Shown piece by piece: positions 1 to 64,000 of a DNA stretch of 64,000 bases. Made by a program: the position numbers and the translations under genes. The first letter of the stretch is position 1. Every line of letters begins with the position of its first letter. The notes under the pieces are model-generated. The model was not told where the DNA came from, ran no database searches, and saw only the letters and a list, made by a program, of their open reading frames with translations. Source of the stretch: Planctomycetaceae bacterium (GTDB taxonomy: Bacteria; Planctomycetota; Phycisphaerae; Phycisphaerales; SM1A02). The stretch lies in contig CANJHD010000005.1 of assembly GCA_947474065.1 (NCBI GenBank), positions 1 through 64,000 of the forward strand, given 5' to 3'.

Positions 1-1330
1 CATCATGCTTGCGGACTGGGGCTACTGCGCGGCCACGATCACGTCGGTCAGCCCGGCTCAGGGCGGCGCGCAGGGAGGGACGGTGATCTCGATCACGGGG
101 ACCGGCTTGTCGACGACGAGCAGCGTCAAGATCGGCGGCGTTGCCTGCACGAACGTGACCGTCCTCACTCCGACACTCGTGCGTGCCACCACCCCGCCCG
201 GCCCGTTGGGCGAGGCGTCCGTTGCAGTCACGACGAGCGCGGGGACCACACTTGCGTCGACCCCGTTTACATACGTCCTGCAGCAGGTGTCTTCGATTAT
301 CCCGAACACCGGTAGCTACACGGGCGGCACGTCGATCACGATCACGGGCGCGTATCTCGCGGCGACGACAGGCGTGACCATCGGTGGCGTTCCCGCCACG
401 AATGTGGTCGTTGTCAGCGCAACGCAGGTGACTGCGGTGACGCCAGCTGGCTCAGTGGGCACGGTGGATGTGGTGATCACGGGTACGAAGGGCGCGGTGA
501 CGGTGGCGGGTGGATTTACGTATCAATCGATCATCGTGCCAACGTGGGCGACACTGGTGGAAGCGATGCCAGATCCAGCGGTGGTGACGGATTCCACGCT
601 GCGCGCAGCCATATCAGCGAGCGGTCTTGCATGGCGCGTGCGTGATACGGCGACGCAGATGGAGATGTTGTTGGTTCCACCGGGGACGTTCACGATGGGA
701 TGCACGGCGTCCAATCTGTCTGGGTGTTTCGGCAGCGAGAACCCCACGCACTCGGTGACCTTGACGCAAGCGTTCTACATGGGTCGTTATGAAGTGACCC
801 AGTCGCAGTGGGCGGCGAAGATGGGGAGCAATCCGAGTAACTTCCAAGGTTATTCTGACTCCGCAAGCCGACCGGTTGAGATGGTGTCATGGGACACGAT
901 TGGGGGCTATCTATCAGCGACGACCATGCGTTTGCCGAGCGAAGCAGAGTGGGAGTATGCCTGCCGCGCAGGTACGACGACTGCGTTCAACATTGGGGGA
1001 AGCGATGATGCCACGGTGGGGAATTTTGCGTGGTACAGCGCGAACTCCGATAGCCAGACGCACGTCGTGGGCGGCAAGGCGGCGAATGCACTTGGGTTGT
1101 ATGACATGTCCGGCAACGTGTGGGAGTGGGTGAATGATTGTTTTGACACCGATTACTACTCGGTGAGTCCATCGACAAACCCGCTTGGTCCGGTGTCTGG
1201 TTCGCACCGCGGGCTACGTGGCGGCTCTTGGAAGGACTCAACGGGCTACTTGCGCTCCTCCCAACGCGGCGCAGCCGTGCCCAGCACCGCCCCCTACGAC
1301 TTTGGTTTCCGCGTCGTAAGAAACCCCTGA
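1..1330 (+). CDS. IPT/TIG-repeat protein with C-terminal formylglycine-generating-enzyme-like (SUMF1/FGE-sulfatase) domain; 5' end probably outside the window
   Basis: Two IPT/TIG-like repeats (ITSVSPAQGGAQGGTVISITG, VSSIIPNTGSYTGGTSITITG), then MLLVPPGTFTMG...RLPSEAEWEYACRAG...GLYDMSGNVWEWVND...GFRVVRNP; reading frame is open to the window edge. Confidence 0.85.
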   Translation, partial: IMLADWGYCAATITSVSPAQGGAQGGTVISITGTGLSTTSSVKIGGVACTNVTVLTPTLVRATTPPGPLGEASVAVTTSAGTTLASTPFTYVLQQVSSIIPNTGSYTGGTSITITGAYLAATTGVTIGGVPATNVVVVSATQVTAVTPAGSVGTVDVVITGTKGAVTVAGGFTYQSIIVPTWATLVEAMPDPAVVTDSTLRAAISASGLAWRVRDTATQMEMLLVPPGTFTMGCTASNLSGCFGSENPTHSVTLTQAFYMGRYEVTQSQWAAKMGSNPSNFQGYSDSASRPVEMVSWDTIGGYLSATTMRLPSEAEWEYACRAGTTTAFNIGGSDDATVGNFAWYSANSDSQTHVVGGKAANALGLYDMSGNVWEWVNDCFDTDYYSVSPSTNPLGPVSGSHRGLRGGSWKDSTGYLRSSQRGAAVPSTAPYDFGFRVVRNP

Positions 1331-1537
1331 TTGCGTTCCCTTCCTCTGTTGATCTTTCTTTCTGCTTGGCTTCCTGATGCCTGCTTAGTTGAAGAATGCC
1401 CCAGAAGCGTTCGATTGAGCGGGAATGCGTAATCCCACTCATAGCCTCAACGAACGTCCTACAAGCCAGCCTAGGGCTCTAAATCAGGCATCTGGTCGAG
1501 CACTAAGCGGGACTATGGAGAACTTTCAGTGCCTTCG

Positions 1538-1656
1538 ATTACCCAGCACTCAGATACCAGGCTGATTGGGGTTGTTGGGTAATGATTGGCTGCAGGACAC
1601 CCCTCTGACACCGTAATTACCCACTCGTATCGACTTCCCCCAGATGGCTGGGTAAC
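1538..1656. repeat. four TTACCCA repeats in alternating orientation
   Basis: ATTACCCA 1538-1545, TGGGTAAT 1576-1583, ATTACCCA 1616-1623, TGGGTAAC 1649-1656. Confidence 0.7.
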
Positions 1657-1954
1657 CGAAATTTGAAATCCCTGGTTTCGTTGGGTCAGCATCGGCTACC
1701 GAAATGGACTTCACCAGAGGGGCCCCGAATCGAACCTGACTGTTTGGACACGATCAATCCCAGAGAATCGTTTTAGAGCCCACGGTATTCCGAGACCGTC
1801 CAAGACGGCAATCCGGCATAGAGACCGCTTCTGGAACCATCGTAGGACGATTAAACCCCGTCCGAGTGAAGAACCGGATCCTTGGTCGGATGTCCTGTGT
1901 CGCTATCAAAAATTCTTTAAAATTCTCGTAGGCCTCAAAGCCATCGATACCGGC

Positions 1955-2401
1955 TCAGAGACCACTCCGGATCTCGGCAAGTGTGAACCATCTCTGACTA
2001 GCTGTCGGTGTGGGAGAATTGACTCCCCTCCGTCCTGATGAACCGAGCAATCGGTTGGAGATTGTCTGCTGGTGCACGGTAATGCTCTCACCCAAATAGC
2101 CATTCAGCACAGAAGCATTGAGCAGGGAAGCAACTTTAGCATCGGGACTAACCACCAGGAAATCCCATGCACTTATCCCGTACTCATCCCCGGTCGGGGA
2201 AAGAAGAATGGCTCCATCCTCAAGACCGAGACTGCCCACTATCCAGTTGGCTTTGTCCAGCGCAATCATGATGGCGTCAAGGGGATCTGGATATGGGAAA
2301 TCGAAGGCGATCTGGAACTGAACAAGCGATGGTTCTTCCGCATTGGACTCAAGAAGGAATCGTTTAAATCTCTTTAGATGGCTACGTTGAAATGATCTCA
2401 T
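1955..2401 (-). CDS. hypothetical protein (148 aa) in the A+T-richer island
   Basis: ORF with protein-like composition, same strand as the Rep-like gene; no recognised family. Confidence 0.4.
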   Translation of the reverse strand: MRSFQRSHLKRFKRFLLESNAEEPSLVQFQIAFDFPYPDPLDAIMIALDKANWIVGSLGLEDGAILLSPTGDEYGISAWDFLVVSPDAKVASLLNASVLNGYLGESITVHQQTISNRLLGSSGRRGVNSPTPTASQRWFTLAEIRSGL

Positions 2402-2647
2402 GTAAATATTTAGGAAGTTTCATGGGCCATTGACTGAAGATCGTAAGAGAGGACCGGGATCAAGAATTTCTTAAAAGAACTTTGGCCCAAGAGACCTTCA
2501 GAGCATGAGTTGATGGAACCGGAAGACCATCTCTTAAGAGGGGCTCAATCACTCCTGAATCAATACACCAAAAAATATATAAAAACTTTGCACTAGAGAA
2601 TCCAAGAGGTAGTTCAGTTTGAAACTGGTGAACCAACTAATGAACCC

Positions 2648-2670
2648 GAATCATGATTCTCAAGAGAATC
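2648..2670. repeat. overlapping palindromes
   Basis: GAATCATGATTC (2648-2659, perfect) and GATTCTCAAGAGAATC (2655-2670, 7-bp arms). Confidence 0.8.
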
Positions 2671-3046
2671 AAATTAGGTACTTTAATAGGGACTGTTGGT
2701 GGAGCTTCTACAGCTGATGAACCAGAAGGTAGTAGCTATAGAGAGATCAAGATTTATTATAAAAATTAGAACCAATGGTTGTAGAGGTTCTGTTGATTGA
2801 TTCCCTATAGAGAACCATTAGTGATGTACCTGATTTACTCATTAGGTTGTTGGTGTGACTCATCTGGAACCTTAAGTACGTTGGAGATCTCGTTAGAGAA
2901 GATCCAAGAGGTTCTTGATGAATGTTGTATTGAGAAACTCTAGATCTGCTCATCTACCCTTATAGATAAGTTCACCACTAAGCAACACCAAGGAATCCTC
3001 TCAGCCTCTCACTTAAGCGGATCACTCTTGGATTTGTCTCAACTAT

Positions 3047-3523
3047 TTAGAACCAGATGACGGTCTCCCCTTTGTTCTGGGATATCCAATCTTTCATGGC
3101 ATAGTGAATCATTGGTGTTGCATCCTCATTCAATCGCTCAATCAAGACTGATGGAGGTGTGGCAGAAGAAAGTTGTGTACCTCTATATTTGTGTTCTGCC
3201 TGCAGTTCAAGCTGGTACGTGAGATAGTCAGATCCCTCAACAGTAAAATTGGGTTTCTTCACGTTGGAATGCACAACCAACCCGTGAAAGTGCCAGTGAA
3301 CACTTGTGGAATATTCTGGAAACAGAATCACGTGACCTGGTTCTAGTTGTTCCCTCTCATGAATTCTCTTTGCAAGGGACAGACCACAGCGGTAAATCTC
3401 CTCCTGCGTTCGCAAACAAAGATTCGCGGGAGTGATAGTGATGTGATGAGTCCATGGAATTGCAGAAACGACTGCTGTCCAAGCTTTCTTAGTCTGACCT
3501 GATGATTGATGATATTTTTGCAT
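3047..3523 (-). CDS. putative HUH-superfamily rolling-circle replication initiator / Rep-like endonuclease (158 aa)
   Basis: Motif I-like HHITITPAN, motif II VHWHFHGLVVH (HxH), motif III-like MIHYAMKDW (YxxK), in canonical order. Confidence 0.65.
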   Translation of the reverse strand: MQKYHQSSGQTKKAWTAVVSAIPWTHHITITPANLCLRTQEEIYRCGLSLAKRIHEREQLEPGHVILFPEYSTSVHWHFHGLVVHSNVKKPNFTVEGSDYLTYQLELQAEHKYRGTQLSSATPPSVLIERLNEDATPMIHYAMKDWISQNKGETVIWF

Positions 3524-3563
3524 AGCCTATAATTATGTAGTCAATATGAGTAAATGCAAATAA

Positions 3564-3857
3564 TTATTGTCCATCTTTCACATCCGACCGCGTGTGAAGA
3601 AGAAGTCTTGCCAATGACAACAACGCCTGACGTGCATCAGGACCGAGCGTTGCAATTGCTTTGATCAGGTCAGCTACAAGAGGATCGATGTTGCTTTCGA
3701 CAAGGCGATCTGACACCACTACTGACCATGTACTTTGCGAACTACCTGAAATGACTGGTGTATTTTGATTCTGCTTTGGACCGATCAGGTCCACTCTCAG
3801 CACAGAAGGCCAGCAGACAATGCTGGCCTTCTTTCTTTTTAGATTGTGTTCAGTCAA
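3564..3857 (-). CDS. hypothetical small protein (up to 97 aa; true start may lie further downstream)
   Basis: ORF directly upstream of the Rep-like gene on the same strand; its annotated N-terminus overlaps a perfect stem-loop, so the ATG is doubtful. Confidence 0.35.
   Translation of the reverse strand: MTEHNLKRKKASIVCWPSVLRVDLIGPKQNQNTPVISGSSQSTWSVVVSDRLVESNIDPLVADLIKAIATLGPDARQALLSLARLLLHTRSDVKDGQ
3804..3840 (+). terminator. rho-independent terminator
   Basis: Perfect 12-bp stem AGAAGGCCAGCA / TGCTGGCCTTCT with 5-nt loop GACAA, followed by a T-rich tail (TTCTTTTT). Confidence 0.75.
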
Positions 3858-3907
3858 GGTGTAACCCTTCGCAAACTGCCGAATCTGGGGGCACGGGGTA
3901 CTAGTCT

Positions 3908-4261
3908 GTGCGCGTGCAAACCACCTTTACCGTCATTGAGTCCGCTGAGACCTTCACGCATGTGCAGATCATTGGGCCCCTCGACCTACTTGGTGTTGGC
4001 GCCATCGATCTCAAACTCACCGCCGCCACTGCGAGCCGCCGCAAGCACACGATCATTGACCTCACCGAGGTGCCGTTCATGGCATCGCTGGGCATGGGCC
4101 TCCTTGTGCAAGTCGCCCGGGCACTAACCGCCCGCGAGCAACGCCTCATTCTTCTGGCACCGAACGCGACCGTGGCGAGCGCCATCAAGACCTCGCGGCT
4201 TGACACAATGATGCCGATTGCAGAGAGCCTCGAAGCAGCGCACGGGCTGTTGCGCGCGTAA
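3908..4261 (+). CDS. STAS-domain protein (anti-sigma factor antagonist-like)
   Basis: VIGPLDLLGVGAIDL...HTIIDLTEVPFMASLGMGLLVQVARALTAREQRLILLAPN fits the STAS domain. Confidence 0.75.
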   Translation: MRVQTTFTVIESAETFTHVQIIGPLDLLGVGAIDLKLTAATASRRKHTIIDLTEVPFMASLGMGLLVQVARALTAREQRLILLAPNATVASAIKTSRLDTMMPIAESLEAAHGLLRA

Positions 4262-4307
4262 CCGCCACCGCACGACGGCTTGATCTTCCCGCCTTTACCA
4301 TCTGCGA

Positions 4308-5747
4308 ATGCAGACCTCGTGCTTCATTGATGGGAAATTCGTACCCGCTCGCTCAGGGAACACCTTTGCGGTCCGCAATCCCGCCACCGACGCAACGATC
4401 GCCCAGGTTGCAGATGGCAATGGCACCGATGCGCGTGCAGCAATCGAAGCGGCGTCTCGCGCCTTTCCTGCATGGAAGAACTTGGCAGCCATCGAGCGTG
4501 CCAAGCCACTGCGCAAACTTTCTGAACTCATGCTGCGCGACGCGGAGCGACTGGCCGACCTCTGCAGCCAAGAGTGCGGCAAGCCGCTGGCTGAAGCGCG
4601 CGTTGAAGTTGCCTACGCGGCAAGCTTTCTCGAGTGGTACGCCGAGGAAGGCAAGCGTGTCTACGGCGAAACGATTCCCGCAAGTGACCCAGGAAAGCGC
4701 TTGTTCGTTCTGCGTCAACCATCGGGCGTGGCAGCGGCGATCACCCCATGGAACTTTCCGATCGCCATGGTGACCAGAAAGATGGGGCCTGCTCTTGCTG
4801 CAGGTTGCACGCAAGTTGTGAAGCCCGCAGAACAAACGCCGCTGAGTGCGCTCGCAATCGCTGAACTCTCTGTTGAGGCAGGATTCCCTACCGGTGTATT
4901 CAACGTCGTCACTGGACTTGATGCTCCATCGATCGCAGACACTTTCTTTGATGGACTCACGGTTCGCCACGTGAGTTTCACAGGAAGTACCGAAGTTGGT
5001 CGCATCCTCTTGGAAAAGAGCGCTGCCAATGTCGTGCGTGTTTCGCTGGAACTCGGCGGACACGCACCGTTCATTGTGTTCGATGACGCGGACCTCGATA
5101 AGGCTGTTGTGGGCGCCATGGCCAGCAAGTTCCGCAATGCAGGGCAAACATGCGTCTGTGCCAACCGATTCTTAGTGCAGCGCGGAGTGCACGATGAGTT
5201 TGTCAAACGCCTGACCACTGCTGTCGCCGCCCTCAAAGTTGGCGACGGTCGAACACCCGGGACGCAAGTTGGACCGCTCGTTGACGATGCTGGTTTACGC
5301 AAAGCCGAAGCACATGTGGCGGATGCAGTAGCGCACGGCGCACGCGCGACAACCGGCGGAGCGCGTGCCACTGTGACTGGCTGCACTGATCGCTTCATGG
5401 CCCCCACGGTGCTCACTGGCGTCACCCCAGCCATGCTCTGCTTCCGCGAAGAAACTTTCGGCCCAATTGCACCGGTGTGCGCGTTTGACACAGAAACCGA
5501 GGCGCTCGAGATCGCTAACGGCACCCCGTATGGGCTCGCTGCTTACCTCTTCACTGCGGACGGCGCGCGCATCATGCGCATGGCCGAGGCACTCCAGTAC
5601 GGCATCGTCGGTGTCAACGACGCGCTACCTGCCACCGCACAAGCACCCTTTGGTGGAGTGAAGCACAGCGGACTTGGGCGCGAGGGCGGGCACCAAGGGA
5701 TCGAGGAATACCTCGATCTGAAATATGTGAGTTGGCGAATCAGCTGA
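4308..5747 (+). CDS. gabD: NAD(P)-dependent succinate-semialdehyde dehydrogenase-like aldehyde dehydrogenase
   Basis: ALDH family: ITPWNFPIAM, LELGGHAPFIVFDDAD, GQTCVCANR, EETFGPIAPV, PFGGVKHSGLGREGG. Confidence 0.85.
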   Translation: MQTSCFIDGKFVPARSGNTFAVRNPATDATIAQVADGNGTDARAAIEAASRAFPAWKNLAAIERAKPLRKLSELMLRDAERLADLCSQECGKPLAEARVEVAYAASFLEWYAEEGKRVYGETIPASDPGKRLFVLRQPSGVAAAITPWNFPIAMVTRKMGPALAAGCTQVVKPAEQTPLSALAIAELSVEAGFPTGVFNVVTGLDAPSIADTFFDGLTVRHVSFTGSTEVGRILLEKSAANVVRVSLELGGHAPFIVFDDADLDKAVVGAMASKFRNAGQTCVCANRFLVQRGVHDEFVKRLTTAVAALKVGDGRTPGTQVGPLVDDAGLRKAEAHVADAVAHGARATTGGARATVTGCTDRFMAPTVLTGVTPAMLCFREETFGPIAPVCAFDTETEALEIANGTPYGLAAYLFTADGARIMRMAEALQYGIVGVNDALPATAQAPFGGVKHSGLGREGGHQGIEEYLDLKYVSWRIS

Positions 5748-5797
5748 GAGTGGCGCCTGTGCGCTCATCATTCCCGAGTAATACGGAGAGGGAACGC

Positions 5798-6232
5798 TCA
5801 CTCATCAGATTTTTTTTCACCCTGCCGAGCAGCTCCCGCCACGCGATTGGTGGCGCCTTTGGCGAGTTCGGACAACTTCTTGATCTCGGACAAACTACGC
5901 AGAGTAGTGAGCTTGTTCAGGAACCGAATGGCAACAAAGACACTGAAGGCCACGATGCCAAATTGGATCACCGTGTCAAGGAACGCGCCATAATTGATCG
6001 CCACCGCAGATTGTGCAGCAACACCATCGGCTGCCGCGACTGCAGGTTTGATCACCCATTTCAATTCGTTGAAGTTCACGCCGCCGATCGCCCATCCGAG
6101 TGGTGGCATAAAGATGTCGGTGACAATCGAATTGACGACCTTACCAAACGCCGCGCCAAGGATCACACCAACAGCCAGATCGAGTGCGTTTCCCTTGACA
6201 GCGAAATCCGTGAATTCTTTGATGAAGCCCAT
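5798..6232 (-). CDS. mscL: large-conductance mechanosensitive channel MscL
   Basis: MGFIKEFTDFAVKGNALDLAVGVILGAAFGKVVNSIVTDIFMPPLG. Confidence 0.95.
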   Translation of the reverse strand: MGFIKEFTDFAVKGNALDLAVGVILGAAFGKVVNSIVTDIFMPPLGWAIGGVNFNELKWVIKPAVAAADGVAAQSAVAINYGAFLDTVIQFGIVAFSVFVAIRFLNKLTTLRSLSEIKKLSELAKGATNRVAGAARQGEKKSDE

Positions 6233-6308
6233 TGGTTGATTCCTGAGTGTTGCGAAATGGAACGAGCGAAGAATAGTGCGCGGACACCCTCTTGGGGCGA
6301 TGCCCTTA

Positions 6309-8912
6309 TCAATATGAATTGACCGGAATTGAACCCGGATGCTTCACCTCAAAGGCACGGACGCGCTCCCGGCACGCCTCTAGTTTTTCTGCGGGCAATG
6401 CAACCGGATCGGCGACATTCCATGCTTTATAGAGTTGGCACAACGCGAGCAATCCGGACGAACGCCGCTTGGGGTCTATGCCCAAGGGCTCAAGCAACGC
6501 CCATGCCTCTTGCAAGGGCCTCTCTGCTTCCGGATATTGCTTCGTTGCAGTCAGCGCACGCCCGAGCGCCATCCGCGCCGCAGCGCATAGCCATGGGTCG
6601 GCACCGGCGACGCTATCCAAGATTCTCACTGCCTCACGCCCAGTGACTACCGCATCTGCATAGTTGTCTTGATCGCGAAGCAGGCTAGCTAGATTCATGT
6701 AGGCAATAGCCGCATCGGGCGATGACCCCTGACCTGTTTCATTCAAAATCTCAAGGCCTTCGCGTGTGTACCGTTCTCCTTCTGCAAACTCCTTCTTTGC
6801 ACGTTTGATGAGAGCCAGACCGCCAAGCACGGTGGCTCGGTTTGGGTGCTTCATTCCAGCCAATTTTTCAATGATCGCGAGCGCCTCGCGCGCGTGCTTC
6901 TCCGCATCGTCGAGTCGACCAACGCCTCGTTCAATCAGTGAGAGGTTGTGGAGATCGAACATCGCGGTGTAACTATTTGACTTGCCGAGTGCACGATTTA
7001 TTTCTATGGACTCCTCGGTAACAGTGATTCCCAATTCCATTTCCCCGAGTATGAAATACACGATCCCGAGGTTGTTGAGTGCTGATGACAATTCATCGCG
7101 CGGTGCGTCGGGAATCGAGCGAAGCAGGCGTACCGCTTCTTCAGCGTTTTGCTTTGCGTCTTGGATGTCGATTGCTTCGACACGTTGCGCATCAGCAAGT
7201 GTCGAAAGCGATCTTCCGCGCAGCAATCCATCCTGCGCGCGATCCGCGGCTGCGAGCGCCCGACGAGCCATGACCGCCGCCTCGGCTCCACGGCTAGCTA
7301 TGGCAATTCCAGCGGAACACTGGATCGCTAGTTTGCATTCAAGTGCAGCCATGTCCGTGTGGCTTGCTTCTAACGCGTCCAACCCAGCGCGGTATTGAAG
7401 TACCGCGTCATCATTTCGCCCAATCCCCGTGAATGCCCCGCCGATGGCGTAGCGAATCTCCGCTGCTTCTACCGGAGCTTCGCGCAACGCGCCCTTATCT
7501 AGATCCGCAACTGCCAAGGCCAGTTGCTCGCGCACGGTGACATCCTCGCGCCCACCCTGCGCTGTTGGGTCGGCACCCGCAAACACGCCCGTCATGTACT
7601 CCAGCACGCGCGCGTTCTGATCCGCACGACGCTGCGCTTGCGCACGCGCGTCCTCGGCGGCGGAGGCCTGACGCACCGAGAACGCCGTGGACGAAAGCAG
7701 CGCGATCGTCACTAAGGCTGCAACGGCCACGCCACGCCAATGGTGACGCGCAAATCTCATGGCACGACCAACACGTGAAGGATGCACTGCTGATGGCGTC
7801 TCGCCATCGCTCCAGAGTTTGAGATCGGATCGCAGTTCAGCCACCGATTGGTATCGCGCACCCGCGTCGGCAGAAATTGCCTTCAAACAAACTGCATCGA
7901 GATCACGATCGAACGATCGCGCCGCTGGTGCCAATTCAGACGGCGGAACTGGCGCATTGGCGCGAATGGCAACTGCAAGTCCCGCCCGCCCGCCGGCGCG
8001 CAATGAATCGGGGCTGCGTGGCAGACGATCGGCGAGCAATTCATAGAGAATGGTTCCGAGTGAGAACACATCGCTGCGCGTGTCGGGTGGATTTGCATCC
8101 GCCTGCTCGGGCGACATGTATTCCGGTGTTCCAACTAATGCGCCTTCCACCGTATTGGTGCCTGCACCCAAGAACGCCGCATCCGCTAATTTGGCTACAC
8201 CAAAGTCAATAACGCGCGGTCGAGCCACTCCAGCATCGTCAGTTACTAGCAGATTCGCTGGCTTTAAATCGCGGTGAATCACACCGCGGCGGTGTGCATG
8301 TTCAACAGCATCACATGCATCGGTCACCATGCGCACGCGGCTATGAACGTCCAGCGAATGCTCTCGCGCAAAGTCGGTAATAGGCAGACCGGGGACGAAT
8401 GGCATTGCAAACCACGGTCGCCCGTCGGGCATCTCGCCCGTCTCCAACATGGCGGCGATACCAGGGTGATCAAGCGAAGCAACGGCCTGTTGCTCGGCAC
8501 GGAAGCGCGCATGCGCAACGGGTGACGAGAGCACATCTCGCAAGACCTTCACTGCTACGAGGCGCCGAACTGGATGCTCTTGGCGACCAAGGAACACTTC
8601 ACCGAATCCTCCTGCGCCAAGTCGATGCAACAGCACGTACCGGCCAGCACTACCGTCGCCATGCGCCATTGCGTCGCTCAACTCGATGCGCATGGCGCCC
8701 ATCGCCGCGTTCACACGGCCGGCGCCCGACTCGAAGGCCACAACCATCGCCATGGCGGCGGCACGCTCTGCTGCAGTGATATCCGTATGTGCGGCGAGCC
8801 AAGCAGGGCGTTCCACAGATGGAACGTCAAGCGCGGCAAGAAATAGATCCTCGACGATCATGGTGCGAGGCGCTGCATTCCCGGTAGTCATCGAATTATT
8901 TAATAGACTCAC
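6309..8912 (-). CDS. serine/threonine protein kinase with C-terminal TPR repeats
   Basis: LGAGGFGEVFLGR, VAVKVL, VIHRDLKPANLLV, VIDFGVAKL, GTPEYMSPEQ; TM segment then TPR-like helices. Confidence 0.9.
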   Translation of the reverse strand: MSLLNNSMTTGNAAPRTMIVEDLFLAALDVPSVERPAWLAAHTDITAAERAAAMAMVVAFESGAGRVNAAMGAMRIELSDAMAHGDGSAGRYVLLHRLGAGGFGEVFLGRQEHPVRRLVAVKVLRDVLSSPVAHARFRAEQQAVASLDHPGIAAMLETGEMPDGRPWFAMPFVPGLPITDFAREHSLDVHSRVRMVTDACDAVEHAHRRGVIHRDLKPANLLVTDDAGVARPRVIDFGVAKLADAAFLGAGTNTVEGALVGTPEYMSPEQADANPPDTRSDVFSLGTILYELLADRLPRSPDSLRAGGRAGLAVAIRANAPVPPSELAPAARSFDRDLDAVCLKAISADAGARYQSVAELRSDLKLWSDGETPSAVHPSRVGRAMRFARHHWRGVAVAALVTIALLSSTAFSVRQASAAEDARAQAQRRADQNARVLEYMTGVFAGADPTAQGGREDVTVREQLALAVADLDKGALREAPVEAAEIRYAIGGAFTGIGRNDDAVLQYRAGLDALEASHTDMAALECKLAIQCSAGIAIASRGAEAAVMARRALAAADRAQDGLLRGRSLSTLADAQRVEAIDIQDAKQNAEEAVRLLRSIPDAPRDELSSALNNLGIVYFILGEMELGITVTEESIEINRALGKSNSYTAMFDLHNLSLIERGVGRLDDAEKHAREALAIIEKLAGMKHPNRATVLGGLALIKRAKKEFAEGERYTREGLEILNETGQGSSPDAAIAYMNLASLLRDQDNYADAVVTGREAVRILDSVAGADPWLCAAARMALGRALTATKQYPEAERPLQEAWALLEPLGIDPKRRSSGLLALCQLYKAWNVADPVALPAEKLEACRERVRAFEVKHPGSIPVNSY

Positions 8913-8952
8913 ATCGAAAGTGTAAACCGCCTAGCAGCCCCCATGTGTTCGC

Positions 8953-10500
8953 ATGCCATCGCTACGATGGATGCCCAAAGCCGTACCCCCGACCATGCCA
9001 AAGACCAAGCCAACAATTATGTCCAAGCGCACCAAGAAATCCGTATCCGCTACTGCTCACCGTTCAAACACCCGCATTGAGTCCGACAGCATGGGCGAAA
9101 TGCACGTCCATCACGACCTGCTACACGGCGCCACGACGCAGCGCGCGGTGCTGAACTTTCCAGTGAGCGGTCGACCACTTCCGCCGCAAGTCATTGCCGC
9201 CTATCTGGAATTGAAGCGTGCCTGCGCGCAAGCCAACCTCAAGCTTGGTGAGATAAAGCGCGCCAAGGCGACCGACATCGTGGAGTCATGCGAACGTCTG
9301 CTTGAAGACTTCGCTGACCGCCGCGCACAAGTGATGCGCCACTTTCCGATTGATGTGTTCCAGACTGGATCCGGAACCAGCACCAACATGAACGTCAATG
9401 AGGTGATTGCCAACACCGCAAGTGTCATGCGCGGCAAGAAGATCGGCTCCAAGGATCCGCTGCATCCGAACGACGACGTCAACTACGGCCAGAGTTCAAA
9501 CGACACGTTCCCGACTGCCATGCAGGTGGCTGGTGCCGTGGCGATCCACGAACAATTGGTACCTGCGCTCAAGCGGTTGCATCGCGCACTTGATGCCAAG
9601 GCCAAGGCGTGGGACAAGCATGTAAAGATCGGTCGTACGCACTTGATGGACGCAACTCCCATCCGTGTTGGCCAGGAGTTTGGCGGCTATGCGGCGGCGA
9701 TTGCCTATGCCGTTGCTCGCGCCGAGCTTGCCCGCGATGTGTTGGCGCGCAACCTGCCAATCGGCGGTACTGCCGTTGGTACGGGCATCAACGCCAATCC
9801 GAAATTTGGGCGCACCGTGAGCGCGATTCTCAGCAAGGATCTCGGAATCACATTTGCCGAGGCAGACAACCACTTTGAAGCACAGGCAACGCGCGACTGC
9901 GTCGTGGAAGCAAGCGGCATGCTCAAGACGATCGCCGTCAGTATGAGCAAGATTGCAAACGACATTCGCTGGCTCGGTAGCGGTCCACGCTGCGGTCTTG
10001 GCGAACTCATGCTTCCGGCCACCCAGCCTGGTAGCAGCATCATGCCAGGAAAGATCAACCCGGTGATCTGCGAAAGCGTCATGATGGTTGCGTGCCGCGT
10101 CGTTGGAAACGATGCATGCATCACTCTGGGTGGATTCGGCGGCATCGGAAGTCTGCTGGAACTGAACGTTGCCATGCCGATGATCGCTGACAGCCTGTGC
10201 GAATCCATCGATCTCTTGGCGAACGCCTGCGACATGTTCCGCGACAAGTGCATCGAAGGCTTGGAGCTGCACCCGGACGCATCAAAGACGGTGGAGCGCA
10301 GCCTGATGATGGTCACCAGCCTGGCGCCCGTGATCGGCTATGACAACGCTGCCAAGGCCGCCAAGGAGGCCTACAAGAGCGGGGAGACCATTCGCGCCTA
10401 TGTGCTCCGAAACAAGATGGTGGAGCCGAAACTGCTCGACCGGCTGCTGAACCCCACGTCTATGACGAAGCCGGGTGGCAAGGGGCCGGGCGGCGGGTAA
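8953..10500 (+). CDS. fumC: class II fumarate hydratase (N-terminal start uncertain)
   Basis: TGSGTSTNMNVNEV, LHPNDDVNYGQSSND, GRTHLMDATP, GSSIMPGKINPVICES. Confidence 0.88.
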   Translation: MPSLRWMPKAVPPTMPKTKPTIMSKRTKKSVSATAHRSNTRIESDSMGEMHVHHDLLHGATTQRAVLNFPVSGRPLPPQVIAAYLELKRACAQANLKLGEIKRAKATDIVESCERLLEDFADRRAQVMRHFPIDVFQTGSGTSTNMNVNEVIANTASVMRGKKIGSKDPLHPNDDVNYGQSSNDTFPTAMQVAGAVAIHEQLVPALKRLHRALDAKAKAWDKHVKIGRTHLMDATPIRVGQEFGGYAAAIAYAVARAELARDVLARNLPIGGTAVGTGINANPKFGRTVSAILSKDLGITFAEADNHFEAQATRDCVVEASGMLKTIAVSMSKIANDIRWLGSGPRCGLGELMLPATQPGSSIMPGKINPVICESVMMVACRVVGNDACITLGGFGGIGSLLELNVAMPMIADSLCESIDLLANACDMFRDKCIEGLELHPDASKTVERSLMMVTSLAPVIGYDNAAKAAKEAYKSGETIRAYVLRNKMVEPKLLDRLLNPTSMTKPGGKGPGGG

Positions 10501-10700
10501 AGTCCCGGAGGAAGGTCATTAAATCGCACAACGGGAACTACTATCGGACGATTTCTCTAGAGATATGCTCGATTCCCGCAATATCAACCTGCTTAGGGTT
10601 GCCCCACACCCATTCTCGGGCTACGTTGAATGTGCCTAGCCTAACGGCCTCGGCTCGTTTCATTTCCAGAAGCGGTCATCACGGAAGGAAAGGTCTCGCT

Positions 10701-11465
10701 ATGCGTTCATTCGCAGCGTCAGTGTTTATCGTTATTGCATCAAGTCCAGCGCTCGTTCAAGCGGGCACGATCGCTCAAAATCTGCCATACCCAGCAACGT
10801 ATGACGAGACAACCGGCCGCTACGTCCAAGACGGGACATTCTCGGACGCACTGCAGAGCGGCGGAAGTTACTACTACTCGGAGGCGATTGGTCAGAGTTT
10901 CAGTATCGGAAGTGGACAGTCGTCCACTATTAGTGATGTCACATTCTGGGGTTCGTCGGAGTACTTCAACTCCACCACGCCGTGGAACCAAACCGCGCTC
11001 AGCAGCAACATCACTAGTATGCAGATTGCGATTCTGCGGACAGATTCTGGAAATTCCAACTTCCCGATTATCAAAAGTTGGACAATTCAGGTCGGACAAT
11101 TCGCGCAGGTGCGTACAGGCAACTACACGCCAGCCGATTACAGCCCAGTATTCCAACTCTCGGCCGCACTGTCTGGTGATTTCACACTTGGCTCTGGCAA
11201 CTACATGATCACCATCGGTGGAGTCCTCAACAATCCAGATGGTGATGCCTTCGCATGGACTGACGGCGTCGCTGATGGATCACTACCGTCTACGCGGGCA
11301 TACGCGACTGTCGGCGATACGCCCACGGAATGGGGCACATGGATTCCCATCTCCGACGGCACCTCGGGGGCATTTATTCTTGGTGGAACAACTATCCCAG
11401 TCCCTGGAGCAATAGCGCTTCTTGGAGTTGCCGGCCTCCACAGACGCCGTCGTCGCGGTACTTGA
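10701..11465 (+). CDS. secreted protein with PEP-CTERM-like C-terminal sorting tail
   Basis: Signal peptide MRSFAASVFIVIASSPALVQAG; C-terminus VPGAIALLGVAGLHRRRRRGT. Confidence 0.65.
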   Translation: MRSFAASVFIVIASSPALVQAGTIAQNLPYPATYDETTGRYVQDGTFSDALQSGGSYYYSEAIGQSFSIGSGQSSTISDVTFWGSSEYFNSTTPWNQTALSSNITSMQIAILRTDSGNSNFPIIKSWTIQVGQFAQVRTGNYTPADYSPVFQLSAALSGDFTLGSGNYMITIGGVLNNPDGDAFAWTDGVADGSLPSTRAYATVGDTPTEWGTWIPISDGTSGAFILGGTTIPVPGAIALLGVAGLHRRRRRGT

Positions 11466-11561
11466 TTCAACACTCGGAGTCTCGATGCATTGCGTCGATT
11501 GATCCCCTCGGGCGCTTGCTGGTCTTCGTTTACCACTGGCAAGTGCCTGAGTGTTTTTTAG

Positions 11562-12437
11562 TCATGTTCTTCTGCGTAATGCGGCCCACATGGCCAGCGC
11601 TTGTCCGTGATCCCGCACAGCGTGTACGCGCAGAATCGCTGCACCGTTCGATGCAGCCACTAGCGCCGCAGCCACTGACGCTGGATCACGACGTGCAGGA
11701 TCCGTCTCCGCGGTGATCGCGCCCAAAAAGCTCTTGCGACTTGCACCCACTAGTACCGGAACACCGAGCTCCGCGAACTCATCAAGCCGTTCAATCAGTG
11801 CTAGATTTTGTTGCACATCCTTGCCGAATCCAAGTCCGGGGTCAATGGCAATCCGTTCGCGCGACATACCTGCGCGCACTACTGCATCGATGCGCGCACC
11901 AAGCCAGTCACGGACATCATGCACTACGTCGTGATAAGTACGACGAGAGTCATGCTCAGTACTCCATCGATCTGAATCTGGCTTTGTCAAACGATGCATG
12001 AGAACAATTGCGGCGCCAAAGACACAAGCCGCGTCAACGATGTCAGGGTCATCAGTTGCGGAACTCACATCATTCACGATGCAGGCACCAGCGGCGAACG
12101 CTGCACGCGCTACTTCCGCGCGCGTTGTATCGATAGACACTGGTACATGAGGCGATAGCGCTGCGATCGCTGCATGAGTGCGGACGATTTGCTCCGCCGG
12201 GGAAACCAACGTTGCACCTGGGCGCGTTGACTCGCCGCCTACATCGAGAATGCCCGCGCCATCACGAACGCAGTTATGTCCGTATGCAATGGCTGCTTCT
12301 GCCGAAAGATGCAGCCCGCCATCACTGAAACTATCTGGAGTGGTGTTCACCACCGCCATGAGCACCGGCGTCACTCCACCACCCCACACAAAGCGGTGCA
12401 TGCGCGCCACAAGCACGCCGCCTGCCGCTGAACTCAT
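11562..12437 (-). CDS. folP: dihydropteroate synthase
   Basis: LMAVVNTTPDSFSDGG, DVGGESTRPGA, VSIDTTRAEVARAA, DPGLGFGKDVQQN. Confidence 0.95.
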   Translation of the reverse strand: MSSAAGGVLVARMHRFVWGGGVTPVLMAVVNTTPDSFSDGGLHLSAEAAIAYGHNCVRDGAGILDVGGESTRPGATLVSPAEQIVRTHAAIAALSPHVPVSIDTTRAEVARAAFAAGACIVNDVSSATDDPDIVDAACVFGAAIVLMHRLTKPDSDRWSTEHDSRRTYHDVVHDVRDWLGARIDAVVRAGMSRERIAIDPGLGFGKDVQQNLALIERLDEFAELGVPVLVGASRKSFLGAITAETDPARRDPASVAAALVAASNGAAILRVHAVRDHGQALAMWAALRRRT

Positions 12438-14182
12438 TGCCGCGCCTGCGACTTCGCTGCATCAAACGCAACGCCAAGAACGCCCGATGGAATCACCACA
12501 GCAAACTCCCAAGTGGCATCGCGCGAACGGACCGCTGTGGCGATCGGCTCGAGACCTTCGGGGGCGATGGGGAGCATGTCTGCCGCTCCGCCAGGGAACG
12601 ACTCCGCTACCTGTCGCGCCGCCGTGAGTAACTGTCCGACGCCAACGAACACCACAAGATCCGCATCGGCGATCAGCCACGGCGACATCGCGCGCACCAT
12701 GCCGTTCGTAGCGAGGGTCTTCTTGCTCGTGCCTGACGCAGCGGAACACGCACGATCGAGCACATCGGTCCGCTGGCTGTATGTGACCACCAATGCGCCG
12801 GGTAATTCGCGCGCAAATCCGTGCAGGCCGCGACTACTCACGATGAACTGCTTGGCAAGCCGCTGCATGAAATCACCACCCGGACCCATGATCACTTCCT
12901 TCACCGCAAATGCAGAGACGGTTGAACCATCCTTCAACTGTCGCGCCTCTTCCCATGTCGGCTCGCTGCGAATGCCGCCAATTTCACCAGTCTGCGATTC
13001 GATCCACGACTTGAGTGCACCCTTCACCGCCGCCGTGTCTCGCGTGACTACAACGAACGACGCATCATTGAGGACGCCGCCAACAGCGATACCAAGGCGA
13101 CTCGGATACGCGGCTACTTGCACCTGATCAATCTTGTCTTGCACCGTGTCGAGCCACGGCGGAAGATTGATCCGATCGCTACCCGGTACTGTTGCCAAGA
13201 ACGAACGAACGCGCGCCGCGCCGCCCATCGCTGCAAAGTCAACACCCGCTGCTCCGTAGAACGCCGCGTCTGGAAGACGGTTCAGCAACGCGGTGACGTC
13301 ATGCATCTGTGCGTCGGCAGCAGGTATGGCCTTGGCAACATCACCTTCGGGATCAAATCGGGCATAGGCGCGGATTCCAACAGCAAGGGCATCAAAGTCG
13401 ATGGCGAATACCGCGTCCGTCACTTGCGCAAGAATCTGCGCCCCGCGCTCCCGGCCTTTACCAATCGTCTCAAGCGCGGCTGCCGGCGCCGCCTCTGGCT
13501 CCTTGCCACGCGGCAGCATGTTGGCAGCAGTGATGTCCAATTCACTCGCCTTGCGCGCAACATCGGCGAGCGATTTCATCACCGGCGCTGACGCCCATGA
13601 GAAGCAATCGCTCATTCGGATAATTTCCATCCCGCGCCGACCGACGCGCGTGGCTAGTACCGCAGCGAACCCCTCTTTGGGCTCCCACGTTGCTAGTGAA
13701 TCAGGCGCATCCGCAACAAGAACATGGCTTGGGGTCTTGCGAATCCAAACCGCCCGCGGCGCAGTGTGTGTGCGCATCGCACCCGCACCAAGTTCCGGCG
13801 CTTCAGTAAATGTTGCTGCAACGAATGCATCGGCGTCTGTCACTGGAAACGCGGCGATGTTCGTGAATCCCGTCGCACGCGGCGCAGCCCAAGCAACGAA
13901 TGCCCCGCGATCATCAAACCCCGCTCCAATGCCAGCCTGAGCTTTCAAGAGGTCGATAGGCCGCCCACCAAGCGCTGCCTCAGCCTTCCCCATTCGATCA
14001 ATCGCTAATTGCAAATCATCACTCGCGCCCTTGACGTTTGAAACCACTAGCACCCCCGCCGCGTCAGCAGGTATGAGCCGGAGTGCGTCGTCAAGAGTTC
14101 CAGCGAAGGCTGATGCGTTAGCAAACAACACAGCCAACACCATGGTTGGGCGCGGGCGAAAGGGGGATGAAATCAGATGCAT
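12434..14182 (-). CDS. conserved hypothetical exported protein (DUF3352-like)
   Basis: Signal peptide from internal Met (MHLISSPFRPRPTMVLAVLFANASAFAG); 4-nt overlap with folP; family assignment tentative. Confidence 0.6.
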   Translation of the reverse strand: MHLISSPFRPRPTMVLAVLFANASAFAGTLDDALRLIPADAAGVLVVSNVKGASDDLQLAIDRMGKAEAALGGRPIDLLKAQAGIGAGFDDRGAFVAWAAPRATGFTNIAAFPVTDADAFVAATFTEAPELGAGAMRTHTAPRAVWIRKTPSHVLVADAPDSLATWEPKEGFAAVLATRVGRRGMEIIRMSDCFSWASAPVMKSLADVARKASELDITAANMLPRGKEPEAAPAAALETIGKGRERGAQILAQVTDAVFAIDFDALAVGIRAYARFDPEGDVAKAIPAADAQMHDVTALLNRLPDAAFYGAAGVDFAAMGGAARVRSFLATVPGSDRINLPPWLDTVQDKIDQVQVAAYPSRLGIAVGGVLNDASFVVVTRDTAAVKGALKSWIESQTGEIGGIRSEPTWEEARQLKDGSTVSAFAVKEVIMGPGGDFMQRLAKQFIVSSRGLHGFARELPGALVVTYSQRTDVLDRACSAASGTSKKTLATNGMVRAMSPWLIADADLVVFVGVGQLLTAARQVAESFPGGAADMLPIAPEGLEPIATAVRSRDATWEFAVVIPSGVLGVAFDAAKSQARQ

Positions 14183-14186
14183 GCGC

Positions 14187-14774
14187 TCAGGATACGGGCT
14201 TGGTCGCAAGTGCCTGTTCAATGGCTTTGCGGAGTTCTTCACCCGTTGGCTTTACCCCTGAGCCATAGAACGCTATCGGCTTGCCATCCTTGCCCACCAA
14301 GTACTTGCCGAAATTCCAGCTTGGCAACTTGCCGGTGCCAGCACTCAGGAATGTGTAGATCGCGCTCTGCCCTTCACCCGGCTTGGTCTGCACTTTGGAC
14401 ATCATGGGGAAAGTCACTCCATAGTTCTTCGTGCAGAAATCACGAATCTCCGATGAAGTGCCGGGCTCCTGCCCACCAAAGTCATTGCAAGGAAAGCCAA
14501 TCACCACAAGACCCTTGTCCTTGAATTCCTTCCAGACGGTTTCTAATTCCGCATACTGTGGCGTGTATCCGCAGCGGCTTGCCACATTCACAACCAAGAC
14601 GACCTTGCCCTTGTAGATAGCAAGGTCCACAGCCGCGCCATCAAGGGCAGTGGTCTTAAAGGAGTACAAACTGCCATCCTTGGCGGGGGCTGGCACAGAT
14701 ACCGCCTGCCCGGCACCAAAGCCTGTCACCATAGAAACGACGCCGAGGGCAGATGCAATAATCTTCTTGGACAT
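14187..14774 (-). CDS. glutathione peroxidase family protein, exported
   Basis: VNVASRCGYTPQYAELETVWKEFKDKGLVVIGFPCNDFGGQEPG; N-terminal signal-like sequence. Confidence 0.9.
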   Translation of the reverse strand: MSKKIIASALGVVSMVTGFGAGQAVSVPAPAKDGSLYSFKTTALDGAAVDLAIYKGKVVLVVNVASRCGYTPQYAELETVWKEFKDKGLVVIGFPCNDFGGQEPGTSSEIRDFCTKNYGVTFPMMSKVQTKPGEGQSAIYTFLSAGTGKLPSWNFGKYLVGKDGKPIAFYGSGVKPTGEELRKAIEQALATKPVS

Positions 14775-15058
14775 AAGTAAGGTCTCACGGTAACAGAGCG
14801 GCGTCGCCTGCTCTTGATTGAAGAAGTGACCAAAGATCGGATCTTAAGTGCAAATAACAACACTCGTGCTACCACTTCGTTGGCGGCGCTGAGGTGGATG
14901 CACTCGCAACGATCACGCTTTGCGGCGCAAAGCGATCGAACGCCTCTGAATCGAAGAAAATTCTCGCCTTCCAGGAAAATTCACTGAGGGCAATATCCCG
15001 CAATTGCGCGTTGTATCCGGGGGGAGGAGAAAGAACAAGCAATATTGGACATGGAAGC

Positions 15059-15718
15059 ATGAGCAGCACGACCGACCTGAATCCGACCACACCGCACGCC
15101 GATGACCACGCCGGCGAGCAAGGAAATCAGGGGACGGACAACGGTAGCGAAGGCAGCTCTCGCCAATCAGGCGATAACCCGAGTTTTAACAAGGGCATCT
15201 CAGACCTCGTCGCCGACCACTATGACGCGCTCCGCGCATTAGCCGAACGCCAACTCGTCGCGGAACGCGCCCGAACTGGCCAGCAAACCATTAGCCCCAC
15301 TTCTCTACTCGGCGAGACATTTCGCCGCCTAGTTGAACAAGAGACGAAGGTTGTCAACCAGGACCATCTCGCAGCGATCGCAACGATGCTCTTTGTCCGC
15401 ATCATCGCGGATCGACGGCGCAGGCGTCTGACAATCAAGCGCGGTGGGCGCACCAAGCAACAACCAATGGGAGATGTTGAACAGCGCGGCGAGCGTTCTC
15501 CTGCGGAAGAGTCCACCCATATGTCTGATGTTGATGTGCTGCACGACAAGCTTGCGGAACTTGCGCAGATTTCGCCGCGCAGAGCCGAAGCTCTCTCGCT
15601 ACATACGATCGGCGGGATCACCATCCCCAACGTGGCCAAATTGCTGAATGTTTCAGTCGCCACCGTAGAGCGAGACTTAGCACTCTCGCGCGCATGGCTT
15701 GCCGCGCAGATGCGTTGA
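15059..15718 (+). CDS. ECF-type RNA polymerase sigma factor (TIGR02999-like)
   Basis: ISPTSLLGETFRRLVEQ...FVRIIADRRRRRLTIKRGG...LAQISPRRAEALSLHTIGGITIPNVAKLLNVSVATVERDLALSRAWL. Confidence 0.8.
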   Translation: MSSTTDLNPTTPHADDHAGEQGNQGTDNGSEGSSRQSGDNPSFNKGISDLVADHYDALRALAERQLVAERARTGQQTISPTSLLGETFRRLVEQETKVVNQDHLAAIATMLFVRIIADRRRRRLTIKRGGRTKQQPMGDVEQRGERSPAEESTHMSDVDVLHDKLAELAQISPRRAEALSLHTIGGITIPNVAKLLNVSVATVERDLALSRAWLAAQMR

Positions 15719-15761
15719 TCTCAACGCGACCAACCGATACCACCCGGAATTCACCAGCGGT

Positions 15762-16217
15762 TCAGCAAGGCATTTCATGGAACCGCGCCAACGATGACGC
15801 GCATTCCATCAGTAGGACCGTCTCTGCCTCTGAGAAAGTCCGCTCTTCTTTGTTAGCGATTCCAAGTGTTCCAACGAGCACCGACCCATTCCGAACAGGA
15901 ACAACAATCGAACCGGCGAGGCCCATTGAGCGCGCTCTGGACTGAACCACTCCGGATCCGTCGTTATTCAGATTGCACCACGAGACCGGCTCGTTCAACT
16001 CCGCGCAGGCGCCCGCCATGCCCTTACCAATCGGAATTGTGCGGATGTGTTCCATGACTGCCGCTGGAATTGCGCCGTGCAGCGCCGCCAAATGAAGCAT
16101 GCCATCCGCGCCCAAGAAATGCAGTGTGCCGGTATCGGCACTGAACATGCGAATGACCGCCTCAAGGCACGCCGTTGCATCGTTCCCCGCAAGAATGTCA
16201 CTGTTGATTTCAGCCAT
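15762..16217 (-). CDS. single-GAF-domain protein
   Basis: GTLHFLGADGMLHLAALHGAIPAAV...IPIGKGMAGACAELNEPV...VPVRNGSVLVGTLGIANKEERTFSEAE. Confidence 0.7.
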   Translation of the reverse strand: MAEINSDILAGNDATACLEAVIRMFSADTGTLHFLGADGMLHLAALHGAIPAAVMEHIRTIPIGKGMAGACAELNEPVSWCNLNNDGSGVVQSRARSMGLAGSIVVPVRNGSVLVGTLGIANKEERTFSEAETVLLMECASSLARFHEMPC

Positions 16218-16250
16218 GAGAAACCTTCTCTCTGAGCGAGATGACCACCG

Positions 16251-17417
16251 TTATTTCGCGTGGAGAGCACGAGCCATCTGCATAGTGGCGTCGAAGTGCG
16301 CGCGCACCGCGGCCATTGAGTCGCCGCCAAACTTAGCCATGAATGCTGCCGCCACTTCGAATGCAACAACATTCTCCATCACCACACTCGCTGCAGCGAT
16401 TGCGCTGACATCACTGCGTTCGTGCTGGCTCTGCACTGATTCATGAGTAGTTAAATCAACGCTTGGCATACCGCGCAGAAGTGTTGATATTGGCTTCATC
16501 GTGCCACGAACTACCAGTGGCATGCCGTTCGTCATACCGCCCTCAAGTCCGCCGGCATTGTTGGTGGGGCGAGTAAATCCAAGATGCGACTCTCCGGAAA
16601 GCGAACCGTCGTATTCGATCGGATCATGCACCTGGCTACCGAAGTGCCACGCACAGTCAGCACCCATCCCAATCTCAACAGCCTTGAACGCCTGAATACC
16701 CATGACTGCAGCAGCCAAGCGAGAATCAAGCCGCTCATTCCACTGCACACACGTACCGAGACCGGGTGGAACGCCAAGTACATAAACCTCCACACGTCCG
16801 CCCACCGTGTCTTTTTCAACCTTCGCGTTGTGAATGTGGTCGATGATCCGCGAACTAGTTTCTTGGTCTGGACAGTAGACGTCACTTGCGTCACGAGCTG
16901 CACGCAGTTCAGGCAACGTGTCCATATCTACTTCCATGACGCATGTGGCATCAATAGCCCCGCTCACAAATCCAAAGACTTCAATTCCAAACTCGCGCAA
17001 GAACACCCGGGCAAGGGCGCCAGCCGCGACGCGCGCTGCAGTTTCCCGCGCACTTGCACGCTCAAGCGTGCCACGACAATCAAGGGTCAACCACTTCAGA
17101 CTGCCCGCCAGATCTGCATGACCGGGCCGTGGACGAGTGAATGGCGGAGTCTTCTCAACGTCATCGAGCCGACTGTCCCTGTTTGGAACTTCAAGTGCTA
17201 CTGGCGAACCAAGCGTCACTCCGGCACGCACTCCGGTGAGAATTCGCACTTGATCAGTTTCGATTCGCTGCCTTGCACCACGGCCGTAGCCACCCTGACG
17301 GCGCGCCAACTCTGTATTGATGAACGCGGTATCAACAGCAAGCCCGGCGGGAAGCCCTTCCACCAACGCCAGAAGCGTAGTGCCGTGAGACTCGCCAGCA
17401 GTGCGGTAGGTCAGCAT
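16251..17417 (-). CDS. aroC: chorismate synthase
   Basis: [12 protein letters not shown]...[39 protein letters not shown]; start moved to internal ATG at 17417. Confidence 0.93.
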
Positions 17418-17576
17418 GGGTTGGAAGGATATCCACGCCGTGACATTGAAACGAGAAGCAAGTCCGTCCCTCGGCTCGTGCGGCCGGCAATCACTTGCTA
17501 CACCACGCGGAAGGTGGAGATGAAAGTGGAAGATAAGACCGAAAAAGGCACTCTCGAAACACGAAGCGAAGTATGC

Positions 17577-19367
17577 ATGATGAGTACAGACCACGAAACC
17601 GAAGCAGCCACCAATCACCTCACGCGCTGCACTTCGCCGCTCGCCATGTTTCGCGACCAGGCGTGGTGCATCGCCCTTGTGGCCGTTGTTGCGTTTGCGT
17701 TTTTCGTACGCGGATCGATGCTCTTTCGCGGTGCTGTGCCCGCAGGTATGGATGCTGGCTACTACGCGGTACAAGCTCGGGAGCTACTGGAACGAGGCGC
17801 ACTTCGGTGGTCCGATGTGCCGCTTACTTTTCTGTGCGATGCAGTACTTGCCAAATGCACAATGCTGATGTTTGGTTGGGATATTGACACTGCAACTCTG
17901 TGGGCTTCACGCGTTGTTGACATTGTTGCAGAGCCGTTGGCGGCTATTCCATTGTTCATGGCTGCGTGGATCTTTGGGCGCGGAACACGGAGCGCAATTC
18001 CGAGCGTAGTCGCGGTTGGTCTTGCACTCACCATCAGTCCACCGCTATTACGAATGGTCGGGGACTTTGAGAAACAGTCGATGGCATATGTCTTCATGGC
18101 AAGCACATGGATATGCACGTGGACTGCCATGCGCGCGATCGATCGTCGCCGCTCACTGCACTGGTGGCTAGCGGCCATCGTCATGCTCGTTCTCACGGCG
18201 CTCACGCATGCGGGCACGTGTGCCGCAACGGCGCTTGGGTGTGTGCTCATGCTTGTCGTGTGGGCGGTGCGTTGTGGGATCTCACTGAAGCAGGCAATGC
18301 GCGCTGCGCTGCTAATTGCAGTCGTTGGCGGGGTGTTATTTGGTGCAGTGTGGTGGATAGCGCCAGGTAAGGCGGAAGCAGTCATAAAGCTGCCCGCGAA
18401 GCTGATTTCTGGCGAAAGCGAAAGCTCGGGAGCGATGGGTGGACCGGGTGGACCGGGGGGACCAGATGGACCCCGGGGACCCGGTGGGCCGAGAGGTATG
18501 GGTGGACCCGAAGAACCGCGAGGTATGCGCGGACCCGGTGAAATGCGTGGACCCGGTGATATGCACGGACCCGGCGAACCTGGTGGACAGCGAGGTATGC
18601 GCGGACCACCGGGTCCACCGATCAGTGGCGCGTGGATGGGCGCTGCCTGGATCACTGCACTCGCGGTCGGCATTGCAGCCCTGACATGGGCGACGCGTTC
18701 GCTTCGTCGAACCAATGCGGAGGAGTGCACGGACGCGCGAGCCGATGAGGCTTTGCTGTTTGGCTTGCTCTTTACGGCAGCGTGCCTCGCATGTCCACTC
18801 TTGAGCGGTGACCAAATGATGCGGCTCGCGCTGATGGAGCCGGTACCGCTCGCGTGCATAGCTGCGTTCTTGCTTTGTGTACCGCGGCGACGTGGGTGGC
18901 AGATACTTCAAACATCCGTAGCCGTGATTGCAGCGGCAGTACTTATCGTGAATGCGAACGCAAGCAGGCACGGGCGGCTCATGCAAACCGTGGACGACGT
19001 CGGTTTCGCAGAATTGCGTTCTTGGCGCGCGGATATTGCACCCGGTGATCAGGCTGTCGTTGCTGCGCGACATGGTTTGGAATTCTGGGCTGCATTCGCC
19101 ATGGACACGCACGCACGCTGGGGAACACTGAAAGATGCGGACTTTGATCGGTACGAACGTCTTTACATCTTGGAGGCGCGGCGCGGGTCGGGTGGGCCAC
19201 CCGGCGCGGGCGGTCGCGGACCGATGTCCGTCGCTGCGATTCCGCGCGAATCACAGATTGTGAAACAGTCGGACCGATTCACGCTGTGGGAAGTTCCAAA
19301 GTCGGCGCGCGACGCATTCCGCATCGACGCAGAACGAATCGATAGACCCACTCCTTCGCATGAGTAA
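17577..19367 (+). CDS. multi-pass membrane protein (GT-C glycosyltransferase-like topology) with internal collagen-like Gly-Pro tract
   Basis: Many TM segments ([67 protein letters not shown]); GXY tract at 18429-18620; ORF-track start at 16584 is antisense to aroC and rejected. Confidence 0.7.
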
Positions 19368-19401
19368 TCATGCAGCGCTGCGGTTTACTTGACGTTGCTT
19401 C

Positions 19402-21045
19402 TTAGTCCGTATGCCACAGGCGGAACTGTCGCTCCGCCTGCTTCATAAACATCGCCCAGCCATCAACCGTGCGTGCGCCGCGCGACCGTGACTCGATAAT
19501 AAGCGGAGTATCGCGAGGTGTATAAACGGTATCCATCACCGTGATTGTGTCATCAAGATGCACATCATCTGCGAGCGGATTGCCCTGTGGGTCCGATCCG
19601 CCTTGCATACCAACCGGCGTGCAGTTGACAATCGCATGGAAGCAACCGCAGCCTATTTCACCGGCACGGCCTGCCACAATACGACCTTCATTCGCGCCGC
19701 CCGGCGCAGCGATTTCCGCGCCACTTCCGTGCTGTGACAGACCTTCTCGGAGTTGCGCACACAGACGTCGCGCGCGATCTTCGTTGCGGTTAAAGATCAC
19801 AACACGAGCGCCTTCATCGGCTAATCCGACAGCAACCGCACGAGCAACCCCGCCCGCACCAAGCACGGCGATGCGCTTGTCACGAAGTTCCGCGCGCTGA
19901 ATGCCCATGCCATGCGTGAGAGCGTCAACTGCGGCGGGCGCATCTGTATTAGTGCAATGCAATGCACCGGAAGAATCGAGATACAGCGTGTTTGCCGCGC
20001 CGATCCGCGCTGCGATCGCATCAACATGTCCGCCGTGCTCATAAACAAAGCGAACGAGATGTTCTTTGTGCGGAAGTGTTACGCATGCGCCACGGAAATC
20101 GAGCGGCGTAAACGCCAGCAACTCGGCGACCGTCGCCTTAAAGTGTTCGTACTCCGGCGGGATTGGCATAGGAAGGAGCACTGCATCACGCTCCGCCGCA
20201 CGGAACCATTCATTGTGAAGATGCGGGCTGCGCGAATGACCGACTGGCCAACCGATTACGCCAAATACTCGAGTAGCAGGACCAATACTGCGAAACCCGT
20301 AAAGATTGACCATCTCCTCAACGGACACTTGCCCAGGTGCGGTGCCCGCTGCGTTTGCAGCAGCGCGCTGCGCATCGGAATCATTACCGGCATGAGCGAA
20401 GGTGAGGAATGCGCCAAACTTCGGTGCAAGGACGCGACTCATCAGCCCAGGTTCGCCCATGCAGAGCACTACTGCTGGCTTCACGCGGGTAGCAAGCAAC
20501 TCAAATGCCTCAATGTTGTCGCGGACGCTGCGTGCACGCCACGCCACTTTCGCAACGGCACATGCATCACTCTCCGCCATCGCGGTCCATTGCCGAAGGA
20601 GTGACGCGGGTCGCCCCTCAAAATCATGCACACTCAGAATCAATCGCGTACCAACGGTGCGCACTTGGCCGGGATGCGCTACGCAGAGTTCAAGTTTCTG
20701 CCGCAAATTTGCACTGCGCTGCGCATCGGCAAGTTCAAAGTCAATATAGGTTGGCGCAGGCTCGCCATCAGCGGTGCACAGCGACTCAAGAAAGCTAACG
20801 CGATCCGCTTCGTTGCCGCACCAATCACCGCCCTCGCGCGCGCCGCGGATGGTCACAATGCACGGCGCTGGTGATTCGCGCACAAGCGTTCGCACATGGT
20901 GCAGCGCGTTCTCGCACTCCGCCAGTGCATCGACCCGCCACTCCACCATGTCTGCGCCATGCTCGACCGCACGACGCGCATCGGCAAGAGCGGTATTGAT
21001 CTCGTCCGGGGCTTCAACGGAAATGGACACGCAAAGGTGAGTCAC
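19402..21045 (-). CDS. aroDE: bifunctional type I 3-dehydroquinate dehydratase / shikimate dehydrogenase
   Basis: AroD part: VEWRVDALAE, CIVTIRGAREGG, SVHDFEGRPA, AVAKVAWRA; AroE part: GVIGWPVGHSRSPHLHN, CVTLPHKEHL, VLGAGGVARAVAVGL; GTG start (VTHLCVSIS) proposed at 21045. Confidence 0.9.
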   Translation of the reverse strand: MTHLCVSISVEAPDEINTALADARRAVEHGADMVEWRVDALAECENALHHVRTLVRESPAPCIVTIRGAREGGDWCGNEADRVSFLESLCTADGEPAPTYIDFELADAQRSANLRQKLELCVAHPGQVRTVGTRLILSVHDFEGRPASLLRQWTAMAESDACAVAKVAWRARSVRDNIEAFELLATRVKPAVVLCMGEPGLMSRVLAPKFGAFLTFAHAGNDSDAQRAAANAAGTAPGQVSVEEMVNLYGFRSIGPATRVFGVIGWPVGHSRSPHLHNEWFRAAERDAVLLPMPIPPEYEHFKATVAELLAFTPLDFRGACVTLPHKEHLVRFVYEHGGHVDAIAARIGAANTLYLDSSGALHCTNTDAPAAVDALTHGMGIQRAELRDKRIAVLGAGGVARAVAVGLADEGARVVIFNRNEDRARRLCAQLREGLSQHGSGAEIAAPGGANEGRIVAGRAGEIGCGCFHAIVNCTPVGMQGGSDPQGNPLADDVHLDDTITVMDTVYTPRDTPLIIESRSRGARTVDGWAMFMKQAERQFRLWHTD

Positions 21046-21092
21046 GGGCGGAATCCTACGGCGCGCGCCGCTAGAAGTTAGGATTCGATGCA

Positions 21093-21704
21093 ATGACCGA
21101 CGAGATTGCCGACGAGGCCTACCAATTCATGCGTGCGCACCTTCATGGGAAGATCCGTTTCGGCGAGGATCGCGTGGATATCCGCGTCGCGCCCACACCA
21201 AGTGGTCATTTAGTGGCGTCGGTGATGGTGGCGATGCTCCGTTCGGTAGACACCGTTCTCGAACTTCCTGATGACAGCGATGACGCGCTGGTCTTACAAG
21301 TGACCCTTGAGCAAATCGATGAGAATGGACCAGACGGCGCCATTTGCGATCGCTGGTGCATCTACCACGGTGAGCCGCCGGATGTTCGATGGGCACGCAT
21401 CCAGATCGACGCTGCTCGCTACAAGGGCTACTTCATCGATGGCCAAGCGCTGATGCGCGAGAATCCATTTGCCGCCCATGAAGGCGCCCTCTGCAAGGAA
21501 CTCAATACCTCCTGCCAAGAGCAGGTCATTCGTGCCGCCCGAGCCTCAGGCGAACACCTGCTCATTGACCCCAAAGTAGTGGGAGTTGATCCATGGGGCA
21601 TTGACGCGCGCGCCCAGTTGGGAATAGCAAGGATTTCAGCCATTCCCGCCATTTCCTCCGTGAATGGCGTCAAGCCATGGCTGGTAGAGCGAGCCGGCAA
21701 CTAA
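21093..21704 (+). CDS. hypothetical protein
   Basis: 203-aa ORF with protein-like composition, divergent from aroDE. Confidence 0.55.
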   Translation: MTDEIADEAYQFMRAHLHGKIRFGEDRVDIRVAPTPSGHLVASVMVAMLRSVDTVLELPDDSDDALVLQVTLEQIDENGPDGAICDRWCIYHGEPPDVRWARIQIDAARYKGYFIDGQALMRENPFAAHEGALCKELNTSCQEQVIRAARASGEHLLIDPKVVGVDPWGIDARAQLGIARISAIPAISSVNGVKPWLVERAGN

Positions 21705-21778
21705 CGACTTCATTCTGAGAGCGTGCCCGCCTAGACTGCAATAAGCCAGCATTCAGACGAACACGAAGGGAACTACCG

Positions 21779-22642
21779 ATGGGCCAAGGCATGTCCGGCA
21801 ATCTGAACCACGCGATGATCGATGGCCCGCAAGGCAAGGCTGCTCAGGAGTACGCCAACCATTACGGCGAACCCGGCTTCCCCGACATTACTAAGGCATA
21901 CATCAAGCAAAATTATGCTGGCTACACCGAGGAGAACCAGGAAACTTGGCGCGTGCTCTACGACCGACAGATGGCGTACTTAGCTACCAACGCCAGCGAT
22001 GTCTACCTTCGTGGAGCACGCAGCATTAACTTGGTGCGCGACCACATTCCCTACCTCGAGGGTCCACAGTCGGTCAATACATTCTTGATGCCACTCACTG
22101 GTTGGCAAAGCAAGGCTGTACCTGGCTATCTTCCTGCGAAGGCGTTCTTTGCTTGCCTCGCGCGCCGTGAATTTCCAACCACTGTTGTGATTCGTTCGCG
22201 CGAGTCCATTGATTACCTGCCCGAGCCGGACATCTTTCATGACATCTTTGGCCATGTGCCGTTGCACGCAGACCCAGTCTTTGCAGACTTCCTGCAAACC
22301 TACGGCAAGGCAGCGGCGAGTACCGATGACCCGCGCCATGTCGAGCGGTTATCAAGACTGTTCTGGTTCACGGTGGAATTCGGTCTCATCCGCGAAAGCG
22401 GGCGCAATCGACTGTACGGAAGTGGATTGATTTCGAGCCCCGGCGAAAGCGCCCACGCGCTGGACTCCAAGGATGTCGATCGTCGACCCTTTGACCTCGA
22501 GACGGTTTGCAACACGAGTTTCGAAATCGATCACTACCAGCCGATTCTTTACGTACTCGATAGTTTTGATCAGTTGCGAGATGCCATGAATACCTATGCG
22601 CAGCGACTGCTCGACCCCGTTCGGCTACCCGTAAACGCGTAA
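21779..22642 (+). CDS. phhA: phenylalanine 4-monooxygenase / aromatic amino acid hydroxylase
   Basis: NYAGYTEENQETWRVLYDRQ, REFPTTVVIRSRESIDYLPEPDIFHDIFGHVPLHADPVFADFLQ. Confidence 0.93.
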   Translation: MGQGMSGNLNHAMIDGPQGKAAQEYANHYGEPGFPDITKAYIKQNYAGYTEENQETWRVLYDRQMAYLATNASDVYLRGARSINLVRDHIPYLEGPQSVNTFLMPLTGWQSKAVPGYLPAKAFFACLARREFPTTVVIRSRESIDYLPEPDIFHDIFGHVPLHADPVFADFLQTYGKAAASTDDPRHVERLSRLFWFTVEFGLIRESGRNRLYGSGLISSPGESAHALDSKDVDRRPFDLETVCNTSFEIDHYQPILYVLDSFDQLRDAMNTYAQRLLDPVRLPVNA

Positions 22643-22674
22643 ATCACCCCCTTGTCGCGGCTACACTCCGCGCA

Positions 22675-24225
22675 ATGCGCCTTACCCTGAATTTCTGCCC
22701 TTTGTGGGCCTCTGTGATCGCAAGCACGGCGACACTTCTAGGCGGTTGCGCAGTTGGGCCTGACTATCAAGAACCGCGCGTTCCTGTTGAGCCGCACTTC
22801 ACTGCCAAGAGCGACGCCGCTCTTGCAGTGACCGAGCCAATCAGCGAGCGTTGGTGGCAAAATTTCAAAGACCCGGTGCTCGATGAGCTCGTCTCGCGCG
22901 CAGACATGCAGAACATTGACCTGCGCCGCACACTTCTTGCACTTGAGGAATACCGCGCGCAGTACACCATTGACTTCTCCAAACTATTCCCAGAGATGGA
23001 TACTGGCCTTGCGTACAGCCACCGGTTAATCAACGGCAACGCGCTGGGTATCCAAAATCCAGATGCACTGAATCAGAGTTTCAACAACTGGGAGTGGAAT
23101 GTCGCCTCGGCTGCTTGGGAAATCGATGTATGGGGCGCGGTCCGCCGGCAGATCGAGGCCGGTGTTTCGCGCGTGCAAATGAGCGCCGCGGGCTACCGCG
23201 CCGCGCTCGTGAGCATCCGTGCCGAGGTCGCACAGGCATACGTCACCATTCGACAACTCCAGGCGCAGCGCAAGGCGTACCGAGACCTTGCGCAGGGCTA
23301 TGGCAAATTGGTCGGTGCGATCGAGAAGAAGGTTCGCTATCAGGCAGGGTCCAAAGTGGAACTCGGCGAGGTTCGCTCGCGCCAGTCTTCGGCATTGGCT
23401 GAGTCCATTCGCTTTGACGGCATGATCGCCAAGCAACTTTCTGGACTCTGCATTCTGCTAGCCGAAACGCCCGAACGCGTGCGCGCAATGGTGGAAACCG
23501 ATGGCAAAGTGCCCTCGGTGGATATGCCGATTGCGGTGGGCATTCCATCAACACTGCTGATGCGCCGCCCTGATGTTCAGGCCGCAGAACGCAACTTTCA
23601 GGCTGCGACAGCCGAGATCGGCGTAGCCGAAGCTGGATACTTGCCGCGCTTCACATTCACTGGCAACTTCGTCATCCAGACGCCGAACTTTAGTGATCTC
23701 ACCGACGTCAACAAGAACATGACGTACGGCATCACGCCGGCGATGAGTTGGAATTTCATGAACATCCTGACCGGGGCGGCTGAAGCGCGCGTCAAGCAAG
23801 CGAAGGCTCGCTCTGCTGATGCACTGCTGCGCTACCAGCTGACCGTAGTGACTGCCATCAATCAAGTGGAATCATCGATCACTTCATTTACTGCTGCTCG
23901 AGCCGTCCGTGGAAACTTCTCTGACAGCGCAAGAGAGATCGGCGCTTCCTACGACTTGGCGTTCATGCAGTACAACGCGGGCACGATCGATATTGCTCGG
24001 CTCATCGAGTACTTACAAGCATCGGTGATCGCACGTAACGGACTCGCGCAAGCTGAAGGTTTAGTTGCACAAGACTGCGTTGAGCTGTACCGCTCGCTCG
24101 GTGGCGGCTGGGAGAACAGCCCAATGCCGACCGCTGTCGAGGATGTAAAGCGATTCAATCCAACCCCCACCGCAAATGACTTCCTAGCGCCAAGCAGCCC
24201 AGCTACTGGCCGCTCAAATGGCTGA
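22675..24225 (+). CDS. RND efflux outer membrane lipoprotein (NodT/OprM family)
   Basis: Lipobox LLGGCAVGPDYQEP; WWQNFKDPVLDELV; RRPDVQAAERNFQAATAEIGVAEAGYLP. Confidence 0.93.
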   Translation: MRLTLNFCPLWASVIASTATLLGGCAVGPDYQEPRVPVEPHFTAKSDAALAVTEPISERWWQNFKDPVLDELVSRADMQNIDLRRTLLALEEYRAQYTIDFSKLFPEMDTGLAYSHRLINGNALGIQNPDALNQSFNNWEWNVASAAWEIDVWGAVRRQIEAGVSRVQMSAAGYRAALVSIRAEVAQAYVTIRQLQAQRKAYRDLAQGYGKLVGAIEKKVRYQAGSKVELGEVRSRQSSALAESIRFDGMIAKQLSGLCILLAETPERVRAMVETDGKVPSVDMPIAVGIPSTLLMRRPDVQAAERNFQAATAEIGVAEAGYLPRFTFTGNFVIQTPNFSDLTDVNKNMTYGITPAMSWNFMNILTGAAEARVKQAKARSADALLRYQLTVVTAINQVESSITSFTAARAVRGNFSDSAREIGASYDLAFMQYNAGTIDIARLIEYLQASVIARNGLAQAEGLVAQDCVELYRSLGGGWENSPMPTAVEDVKRFNPTPTANDFLAPSSPATGRSNG

Positions 24226-24241
24226 GCAGACAGATACGAAC

Positions 24242-25381
24242 ATGAAGAAGACTCGATTTATTGCAGCATTTACGCTGATCTTCGCTGCCGCCGCATGCTC
24301 CCGCGCACCGCAGGGACCAGCCGGCATGCCGCCGTCGCCCGTGCGCACCACCAAGCCAACGGTAAGCGATGTGGCAATCCACCGCGAATACCCGGGCATG
24401 ACCATGAGCGTGCGCACCGTTGACATTATCCCGCGCGTGAGCGGATGGATTGATACTCAGGGCTTCAGCAACGGACAGTCTGTCACTGATGGGCAGATGC
24501 TCTACATCATTGACCCACGTCCGTACCGCGTGCTCGTTGAGAAGGCCAAGGCTGATATTGCCGTAGTAGAGGCGGAACTCAAGAACGCTACGGATAAGGT
24601 GGTGCGTAATCGCCCGCTCGTTGAAGTTTCAGCAATCTCCCAAGAGGCGTTCGACCAAATGCTGGCGAACCAGCGAACTGCGGAGGCGAATCTCGACGCA
24701 CGCCACGCTGCGCTTGATGAAGCGAACCTAAATCTGTCCTTCACGCGAATCACTAGTCCGGTAGCAGGTCAGGTAAGTGCAACGAACAAGTACGCGGGGA
24801 CATCCGTTACGCCACAAACCACGCTTGTCACCGTGCGGCAGATGGATCCGCTTTGGGTGGAATTTGAGCCAGTTGACTCCGACATTCCTGCGCTGCGTCG
24901 CATGCAGCTTGCGGATGACAAAAGTACGCAAGCATCACTCCCAGGCGGAGCATGGACGCGCTCTGGCAAGGTGGTCTTTATTGATAACTCAGTCAATCGC
25001 GAAACCTCAACCATTCGCACGAGAATTGAAGTTCCAAACACTGATCTGATGATGGCGCCCGGCGCGTATGTCACCGTCAAACTCCAAGTGGCCGAACTCA
25101 AAGATGCAATTTCCATACCGGAAAGCGCGCTGACGTATCAAACCGCCGCTGCCACCCTTTGGGTGGTGGACGCCGAGGGGAAGGCACATCAGAAGGTTGT
25201 AAAGGCTGGACCACGAGGCGGCGCAGGCATCGTCATTACCGAAGGCCTCGGCGCCGATGAGACGCTCGTAACCGAGGGTATGCAGAAACTCCATGACGGC
25301 TCACAGACAATCTCGCCCGAGGCGATGTTGCAGGCTGTCGAAGGCAAGATCGAAAAGCGTATGGGCAAGGCCGCTGAATGA
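24242..25381 (+). CDS. RND efflux periplasmic adaptor (membrane fusion protein)
   Basis: Lipobox FAAAACSRAP; VSGWIDTQGFSNGQSVTDGQMLYIIDPRPY; LSFTRITSPVAGQVS. Confidence 0.93.
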   Translation: MKKTRFIAAFTLIFAAAACSRAPQGPAGMPPSPVRTTKPTVSDVAIHREYPGMTMSVRTVDIIPRVSGWIDTQGFSNGQSVTDGQMLYIIDPRPYRVLVEKAKADIAVVEAELKNATDKVVRNRPLVEVSAISQEAFDQMLANQRTAEANLDARHAALDEANLNLSFTRITSPVAGQVSATNKYAGTSVTPQTTLVTVRQMDPLWVEFEPVDSDIPALRRMQLADDKSTQASLPGGAWTRSGKVVFIDNSVNRETSTIRTRIEVPNTDLMMAPGAYVTVKLQVAELKDAISIPESALTYQTAAATLWVVDAEGKAHQKVVKAGPRGGAGIVITEGLGADETLVTEGMQKLHDGSQTISPEAMLQAVEGKIEKRMGKAAE

Positions 25382-28300
25382 TCGACTTCTTCATCAAGCG
25401 CCCCATCTTCGCTACGGTGATCGCCCTGCTCATGGTGATCGCTGGTGGGTTGTCAATGACCATCATGCCGGTCTCGCAGTTCCCGCCAATTACCCCGCCC
25501 ACCGTGCAGGTCTCCGCGTTCTATCCCGGCGCATCAGCGGACACCACTTCGGATGTCGTGACGCGCTTGCTAGAGCGTCAAATCAACGGCGTGCCCGGCA
25601 TGATCTACATGTCGAGCAATTCGGTGAACGGCGGCAACGCTGTGATCACTGTGACATTCGCTGTTGGGTATGACCTCTCCATCGGTACTGTTGATGTGCA
25701 GAACTACGCGCAGACTGCCATCCCACAGTTACCCCCAGAAGTGCAACGTCAAGGCATCTCTGTCCGCAAGCAGTCAACGGACTTTGTGCAGGTAGTCGGC
25801 CTGCGTTCGCCCAAGGGCACCTACGACGCTGACTTCCTGGCGAATTACGCAGACATCAATATTGTGCAGACCCTGCAGCGCATCCCGGGCGTTTCTCAGG
25901 TTTCTAACTTTGGTCTGCGCCAGTACTCCATGCGAATCTGGATGGACACGCCGAAATTGGCATCTTTGAGCATTGAGCCTAAGGATGTCTACAGGGCCAT
26001 TGATGAGCAGAATCGCCAGGCTGTCGGCGGACAGACAGGCGCATCTCCCATCACCACCGTGCCAGCGTTTGTGATGCAAGTCAACACACTGGGTCGGCTC
26101 GAACAAGTGAAAGAGTTCGAGCAGATCGTGGTGCGCAGCAATGACAAAGGCACTGTGCTTCTCAAGGATGTGGCGCGTGTAGAACTTGGTGCAGCGAGCT
26201 ATACAACTGTTGGCAAGCAAGACGGCGATGCAACCGGCCTGCTCGGCGTGTTCCAGTTACCGGGGTCCAATGCGTTTGAGATTGCCAAGGGTGTTGCTGC
26301 GGCGATGGAGTCACTGAAGAAGGACTTCCCAGAGGACATTGACTACCGGATCAACTACGACACCACCAAGTTCGTCCGGGCGTCGATTGAAGAAGTCGTT
26401 TCAACCTTCTGGGAAGCTGCGCTCCTTGTACTGATCATCATCTACGTCTTCCTGCAGAGTTTCCGGACGACGCTGATCCCAATGATTGCCATTCCGGTGT
26501 CAATCATTGGAACATTCGCAGTGATGCTGGCGATGGGATTTTCCATCAATACGCTCACGCTGCTTGGTCTCGTGCTCTCGATCGGCATTGTGGTGGACGA
26601 TGCCATCGTGGTAGTGGAAAATGTCGAGCGTAAGTTTGAGGGTGGCGAGACCGATCCGTACCGCGCCGCGAGTACCGCGATGAAGGAGGTCGCCGGACCA
26701 ATCATTGCAACCACGCTCTCACTGGTAGCGGTGTTCGTCCCCGCAGCATTGATGCCCGGTGTTACTGGGCAGCTCTACAACCAGTTTGCAATGACCATCG
26801 CCATATCGGTGGTTCTTTCCAGCATCAATTCACTGACACTGAGCCCTGCGCTTGCAGCCATCTTCCTCCGACCACGCAAGATGGCTGATCGTGGTTTCTT
26901 CGGTGCTTTCAACCGAAATTTCAACGGCGTTGAACTGGCGTACGAGTCCACCGTTGGCTGGCTGATTCGACGCTGGGTGGTGGCTGGGGTGATCTTTGTC
27001 GTTGCGATCGCGGCCGCACTTTGGTTAGTGACCACCGCACCCACTGCGTTCGTTCCTGATGAAGACAACGGCTATTTCTTTGTTGCCTATCAGTTGCCAG
27101 CGGGCTCACCACTGGATCGAACCAACGCCGTTGCAGCGGAGGCGCGGAAGATCGTCGCCGCGCAGCCAGAGGTTGATACGGTGATTGAGATCAATGGTCT
27201 CAACTTCATCGCCAATGCACCGCAGTCCAATAGCGGCGTGCTCATTCCCGTACTGAAGCCATGGTCGGAGCGGAAGGGCCTGCAACACACGACGAGCGCC
27301 ATTGTGCAACGGCTGCAGCCACTTCTTTGGACCATTCCTGGCGGCATGGCATTCCCTTTCAATCCTCCGTCGATTCCTGGACTCGGATCGGTTGGTGGAT
27401 TTCAGTTGCAATTGATCGACCGCGCTGGTCTCGGCACCGATGCGCTGTATGCGGCGGCAATGGATGTAGTGAACGAGACGCGGAAATACCCAGACAAGTT
27501 GCTTGGCGTTTCCACCTTCTTCCAGAAGGATGTTCCCCAGGTTTGGCTCGACATCGATCGCGCAAAGTTGCAGCGACTAGGCGTCACAGTCGCGGACGCT
27601 TTCGCTGTTTTGCAGCTGAATTTCGGAAGTGCGTATGTCAATCAGTTCAATCGATTCAATCAGGTCTATCAGGTCTATGTGCAGGCTGATGCGCGCTACC
27701 GCATGGCACCTGAGGATCTCGGCAAGCTCTACGTGATGAACAACGCGCGGGAAATGATTCCATTTTCTGCGTTCGCTCATGAGCGCACCACCACTGGCCC
27801 GGACAACATCACCCACTACAACGTCACCGATACCATTGCCATCAATGGAGCTGGCGCACCGGGGATTAGTTCCGGAGACGCCACTGCATTCATGGAGCAG
27901 ATTTGCGACAAAGTCCTTCCACAAGGAATGACGTACGAATGGACCGGCATCGTCTTCCAAGAACAAACTTCGGCGAACGCTGCTCCTATTGTGTTCACAT
28001 TGGCAATCATCGCGGTGTTCCTATTCTTGGCAGCACAGTACGAGAGCTGGACGCTTCCGATTCTTGTGGTCATCGCTGTTCCGTTCGCAGTTCTCGGAGC
28101 AGTCGGCGGATTGCGAGTCGCCGGGATGCCACTTGATGTCTATGCACAGATCGGGTTGGTCATGCTCATCGGACTAGCCGCAAAGAATGCCATCCTGATT
28201 GTGGAATTCGCCAAAGCAGGTACAGAACGAGGCTTGACTCCAGTACAAGCGGCTATGGACGCGGCACGACTACGCCTACGACCGATCCTCATGACCGCGC

Positions 28301-28512
28301 TCAGTTTCATCTTGGGTGTCATGCCCTTGGTAATCGCTACTGGCGCGGGTGCAAGCGCGCGGCGATCGATCGGCGTGACCGTTATGGTCGGATTGGCCGT
28401 TTCCACACTACTTTCCTTGGTCATTGTGCCGGTCTTCTATGCGCTCCTTGTGGTGATTCGCGACCGCGTTTGGGGTCCCGACGACGGAGACACTGCACAC
28501 TCAGCCAAGTAA
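25378..28512 (+). CDS. RND efflux pump inner membrane permease (HAE1/AcrB family)
   Basis: MIDFFIKRPIFATVIALLMVIAGGLS; GIVVDDAIVVVENVER; GLAAKNAILIVEFAK. Confidence 0.96.
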   Translation: MIDFFIKRPIFATVIALLMVIAGGLSMTIMPVSQFPPITPPTVQVSAFYPGASADTTSDVVTRLLERQINGVPGMIYMSSNSVNGGNAVITVTFAVGYDLSIGTVDVQNYAQTAIPQLPPEVQRQGISVRKQSTDFVQVVGLRSPKGTYDADFLANYADINIVQTLQRIPGVSQVSNFGLRQYSMRIWMDTPKLASLSIEPKDVYRAIDEQNRQAVGGQTGASPITTVPAFVMQVNTLGRLEQVKEFEQIVVRSNDKGTVLLKDVARVELGAASYTTVGKQDGDATGLLGVFQLPGSNAFEIAKGVAAAMESLKKDFPEDIDYRINYDTTKFVRASIEEVVSTFWEAALLVLIIIYVFLQSFRTTLIPMIAIPVSIIGTFAVMLAMGFSINTLTLLGLVLSIGIVVDDAIVVVENVERKFEGGETDPYRAASTAMKEVAGPIIATTLSLVAVFVPAALMPGVTGQLYNQFAMTIAISVVLSSINSLTLSPALAAIFLRPRKMADRGFFGAFNRNFNGVELAYESTVGWLIRRWVVAGVIFVVAIAAALWLVTTAPTAFVPDEDNGYFFVAYQLPAGSPLDRTNAVAAEARKIVAAQPEVDTVIEINGLNFIANAPQSNSGVLIPVLKPWSERKGLQHTTSAIVQRLQPLLWTIPGGMAFPFNPPSIPGLGSVGGFQLQLIDRAGLGTDALYAAAMDVVNETRKYPDKLLGVSTFFQKDVPQVWLDIDRAKLQRLGVTVADAFAVLQLNFGSAYVNQFNRFNQVYQVYVQADARYRMAPEDLGKLYVMNNAREMIPFSAFAHERTTTGPDNITHYNVTDTIAINGAGAPGISSGDATAFMEQICDKVLPQGMTYEWTGIVFQEQTSANAAPIVFTLAIIAVFLFLAAQYESWTLPILVVIAVPFAVLGAVGGLRVAGMPLDVYAQIGLVMLIGLAAKNAILIVEFAKAGTERGLTPVQAAMDAARLRLRPILMTALSFILGVMPLVIATGAGASARRSIGVTVMVGLAVSTLLSLVIVPVFYALLVVIRDRVWGPDDGDTAHSAK

Positions 28513-28522
28513 CCTTCGCGGC

Positions 28523-29749
28523 ATGAGCAACGCCGCCGCAGCGCCATCAATCACGCACGCTGAATTCCGCGCTCGCCGCGACCGGCTTCTTGCCGATCTT
28601 GGCCAGTCCTCAGGTTTAGTACTTGCTGGCGACGCGGACCCGTCGCTTCACCATCCGTGGAAACCACACGCGCACTTTGAGTACCTCACGGGCATCACTG
28701 ATGAACCAGGCGCGATGCTGTTCCTTGATCCGACGAATCCAGTGCCATCCAAGCGCGCCACCTTGCTCTTGCGACCACTCAACCCCGAGGTCGAGAAGTG
28801 GGACGGGTTCCGCGATGAACTCGGTGGAGCACTTCGAACGATCACTGGTTTCGACACCGTGCTGCGCACTGGAATGCTGAGCAGGCTTCTCTTAGAAGCA
28901 ACGCGACGCTCGCGTTCCCTTGCATGCCTCATGCCGCTTGCTGCTTGGAATACACCAGTCTCGGCGGACCTCGCCATCCTGCGCGCGCAAGCCGAGCGCG
29001 TACCAGGAACGCAAATCACCGACCGCAGCGATCTCTTGGTGAAGATGCGTGCTTCCAAAAGCGCAGCAGAAATTGCATGCGTACGGGAAGCCGGTCGCAT
29101 TACTGCTACTGGCTTTGCAGCCGCAATGAAATCAATGCGAGCGGGGATGAACGAGTTTGATCTACAAGAAGCCGTGGAGCATGCGTACCGCAGCAACGGC
29201 GCCCGGGAGCTGGCATTCCGCACCATCGCTGGTGGTGGGTTTAACGCCACCGTCCTGCACTACCACGCCAATGATCGGGCCTTGGCTGCCGGCGATTTGG
29301 TGGTCCTCGACAGTGGCGCGAAGTACGCGGGCTACTCAGCGGATGTCACGCGCACCCTGCCTGTCTCTGGAAAGTTCACGACACGCCAGCGCGAGCTCTA
29401 TGACTTGGTGCTCCGCTCCCAAGCAGCCGCTATTGCTGCAGTAAAGCCCGGAGTAACGCTTGCTGACATTGATGCCGCTGGCCGCAAGGTCATTGTGGAC
29501 GCTGGCTTTGGGGACGCCTTCATCCATGGAATGGGCCACCATCTCGGTCTCGAGACGCACGATGCTTCCCCAGACGCGCCGCTTGAAGTCGGCGCCGTCA
29601 TCACCATTGAGCCGGGCATCTACCTTCCCAAGGAGTCTGTTGGGATCCGCATCGAAGACGATGTGGCAGTGACCACTACTGGCCATGAGGTGCTTACCAC
29701 GGGCATACCTCGCAGCGCGGACGAGGTGGAACTGGCCATGAAGCACTGA
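28523..29749 (+). CDS. pepP: Xaa-Pro aminopeptidase (M24B)
   Basis: VVLDSGAKYAGYSADVTRTLPVSGKFT, FIHGMGHHLGLETHD, ITIEPGIYLP. Confidence 0.88.
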   Translation: MSNAAAAPSITHAEFRARRDRLLADLGQSSGLVLAGDADPSLHHPWKPHAHFEYLTGITDEPGAMLFLDPTNPVPSKRATLLLRPLNPEVEKWDGFRDELGGALRTITGFDTVLRTGMLSRLLLEATRRSRSLACLMPLAAWNTPVSADLAILRAQAERVPGTQITDRSDLLVKMRASKSAAEIACVREAGRITATGFAAAMKSMRAGMNEFDLQEAVEHAYRSNGARELAFRTIAGGGFNATVLHYHANDRALAAGDLVVLDSGAKYAGYSADVTRTLPVSGKFTTRQRELYDLVLRSQAAAIAAVKPGVTLADIDAAGRKVIVDAGFGDAFIHGMGHHLGLETHDASPDAPLEVGAVITIEPGIYLPKESVGIRIEDDVAVTTTGHEVLTTGIPRSADEVELAMKH

Positions 29750-29898
29750 ATTTGCCATGGTTTGTTCAGACTTGGCTTAGAAGGCCATCTACCTCACGAA
29801 ATGTTCATAGAGACAACCGATGATCCGGTTGGGAGATCGCATGGATCGCGCCTCCCGCCGCGGCCAGGCTTTGGTCGGTTTCTAAGGGAGGACCGAAT

Positions 29899-30735
29899 AT
29901 GTTCGCCTACCGAACCGTCTTTGTCAGCGATGTCCACTTGGGATTTCGCGGCGCACGCGCCGAGGAATTCGCAGCGTTTCTAAAGCGAGTGCAATGCGAA
30001 CGGCTCTACCTCGTCGGCGACATCGTCGACATGTGGGCACTCCGTCAACGTTGGACATGGCCACTGACTCACAATCAGGTGATACGACGCCTTCTAAAGC
30101 TCGCTCGCCACGGAACGAAAGTGATTTACATCCCAGGAAATCACGATGACTCTCTGCGCCCATACGCGGGCACGGAACTTGCTGGCATTCGCATTGCAAA
30201 GCAAGCGGTCCACCGCCTTGCCAGTGGTCAACAACTACTCGTGTGCCACGGTGATGAATTCGATCTCATTGTGCAGCATTCAAAGTTACTTTCGTTGCTT
30301 GGCACTTATGGATACGACTATCTAGTGCAACTAAATCGCATCGCCAATGCCATACGGTCGTGCGTTGGCCTTGGTCGCTGGTCCTTCTCGCAGACGATCA
30401 AAAAGAAGGTGAAGAGTGCTTGCACTTTCATTTCCAAGTTTGAGGAAGTTCTGGCTGATGAGGCGAAGCGGCGCTCACTTGATGGTGTGATCTGCGGACA
30501 CATTCACGAACCGCGCATTGAACAGCGTGCAGACGGACTGATCTACGCCAACTGTGGCGACTGGATCGAGCGCGCATCGGCGCTCGTCGAGCACGCGGAT
30601 GGGCGCCTCGAAATTATTGATGTTGAGGCCCTTCTGCGCTCTGCTGGCTGGAAGCCTGACCCATCAGAACATCCCGAAACCATCAATATTCCTGAACACA
30701 GCATCATCACCGAGGACGGTGCACATGCATACTGA
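29899..30735 (+). CDS. calcineurin-like metallophosphatase, UDP-2,3-diacylglucosamine diphosphatase-like
   Basis: VFVSDVHLGFRG, YLVGDIVDMW, YIPGNHDDSLRP, ICGHIHEPRI. Confidence 0.85.
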   Translation: MFAYRTVFVSDVHLGFRGARAEEFAAFLKRVQCERLYLVGDIVDMWALRQRWTWPLTHNQVIRRLLKLARHGTKVIYIPGNHDDSLRPYAGTELAGIRIAKQAVHRLASGQQLLVCHGDEFDLIVQHSKLLSLLGTYGYDYLVQLNRIANAIRSCVGLGRWSFSQTIKKKVKSACTFISKFEEVLADEAKRRSLDGVICGHIHEPRIEQRADGLIYANCGDWIERASALVEHADGRLEIIDVEALLRSAGWKPDPSEHPETINIPEHSIITEDGAHAY

Positions 30736-31960
30736 CTGCCGAAATTTCGCCGCCCGTCCTATGAGCCCGATGACGCCCATGAGAATCACATTCTGCAGCA
30801 GTTCGGTCGGATGTGGACACACGCGGGCGTCAGTCGCCATACATGACGCATTGCGGGCGCGAGGGCAACTTTCTGAGGCCACCTTCATCGAGGCGCTTGA
30901 ACACGCGCCGCGGTGGTTTAGCAGCGTGTATCGCGATGGCTACCTTCGTGCCATCCGCCACGCACCACGCATCGTCGGTGCTGTCTATAACAGCACGGAT
31001 ATTCCGCGCCGAGACCGGAGAACACTCGGACCAGCACTCGACCGCTTTGAAGACACCGTAATGGGAAAATTTCGAGCACATCCTGCCCTTCACAGTGCTG
31101 ATGTAGTTGTATCCACCCACTTTCTCACGAGCGCACTCCTTGGAAGAATGCGAATCCGCGGGGAATTGAGCGCCCCCGTGGTAACTGTCGTTACTGATGA
31201 ACATCCACACGCGGTGTGGCTACAAGCCGGCGTCGATATCACTTGTGTCGCTAGTCGCGCCGCTCGCACCGCTGCAATCGCTGGCGGAATGGATCCCACA
31301 CGAGTTGAGATCACCGGAATACCCATCGACCCGCATTTCTGCATGACACATCAGCGGTCATTTGCCGCGCCAGGTTCCGGTCGACCGATGATCTTGGTTT
31401 GTGGTGGCGGGCATGGACTTGGCGACATCCCAACCGTAGTGCAATCACTGATAGCCACAAGCATCAACTGCACCATCGTTGTGGTGTGCGGGAAGAACGC
31501 TCCCCTTGCAACAGCCATGGCCGCACTGCAAGCGCAGCGCAGTCGCGGCGACTTAACAGGTCCAGAATTGCGCGTACTTGGTTACACCAATGCCATGCAT
31601 GAACTCATGGCGGCAGCAGATCTGATGGTCGGCAAGCCTGGAGGTCTCACCACAACCGAGGCGCGCGCCGTAGGACTACCAATGGTGCTATTGCAGCCAA
31701 TTCCAGGCCAAGAAGAGCGAAATGCGGACATGCTGGTTGCGATCGGCGCTGCTGTTCGAACTTCTCGTGCCGCCGATGCTGGACCCGTAGCGGCAGCGAT
31801 CATCGCTGACCCGCAACGATTACAGCGCATGCGGATGGCGTCGAGTGCGGCCGGCAATCCGCGCGCCGCCTTTGATGTCGCTTCCACCATAAGCGCAGTC
31901 CTAGCGCGACCGAATCAATGCCAAGAGTCGAACTGGCTGCGCGGAAGACCTGCCGCCTAG
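30725..31960 (+). CDS. glycosyltransferase of MGDG synthase / processive diacylglycerol glucosyltransferase type
   Basis: SSSVGCGHTRASVAIHDAL...VVSTHFLTSALLGRM...VTDEHPHAVWLQAGVD...GKPGGLTTTEARAVGLPMVLLQPIPGQEERNADML; 11-bp overlap with upstream gene. Confidence 0.8.
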   Translation: MHTDCRNFAARPMSPMTPMRITFCSSSVGCGHTRASVAIHDALRARGQLSEATFIEALEHAPRWFSSVYRDGYLRAIRHAPRIVGAVYNSTDIPRRDRRTLGPALDRFEDTVMGKFRAHPALHSADVVVSTHFLTSALLGRMRIRGELSAPVVTVVTDEHPHAVWLQAGVDITCVASRAARTAAIAGGMDPTRVEITGIPIDPHFCMTHQRSFAAPGSGRPMILVCGGGHGLGDIPTVVQSLIATSINCTIVVVCGKNAPLATAMAALQAQRSRGDLTGPELRVLGYTNAMHELMAAADLMVGKPGGLTTTEARAVGLPMVLLQPIPGQEERNADMLVAIGAAVRTSRAADAGPVAAAIIADPQRLQRMRMASSAAGNPRAAFDVASTISAVLARPNQCQESNWLRGRPAA

Positions 31961-31997
31961 TCAGCGCTGAGAGACATCGGCTGCTCGCGATGAAATA

Positions 31998-33923
31998 TCA
32001 AATCACCGAGTCATGGGTTGAAAGGTTGTGCGCTGGAGCAGTGTTCAATTGCACCAACTTGGCACCTTGAACTTCCTTCGCCGCGTTGGGATCAACATAG
32101 TCGCTGTGGCAATTTGCCTTGCCCTCTTCAGCGCCTACTGCCTTACGCGTCTTAGAAGCAAGCTTGTGAATCTCGTCAGGGCTCAATACGCCGCGCTTCG
32201 TAAGTATCTCCTGCTGCTCCGCGCTCAGTGCAGCACTCTTCACCGGCTTGCCGCGCTGGTACTCCTCATCCTTGCCGCTGGCGAATTCTTGAATCTCCTT
32301 GCTGATGCGCACGCTGCACCAGTCGTGCCCGCACATGGCGCAAAAGTCTGTATCAACATCAAGGTCCTCATCGTGGTACGCGCGGGCTGTGTCGGGGTCA
32401 AAGCTCAACTCAAAGTGCTTCTCCCAATTCAACGCGGCGCGGGCTTTGGTGAGTTCATCATCACGATCGCGCGCGCCTGGAATGCCGAGCGCAACATCTG
32501 CTGCGTGAGCCGCAATTTTGTAGGCAATGCAGCCTTGTTTCACGTCATCCTTCTTCGGCAGGCCTAAGTGCTCTTTGGGAGTCACGTAGCAAAGCATGCT
32601 GGCGCCGTGATAGCCCGCGGCAGTGGCGCCGATGCAACTTGTGATGTGGTCATAGCCCGGAAAGATGTCTGTCACGAGCGGACCAAGTACATAGAACGGC
32701 GCGCCGTGACAAAGCGTGCGCTGCAATTTCATGTTGAATTCAATCTGATCAAACGGAACGTGCCCTGGTCCCTCAACCATTACTTGCACGCCCATGCGCC
32801 ACGCGCGCTCGGTGAGTTCACCAATGGTCTCCAGCTCTGCCAACTGCGCACGATCCGTTGCGTCTGCCAATCCACCAGGCCGAAGCCCGTCACCAATTGA
32901 GAAGGTGACATCATGCCGGCGCAGCACTTCGCAGATTCGCTCCCAACCGTCATACATTGGATTTTGCTTGTTGTTCACCAGCATCCACTTTGCTAGTAGC
33001 GACCCACCGCGGCTGACAATTCCAATCAGGCGCCGCTTGATGAATGGCAAGTGCTCGCGCAGCACGCCAGCATGAATAGTGAAGTAGTCAACACCCTGCC
33101 GAGCCTGGTGCTCAAGCGTCTCAAGAATCATGGACTCGTCCAAGTCTTCCAACTTGCGCCCAATGATCATCGAATAGATCGGGACAGTGCCGATCGGCAC
33201 CGTGCTATTGCGAATCAACGCTTCGCGGCATTCATCAAGGTTGCCGCCGGTGGAAAGGTCCATCACCGTATCTGCGCCCCATTTCTCGGCCCATTTCAGC
33301 TTTTCCACCTCTTCATGCGTCCCGCTTGAAACCGGGGACGCACCCATGTTGGCATTAATTTTCGTCTTCGATGCACGCCCGATCGCCATCGGATCAAGTC
33401 CATAGCCAAGGTGTGCAATATTCGCGGGAATCACCATGCGACCAGCGGCAATCTCGTCGCGCACCTGTACAGCGGTCAGGTGCGGCTCGCGCTCTGCCAC
33501 GCGACGCATCTGCGCGGTGATGATGCCAAGCCGCGCACTCTCGAGTTGTGTGATTGGCACAAACCCCTTGGGGTGAGTAACGCGCATCCACTCACCGCGC
33601 GCGCTGACAAAGTCCACCGAACTATGCGATCCACCATGAGCAGCAGCGGGCGTCCCACCCGTTGGTGCCGCGGACAGGCGCGTATATGACCACTCTGACG
33701 GCAAGAAATCCCACGCTGTTTGACTACTTGGCGCAGGCATCCCGGGCGTATCGGGTGAACTGAAGGCCAACGGGCCACCAATGTCAGCGCTCCGCGCAAA
33801 GCTTCCAGGCGTTGTGCCCTGCGCATCAGTTGATGGGTTGTATGCCCCATGAAGAGGAAGTGCGTGTCCAGTTGCAGTGCTAATCATGTGTTCATCCTCA
33901 TGGAAATGGTGGTCAAGCGACAC
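31998..33923 (-). CDS. thiC: phosphomethylpyrimidine synthase
   Basis: [41 protein letters not shown]...[19 protein letters not shown]...[17 protein letters not shown]. Confidence 0.97.
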
Positions 33924-33985
33924 TCACCGCGAGCCAAACCAGCATGAGGATGAATAGCAACCCGCGTGCATGCGGAAACTGCTAC

Positions 33986-34068
33986 TCGCTTCCCTACGCC
34001 GGTACGAACCGGGTCAGGTTCCGCGGGTACTTCTCAGCGGACCACCAGTGCGGCCGCGCCCCGAGCGA
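33986..34068 (-). promoter_or_regulatory. TPP riboswitch (THI element) upstream of thiC
   Basis: Reverse complement reads ...GGTCCGCTGAGAAGTACCCGCGGAACCTGACCCGGTTCGTACCGGCGTAGGGAAGCGA; conserved CUGAGA, ACCUGA and GCGUAGGGA; P1 TCGCT/AGCGA. Confidence 0.95.
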
Positions 34069-34467
34069 ATGACTAAAGTCTATGCCTAGGCTCAAATTGC
34101 GTGGGTTACAGGCCCCGCCTAACGGCGCAATTATCAAGGCTATTTCGCTTCTAAATTTGACATTTATCCAAACAAGCATAGTATTCAAGTGCCTTTCGCA
34201 TACGTCCGATAGGGGCGTTTCGCGTGTCTAAGTAACGTCTCCACGCGAAGTGGCGGCGCCAGATTTGATTAGTTTCATTGGTGTTTATTGGTGTCGGTTG
34301 ATGGTCACAGCATTCCACGTCCGGGGAGCTGGAGAGATCCAGTGGGGGCATTTCGAGCACTTGCATTCGTATCAAGTGCAAGCAAATTCCGGGGGTCAGC
34401 GCAGCGTCCGCAATCGCGGGCGAGTTTCGCGCCTGGTAGTGGACCCGTTGCTCAATCTCTCAACACC

Positions 34468-35421
34468 ATGCTGCGCAGCCCACCACGCTACTCAGACCCC
34501 TCGCTTCCACCTCTCGACGAAGCGGATCGGAAGATCCTTGAAATCCTGCAACTTGATGGTCGCGCCTCTGGGCGCGAACTCGCGCAACAAACTGGCATCT
34601 CAGAGGCGAATGTCAGCCGGCGCCTTGCGCGCTTAATTGAAGAGAAGTCGGTTCGAGTACTTGGCTTCGTGCCGCCGGAATTCCTCGGGCTACAAACGCA
34701 GTTCATCGCATACCTCCGCGTCAATGGCAGCACCGATGCAGCCGCGGCGAGCCTCTTAGCGCACCCGCAATTCTCGTACATCAGTGCCGCATTAGGAGTA
34801 TGGGACTTAATTGTTTACGGAACAGCGCGCGACTCGATCGAAATGGTCTCGCTCATCGATCGTGCCATTGTTGCCAACCGATTAATCCACGACTCCGAGC
34901 TACATATTGTCCTTGAGTTTGCCGACGCGCAACGTGGCCACCCATCGCCGATCGCGGGGATCGAGCCTCGCAACATCGATCGCACTGATCGACAAATCAT
35001 TCGCCACGCCCAGCAGGATGCGCGCATGTCATTCACTGACATCGCACTTCGCACGAACATTTCGCCTACGAGCGCAGCTGATCGATTCCGAAAACTCATG
35101 AGCGACAAGATCGTCCGTGTCATCACACTCCCGGATCCAACGCGTATCGGGATGAGTCTCTTTGGACTCGTGAACATCGTCTCCACTACCCCCACGCGCG
35201 AATTGACTTCTGAACTTGCCAAGCTGCCAGAACTATCGTTCTTTAGCATTGTGAGCGGGCGGTTCCAGATTGCGGCGGAATTCCACGTCCGCGACGACGC
35301 TCACTTTGACGAACTGCGAACGAAAATTCTCGCAACGCCTAGTGTTCACGAGATTCAGATTTCCATCCATAGAAAGTTGTATCGACAACACTTCTCATGG
35401 GGCACTGCGGACGCGGAGTGA
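34468..35421 (+). CDS. Lrp/AsnC family transcriptional regulator with two Lrp-type HTH/ligand modules
   Basis: LDEADRKILEILQLDGRASGRELAQQTGISEANVSRRL and DRTDRQIIRHAQQDARMSFTDIALRTNISPTSAADRF. Confidence 0.85.
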   Translation: MLRSPPRYSDPSLPPLDEADRKILEILQLDGRASGRELAQQTGISEANVSRRLARLIEEKSVRVLGFVPPEFLGLQTQFIAYLRVNGSTDAAAASLLAHPQFSYISAALGVWDLIVYGTARDSIEMVSLIDRAIVANRLIHDSELHIVLEFADAQRGHPSPIAGIEPRNIDRTDRQIIRHAQQDARMSFTDIALRTNISPTSAADRFRKLMSDKIVRVITLPDPTRIGMSLFGLVNIVSTTPTRELTSELAKLPELSFFSIVSGRFQIAAEFHVRDDAHFDELRTKILATPSVHEIQISIHRKLYRQHFSWGTADAE

Positions 35422-35478
35422 TGCTGCGCCGAAGGTGCTTGACGCGCGGGTACGTACATTGCGGCTATCGTTTGTCGC

Positions 35479-35988
35479 ATGGACAGTATTGCACTCATTC
35501 GTGAAACGCACACTTGGATGCGTTGGCTCACCGGGCGCACACTCGATGCCGCTGCAGCGTTGCCTGAAGCCAACTTCCGACGGGAATTTCCGATTGGATG
35601 TGGAAGCATTCACGGCACATTGACGCACTTAATTGGAGCGGAGCGGATTTGGATCGGCGCTCTTCAAGGCAATGCTGCCGCAACAATGGCTTCTCCAATG
35701 GAGTTTCCAACCATCTCCGCGATTCGGACGGCGTGGCCGTTGATCCGCGGGCGGTGGGATGAATATCTCCATCAATTGACGGACGCCGAATGCAATCGCG
35801 TCATCATCCGCGTTCGAGATGGCAAAGAGTTCCGCCAGCTCGCCCGCGATGTCTTGGTGCAACTGCCAACACATGCGCTGTATCACAACGCACAGATTTC
35901 ATTCATGTTCCGACAGATGGGGCACTCGCTTCCAGACTCAAGTTGGATCCTGTGGCGGCGCGAACAACTCGCGCAAGCAACGCCATGA
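35479..35988 (+). CDS. DinB family protein
   Basis: GSIHGTLTHLIGAERIWIGAL...LVQLPTHALYHNAQISFMFRQMG. Confidence 0.8.
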   Translation: MDSIALIRETHTWMRWLTGRTLDAAAALPEANFRREFPIGCGSIHGTLTHLIGAERIWIGALQGNAAATMASPMEFPTISAIRTAWPLIRGRWDEYLHQLTDAECNRVIIRVRDGKEFRQLARDVLVQLPTHALYHNAQISFMFRQMGHSLPDSSWILWRREQLAQATP

Positions 35989-36965
35989 GTAAGCCGGATA
36001 GCCCGTACGCAATCACTCTCGCGGATGTCACTGCGGCAGCCGATCGGATCGCGTCGCACGTGTGGCGAACGCCAGCTATCGACAGTGATGCACTGCGAGA
36101 GTTAACCGGGCGAACAGTGGTATTGAAGTGCGAGTCCATGCAGCGCACCGGTAGTTTCAAAATTCGCGGCGCAACCAACGCGGTTCGCAGCATTCTGGAG
36201 GGGGATGCCCCGCGCGGCGTAGTCACTCATAGTTCAGGCAATCACGCATTAGCGCTTGCTACAGCAGCGGCGGAGCGAAGCATGCCCGCTCACGTCGTTA
36301 TGCCTGAAAACGCCTCGCCATCCAAGCGCGCAGCAGTCGTGCGAGCAGGCGCGCATGTGGTCACCTGTGGAAATTCTGGAGCAGAGCGCGAGGCGATGGC
36401 TGCCGAAGTTCAGGCGCGCACTGGGGCCACTATGGTGCCCCCCTTTGACCACCCATGGGTCATGGCTGGACAGGGAACAATCGCACTGGAAATTCTGGAG
36501 CAGATTCCGAACGCCGGCACGCTGGTGATTCCCGTCGGCGGCGGCGGCATGCTTGCCGGAATGGCGATCGCTGCTCGTGCTTTGCGACCAGACATTCGAA
36601 TCATTGGCGCGGAACCAGAACTCGCCGGTGATGCCGCCGAGTCGAAGCGCACCGGAAGGCGTGCTCCGCAACGACCGCCCGTGACTATTGCCGATGGTCT
36701 GCGAACATCGCTTGGTGAACTCACGTTCCCCGTCATCCGAGATCTTGTGGATGACATTGCGCTGGTTTCTGAGGACGAGATCATTGCCGCCATGCGCATC
36801 ATCTTCACGCGCGCCCAGTTGGTCATTGAGCCAAGCGCAGCAGTGGGTGTTGCGGCAATCCTCGCTGGTCGTACTGGGGGCAGCATGAACACCCCCACCG
36901 TGTGTGTCCTCTGCGGAGGAAATGTTGATTTGATGCATCTGCCGTGGTCGGCGCTGCCAACCTGA
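35985..36965 (+). CDS. threonine/serine dehydratase (PLP fold type II)
   Basis: CESMQRTGSFKIRGATNAV, SSGNHALALATAA, IPVGGGGMLAGMA; 4-nt overlap with DinB gene. Confidence 0.88.
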   Translation: MSKPDSPYAITLADVTAAADRIASHVWRTPAIDSDALRELTGRTVVLKCESMQRTGSFKIRGATNAVRSILEGDAPRGVVTHSSGNHALALATAAAERSMPAHVVMPENASPSKRAAVVRAGAHVVTCGNSGAEREAMAAEVQARTGATMVPPFDHPWVMAGQGTIALEILEQIPNAGTLVIPVGGGGMLAGMAIAARALRPDIRIIGAEPELAGDAAESKRTGRRAPQRPPVTIADGLRTSLGELTFPVIRDLVDDIALVSEDEIIAAMRIIFTRAQLVIEPSAAVGVAAILAGRTGGSMNTPTVCVLCGGNVDLMHLPWSALPT

Positions 36966-36979
36966 CCGCTGCGGCGAAC

Positions 36980-38017
36980 TCAACCCCAATGCGAGAGAAG
37001 CAAACCAAGGTCCGCACCATTCGTGGTGCCGTCGTTGTTCAAATCCGTTGCTCCTGATTGACCCCAACCCGAAAGCAGCAATCCCAGATCGGCTCCATCC
37101 ACAACCCCATTGCCATTGATATCGCCAACGATCGGGGCGGGGATTCCATTCATGACCAAGCTGGAAGTTCCAACGGTGGCGCTTGTTCCATCGGAGAACG
37201 TGCCACTGATGAGTAGGTGCGCCACTTGGCCGGAAGGAAAGATGGTTGGGAGGTCAAACGGCGCACTTACCAACGGCGGGGGCGCGGGAACTGGCACCGT
37301 CTCATTGATGGAACCCTGCGACGTGAGGCTGATGGTGTTGCCAACGATGGTGAATGTCCCAGTCAAAGCCATTGCCGCGGGCGCGCTATTGGTAAATGGC
37401 TGCGCAAGCGCCGTCCCGGTCACTGATACCGTCACTGGAACGGTCACGGCAAACGCCCATGTTCCGTCCGTATTCGGTGTTGCGGCACCAATCGCAGGAC
37501 CAGACTGCGTGGCAGTCGCCGCGGTCAATGATCCGCTATCAACCGGAATATCCACATTGGTCAATCCAATGAAAGTCGACGTTGGCTGCACAGTGTGAAA
37601 CGATGAGTAAGTGAGGAGCATCGATGTGCTGATCGTTCCGGTCTGACCAGCGAGCGTGTCGACGATAAGGTTCGTGACATCAACAATGCCTGTTGCTGGA
37701 TTGAAGCCGAACTGAAACGCTCCCGTTGGGTGCGTATTAGTAATGTTCACCTTTGGCTTCACCGTGGATGAGAATGGAATCGCGTTATTGCCGGAGCCAC
37801 CAAAGAGGCCGGGCAGCGTGCGCGTGCCGGTTTCGTTGGTGACTGCAACGTAATTTCCAATCCAAGTACCAGCAAGCGGAATTTGAATAAGCGTCTGTTG
37901 CGAGTAGGTACTCGCCGGTGCAACAGTGCAATTCCATCTCGTCTCGGTCGCGTTGGCGGAACTACCGGCAATGAACAGAATGCCAGTGACAATCGCGGTT
38001 GACAGCATCTTGGTCAT
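36980..38017 (-). CDS. secreted protein with C-terminal GC-type dockerin-like domain
   Basis: Signal peptide MTKMLSTAIVTGILFIAGSSANA; C-terminus GDINGNGVVDGADLGLLLSGWGQSGATDLNNDGTTNGADLGLLLSHWG. Confidence 0.75.
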   Translation of the reverse strand: MTKMLSTAIVTGILFIAGSSANATETRWNCTVAPASTYSQQTLIQIPLAGTWIGNYVAVTNETGTRTLPGLFGGSGNNAIPFSSTVKPKVNITNTHPTGAFQFGFNPATGIVDVTNLIVDTLAGQTGTISTSMLLTYSSFHTVQPTSTFIGLTNVDIPVDSGSLTAATATQSGPAIGAATPNTDGTWAFAVTVPVTVSVTGTALAQPFTNSAPAAMALTGTFTIVGNTISLTSQGSINETVPVPAPPPLVSAPFDLPTIFPSGQVAHLLISGTFSDGTSATVGTSSLVMNGIPAPIVGDINGNGVVDGADLGLLLSGWGQSGATDLNNDGTTNGADLGLLLSHWG

Positions 38018-38075
38018 AAGGGAAACCTAGCACGAATCTTCAGAAAATCCAACAATAGGGGTGCACTGAGGTTAA

Positions 38076-40466
38076 TCAGATCGGCCCTGCTTGCGACCAA
38101 AGCCCCAGCAGCAGCCCTAGATCCGCACCATTCACCTGCCCATCGAAGTTCAGATCGCCAATACGCGGGTGCGGTGTTCCGAACACACCCAACAGAATTC
38201 CCAAGTCTGCGCCATTTACAAACCCATCCTGGTTGAGATCAGCTAGCGGAGGGCATGAGAGGCAATCATGCCGGAGCCAATAGTTGTTTCCATCAAATCC
38301 TGGAAGCACTGGCGGATCATCGGGTGGCGGAGGATTTGCGGGGTCTGGTTCGGTGCACGGCTCGCCGCTTCGAATTGGACCAACATCCATCCCCAATGTA
38401 ACCACCGCATACCACGGTCCACCAATGATCGTTGCTTGTTGCACAATTGGCGCGCATCGACCACCGAACATGATCGTACGAGTCTCCAGCGGACCACTCA
38501 TGGGTCCGCGCATCAGGTGCAATTCGGCAGGGAATTCCGCATCAAGCGTAAGGCGAATGTCTCGTGAGCCAGTGCTGCCCCCGAGTGCGTACCAATCTGT
38601 ATCGCGCGGTGAACCAGTGGTGCAAGACCCCGCAACGGTCTGACCCGCTAGCAATTGCGAGACGAATCCGAATCGCGTGGCGCCGTCATTTGTGTGTAGA
38701 TAGCAGATCTCGTCGTTTGGTCGCGCGCCGATAGGAATGGTGATCGTGCAAGGCGGGAGGCCACACAACGCAGCGGCTCGGGCAACGCACACCCAATCCC
38801 ACGTTGCGCCATCGCAGTATCCATCAAGAGGCGTGACACGACCGCAGCAATCCGGATCCTCACAGCCAGGATCTGCGTGCACAACATTGCATGGACCATA
38901 TGCAGGGCATACGAGACCATTGCATTCCGCGTCGGCAAGGTCAACGCACACTTGATCCCATTTCACTGTGCAACAATCGGGGGCCAGGCTGCACACTGCA
39001 TCACAGCACGGCGTGGTGAAGCAGCCCGGATTCGCATGCACCTCATCGCATCGACCACCGCCGCCACTCGGCCCGCATGCGGGCGGCGGAACGAGCGACG
39101 CTGTGGCAGGCAATGCGCCCGGATCAGGACCAAATCCTGCTAATTGGCGCGCAATGATGCACGCCGGGGAATCACCAACGGGGTACTCCGTCGCCACGAC
39201 CGCTAGCTCGGATTTCGTCACCTTCTGATGTTCACTAGTAAATGCACCGCCACCGCAACTGCGGAGATTTCGATAACCAAGCGCATAGTGACCCGCAATA
39301 TCAGCTTCGATCAGATCAAGATCGCAATCGCCATCGATATTCACTGCCAGAAAGTGCCGTGCAAACCCGGAGTAATCAAGTGAAACTGCCGCCGCGAACG
39401 CGATGCCTGCCGACGTAGAGTCGTTTCGCCACACCAATATGTTTCCGCTTAGCGCTGTGCTTGTGACAGCGTCAAGGTCGCCGTCGCCATCAAAGTCCGC
39501 GAGCAGCGCACCCCAGTGATAGCCGCCCGCTATTTCTCCTGCCTTTACAGCACTTCCAAATCCGCCTGCGCCGTCATTGCGAAAAATCACCAAAGGCTGC
39601 GCAGGTCCCGTGGACAAGAGTGGCGCAAGAATGTCCAAGTCCCCATCACCGTCTACATCACCAATATCGAAGGCGACTACTGCCGGCTGGGAAACATTTT
39701 GAAAGTCTGGTGCAAGCCAAGAAACTGGCGGACGAAAGGTCCCATCCGCCTGCCCAAAGAACACATCGAAGCGCCGCGTTCCGATACACCCTACAACCAG
39801 ATCAGTGCGACCGTCGGCGTTGCAATCACCAGCGAGTACATCTTGCGGCCCCGGGGAACTTCCGCTCCATCCGTCTACTCGGATGCGCTGCGAGACGACA
39901 AAGTTCCCGGTACCGCTATTGATAAGGATCTCAATGTGCTCACTCCCAAAGCAGGAAACTGCGAAATCAGTATCACCATCGCCGTCAAAGTCGCCTTTGG
40001 CGATTGACCTCGGCTCACGATCGAGTTGTATGAGTTCCGCTGCCCCCATGAGTCCGCTTGCAGCGCGACGCATCACCTGCAATCGCCCTGAATATGAACG
40101 AATCACGAGCACCAACTCATCTGCACCATCACCATTGATGTCGGCGGCGATTGCATCATCAACTTGACCATCAACAACGATGGTCTGCAATGGGCCCGGG
40201 GTGCCATCTGCATTGATAGCGCACCAGTTGAGTAACTTTGCAATATCTCGGCCAGGTAGGACCAAGTCTTTCTTCCCATCGCCGTCCATGTCAAACAACC
40301 GGGCGCGTGTCGGATAGTGCGACGGAGTGCACTCAACATAAAAGTCGGGTTCAGCAAAGACGATCTCTGCATGCGATGCTGGCGCGATCCACGCAAACGT
40401 CGCCACTGCGATCAATTCGCAAGCGGAGCGCCATTGGTAAGGGAGTCTCTGCAATTTCGTAATCAT
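38076..40466 (-). CDS. secreted FG-GAP/VCBS-repeat protein with Cys-rich modules and C-terminal dockerin-like domain
   Basis: Repeated DxDGDGxxD motifs; CC...WDQVC modules; C-terminus LADLNQDGFVNGADLGILLGVFGT...GDLNFDGQVNGADLGLLLGLW. Confidence 0.8.
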   Translation of the reverse strand: MITKLQRLPYQWRSACELIAVATFAWIAPASHAEIVFAEPDFYVECTPSHYPTRARLFDMDGDGKKDLVLPGRDIAKLLNWCAINADGTPGPLQTIVVDGQVDDAIAADINGDGADELVLVIRSYSGRLQVMRRAASGLMGAAELIQLDREPRSIAKGDFDGDGDTDFAVSCFGSEHIEILINSGTGNFVVSQRIRVDGWSGSSPGPQDVLAGDCNADGRTDLVVGCIGTRRFDVFFGQADGTFRPPVSWLAPDFQNVSQPAVVAFDIGDVDGDGDLDILAPLLSTGPAQPLVIFRNDGAGGFGSAVKAGEIAGGYHWGALLADFDGDGDLDAVTSTALSGNILVWRNDSTSAGIAFAAAVSLDYSGFARHFLAVNIDGDCDLDLIEADIAGHYALGYRNLRSCGGGAFTSEHQKVTKSELAVVATEYPVGDSPACIIARQLAGFGPDPGALPATASLVPPPACGPSGGGGRCDEVHANPGCFTTPCCDAVCSLAPDCCTVKWDQVCVDLADAECNGLVCPAYGPCNVVHADPGCEDPDCCGRVTPLDGYCDGATWDWVCVARAAALCGLPPCTITIPIGARPNDEICYLHTNDGATRFGFVSQLLAGQTVAGSCTTGSPRDTDWYALGGSTGSRDIRLTLDAEFPAELHLMRGPMSGPLETRTIMFGGRCAPIVQQATIIGGPWYAVVTLGMDVGPIRSGEPCTEPDPANPPPPDDPPVLPGFDGNNYWLRHDCLSCPPLADLNQDGFVNGADLGILLGVFGTPHPRIGDLNFDGQVNGADLGLLLGLWSQAGPI

Positions 40467-40575
40467 GCGTCGATTCAATGCTGGCGGGTACGGTCGCTCT
40501 TTTCGTGCCGGACGCGTCGTTCGCACGCGTCGCGCTATTCACCTGAACGGATCGCCTGTACTACGAATCAGGAAC

Positions 40576-43200
40576 TCACTTCGTTCGCGTGGCTGGTGCT
40601 TCTTTCGCAGGCAATTTCGCAATCATTTCATCCACCTTCGCCAACCGCTGGCGATGCCGGTCGACATTGGGCTCCAACAACGTCAGCGCCTGAATATGCA
40701 ACCGCGCGGTCGACAAATCTCCTGCTTCAACGGCAATTGCGGCCACGAATTCCCGTGCCGCAGGGTCATACGCCCTAATTCTCGCCGCTTTGGTGGCATG
40801 TTCAAGCGCCAAAGGCAGATTCTTCCACGCCCGCTCTATGCGTGCCAGTTCCATGGCAAAATTGGCGTCATTATCGGAGTAACTGTCGAGCATCTCCAGA
40901 TGCGGCACTGCCGCCGACGAGTCACCAGCTGCCAGTGCCGCCTTGGCTAACACGCGGTGCGGCCATGGGTCGATCGGGCGACGGGCGGAGTAGGCAGCCA
41001 AACGCTCAAGCGTTGCGGCGTCGGGGGCAGGATCACCCTTCAGACGTCGCCGCAGCCAGAGCTCCAGAAGGTCTGGATGCGCCGGATATTTGACGAGTAG
41101 CGCATCAAGCCGCGCAGCATCAATTTCCACCGCTCCTTCTGCAGCGCCAGTTTCCGCGCGGACCTCATCAACCATCATCGCCATTGACGGCTCGGCCAGC
41201 ATGCCCCAGGAGCGCAAATCTTTTTCTGCATACGCCCCGAAGCGCTTCATGAATTCCGCCCTATCAACCTGAAGTACATCAGCAAATGCCGTGCCCTCCA
41301 CTGTGCCATCGCGGTACAGCGCAAGCAACTTGAGAATCGCATCGCGTCCCCATTGCTTCTCAATGAATTCCACCATCCACGCGCCCTGCGCATATGCCTG
41401 TGTTCGATCTGTCTTCTTCTTTGGCCGCACAAATGCCTGATTAATGGAGTCGAGGTCAAAGAGTGTTCCCGAATCAAATGCTTGCGCTAAGAGCAACACG
41501 CTGTCCCATGAACGCGGTCGCGTTTCCAAGTGTGTGGCAAGTGCTTCAGTAAACCAATGCGGAATACGGTTGCGCGTCTGCTCCAGTGTCACCGTGTGGA
41601 CATACTCGTGCCGCAATACTTCTAACCAGTCAAATGTGCCAAGATGCAATTGCGGAGCGCCCTCGCGCGGTGCTTCCAGTGCGATAAGCGGGCCAGTGCT
41701 TGCTGCAATCGTATGAATCCACGGCATTCCTGTAATGCGAACAGCAAAGCTCTTGTGATCTGGATGCAGTTCAATGATTGTTGGACGACCAGGCACATGC
41801 CCGAGCCATCCTGTGATATCTCCGTGCATCGCATCAAGCGCTGCGGGCATCCACGCAGCAAGCGCCTCGTCAATTCCCGGCTTGCAACGCACCACAAAGT
41901 GCTTCCCGTCGAAGTGCTTCCAGTCCGCCAAGGCCTCTGCAAGTGTCAAGCTATGCCTCGCTCGCTGATCGAACGCGTCAAGAGACACCGCGAGGCGCAG
42001 TGCTTTAAGGGCTTCCGCATCGCGGCCAGCCTGCATTTCAAGCAGACCAAGTTCCGCGACCGGCGCGCTCCATCCCGGCGCACGCTTCGCTGCCTCACCA
42101 AGTGCGGTGGACGCTTCTTCGTACTGCCGCGCGAGCGCTAAGAATCTTCCAGCTTCATATTGCCCCAATGGAGAGCCCGGCATCAACCGATCCAATTCGG
42201 CAAGCCGTGCTGCGAGCGCCGTCATATCGAAGCGCATGCCATCCGCTGCAGCGCGCAACGCAAGTGCTTGGCGATGCCCCGGGAAGCGGGCGAGCAATGG
42301 GTCGAGCACGGCGATGGCAGCGGCAGCGTCGCGCGACTGAAGCGCAGACTCCGCGTCAAGGAGCGATGCCTTTGGATCGGTGCGATTGATAGCGCGCAAA
42401 TGTGTTGCCGCCTGACGCGCACCGTCAAAGTCAAAGGTCTGGACAGCAACGCGACCAAGCAGTTGAAGTGCCTCACCGCTGCGCAGATCGCGACCGAGCG
42501 CTTCCTGCAATGCAGCGACGCCATCTTCAAATCGCTCTTTCTCCACGAGAAATCGCCCCTCAAGCAGCCGAGGCCGTGGATCGAGCTGATCGGCATCACG
42601 AAGTTTCGCAAGTGCATCCAGCATCGACTGCCAGTCGCGCGAAGGTCGACCTTCCAAACGCGCGAGCAAAGCGGTGGCTTCGATGGCATCCATTCGTTCA
42701 TCACGCGTAGCGCCATCCCGCTCCCCTGCCGTCTTTGCCGCGCGCGCGGCTGCAGTGCCGTCCGCCGTGCGACCAAGCGCATCAAGTGCTAACGCGCGCA
42801 TGAGTAAACCTCGAGAATCTGTGGAACTTTCGACTGCAGAGAGTGCATCTTGTGGTCGCCCTGCTGCAACCATTGCTTCTGCGCGGACTGCAGCAGGAGC
42901 GGCAGGATCAGCAAGCGCAGGAGAGTCGAAGTCGGCAATAGCGAGCGCCGCCCGGGCCCGATCAGCAGGCGTAAGCAGATCACCTTCGTCCCATGTGCCG
43001 TGCCGCAAGCGGAGTGCCGCGCGTTCAGAATCGGTAATGGCCGGGCTCTGCAGCGCAAGGCGAACTGCCGGCGATAGTTCCACTTTGGGCGGCACGGCCT
43101 GCGCATGCACGAAGCGCGCGCACACGATCGCCGCGAGTAACGCCAAACCACGCAGCAGCACCAATGATGCGCGCGGCGATTGTGCGCGCGTCATGTTCAC
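40576..43200 (-). CDS. TPR protein with gluzincin-type (peptidase MA-like) metallopeptidase domain
   Basis: TPR-like helices; LRHEYVHTVTLEQTRNRIPHWFTEALATHLE (HExxH plus downstream Glu). Confidence 0.75.
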   Translation of the reverse strand: MNMTRAQSPRASLVLLRGLALLAAIVCARFVHAQAVPPKVELSPAVRLALQSPAITDSERAALRLRHGTWDEGDLLTPADRARAALAIADFDSPALADPAAPAAVRAEAMVAAGRPQDALSAVESSTDSRGLLMRALALDALGRTADGTAAARAAKTAGERDGATRDERMDAIEATALLARLEGRPSRDWQSMLDALAKLRDADQLDPRPRLLEGRFLVEKERFEDGVAALQEALGRDLRSGEALQLLGRVAVQTFDFDGARQAATHLRAINRTDPKASLLDAESALQSRDAAAAIAVLDPLLARFPGHRQALALRAAADGMRFDMTALAARLAELDRLMPGSPLGQYEAGRFLALARQYEEASTALGEAAKRAPGWSAPVAELGLLEMQAGRDAEALKALRLAVSLDAFDQRARHSLTLAEALADWKHFDGKHFVVRCKPGIDEALAAWMPAALDAMHGDITGWLGHVPGRPTIIELHPDHKSFAVRITGMPWIHTIAASTGPLIALEAPREGAPQLHLGTFDWLEVLRHEYVHTVTLEQTRNRIPHWFTEALATHLETRPRSWDSVLLLAQAFDSGTLFDLDSINQAFVRPKKKTDRTQAYAQGAWMVEFIEKQWGRDAILKLLALYRDGTVEGTAFADVLQVDRAEFMKRFGAYAEKDLRSWGMLAEPSMAMMVDEVRAETGAAEGAVEIDAARLDALLVKYPAHPDLLELWLRRRLKGDPAPDAATLERLAAYSARRPIDPWPHRVLAKAALAAGDSSAAVPHLEMLDSYSDNDANFAMELARIERAWKNLPLALEHATKAARIRAYDPAAREFVAAIAVEAGDLSTARLHIQALTLLEPNVDRHRQRLAKVDEMIAKLPAKEAPATRTK

Positions 43201-44132
43201 GGCATGTTTCCTGCGCCAGGAGCGGCTGCTAGCGGTCGCTCATCAACGCGCCACCCATTCGTTACTTCGGACCCCAAGGAAAGCAACGCGCGTTGCGCGT
43301 CATCGATTCCGCCATTCATCGTCGCCCCACGCAGTGAAACCACAGTCTTTCCAGACTTCCGCTGCGCTTCTACGCCCACCGGCACAAGTGATTCTGCGTC
43401 GTACCACACAGATGCCTCCACAAGGTCTCGATCAGCCATGCCGGGCTTTGGCTTCAAACGTACGCCAACAATCGGGCGCGCGGATTTCAGAAGAAGCGCT
43501 GAATTTGGCGCAGTAGCCAACGATGCATCGAAACGCGCCAGCACGTCAGCACGACGCTGCCCGATCGGAAGCGGCACCGGACCCTCGCCCGGCTTCAGCG
43601 GGTCGTACTGCTCGCCCGCGCGCGCAAGTTGCCGCCGCACCAACGTGCGTTGCTTGAAATCTGCCTCAGTGAGCCAGCCATCCGCGTAAATGTATCGAAC
43701 CGGTCGTTCATCCATGCGACCGCTTCCATCGATGAATTTCTCGAACACCACAGCGAACCGTCGCGTTGACGGCTTTCCTTCGTCTTGCACGAACACCACT
43801 TGCCCCAAGCGCCGCTCGGTATCGCCCGTGACATCATCGGTGGTCTCAAGTGTGATATTCGCGCGAAAGTCCCGAAGTGAATCGGAAGTGCGCTCAACTG
43901 CGACGAGCAGTGCGTCTGCATCTGCAAATCTCGGTGATGCTTGCGTTTCAGGTGCACTCGGTGCATCGGGCACGCGCTGCTTCGGCACGGATGGAACTTC
44001 AGTCTCGGGCACTGGCGGCGCAACAACTGACCACGAAACAACGGCCAGGGCACATGTTGCCACCTTCACCGAATGACCAAGAAAGAGCTGCTTCAGACAT
44101 GTCATGAGCCAAACGATACGCGCCTCGGTCAA
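43197..44132 (-). CDS. LolA-like outer-membrane lipoprotein-sorting family protein
   Basis: LVAVERTSDSLRDFRANITLETTDDVTGDTERRLGQVVFVQDEGKPSTRRFAVVFEKF. Confidence 0.6.
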   Translation of the reverse strand: MTEARIVWLMTCLKQLFLGHSVKVATCALAVVSWSVVAPPVPETEVPSVPKQRVPDAPSAPETQASPRFADADALLVAVERTSDSLRDFRANITLETTDDVTGDTERRLGQVVFVQDEGKPSTRRFAVVFEKFIDGSGRMDERPVRYIYADGWLTEADFKQRTLVRRQLARAGEQYDPLKPGEGPVPLPIGQRRADVLARFDASLATAPNSALLLKSARPIVGVRLKPKPGMADRDLVEASVWYDAESLVPVGVEAQRKSGKTVVSLRGATMNGGIDDAQRALLSLGSEVTNGWRVDERPLAAAPGAGNMP

Positions 44133-45334
44133 GCCGGGATTGGCACATGCTCAATGATGTCGAGCCCAAATCCATGCAGACCTGGCATCGGTTTCGGGTG
44201 ATTGGTCAATATCCGCAACTTGGAGAGACCAAGGTCCCGCAGAATCTGCCCGCCCACACCAAAAAGACGCGCATCCATCGGATTGCTTCCGCCGCCGATG
44301 CCGTCCACGCGCGTCAAGTCTGGGGCATTGACATCATCGCGGTCTGGTCGCCGAATGCGCGCCAGACGACCCGGCAAATCAACTCCCGCGCCCTCGGTGC
44401 GCAGATAAACCAGCACGCCCTCACCTGCATTGGCGATCGCGCGCAGGCTTGCACGAATCGTCTCTTGCCCAGCGGTTTCCGATGAATTCCAGCGCACACC
44501 AAAGACGTCAGAAAGTATCTCTCGTCGCTGCATGCGCACCAACACCGGTTCAACGCGTGCCTTTGCAACTCCGCGTTGATCAAGATCGCCGATTCCGCCC
44601 AAACAGAGTGCTACATGCGGGAGCGCATCAATCTCACTCTCCCATGCAAACAGCGTGAACGTTCCCTCGGGTGTTTCCACCTTGGCGCCATGCACCGGTT
44701 CAACGCGACGCACTAAGCCTTCACCACCAAGTCGATGTCGAATGATCTGCTCCACGCTGCACATCTTCAATCCATATTGCGTGCACATGCGTTCCAAATC
44801 TGGAACGCGCGCCATCTCACCATCTTCGCGCACCACTTCAATAATGGCTGCCGCTGGTTTCAACCCGGCGAGCTTGCACAAGTCAACGCTCCCCTCAGTC
44901 TGCCCAGTGCGAACGAGAACTCCCCCATCACGCGCACGCAGCGGGTTAATGTGCCCAGGACGAACAAAGTCATCGCGGCGAATCGCCGGGTCGATGAGCA
45001 TCTGAATGGTCTTTGCGCGGTCCTTCGCGCTGATGCCGGTACCCACACCATGGCGGGGATGTCCATCAATACTCACCGTGAATGGGGTGCCACGCAGACT
45101 GGTGTTACTTGCGGTTTGCGCATGTAAATCCAGGCGGTCACAGGTAGCGCCATCAAGACTCACGCAGAGATATCCGCCACCGATGCGAGTCAGAAAATTC
45201 ACCATTTCCGGCGTCACAAACTCGGCGGCCACAACAAAGTCGCCCTCGTTCTCACGGTTCTCGTCATCAACGAGGACGATCGCCTTGCCGGCGCGCAGGT
45301 CTGCGAGAATCTCAGAGATCGGGCACAGGGGCAT
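44129..45334 (-). CDS. ribB: 3,4-dihydroxy-2-butanone 4-phosphate synthase fused to a degenerate GTP cyclohydrolase II domain (RibBX-like)
   Basis: RibB part: GKAIVLVDDENRENEGDFVVAAEFVTPEMVNFL, HPRHGVGTGISAKDRAKTI, RPGHINPLRARDGGVLVRTGQTEGSVDL; RibA-like part lacks the ECLTGD...LRCDCG cysteines. Confidence 0.9.
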   Translation of the reverse strand: MPLCPISEILADLRAGKAIVLVDDENRENEGDFVVAAEFVTPEMVNFLTRIGGGYLCVSLDGATCDRLDLHAQTASNTSLRGTPFTVSIDGHPRHGVGTGISAKDRAKTIQMLIDPAIRRDDFVRPGHINPLRARDGGVLVRTGQTEGSVDLCKLAGLKPAAAIIEVVREDGEMARVPDLERMCTQYGLKMCSVEQIIRHRLGGEGLVRRVEPVHGAKVETPEGTFTLFAWESEIDALPHVALCLGGIGDLDQRGVAKARVEPVLVRMQRREILSDVFGVRWNSSETAGQETIRASLRAIANAGEGVLVYLRTEGAGVDLPGRLARIRRPDRDDVNAPDLTRVDGIGGGSNPMDARLFGVGGQILRDLGLSKLRILTNHPKPMPGLHGFGLDIIEHVPIPA

Positions 45335-45392
45335 AGGGTGAACAGGTTAGGCGAAGTGGGGCGCCGGGATGGCAATACCATTTCGACACCAC

Positions 45393-46586
45393 ATGATCAC
45401 CCCCACCCCTGAAATCCGTGCAGCACGCGAAGCCCTCCTCTTGGAAGTGACGCAGATCCCCACAGCCGCGGGGCTTGAGTCGAAAGTGATGGCGTTCATT
45501 GACCAGTGGCTATCAGAGCGCGCTGCCGAAGTCACCACAAAGCGCGACGATGCCGGCAACTATCTGATTACCCAGCGCCGGCACAATGGCAAGACCCCAC
45601 TGCTGTTGATCACGGCGCATCTTGATCACCCCGCCTTTGTTGTCACGTCCATCGAGGGCACTTCCGTACACGCGTCATTTCGCGGCGGTGTTAACGACCC
45701 GTACTTTGTCGGGACTGCCATTGAAGTGATCGGACCCGGCAATGAGCGCGCACATGCTGTCATTGCATCGCTGAATGCTGATGCGAAGCCGTTCAAGGAA
45801 GTGACCGCGGCGCTCGCTGTGACTTCCAGTCAATCGCCCGATGTTGCGCCGACCGCTCCCGCATGGCTTCAGCCCGGCTGCATTGCGCGTTGGAAATTCC
45901 CGCGCGCTGAAATCCGCGACGGTCTCATCCACACCGATGCATGCGACGACCTTGCCGCCGTGGCAGCCGCACTGTGCGCGTTTGGCGAAATGCTTCATGT
46001 CGACCATTGCGGCCATGTCGGCTTGCTGTTCACCGTTGCCGAAGAAGTTGGATTCATGGGCGCCATTCACGCCGCACGCAATGCATGGATTCCAAAGGAT
46101 GCGCGCCTCCTCTGCCTCGAGAACTCCCGAAGTTTCCCCAATGATTCGCCCATTGGTGCCGGCGCGATCCTCCGTGTTGGCGACCGAATCAGCGTCTTTA
46201 CGCCCGCTCTCACAAATCACCTCGCACATCTCTTTAGCGCGGAATCTAAGCGGAATCCCGGGTTCAAATGGCAACGGAAACTCATGCCCGGCGGGGGTTG
46301 CGAAGCGAGCGCCTTCGCCTGCTATGGCTACCAATCCACATGTATTTGCCTACCACTTGGCAATTACCACAACATGGCAGACATCGATGGCGTTGCTGCT
46401 GGCACGCACCCCGCGCACATCGGTCAAGAGTTTGTCAGCGTCGATGACTTCCACTCAATGGTTGCCATGCTGCACCTCGCTGGATGCGGCATCGACACCC
46501 CACTCGCGGAAACTACAGAACAGCTTATGGAGCGCCTCTATACCGAGCGATCCTTCGTACTTACGAAATGTCGCCGCGATCCTTGA
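45393..46586 (+). CDS. M42-like metallo-aminopeptidase
   Basis: ITAHLDHPAFVV, HTDACDDLAAVAAAL, LLFTVAEEVGFMGAIHAAR, HNMADIDG. Confidence 0.7.
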   Translation: MITPTPEIRAAREALLLEVTQIPTAAGLESKVMAFIDQWLSERAAEVTTKRDDAGNYLITQRRHNGKTPLLLITAHLDHPAFVVTSIEGTSVHASFRGGVNDPYFVGTAIEVIGPGNERAHAVIASLNADAKPFKEVTAALAVTSSQSPDVAPTAPAWLQPGCIARWKFPRAEIRDGLIHTDACDDLAAVAAALCAFGEMLHVDHCGHVGLLFTVAEEVGFMGAIHAARNAWIPKDARLLCLENSRSFPNDSPIGAGAILRVGDRISVFTPALTNHLAHLFSAESKRNPGFKWQRKLMPGGGCEASAFACYGYQSTCICLPLGNYHNMADIDGVAAGTHPAHIGQEFVSVDDFHSMVAMLHLAGCGIDTPLAETTEQLMERLYTERSFVLTKCRRDP

Positions 46587-47148
46587 GATGCTTCTGCAAG
46601 AATGCCTTGGCAAACCGCCAGTCTTTCTCCGCCGACTGCAGCGTGCCTCCAACGATCGTTGAAATAGTGAGCATTGGCAGCGACCCGAAGATCTTCAGCT
46701 CCGCCACCCGCGCTGATCGATCATCCACCTCGGAAAGCATTTCAAGTGCGTTCTCAAGGGCGAGTGTCAATTCTGGCGATGCACCTTCAAACGACGGCAG
46801 TTGCGGTTCGACGACCGGGTCTGCAGCACCCTTCTGCGCTCGCCGCTCCTGCATGACCTCTGCTGCACGGCGCTTTTCTTCGATGCGCTTCTTGGCGCGC
46901 TCGGCGAATACCTGCCGAAGAATCACTGATGCAGTTGCGCGGAAATCATCCTCGCTCTTGAACTCCTCAGGGCGGTGATTCGCGAGCCGCACGAACGCTT
47001 CACTGACGATGATCGTTGGCTGCAGCGTCACCTCCGGAGGATGCGACTTCATGTACAGCGTGCTGAGAAGCCGAAGCTCACCCATGATTTCGCCGAACAG
47101 GTCTGCAACTGACTTGTCTTCGGCCGCTAGGTCTTCGATCTCATCCAT
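46561..47148 (-). CDS. ECF-type sigma factor (TIGR02999-like)
   Basis: LQPTIIVSEAFVRLANHRPEEFKSEDDFRATASVILRQVFAERAKKRIEEKRRA...DDRSARVAELKIFG...AEKDWRFAKAFL. Confidence 0.7.
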   Translation of the reverse strand: MDEIEDLAAEDKSVADLFGEIMGELRLLSTLYMKSHPPEVTLQPTIIVSEAFVRLANHRPEEFKSEDDFRATASVILRQVFAERAKKRIEEKRRAAEVMQERRAQKGAADPVVEPQLPSFEGASPELTLALENALEMLSEVDDRSARVAELKIFGSLPMLTISTIVGGTLQSAEKDWRFAKAFLQKHLKDRGDIS

Positions 47149-47265
47149 GCAGGGAATACTACTAGTGACTCTAGAATCGACCTACCGGACCAAGCAAAAT
47201 GTGCAGCGAATGCCTACCCCGGTTCAATTAGCACAGAAATTCACGCTTCTCCTATCCTCCTCCGA

Positions 47266-49140
47266 ATGCCCGCCGCCGTCTCTGCGTCCACCTCTCCTCC
47301 ATCCGTCGATCCAACGGCCGCACTCGACAGTGCGCTCCGAACAGCGATTGCCGCCGTCACTGGATTGCCAGTCGGCGAATCGGACCCGCACATTCGCCCG
47401 AGCGGCAATCCGCAGTTTGGTGACTTCCAAGCGAACTTCGCCATGGCGCTTGCCAAGAAGCTCGGTGCCAACCCGCGTCAACTCGCCACCGATGTCTTGG
47501 CACGCGCGGAGCTCACTGGCATTGCCGACAAGGCGGAAATTGCCGGCCCTGGTTTCGTGAATATCCATCTGGCGAGCAGCGCTCTTGCTGCTGCCCTTGA
47601 TGCATTTGATTCGCCGGCGCTCGGCATCACTCCAACAACTGCCACTTACGCGGTCACTGTCGATCTCTGCGGAGTAAATGTCGCCAAGCAAATGCATGTC
47701 GGTCACTTGCGCGCCACCATCATTGGCGACACGATCGCGCGCGTCCACGAGCGACTTGGTCGTAAAGTGTGGCGCGAAAATCACCTTGGTGATTGGGGTC
47801 TGCCGATCGCCATGACGCTTGCGGCACTTCGCCGCGCAGGTACGAATCTTGATTCGCTCACACTCGATGACCTCAATCGAGCCTACCGCGCTGCGCAAAT
47901 GGAAGGGCGCGACGATGCCGCTGGCATGATTGCCGCGCAAGCAACGCGTGTTGGTCCTCACAGAATTGCGGAGCTTGAGGCACAGAACACCGGCGCCGCA
48001 CTTGCCCAAGAAGATGCGCGTGCAACGCTTGTGCGGCTGCAATCGGGCGACGCTCAATTGGTGACTGAGTGGCAGAAAATCATCGACTGCACTATGAAGG
48101 AAGTGTTTGAAAGCGCCGCAGTCCTAGGCGTCCAGCTCACCGACGAGCACAGCCGCGGCGAGAGTTTCTTCCGCGAGCGACTTGGACCTGCAGTGGAGGC
48201 ATTCGCAAAGAGTGGCCTCGGCGTGGAGGACGATGGGGCCATTGTGGTTCGTTACCCAGACCGCGAACGCCCCATGCTCATTCGCAAGCGCGATGGCGGA
48301 TTTCTTTACGCAACTACTGACTTAGCGGCATGCAAATTCCGAGTTCAAGATCTCAAGAGCGATCGCGTTGTCTATGTAGTTGATGCACGCCAACGTGATC
48401 ATTTCAAGGACGTGTTCGATGCCATCCGAATGATTGGCTGGAACAAACTTCCTGATGGAACAGAAGCGGAACTCATCCACGTTCCATTCGGAAGCGTCCT
48501 TGGTGCTGACAAGAAGCCGCTAAAGACGCGCAGTGGTGAGAACTTCACGCTCAAGGCCCTGCTTGACGAAGCGATTGAACGAGGCATACGCGAAGTCCGT
48601 GCCCGCGCAAGCGATCCAAACGCGCCGACTGCAGGGATGTCCGATGCAGACCTTGCGGCGATCGGCAGCGCTGTTGGTATTGCCGCGGTGAAGTACGCAG
48701 ACCTTGGCTCCGACGTCACCCGCGACTATGTCTTCGACCTTGACCGCATGGTCAGTTTCGAGGGCGACACTGGTCCGTATCTGCAATACGCGCATGCGCG
48801 GATGGCAAGCATCCTTGGCAAGGCCCTTGATGCTGCCGCGCACGCACCACCCCGCCCGACCATCAGTGTGGCCGAGCCGGCCGAGCGGCAGCTTGCCCTC
48901 ACGCTGCTGCGTTACCCACAGATCGTGCGCGAAGTGGCGCAGCACCTCGACCCAAGCCGTCTATGCGCGTACCTGCACGGTCTGGCAACGAGTTACAACG
49001 GCTTCTATCAGCAATGCCCAGTGCTGAAGTGCGAGGATCAAGCCCTCCGCGCAAGCCGCCTGCGGCTGTGCGCCATCAGCAAGCATGTGATGAAGGACGG
49101 GCTCGGACTCTTGGGCATCACAGCCCCCGAGCGCATGTAG
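47266..49140 (+). CDS. argS: arginyl-tRNA synthetase
   Basis: VDLCGVNVAKQMHVGHLRATIIGDTIARVHERLG...NHLGDWGLPIAM...C-terminal anticodon-binding domain. Confidence 0.96.
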   Translation: MPAAVSASTSPPSVDPTAALDSALRTAIAAVTGLPVGESDPHIRPSGNPQFGDFQANFAMALAKKLGANPRQLATDVLARAELTGIADKAEIAGPGFVNIHLASSALAAALDAFDSPALGITPTTATYAVTVDLCGVNVAKQMHVGHLRATIIGDTIARVHERLGRKVWRENHLGDWGLPIAMTLAALRRAGTNLDSLTLDDLNRAYRAAQMEGRDDAAGMIAAQATRVGPHRIAELEAQNTGAALAQEDARATLVRLQSGDAQLVTEWQKIIDCTMKEVFESAAVLGVQLTDEHSRGESFFRERLGPAVEAFAKSGLGVEDDGAIVVRYPDRERPMLIRKRDGGFLYATTDLAACKFRVQDLKSDRVVYVVDARQRDHFKDVFDAIRMIGWNKLPDGTEAELIHVPFGSVLGADKKPLKTRSGENFTLKALLDEAIERGIREVRARASDPNAPTAGMSDADLAAIGSAVGIAAVKYADLGSDVTRDYVFDLDRMVSFEGDTGPYLQYAHARMASILGKALDAAAHAPPRPTISVAEPAERQLALTLLRYPQIVREVAQHLDPSRLCAYLHGLATSYNGFYQQCPVLKCEDQALRASRLRLCAISKHVMKDGLGLLGITAPERM

Positions 49141-49142
49141 AG

Positions 49143-49601
49143 CTACTTCCGCAACGCCACATACTCCACGCCGGCCTCACGCATCACGGCCTTCGCCTTC
49201 GCGAAGCTCACTTGCCAGTGCTCGTCACTATCACCGCCGTACTCATAAGTCACCACCCGAACAATGCCGGCCTGCACAATCGCCAAAGTGCACTGCACGC
49301 ATGGACTGAAGCTCGTATAGACGGTGCTACCGAGCGGGCTCACGCCGTTGCGCGCGCACTGAATGATCGCGTTCAATTCTGCGTGACACACAAAGTCATA
49401 CTTTGCTGGGCGCTCAAGACGCTCGGGTAAGTCATCAACACCGCGCGGGAGACCATTGAATCCCGTAGCGACAATCTGCCGCGCCGCACTGACGATCACC
49501 GCGCCCACCCCACGATTCGGATCCTTCGACCAGCCAGCAATCTGCACTGCGAGTTCCAAAAATCGTCGATCCCACTTCTCCGAAACGTTCATCCCGCTCA
49601 T
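49143..49601 (-). CDS. dCMP/cytidine deaminase family protein
   Basis: HAELNAIIQCARNG...SFSPCVQCTLAIVQAGI zinc signature. Confidence 0.88.
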   Translation of the reverse strand: MSGMNVSEKWDRRFLELAVQIAGWSKDPNRGVGAVIVSAARQIVATGFNGLPRGVDDLPERLERPAKYDFVCHAELNAIIQCARNGVSPLGSTVYTSFSPCVQCTLAIVQAGIVRVVTYEYGGDSDEHWQVSFAKAKAVMREAGVEYVALRK

Positions 49602-52201
49602 GGTTTGCCTTGCTCCTTATTGGAATTTCCAGCGCCAGCACCAACTTTGTCCTGTATCTCTGACTTCATCTTCTCCCGCGCCGCCTCGCGCTCTTTGCGC
49701 CGCTCTTCGCGCGCCCATTCGCGCTTGTATCTCTCAAAGTCCTTCCATCGTAAGAGCGGCATGGCTGCTTCGGCCATACGCAGTTGATCCGTGCGCTGAA
49801 TCACTATTCCGCGCAGCAACATCAATGGTCCGGATGGTCGCCCTAAGGGCTGGATTCGCACCAACAAATCCTCCGCAACACTGGAAACCGACTCGCCCAC
49901 TCTCAACAACCCAAACGCGCGTCCACGCGGAATCTCAACAGTCATCAAGTCATCGCCAAAGAACACATCTACCTTGCCACCCGCCACTCCTTCAACATCA
50001 AGCAAGATGTCATAGCGCCCAGCTGCAGGAAGGCGAACTTTCCACACCGCCACGTCGTCTGCATCGCCCCATCCGCCGATCAACTTTTCGCCGTCCTTCT
50101 CCTTCGCTACCACAGCATTGGTTGGTCCCAGAGCACGACCATCACGCACAGTCAGGCGCGCGAATCCATCCGCTGCAAATTGGACTACCGACAGTCCTAC
50201 CGCCGGATCATCTGGCGGCATCACATCACCCGCTTTCACGCGCGCCAACATCCCATCAAGCGACGCACGCACGCGTTTTGCTGACAACGCATAAGTCTTC
50301 ATGCGATCCGCGCGTGCAATATTCAGGCCAACCACGCGACCACGGCTATCGACTACCGGGCCACCCACGTTCTGCGCTGAAACAATCGAGTCATGCTGAA
50401 TCACTTCGCCAAATCCGGTGGCGCGCCGACTCAATATTGCTCCTCCCGCCATCGCTACGCGCTGCTCCCCAAATGGCGGTCGTAAAATCCGCATCGACGC
50501 CGTGCGACGCTCGGCACCGTGCATAAATTCCACACTGACCTGCTCGCCCGGAGCATGTGAACGGATCGGTGACGCTGCTGATTCCGGTGTTGCCGCAACT
50601 ACGCCATCAATGCGCAGGATCACATCCCCCTCCGCCATGCCAGCCTCCGCCGCGCCGGAACCCGGCAGCACCGCGGACACGACCTGCCCAATACCACCAG
50701 GAATTGCTGCGCGTTCTTCGTTCGTCGGCTGTCGCATAGCAACGCCTAAATACGCCCGACTTGCGCCATCCGATCCGCCGGAGACATACGTCCCAAGCCC
50801 ACGAAATCCAAGAGCGAGCGGCGCCATTCCTCGCCCCACTGAAATCACCGCGTCACCAAGCTCGGGCTCCACCGCAACATCAAACAGCACCGGCGTGACA
50901 TCAGAGATCCCGGTCTCAAGAAGCGCGAGGTCAAGTGCATTGTCCACCGCAATTCGCTTTCCTTGCACTGACAGACCATCGCCAAGCAGGACGTCGATTC
51001 GGCGCGCACCTGTTCCTAACTCACTCGCCTTGGTGAGGACATGCCCCTCATCATCAATCACCACACCGTAGCAGGCATCACGCGAGTCCACGATGATGTT
51101 GACAATTGAATCTGCATATGGATCCGTCAGCGCCGCCAACATCTCCAACGTGTTGGCGTGCCGATCTGCCTGCTCCTTGCGCGCATGTGCCGCGTCACCG
51201 GCGCGCACATCGCGCCCATCATCAGGTGCAGCGTCACCACCATCTGCCTCGGCATCATCATGCCCATCCCCGTCGCCGTGACCGCCACGAGACTTCGAAG
51301 CCACCTCAATCGGATCCTTCGCCGGGTCGGCTAGATAGGCGCCCGTTGCAAGCCCCTCGCGCATGGTGGCCATATGAGACTTCGCACTCTCAGCAGTAGC
51401 AGCCATATTCAAATCCGGTCGCTCAGAGGCCTCACTATTGACGCCAACTAGCAGGCCATCAAGGCTAAAAACTGGTCCCCCAGAGTCGCCCGGGCTCAGG
51501 GGAGCGTCGATCGCTAGACGCCAGCCATCGCGGCCGATCACCCGCCCCACGCGCAGCGGCGGAGGACGCCACGGAGACCGCTCCGGTCCGAGAGGATGCC
51601 CAAACGCCACCACTGGGTCGCCGGTCGCCAAGGACGCCGATTCGCCCATTTCAACAAGAGGCAACACCCGCCCCCCATTGGAAATCTTTACTAGCCCAAC
51701 ATCGCCATCGGATCCAAAGTGCGCACCCACGGTGACGCCTGTCAGTTCTGTGCCGTCGGCAAGTAACACCTTGGTGGTGCGGCCTGGCTGCTGGGCAACA
51801 TGTCCCGCCGTGAGCACCCACCCGTCGGCGGAAATAATCGTGCCGCTCCCTGAGCCAATGTCAACGCCTTTGTCATCAGTAAATACAAGACCAACGACTG
51901 CTGGCCGAACCTTCGCGGCAAGTGCGCGAATTCGAACCTCAAGTGCCTGCAGCGCATCGGGCGAGTCAATCTCCATGCTGGAAGAATCTCGAACGCCAGC
52001 GCGCGGAGCCACCGGCGGACCCATGCACATCGCCACATGTGTATCGCACAACATGACTGCAAACACCACCACCGCGCAGGCTGCGCGGATATGTGACGCC
52101 AGTGCTAACTCTGCATGAGTTGTCGCACCAAATTCAACTGATTGACTGCCGACCCCCGCACTTCGAGCGAACCACGAATCGCAAGCGACGCGTGGGGCCA
52201 T
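49598..52201 (-). CDS. HtrA-like protein: trypsin-like domain, acidic linker, second degenerate trypsin-like domain with PDZ
   Basis: GSGSGTIISADGWVLTAGHVA, GDVGLVKI, LSPGDSGGPVF; second domain GVVIDDEGHVLTKASELG; PDZ GQVVSAVLPGSGAAEAGMAEGDVILRIDG. Confidence 0.82.
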   Translation of the reverse strand: MAPRVACDSWFARSAGVGSQSVEFGATTHAELALASHIRAACAVVVFAVMLCDTHVAMCMGPPVAPRAGVRDSSSMEIDSPDALQALEVRIRALAAKVRPAVVGLVFTDDKGVDIGSGSGTIISADGWVLTAGHVAQQPGRTTKVLLADGTELTGVTVGAHFGSDGDVGLVKISNGGRVLPLVEMGESASLATGDPVVAFGHPLGPERSPWRPPPLRVGRVIGRDGWRLAIDAPLSPGDSGGPVFSLDGLLVGVNSEASERPDLNMAATAESAKSHMATMREGLATGAYLADPAKDPIEVASKSRGGHGDGDGHDDAEADGGDAAPDDGRDVRAGDAAHARKEQADRHANTLEMLAALTDPYADSIVNIIVDSRDACYGVVIDDEGHVLTKASELGTGARRIDVLLGDGLSVQGKRIAVDNALDLALLETGISDVTPVLFDVAVEPELGDAVISVGRGMAPLALGFRGLGTYVSGGSDGASRAYLGVAMRQPTNEERAAIPGGIGQVVSAVLPGSGAAEAGMAEGDVILRIDGVVAATPESAASPIRSHAPGEQVSVEFMHGAERRTASMRILRPPFGEQRVAMAGGAILSRRATGFGEVIQHDSIVSAQNVGGPVVDSRGRVVGLNIARADRMKTYALSAKRVRASLDGMLARVKAGDVMPPDDPAVGLSVVQFAADGFARLTVRDGRALGPTNAVVAKEKDGEKLIGGWGDADDVAVWKVRLPAAGRYDILLDVEGVAGGKVDVFFGDDLMTVEIPRGRAFGLLRVGESVSSVAEDLLVRIQPLGRPSGPLMLLRGIVIQRTDQLRMAEAAMPLLRWKDFERYKREWAREERRKEREAAREKMKSEIQDKVGAGAGNSNKEQGKP

Positions 52202-52206
52202 AGCGC

Positions 52207-53145
52207 TTAACCGCCTCGCGATGGATGGCTGTCGTACGCGCGATCAGGCGCTCCAGAGTCGGAGTGGAATCCCTCAAGAGCCGCACCCGCGCGCGTCTTT
52301 TGGCAATGCTCCGCAACAGCGTCAAGCCGTTCAGCAAGAATTGCCATTGATTGTGCCCGCGCTTCCGGCGCTACTTGGATGCAGTGCATGACAATATCGT
52401 TGAATTCCTTGGGAATTCGAGGATCCTGCTCATGCAATGGCTGCGGCAAACGAATACTGGCCGGAGCGACCGCGCTTCCAACCTTTCCATTACGCGAAGG
52501 AAGCGCGCATGGGATTTCGTCGCGCAACAACACCCAATAGAGCGTTGCCCCGAGGTTGTAGATATCTGTGAGGGCAGTAATTTCCTGCCGATGCGCCTGC
52601 TCCGGTGCGATGTATCCAGGCGTTCCCTGAATCCGCTTCTTCACTGAGCCGAGTGCACACGCCTGACCAAGGTCAATGACCTTCACGGTTCCGTCCTCGC
52701 AGACCATCATGTTGGATGGCTTCATATCTGCATGGACAAAGCCACGTTCATGCATGTGTGCCAACGCACGCGCCGCTTGTGCGAAATACTTGGCGATGTT
52801 CACGCCTGATGGACGCGCGCTCAAATCAAGCGTCGTAGCGTCCACAAGTTCCATCAGCAGCGCAGCGTCAAGCACCGTGCCGATCATGTACTTCTGATTC
52901 TTTAAATACTTCTTGATCGCACGAATGTTCGGGTGATCAAGCTTGGAGCCAACTTGGTACTCCTGAGCGATCTGATCGATGAACCGCTGGTCCTTCTCGG
53001 TGCGACGAATCACATGCTTGAGCGCCATCACTTGCCGGGACTTGGGGTCCATCACGGCATAGACAACACTCGCGGCGCCCTCGCCGACCTTGTCAACCAC
53101 TTTGTAGCCGAAGAGTTCTGCGGGAATGGTCGGTGACGTGGACAT
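52207..53145 (-). CDS. serine/threonine protein kinase
   Basis: VGEGAASVVYAVMD, ALKHV, FVHADMKPSNMMV, VIDLGQA, GTPGYIAPEQ. Confidence 0.9.
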   Translation of the reverse strand: MSTSPTIPAELFGYKVVDKVGEGAASVVYAVMDPKSRQVMALKHVIRRTEKDQRFIDQIAQEYQVGSKLDHPNIRAIKKYLKNQKYMIGTVLDAALLMELVDATTLDLSARPSGVNIAKYFAQAARALAHMHERGFVHADMKPSNMMVCEDGTVKVIDLGQACALGSVKKRIQGTPGYIAPEQAHRQEITALTDIYNLGATLYWVLLRDEIPCALPSRNGKVGSAVAPASIRLPQPLHEQDPRIPKEFNDIVMHCIQVAPEARAQSMAILAERLDAVAEHCQKTRAGAALEGFHSDSGAPDRAYDSHPSRGG

Positions 53146-53393
53146 GAACATAGTTACTCGCAGACAAACACACCCCGTGCACCGATTCTCCAGAAAGGAG
53201 AGCACTCCAACCGTGGGGGCTCGGTGGGCACTCATGCCGTCTAGACGTGACCCTTATGGGGGCAAGACAGCGGGAACAGGGTAGCAAAACGACCAATACG
53301 CTGCAATATTCCGATGTAGGCGAACAGATTGGGTCGGAATTTTCTTTGGGGACAAACTTCGGTTGATTCTGCCGAGAGTATTGAACGGCTTAG

Positions 53394-54227
53394 TTATGGC
53401 AAAAGTTGCGCGCGAAAGGTTTCTGGCTGAAATTGGCCAGAACCGCCCGAACCACTCGCGCCCGGCGTCAATTCCCTATGAAAGAACACGGCCTGCGAAC
53501 CAATTCCTAACTCAGCCTGAAGCGCCCGAACGAGACTCAATAATTCATGGGCCTGCCGATCCGTGAATGCCCGCCGTTCACCATTTCCCACCAAACACAC
53601 CGCAATTGCTCTTCGATTCAAGTCTTCGGATGAAAGCGGGGCTTCGTGGGCCCGGAGTGGCCACGGTGCACGCATCGCCACATTGGCGTGCGCGCCCGCG
53701 AGCTGGCGCTCCCATCGGAACCCCACCGCAACTTGCCCGTCTTCCATTCCCTGACCGTTTCCAATCACAAAGTGATAGCCGAGCCCCGAAAGCCCAGCAT
53801 CCAAGTGTCGACGCTCAAGTGCGGCAACATCGCCCGCCGGTGATCCACTGTCATAAATAACGATCGCCCGCCACTGATCGCGCGCCATCGGTGTGTCCCG
53901 CGGCGCAATGCGCGGCGTGATCGCCACCACTGATGGCACGATCGACGCCACAGGCGGCTCGCGCAGATCGCGAGAAGTGCGCATACTGATGACTCCACGT
54001 GCAGGTGCAGCAGTCCACAGAATTCCAATGCTTATCGTGCAGGCAACAGCAAATGCTGCCCACACAACCAAAGATCGCGGCAGTGGTGCCCGAGTTGGTC
54101 GATCTTCGGACGCAAGATCAGACGAAACGCTCTGTAAAGAAGCGCTTGAAGCGAGGTGGAGGTTTCCGAGGTGCTCAACGTCCGTGTTCACTATGACTCG
54201 CGCGTTCCATTGCGCATCTCCCGCCAA
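53394..54227 (-). CDS. membrane-anchored PGRP/amidase-2-like protein, probably lacking zinc ligands
   Basis: TM VVWAAFAVACTISIGILW; WRAIVIYDSGSPAGD...HLDAGLSGLGYHFVIGNGQGMEDGQVAVGFRWERQLAGAHA. Confidence 0.72.
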   Translation of the reverse strand: MAGDAQWNARVIVNTDVEHLGNLHLASSASLQSVSSDLASEDRPTRAPLPRSLVVWAAFAVACTISIGILWTAAPARGVISMRTSRDLREPPVASIVPSVVAITPRIAPRDTPMARDQWRAIVIYDSGSPAGDVAALERRHLDAGLSGLGYHFVIGNGQGMEDGQVAVGFRWERQLAGAHANVAMRAPWPLRAHEAPLSSEDLNRRAIAVCLVGNGERRAFTDRQAHELLSLVRALQAELGIGSQAVFFHRELTPGASGSGGSGQFQPETFRAQLLP

Positions 54228-54254
54228 TTCATCGGCGCAGTCCGTCCCCTTCGT

Positions 54255-54494
54255 TCAAGATTCCGCAGACTTTGGCGCCAACCGGGCGCGCAGGGCTGGT
54301 TGGGGGGTGCCAAACACATCCGGCTCATCCTTGGGGGCAGCCCCGGTCCGCATTGAGTCGAACTTCTCAAACTGCGTGCGCGGCGCACTCTCGGGGAAAA
54401 GCGGCTTTGTGCAGCCCGTTGCAGTCAATGAGACCCCCGCGAGGCCGACGGCCAAGAAAGTCACCATGAATCGACGGGCACTCGCAGAACTCAT
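54255..54494 (-). CDS. small lipoprotein
   Basis: MSSASARRFMVTFLAVGLAGVSLTATGC lipobox. Confidence 0.55.
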   Translation of the reverse strand: MSSASARRFMVTFLAVGLAGVSLTATGCTKPLFPESAPRTQFEKFDSMRTGAAPKDEPDVFGTPQPALRARLAPKSAES

Positions 54495-54511
54495 AAAGGT
54501 CATAGTACCCA

Positions 54512-55204
54512 TCACTCCCGAGGCGCCGCCACCGCACCCGAGGTTCGAAAGGTCTGCCCCGTCCAACCGTCAGTACACGCGACCGCCACGGTCCAGGCGA
54601 CCTTGGGTGGTGCCGAGGCCGGCACGAGCACCGGCACCTCCAGTGCGTAGTGCGTACCCATAAACGCGGCGCGCCACGATGCACGCAATTCTCCTGGCGA
54701 TATAGAACGATGGCCGAGTTCCATGACCTTGCCAGCAGGATCCACAATCGCAACGGTCACCTCACAACGCCCCGCCACCTGAAGTACGCGCCCAAGTCCG
54801 TCGCGAGGTTCCACCGCGACGCGGACGATGGCATGGCGGGAGGGCCCTGCATCTGCCGCCACCGCAGTCCACTCCGACGAACCACCTGCGAATGCCAAGG
54901 TCACCATGCGCGGTGTCGCCTCCGCCACTTCGCGATCGACCGCACCGACAGCGTTCGCCCGTGCAATCTGCTCCTGTGCCGCCGCCAACTGCGCCTGTAA
55001 TTCGGCTGACTTTCCTTCCAACTCAGTCACACGCCGCTGCAATTCCACTGACTGCACCCGAGCATCGGACAACCCATCGGGAGGCACAAGTGTCGCGCTG
55101 CAGCCAACGATCGCAACGGTGCTTAGCAGCATCACTCCAACAACAAGCGCACGCGCTCGGTTGCCGAACATCACGCCTCCAGCGCACAGAACATTCTTCT
55201 TCAT
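54512..55204 (-). CDS. lipoprotein with coiled-coil segment
   Basis: LLSTVAIVGC lipobox; VQSVELQRRVTELEGKSAELQAQLAAAQEQIARA heptad-like region. Confidence 0.65.
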   Translation of the reverse strand: MKKNVLCAGGVMFGNRARALVVGVMLLSTVAIVGCSATLVPPDGLSDARVQSVELQRRVTELEGKSAELQAQLAAAQEQIARANAVGAVDREVAEATPRMVTLAFAGGSSEWTAVAADAGPSRHAIVRVAVEPRDGLGRVLQVAGRCEVTVAIVDPAGKVMELGHRSISPGELRASWRAAFMGTHYALEVPVLVPASAPPKVAWTVAVACTDGWTGQTFRTSGAVAAPRE

Positions 55205-55899
55205 GCTGCCCCCCGACCGCGCCGACGCCGCGCGACTGGCTTACTTACTGCCTCGGAAATTTCCGCGATTTCACGCTGTGAAACGTCATGCACCAGATTC
55301 TCAAGCGCCGAACGAAAGTCAACATTCACCATAGCTACTCGTTTGCCGACACTCAGTAAGCGCGGTGCAAAGTTCAAGATTCCGCGTACACCCGCGGCCA
55401 CCAAGTCATCGGCGACATCCTGTGCGCACTCCGCTGGCACAGCAACGATTCCAATATCGATGCCTTCGCGTGCCACCGTTGCTGCTAAATCAGTCATCGG
55501 TCTCACGCGCAGTTGCGCCACCGTACGACCAACCACTGTGGCCGAAGCGTCGAACACTGCCACGATCTCAAATCCTTGCTCATGGAAGCTGCGATACGCA
55601 ACCAAAGCGCGCCCTATGTTCCCAGCACCCACCAACGCCGCGCGCCATTGCTTGTGCACCCCGATGACCTCGCGAATCGCCTCCGCGAGCGCCATGACCC
55701 GATAGCCGATCCCAGGCATCCCGGAATGGCCAATGATTCCCAGGTCCTTACGAACCTGCGCGTCCGCCGCGCCCACCGCTTCGCCCAATTGCCTGCTACT
55801 GACCGTCAATTGTTCGATTGCGGCCAGACGCTCCAACTCACGCAAGTACAGGCTCAGGCGCTGTGCCGTTGGTCTCGGAACTCGTGCATTGCCGGGCAT
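55201..55899 (-). CDS. rex: redox-sensing transcriptional repressor Rex
   Basis: VSSRQLGEAVGAADAQVRKDLGIIG; AALVGAGNIGRALVAYRSFHEQGFEIVAVFD. Confidence 0.92.
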   Translation of the reverse strand: MPGNARVPRPTAQRLSLYLRELERLAAIEQLTVSSRQLGEAVGAADAQVRKDLGIIGHSGMPGIGYRVMALAEAIREVIGVHKQWRAALVGAGNIGRALVAYRSFHEQGFEIVAVFDASATVVGRTVAQLRVRPMTDLAATVAREGIDIGIVAVPAECAQDVADDLVAAGVRGILNFAPRLLSVGKRVAMVNVDFRSALENLVHDVSQREIAEISEAVSKPVARRRRGRGAA

Positions 55900-55945
55900 G
55901 AGCCGAAAGTGTAGCCCCCGCGTCGCTGCCCCTTAGACTGCGCGC

Positions 55946-56872
55946 ATGCATATCCGCGACGTCCTTGCCAGGGACGGAATGACCGCCAGCTTTGAATTCT
56001 TTCCGCCCCGCACTGATACCGCGTGGAATGAATTCGTTGCATCGCTTCCAGAATTCGAAGCGCTCCAGCCATCGTTCGTGTCCGTCACCTACGGAGCCGG
56101 CGGCAGCACGCGTGACCGCACCGATGCGCTGGTTTCGCGGCTCGCCACTGACACCAAACTCGCCCCAGTGCCACACCTCACCTGTGTTGGGCATTCGACT
56201 GCTGAGATCAACCACATTCTTGAGACGTACGCAGCGCGCGGCGTTTCCAACATCCTGGCACTACGGGGCGACGCACCGCGCGCTCAAGCGGCGGGAACCA
56301 CTGACTTTCAACACGCCATCGATCTCGTTCGCGCTGTCAATACCTTCAACGAATCGGGGCGCCATCCAGATCCGCGCGGCTTCGGTATCGGCGTGGCAGG
56401 ATTCCCTGAAGGTCATTCAGAAACACCCAACACACTGCTGCAGATGGATCACCTCAAGGCGAAGGTAGACGCCGGTGCGGATTTCATCATCACGCAACTG
56501 TTCTTTGACAACAACGCATTCTTCGACTGGAAGGCGCGATGCACGCTCGCTGGAATCACCGTTCCTGTGATCGCTGGTCTGATGCCAGTCACCACCCTCG
56601 CTGGATTGAAGCGCATGGCCGAATTGGCTGCCGGAACACGCTTCCCAGCCCCACTCTTGCGCGCCATCAAGCGATGTGAAGACGATGCCGAATCCGTTGC
56701 AAATGTCGGAATTCACTGGGCCACAGAACAGGCGCGCGACCTCATCGATCGCGGAGTAGATGGAATTCACTTCTACACGCTCAATCGCAGCGATGCCACG
56801 CGTCGAATCTATCGAACGCTTGGACTTTCTGGCCGAGTCGGATCAGCTGCCACTGGCAACCAGATCCGCTGA
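55946..56872 (+). CDS. metF: 5,10-methylenetetrahydrofolate reductase
   Basis: SFEFFPPRTD, SVTYGAGGSTRDRT, NILALRGDAP, KVDAGADFIITQLFFDNNAF. Confidence 0.95.
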   Translation: MHIRDVLARDGMTASFEFFPPRTDTAWNEFVASLPEFEALQPSFVSVTYGAGGSTRDRTDALVSRLATDTKLAPVPHLTCVGHSTAEINHILETYAARGVSNILALRGDAPRAQAAGTTDFQHAIDLVRAVNTFNESGRHPDPRGFGIGVAGFPEGHSETPNTLLQMDHLKAKVDAGADFIITQLFFDNNAFFDWKARCTLAGITVPVIAGLMPVTTLAGLKRMAELAAGTRFPAPLLRAIKRCEDDAESVANVGIHWATEQARDLIDRGVDGIHFYTLNRSDATRRIYRTLGLSGRVGSAATGNQIR

Positions 56873-58689
56873 AGCAGTCCCAACATCGCATCGTCGGGGC
56901 GAGATTGTCGCATTGCGTCAAGACCTTCGCGGACCACTTCGGTTCGGTCTGTTTGGAAACCGATGTAAGAAATCACCAATCCGAAATCGAAGCGATCGCT
57001 CTGCAATTCAGCAGACGCTGTCGGGGAGTTCGCGCCTGCGAGCCGCTCACGCGCCGCATTCAACGCCGCCTCAAGCCGGACAGGTGGCGGAAGTATCTCT
57101 GTTCCAAGGCGCGTGTCAATCATTTCCGGATGCATGGCAAAGAGTTTGCGCAGCGTGAGTGCGGCACTCACAGAAAGACCCGCGCCCATTTGTGCATTGG
57201 CAACACCTGCCATGGCGCCTACATTGTTTGGAAGCACCGTAAGCACTGAAGCGAATCGCTCCTCGGCGCGAAAGAACTCTCCGCGCGACATAGAAATAGC
57301 GCCAAGTTCCATCATGTCCTTGATCGCGTTCGAGTCCTCCGGTACCAACGATTGCAAGGTGCGGCCGTGCTTGAGAATGAATGCAAGGTCATCCACACTT
57401 GGTTGCCGAGCGCGCTCTTCCTTGGTCATGCCCCCACGATCGCGGCCGTTCGCATCACGCACAACGGAATCCGTGGTTTCTGTAGCGCTACCGTCACGAT
57501 TCTTGTTAGAAGGTCGCTTGTTTCCATCGCTGCCAGTACCTATTCCGGCGTTGTCTCCAGTGCTGCCGTTGGGGTTCATGCTGTCTTGGTTTGATGGATC
57601 AAGCGGCTTGCCATCTGTCCCCAGTTGCCTCGCGAGCGTCGGATCAATGGGCGCTGTTTCTCCGCGCGGCCCAGCCGTACCACGCTCGCGATTCTCGGAA
57701 CCGCTTCGCATTAATCGGTCACGCAGCCAATCCATGTCTGGCCCGAGCTCTAACTCAATTTGTTTGGCTCGCGCCGCGCGATCCGCTTCCGAAGCAGGTG
57801 TCGGCACTAGATCACCAGCACGCGCGCGGAGTGTGTCATAGATTGATGAATACTCCGGGGCAAGCGTCGGGCGAATGCGTGCTGTGTCGGCCAACGAATC
57901 CCCAGCCAACAGCGATGACTGTGACAGTGGATCAGTGACCATCTCGCGCTTGGTGCGACCCTGCAGAATGTCTTGCCTGAGTCGTTGCCGGTCATAGGTA
58001 CTCAGCCCCATGTTTCCTAGCAAATCATCAATTCCTTGTTCGCGGCGCACCTCACGCCCGTTCGCGGCGCTAATCGCCTGAGTCACACGCCAATTCAGGC
58101 GATCACCGGTGTCGCGCGCATTTGCGGGATCAATAATGTCCGCTTGTCGCTTCATCTTCTTGCTGCTGTCAGCCGTGAACCGATCGAAGGCGATGCGCGC
58201 ATCGAGTGGCTGCTGATTAGTCAAGATGTCGCGTGCCGAAGCATTGGCATAAGTGCGCGTGTACATGATGGCACCGAACGCCTGACTCGCTTGCAGCGGG
58301 TTGTAGGTCGCCTGCGCCATATACGGGCTGGAGTAAACGCTGTACGCGCGCCAAGAACGGTTGTCATCAGACCCAGTCTGACCAGTGAATTCCGATTGCT
58401 CGCGGTAGCCAACGCTGCCGCGGAACCCACGACCGCCGGCAACGTCGCCAGTAACAATCAGGTTGCGGGAGAAGTAATCTTCCTTCGCCCGGGCACCATT
58501 TTCACCCAAAGCGCCAACGCGCGAATTCGCATCAAGCACCCCTTGATTCGAAGTCAAGCGCGGATTTGAATGCCGCGTATCACGCGAAAGCGCGTCACCA
58601 CCACCGAGTGCGTTCTGCGCGCTTGCGGCGCGCACGCTTGCTAGGAGGATGATCGCCACAACCGAAGTCCGGAGCGTGATCTGCTGCAT
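56809..58689 (-). CDS. exported TPR-containing hypothetical protein
   Basis: Signal peptide MQQITLRTSVVAIILLASVRAASA; C-terminal TPR-like RGEFFRAEERFASVLTVLPNNVGAMAGVANAQMG. Confidence 0.65.
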   Translation of the reverse strand: MQQITLRTSVVAIILLASVRAASAQNALGGGDALSRDTRHSNPRLTSNQGVLDANSRVGALGENGARAKEDYFSRNLIVTGDVAGGRGFRGSVGYREQSEFTGQTGSDDNRSWRAYSVYSSPYMAQATYNPLQASQAFGAIMYTRTYANASARDILTNQQPLDARIAFDRFTADSSKKMKRQADIIDPANARDTGDRLNWRVTQAISAANGREVRREQGIDDLLGNMGLSTYDRQRLRQDILQGRTKREMVTDPLSQSSLLAGDSLADTARIRPTLAPEYSSIYDTLRARAGDLVPTPASEADRAARAKQIELELGPDMDWLRDRLMRSGSENRERGTAGPRGETAPIDPTLARQLGTDGKPLDPSNQDSMNPNGSTGDNAGIGTGSDGNKRPSNKNRDGSATETTDSVVRDANGRDRGGMTKEERARQPSVDDLAFILKHGRTLQSLVPEDSNAIKDMMELGAISMSRGEFFRAEERFASVLTVLPNNVGAMAGVANAQMGAGLSVSAALTLRKLFAMHPEMIDTRLGTEILPPPVRLEAALNAARERLAGANSPTASAELQSDRFDFGLVISYIGFQTDRTEVVREGLDAMRQSRPDDAMLGLLQRIWLPVAADPTRPESPSVR

Positions 58690-58723
58690 AACTCAAGCGT
58701 AGCATTCATACAGAGCGCTACCA

Positions 58724-59434
58724 ATGCACCAGATGCAAGAAACTCCTGATGACCGGGAATTCCCCACCCCAAAGCACGGGACAAAGGTCAGTCCCATTGC
58801 TATTGGTCTCACATTCGCCATGGTGATCTTTGCCGTGGTGATCGGTCTCACCGGACCACGCCTGCGCGAGCGCCAAGGCACCACACAACAAGACCTGCCG
58901 ATTGGTGACCTTGCCACCATCGCTGCCATGCATGAACTGCGTGCCACCACCGATATTGCCGAAGGGCGTGACCGCGAAGCCGCACTCGCAAAGTTGCCCG
59001 AACTGATGCGCGAAGCACTCGGCGCGCGGGGCGCTCGAGTCCCCTCTTCATCAGTTACCTCCACCACGACAGTTGCTGGTTCAACCGAGCCGACACCTGC
59101 CCCCGACCTATCGCCGGCGGGCTGGTTCGCTGATGACGCGCGGAATGTCGAACTCGCCCCCGGCGTCCTTGGCACCATGGTGCTGTACAGAAATCATGAA
59201 ACCAATGCCATTCTCTCCGTCATCATGCTCCCGGATGACGGGCGCACAGTGCGTTTCGATGGATTTGGCCAAGCCATACCGATCGCCCCGGGCGATGAGT
59301 GGCTGCAGGTGCTTGCTGCTGACGAAAGCGGAAATGCGCGCACCGCATACGCGCTCTCCGATGGTCGCATCTTGTGGCTTGCGCTTGGAAATGGCAAGCC
59401 AGCCGTCGCCCGGATTGCCAAACTACTGAAGTAA
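58724..59434 (+). CDS. hypothetical single-pass membrane protein
   Basis: TM segment PIAIGLTFAMVIFAVVIGLTG near N-terminus. Confidence 0.55.
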   Translation: MHQMQETPDDREFPTPKHGTKVSPIAIGLTFAMVIFAVVIGLTGPRLRERQGTTQQDLPIGDLATIAAMHELRATTDIAEGRDREAALAKLPELMREALGARGARVPSSSVTSTTTVAGSTEPTPAPDLSPAGWFADDARNVELAPGVLGTMVLYRNHETNAILSVIMLPDDGRTVRFDGFGQAIPIAPGDEWLQVLAADESGNARTAYALSDGRILWLALGNGKPAVARIAKLLK

Positions 59435-59532
59435 CCAAGAAAGGCGCCCGTCGGCACCGGCACAGGCGCTGTCGGCGTACCGACCTTCGGCCGCGGCCAT
59501 CCCGCATCCACGGACTACCATCCGCGCCTCAC

Positions 59533-61074
59533 ATGCCCGCTTACATCACCACGCCCATCTACTACGTCAACGACCGACCGCACATCGGCCACGCCTACAC
59601 CACCACCGTCTGCGATGTATGGGCACGCGCCATGCGCCTGCGCGGTGAGGATGTCTTCTTCCTAACCGGCACCGACGAACACGGCGTAAAGGTGGAAAAG
59701 AGCGCTGCTACCAAGGGCGTCACCCCGCAAGCGCTCGCAGATGAAAATGCCGCTGAGTTTCAGCGCGTTCTCAAAGTATTCGGTCTGACGAATGATGATT
59801 TCATCCGTACCACCGAACCTCGCCATGAGAAGCAGGTGCAGTACTTCGTCAAGCGTCTCTTGGATGCTGGGAGCGTCTACCTCGGCACCTTCGAAGGCTG
59901 GTATGACGAAGGCCAGGAGGAGTATTACACAGAGACGCGCGCTAAAGAACTGGACTACAAGAGCCCGATCAGCGGTCGACCGCTTACCCGTGCAACCGAG
60001 CAGAACTATTACTTCAAGTTGAGTTCGTTTCAGAAGCGGCTTGAAGACTTCTTTGCTGCTAACCCTGATTTCGTGCAGCCCGCTGCGCGCCGAAACGAAG
60101 TGCTCGGACGCCTGCGCGATGGTCTCCAAGATGTTCCTGTGACGCGCACGAACTTTACTTGGGGCATTCCGTTTCCTGGCGATGAGAAGCATGTCATCTA
60201 TGTGTGGATTGACGCGCTCTTCAACTACATCACCGCGCTTGGCCTTGGTGAGCCTGGCGGCTTACTCGCCACGCAGCGCGCCAAGTACTGGCCCGCTGCG
60301 TACCACGTGATCGGCAAAGAGATTCTTTGGTTCCACGCAGTCATCTGGCCAGCGCTCCTGATGGCGCTCGAACTCCCCATGCCGCGCCGCATTCACGCGC
60401 ACAGCTTCTGGATTGCCGACGGTCAGAAGATGTCGAAGTCCATGGGTAATTTCGTGGATCTCCCTACTATTGAGGGCTACTTTGCCAAGTACGGCTTAGA
60501 TGCTTGGCGCTGGTACATGGCCACGCAGGGTCCGCTGCAAGCAAGCGATTCTGATTTCCGCGCGCAACACTTTCATGAGACCTACACCAGTGAGCTCGTG
60601 AATGTGGTTGGCAACTGCCCAAGCCGCGTCACTGCCATGATCAGTAAATACTTTGAAGGCAAGATGCCCGCAGACAGCCAAGCGGGCGGCGAATGGCCAG
60701 CGAAGTGTGCTGCTGCAGTGGCACAGTGGAGTGCTGCGATTGATGAACTTGATCTTGTTGGCGCGGCGCAGGCTGCAATGAGTTTGTTGCGCGAGGTGGA
60801 CGCGTTTATTCACCGCACCGAGCCATTCAAGTTGGCGAAGGACCCCGCGCGTACTGGTGAACTGTGCAGCATCTTGGCGCAGTGCGCCGAAACGGTGCGC
60901 ATTGCCGGCGTCATGCTTGAGCCATTCCTGCCGGAGAAGATGGCCGAACTACGCATCGCGCTTGGCCAGGGTGACGCGCCTGCAGCAACCATGGCGGAGC
61001 GCACGACCTGGGGGCGGATTGCCGCAGGAACGCAGCTCGTGAAGTGTGCATTGTTTCCACGCGTCGAAGTGTAA
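59533..61074 (+). CDS. metG: methionyl-tRNA synthetase
   Basis: ITTPIYYVNDRPHIGHAYTTTVCDVWARAMRLRG, FLTGTDEHGVKVEKSA, GQKMSKSMGN. Confidence 0.95.
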   Translation: MPAYITTPIYYVNDRPHIGHAYTTTVCDVWARAMRLRGEDVFFLTGTDEHGVKVEKSAATKGVTPQALADENAAEFQRVLKVFGLTNDDFIRTTEPRHEKQVQYFVKRLLDAGSVYLGTFEGWYDEGQEEYYTETRAKELDYKSPISGRPLTRATEQNYYFKLSSFQKRLEDFFAANPDFVQPAARRNEVLGRLRDGLQDVPVTRTNFTWGIPFPGDEKHVIYVWIDALFNYITALGLGEPGGLLATQRAKYWPAAYHVIGKEILWFHAVIWPALLMALELPMPRRIHAHSFWIADGQKMSKSMGNFVDLPTIEGYFAKYGLDAWRWYMATQGPLQASDSDFRAQHFHETYTSELVNVVGNCPSRVTAMISKYFEGKMPADSQAGGEWPAKCAAAVAQWSAAIDELDLVGAAQAAMSLLREVDAFIHRTEPFKLAKDPARTGELCSILAQCAETVRIAGVMLEPFLPEKMAELRIALGQGDAPAATMAERTTWGRIAAGTQLVKCALFPRVEV

Positions 61075-61097
61075 AAATTAGGGCACGGCGACGCCGC

Positions 61098-61114
61098 TCA
61101 TCATTGAATGATGA
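61098..61114. repeat. perfect 17-nt palindrome in the metG/carbonic anhydrase convergent intergenic region
   Basis: TCATCATTGAATGATGA, followed by direct repeat ATTAACGCT (61117-61125, 61127-61135). Confidence 0.8.
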
Positions 61115-61165
61115 CGATTAACGCTCATTAACGCTGATCAATACGAAGCGAACCGGATCAGCCCA

Positions 61166-61876
61166 TCAATCCATGAACCGCACGTGACCTGTGTCGACGT
61201 CGTACATGGCGCCCAAGATGGTCAATTCGCCCGCCTTTTCTGCGTCGCGCAGCAGTGCGCTGTCCGTTCGCAACTTCTGCATCTGATGACGAACATTCGC
61301 TTCGCAGCAGGTCGTGACAAGTTCGAACGATGCAGTATCAGTGGGGGCCTTAAGAACGCCCTTCAAGCCTGGTTGAATCGCCGCGGCAAGCGATGCCATG
61401 TTGCTCGGCAGTGGCTTTCCTTTGATCGTCGCCTCCACGGCGCCGCACTTGGTGTGACCAAGCACCACAATCGTGTGCATGCCGAGCGCCTTCAGGCCGT
61501 ACTCAAATGTGCCGTTACCTTCAGTTGTTTCGATGTTTCCTGCTACGCGCACGACAAAGAGGTCGCCGACACCTTGGTCGAAGATGAGCTCCACTGGAAC
61601 GCGTGAATCAGCACAAGACAAGATTCCAACGGACGGGCTCTGGCCATAGGTACCAGTCTTGATGACAGATGATTGCTGCCAAGCATGCGCCTCCATGCCA
61701 CCATCAAGGAACCGCTTGTTGCCAGCTTCCAGTTCAGAGCGTGCTGCATGCGGCGCAATGCCGCTAACGCCCATTGACTGGGAACGCGAGACTTGGCTTG
61801 ATGATGTTGCCGCGCAACCGCACAGGGTGAGAGCAACAAGGAATCCGGCCGTCTTCATGTATGTATTGATTGGCAT
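61166..61876 (-). CDS. beta-class carbonic anhydrase, predicted exported/lipoprotein
   Basis: GILSCADSRVPVELIFDQGVGDLFVVRVAGN, VVLGHTKCGAVEA; N-terminal MKTAGFLVALTLCGC. Confidence 0.9.
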   Translation of the reverse strand: MPINTYMKTAGFLVALTLCGCAATSSSQVSRSQSMGVSGIAPHAARSELEAGNKRFLDGGMEAHAWQQSSVIKTGTYGQSPSVGILSCADSRVPVELIFDQGVGDLFVVRVAGNIETTEGNGTFEYGLKALGMHTIVVLGHTKCGAVEATIKGKPLPSNMASLAAAIQPGLKGVLKAPTDTASFELVTTCCEANVRHQMQKLRTDSALLRDAEKAGELTILGAMYDVDTGHVRFMD

Positions 61877-62001
61877 AGTGCGGGCAGACTAGCAAATTGC
61901 TGGAGCGCGTATCCACCGAGAAAATCGCGGAAATCTTACTGCAAATCCATCTTCTTCGAAATACATCGCCTAGAAACGCATCTGCGTAGAACATCACCTG
62001 C

Positions 62002-63282
62002 CTAGAACATCACCTGCACCTGCGAAATGAAACTCGCATTGTTCTTCGCGCTCGAAATTCCCAGTCCGCCCGCCACTTGGCCAATGCCATTAATTTCGCT
62101 GCCACCAAACGGAACGATTGCCTTGCATGTGAACTTCAATCGCGCGCCTTGCACGTACCAATTGAACCCGGCTTGCGCGATCCATGGCACATCGGCTGTC
62201 TCCATCCAGCATGCCTCGGCAAAGGCCTCGATCTTCGGCGCCACGAATGCAGCGATCTGGAAATTGCTTCCAAGTGACCACTCTGGAATCGGGGCGCCCG
62301 CGGCATCTCGCATCCAGACGAACTGACCTTCAAGCGACCAGCCTCCAAAGCGTGCTGTGGCATCAGCCGTTACGCCCGCAGCACTCGGAGTTGGCGGTGA
62401 TGTCGGATTGTCGGCGCGCCCATTGCTCCAGACGGAAGCCAAACCAAGCACCAGGCTCGGATCACTTCCAATGACGGACGACTCCATCTCGTAGTCCTCC
62501 CACTTGCCGCCCAATTGATAATCAATCCGACCTGCGACGGCGTAACTGAGATTGGTATCCGCATTCCATTCACTGTTCGGATCAGAAAGTTGGCTGTAAG
62601 TACCCGCGCGCAAGCGAAACGCGCTGTCCTTCAACTCAATCGATACACCTGGCTCGCGACCAACGCCAAATCGATAATTGAAGATCGAGTAATCCCCGGC
62701 AGTCAAACTGCATCCCTCAAAGTAGGTGCTGTCGAGATCCCAAGGAACATTGTGATTTCCAATGAGAACACTGACTCCGCTACCAAAGTCTTTCTTGATG
62801 TAGGCGTACACCGGCTGAAACGTCCCAGGATTGGTTGCCCACCTATCCGGCTGCGAGTCATACTGAAACATCAACAGCCACGACACCGAATGGTCAACCG
62901 CTGTTCCTGACATAATGAGATTGACGCGCCGCATCTCCATACCCCATCGCGTCTGAACGTCTTCCGAAGATGAACCGTCGCCATATGCCGATGAATAGAC
63001 AAACTTCACCTGCTGTGTGACGCCGAATGTCATCGTCCAGTTCCCGTCATCACTTGCTACTGATAGCCCCGCGCTGTAATCGCTTCGCCATCGCTTCCCA
63101 GACTCACTGAGTCTCGTAGACGAATCGGCGAGCACATCGCGCACAATGTCCTGGACCTGCTCTGCACGTGCACGATCAATCCATCCCTCTGTGTCAACGC
63201 GACGAATCTCCGCCAATTCAGTGCGTAACGCCGCTAGTTCCCGCTGTACATCAAGGACATCCATTGGTGGCGACTCAAACAT
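62002..63282 (-). CDS. porin-like outer membrane beta-barrel protein (phosphate-selective porin O/P-like), no visible signal peptide
   Basis: N-terminal coiled-coil LDVQRELAALRTELAEIRR; alternating beta strands; C-terminal Phe (SQVQVMF). Confidence 0.65.
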   Translation of the reverse strand: MFESPPMDVLDVQRELAALRTELAEIRRVDTEGWIDRARAEQVQDIVRDVLADSSTRLSESGKRWRSDYSAGLSVASDDGNWTMTFGVTQQVKFVYSSAYGDGSSSEDVQTRWGMEMRRVNLIMSGTAVDHSVSWLLMFQYDSQPDRWATNPGTFQPVYAYIKKDFGSGVSVLIGNHNVPWDLDSTYFEGCSLTAGDYSIFNYRFGVGREPGVSIELKDSAFRLRAGTYSQLSDPNSEWNADTNLSYAVAGRIDYQLGGKWEDYEMESSVIGSDPSLVLGLASVWSNGRADNPTSPPTPSAAGVTADATARFGGWSLEGQFVWMRDAAGAPIPEWSLGSNFQIAAFVAPKIEAFAEACWMETADVPWIAQAGFNWYVQGARLKFTCKAIVPFGGSEINGIGQVAGGLGISSAKNNASFISQVQVMF

Positions 63283-63288
63283 GGGAGC

Positions 63289-64000
63289 CTATTTATTTAC
63301 TAGGCGAATGCCGGGCTTTGTGAATTCAATTTTGCGCTCGCGCAACAATCTTCCAAGCGCTTGCTTAAAGGCCTTTTTGCTCACGCCGAAGCGAAGGCGG
63401 ATTGAATCTGGGGTGCTTTCGTCGTCCATGTTCAACTGCCCATCCGTCCGCGCAAGCATTGCAAGCACCTGCTCCGTGAGCGGCCCGACGCGCTGGTATC
63501 CCGCAGCATCAAGGCCAAGATCTACCTTGCGGTCCTCGCGCACCGCGCGGACAAAGCACTTCAGTTGCTGCCCATACTTGATCGTGTGCGCCGCGCCATC
63601 GTGGTACAGCAGACCGCGATGCTTGTTCTCGACAATGACATTGAATCCAAGTGGCGTCTTCGCAAACACAAGAACACTGACTTCTTGACCCTCGCGGTAC
63701 GCCGGAACATCCGCGCTGAAATGTTTATCGACACGCGCGCTCGCAATGATTCGATTGGTGCGATCGTCCATCAGCACCGCCACCACTACGCGTTGACCCA
63801 AACGCACCGGCGAACCCTGCTCGCGGAACGGAAGCAACAAGTCCTTGGAAAGTCCCCAGTCCAAGAATGCACCGGCGTTCTCACTGATGTCTCTCACCTC
63901 CATGCACGCGAACCCGCCCACCATTGCGAGCGGTGATTCCGTGGTAGCAACCAGTCGATCCTCGGAGTCACGGTAGAGAAAGACATCGATCGAATCTTTA
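63289..64000 (-). CDS. CvfB-like S1-type RNA-binding protein; N-terminus beyond window end
   Basis: ENAGAFLDWGLSKDLLLPFREQ, Lys/Arg-rich winged-helix C-terminus; frame stays open to 64000 (KDSIDVFLYRDSEDRLVATTESPLA). Confidence 0.8.
   Translation of the reverse strand, partial: KDSIDVFLYRDSEDRLVATTESPLAMVGGFACMEVRDISENAGAFLDWGLSKDLLLPFREQGSPVRLGQRVVVAVLMDDRTNRIIASARVDKHFSADVPAYREGQEVSVLVFAKTPLGFNVIVENKHRGLLYHDGAAHTIKYGQQLKCFVRAVREDRKVDLGLDAAGYQRVGPLTEQVLAMLARTDGQLNMDDESTPDSIRLRFGVSKKAFKQALGRLLRERKIEFTKPGIRLVNK

Follow-up and report, generated by a model that had tools for sequence, protein, structure and literature searches.

A rare HUH Rep-like protein in a tRNA-integrated planctomycete element, and integrase genes that appear to lose a conserved end at each insertion

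The Rep proteins of rolling-circle replication (RCR) plasmids are recognised by three published signatures, UUTU, HUH and YxxK (PMC6668415), which occur in the order I-II-III, the reverse of that seen in Mob proteins (PMC5714925). In the stand-alone Reps of plasmids, including those of plasmids that have become integrated, these motifs are found with a single Tyr in the YxxK and no helicase domain (PMC6668415). A comparable arrangement, namely a U-T-U motif, a Glu ahead of the HUH and then YxxK, characterises the REP_ORF2-G2P family (PF23343), members of which we found in 14 of 150 genomes of the class to which the organism described here belongs; the planctomycete PF23343 sequences used to show the E...HUH...YxxK order were picked by a motif filter. 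Another set of systems is defined by where the attachment site lies. In the SSV-type, or suicidal, integrases of archaea, attP falls within the integrase frame, which is split on integration, and a 2021 review described recombinases that disrupt their own gene as exclusively archaeal (PMC8371274). The closest bacterial precedent known to us is the integration-dependent immunity of mycobacteriophages, where attP, at a tRNA core, falls within a coding frame and the encoded protein, there the phage repressor, loses its C-terminus on integration (PMC9262239); our search covered the open-access subset of the literature, in which an earlier bacterial description may be missed. Here, we describe a planctomycete locus that appears to combine features of both sets.

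The sequence analysed, referred to below as the window, is a stretch of 64,000 nucleotides of contig CANJHD010000005.1 (Planctomycetaceae bacterium, assembly GCA_947474065.1), the relevant features of which are collected in Table 1. A first-pass annotation of this DNA had reported a 158-aa ORF containing HHITITPAN, VHWHFHGLVVH and MIHYAMKDW, and all three were confirmed, in that order, in an ORF on the minus strand. Motif I (H27-I28-T29-I30) is a loose fit to UUTU, while motif II (H78-F79-H80) supplies the HUH and motif III (Y141-A-M-K144) the YxxK. Of 20,000 shuffled versions of the protein, just 1 matched a regular expression combining motif I, HUH and YxxK, and this ORF alone did so among the window's 218 open frames with 100 aa or more. 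The length of the ORF, by itself, is poor evidence for coding, as one of at least 158 aa arose in 23 of 500 dinucleotide shuffles of positions 1331-3780; coding status is supported mainly by the alignment with a single homologue, the local score of which, 71, exceeded the highest from shuffles, 59 (p ~3e-6, for this single comparison).

Table 1. Positions of the element's features in the window, with the evidence for each
Feature	Position	Strand	Evidence
103 bp shared exactly with the terminus of contig C59 (L096), on which the element's other end lies	1..103	plus	Sequence identity
Probable cargo: TIG + FGE-sulfatase-domain protein, 5' end on C59	5..1330	plus	PF03781 1.4e-46, PF01833 2.7e-27
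A+T-rich stretch, no convincing genes; candidate replication-origin region	1331..3046		ORF and family searches
HUH Rep-like protein, 158 aa	3047..3523	minus	ORF and motifs HITI 27-30, E70, WHFHGLV 77-83, Y141-x-x-K144
Probable severed integrase 3' end, 71 codons	3564..3780	minus	Stop 3564-3566; in-silico circular junction
attR core CCGATCAGGTCCA, displaced 3' end of tRNA-Ala(GGC), 13 nt	3781..3793	plus	Synteny and the intact tRNA's identical 13 nt

This homologue, which is 27% identical, was the one Rep relative found when we searched genomes of the same family (181), order (400) and class (397), and it was again the only one when 85k species genomes were searched by protein and with motif patterns; equivalent searches of phages, plasmids and viral contigs returned none. 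It is encoded at L026:4903-5379 in genome G017, from another planctomycete of that family (Planctomycetaceae bacterium D8_MAG_00020, JAIXYQ010000015.1). By sequence alone the homology of the pair is modest (E 0.002 per genome, with 101 genomes searched), and the residues common to both are W24, H26, T29, I30, P32, N34, E70, W77, H78, H80, G81, L82, V83, Y141 and K144. In the relative the three motifs read GVTI, in which T29 and I30 are invariant, HLH and YMNK, so that both histidines of the HUH, the Tyr and the Lys are retained, as is the preceding Glu; HxH and Tyr, the loss of which from homologues would have spoken against the first-pass assignment, are conserved in this one homologue. Four further loci with weak profile matches (L003, L010, L011 and L171) were rejected as relatives, being antisense or multi-stop frames.

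Placement of the protein in a described family is less straightforward. Searches of Pfam, NCBIfam and PHROGs gave no above-threshold match, and the relative is likewise unrecognised by curated libraries. The best Pfam match is to REP_ORF2-G2P over residues 29-91 (13.2 bits, E 0.11), with which the protein shares the U-T-U motif, the Glu ahead of the HUH and the YxxK in the same order; it differs in scoring far under the curated cut-off of 27.8 bits and in being smaller than most of the members found. A profile-profile comparison (hhalign) with ten planctomycete PF23343-type sequences was non-significant, column shuffles scoring equally or higher. Two AlphaFold runs on two-sequence alignments, at a confidence too low to be informative (pLDDT 43 and 38), both placed the HUH on a strand and the Tyr on a helix, and Foldseek with these models found no match. 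The HUH assignment consequently draws on the motifs and their conservation, since the libraries and the profile-profile test lent it no support and the AlphaFold models were not usable. What stands of the earlier Rep-like reading is thus the identity and order of the motifs, their retention in the 27%-identical relative and the sub-threshold resemblance to REP_ORF2-G2P, whereas the predicted fold is of low confidence. At this motif level we regard it as probable that the protein is a very rare and divergent HUH-type Rep, which would represent a new branch of a well-known enzyme class.

The size of the protein and the distance from HUH to Tyr (~61-63 residues) would also fit a Y1 single-strand transposase, belonging to a small transposon that had landed in the island, as comparable values are known for the IS200/IS605 transposases. 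However, the gene is single copy within its genome, the protein has no Y1_Tnp match and its Tyr is followed by xxK, as in Reps, and the gene occupies the same relative place near attR in two different elements (see below), which together make a transposase very improbable.

The A+T-richer island in which the first-pass annotation had placed the gene is real, with a GC content of 45.9% at 1331-3780 and 57.9% in the remainder of the window, and it forms part of an integrated element. Compared with five same-genus genomes, host synteny restarts at 3781, where the window keeps just the last 13 nt of a tRNA-Ala(GGC); in all five the site is uninterrupted, with an intact tRNA-Ala(GGC) before the region equivalent to 3781 onward. 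The corresponding intact tRNA of this genome lies on another contig, C59 (L096 10012-10086, with the core at 10073), which also holds the upstream flank (at 95% identity to a relative), a tyrosine integrase (PF00589 5e-11, matching residues 236-387 of 462; PF13102 1e-8) and a Xis-like protein (HTH_17 5e-7; TIGR01764 1.1e-5, 25.6 bits, just under its cut-off of 28.8). Joining C59 to the window yields a 6,288-bp element bounded by CCGATCAGGTCCA. Near the contig break is a 160-nt stretch found 99% identical on a further contig of the genome (C26, L234), which also holds an 88% identical paralogue of the TIG/FGE-sulfatase gene. This copy of the stretch at window positions 1-103 explains the break, and because the join falls within a near-repeat, the centre of the element (the TIG/FGE-sulfatase gene) is less certain than its ends, each of which is internal to a contig. 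With this central join set apart, we have high confidence that the Rep lies in a well-delimited integrative element.

The earlier suggestion of an integrated plasmid, ssDNA phage remnant or transposon can accordingly be narrowed: integration of a mobile element is strongly supported by the split tRNA-Ala, the integrase, the Xis and the five uninterrupted sites, but nothing indicates a separate transposon, and the larger, scanned ORFs of the element include no capsid, terminase, zot-like or other phage gene. The adjoining repeats mentioned in the same annotation amount to one 15-nt tandem of 2.1 copies plus short chance-like pairs, and of its small unknown ORFs, the one that spans attR (3564-3857) most likely includes the cut-off 3' end of the integrase gene, discussed below. 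A 148-aa ORF within the A+T-rich part (1955-2401, minus strand) has a protein-like look and no family match, and an Rfam search returned nothing of note.

The co-occurrence of an integrase, a Xis and an HUH protein is also relevant to a rival explanation, in which the protein acts as a small relaxase for mobilisation and nicks an oriT, with the excised element using the conjugation machinery of another element. HUH chemistry is common to relaxases and Reps, and IMEs likewise contain an integrase, a Xis and an HUH protein. We nevertheless consider a relaxase unlikely: the motifs run I-II-III as in Reps and are reversed in Mob proteins (PMC5714925), the 158 aa leave no additional domain, and neither a coupling or mobilisation protein nor a relaxase-family match was seen.

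The relative is housed in an element of its own, 13.5 kb long, at a tRNA-Val(CAC) with a 15/15 att repeat. The integrase of this element shares 33% identity with that encoded by the window's element (3.6e-52), a Xis and restriction-enzyme-like cargo are also present, and both elements follow the layout tRNA, int, xis, cargo, rep, attR, rep pointing the same way as int. The recurrence of one layout in two independent elements argues that rep belongs to the element. In the G017 element three small opposite-strand ORFs lie between the integrase tail and rep, so the idea of an int-rep operon is not general. Its cargo (L099:3765-6833) is a 1022-aa Mrr/ResIII helicase protein for which the best PADLOC match is a Type IIG REase-MTase (4e-91, N-terminal part only), making it a possible defence gene. 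A closer integrase, 54% identical and the closest found, is located beside a tRNA-Ala(GGC) in a genome of the same genus (G538:C171, L130), on a contig that ends inside the element.

Relatives of the window element's integrase (E <= 1e-25) are present in at least 34 of the 181 family genomes, mostly beside tRNA or tmRNA genes, and six further elements could be delimited by 22-28-nt perfect repeats. Five of these (L135, L139, L144, L159 and L161) are complete, at 5.9-11.3 kb with 22-26-nt perfect att repeats, and their target genes are a tRNA-Val, a tRNA-Tyr, two tRNA-Ile and a tmRNA. The sixth, L169 (G045:C44), is a 1.1-kb tRNA-Ala element with a 28-nt perfect repeat and consists of hardly more than a truncated integrase and tail. 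L139 and L144 contain AAA_25/Toprim-like primase/helicase genes, and L161 (tmRNA, 11.3 kb) encodes a DUF3987 protein showing weak matches to zinc-finger and Toprim domains. As these sisters carry primase/helicases where the window's element and its relative carry the HUH-type protein, a replication role for the latter is favoured, and one planctomycete integrase lineage can evidently pair with different replication modules.

L161 additionally encodes a head-protease/major capsid fusion and a ClpP-like protein (12476-14395 and 7887-8945), and is possibly a capsid-encoding satellite or small prophage. That an element with a related integrase has a capsid gene, and others primase/helicases, is what might be expected were the window's protein the Rep of a phage satellite, or of a reduced ssDNA-phage-like element, that depends on a helper phage for packaging. 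Against this stand the lack of capsid, terminase and zot-like genes among the larger ORFs of the window's own element, noted above, and of phage, plasmid or viral-contig relatives of its Rep, and we rate such an origin as distinctly unlikely.

The reading we prefer, with a probability of roughly 0.6, is that the gene product is a stand-alone HUH endonuclease with a single tyrosine, and that it starts rolling-circle replication of the circle formed when the 6.3-kb element is excised. Int and Xis would excise the element, after which Rep would bind a candidate origin within it, with H78 and H80, together with E70, holding the metal; Y141, helped by K144, would then nick one strand and remain on its 5' end, leaving the remaining replication to host helicase and polymerase, as in RCR plasmids. 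An origin hairpin could not be singled out in the element. When the element is circularised in silico, xis, int (539 aa) and rep follow one another on one strand, with 40 bp between the integrase frame and rep. Excision may thus both restore the integrase tail and bring rep under the xis-int transcript, while reintegration would cut the integrase frame and disconnect rep from the xis-int promoter, so that replication would be favoured only after excision. In sharing the I-II-III order, the single-Tyr YxxK, the lack of a helicase domain and residence in an integrated element, the protein resembles the stand-alone plasmid RCR Reps (PMC6668415); it differs in matching no curated Rep family and having one detectable relative, and its element in entering a tRNA gene by means of a tyrosine integrase that it encodes itself. 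There is a slim chance that the ORF is instead decayed or unexpressed, the relic of a dead island, as no convincing genes occur in the 1.7 kb next to it, the integrase gene loses its end on integration and an ORF of this length is by itself close to chance; yet the motif residues are all intact and common to the 27%-identical relative, and the catalytic region of the integrase is complete.

The restoration of the integrase frame is not peculiar to this element. Circularising the eight delimited elements in silico carries every integrase frame through the core, in frame, and on for 62-92 more codons that lie at the attR end; in the integrated state the frame continues instead into the antisense tRNA or tmRNA. 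A tail segment, DPDLAAVVxAWPxLPPAIRAGIVAMV, is strongly conserved in five of the eight, on a par with the catalytic core, and L169 has a diverged, clearly related version; severed tails are also present elsewhere in these and other genomes of the family. Among 12 tail segments there are 897 differences at codon position 3 and 346 at position 2, an excess that supports translation of the tail in that frame. Since the open length past the core is not significant for the eight elements taken together (Fisher p 0.067), the case for the tail is built on its sequence conservation and on this third-position excess. In the window's own element the tail is suggestive only: it is open past the core for its whole length with p 0.042 and resembles the conserved tails of the sister elements with p 0.007, and a profile search for tails missed it. 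The resemblance of the G017 tail to the family is not significant (p 0.11).

Orphan tails were also examined for the tRNA end belonging to the integrase of the same genome, and this proposal was rejected, the only match being one of 11 nt in G092; a T-loop remnant was found in just 3 of 10 orphan tails (chance 0.02 per window). An intact integrase joined to its tail was found neither among the matches listed from the 181 genomes nor in phages, plasmids or viral contigs. With every insertion, elements of this kind seem to sever a conserved end of the integrase gene that they carry, and we lean towards the view that a large planctomycete family carries attP inside the integrase frame, integration removing the conserved C-terminal tail and excision restoring it as a built-in state switch, which in the window's element would also join int to rep.

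Such an arrangement is like that of the SSV-type integrases in having attP within an integrase frame that is split on integration (PMC8371274), but the present elements are bacterial, their integrases belong to PF00589/PF13102 and not to PF16795 (no match to the latter in that of the window's element), and they encode a Xis. Moreover, integration leaves the catalytic domain whole and severs the C-terminal tail alone, the PF00589 catalytic match of the window element's integrase lying wholly before the core. With the mycobacteriophage system they share an attP at a tRNA core in a coding frame and the loss of a protein C-terminus on integration, the protein truncated there being a repressor and here the integrase (PMC9262239). 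The Rep, like the element that carries it, adds to a known kind. Of the two results, the placement of attP within the integrase frame would, if confirmed, be new and the more interesting: integration-split integrases would extend beyond archaea, and a conserved tail that exists only when the element is excised would let the element sense its integration state. It would also explain the orphan 'AWPxLPxAIRAGIVAMV' mini-ORFs of planctomycete genomes as severed integrase ends. Finally, in several of these integrases a GGAxSGAL-like peptide motif flanks the att core on both sides (A5 alignment columns ~390-400 and 466-475), and the DNA encoding it might hold arm-type integrase binding sites.
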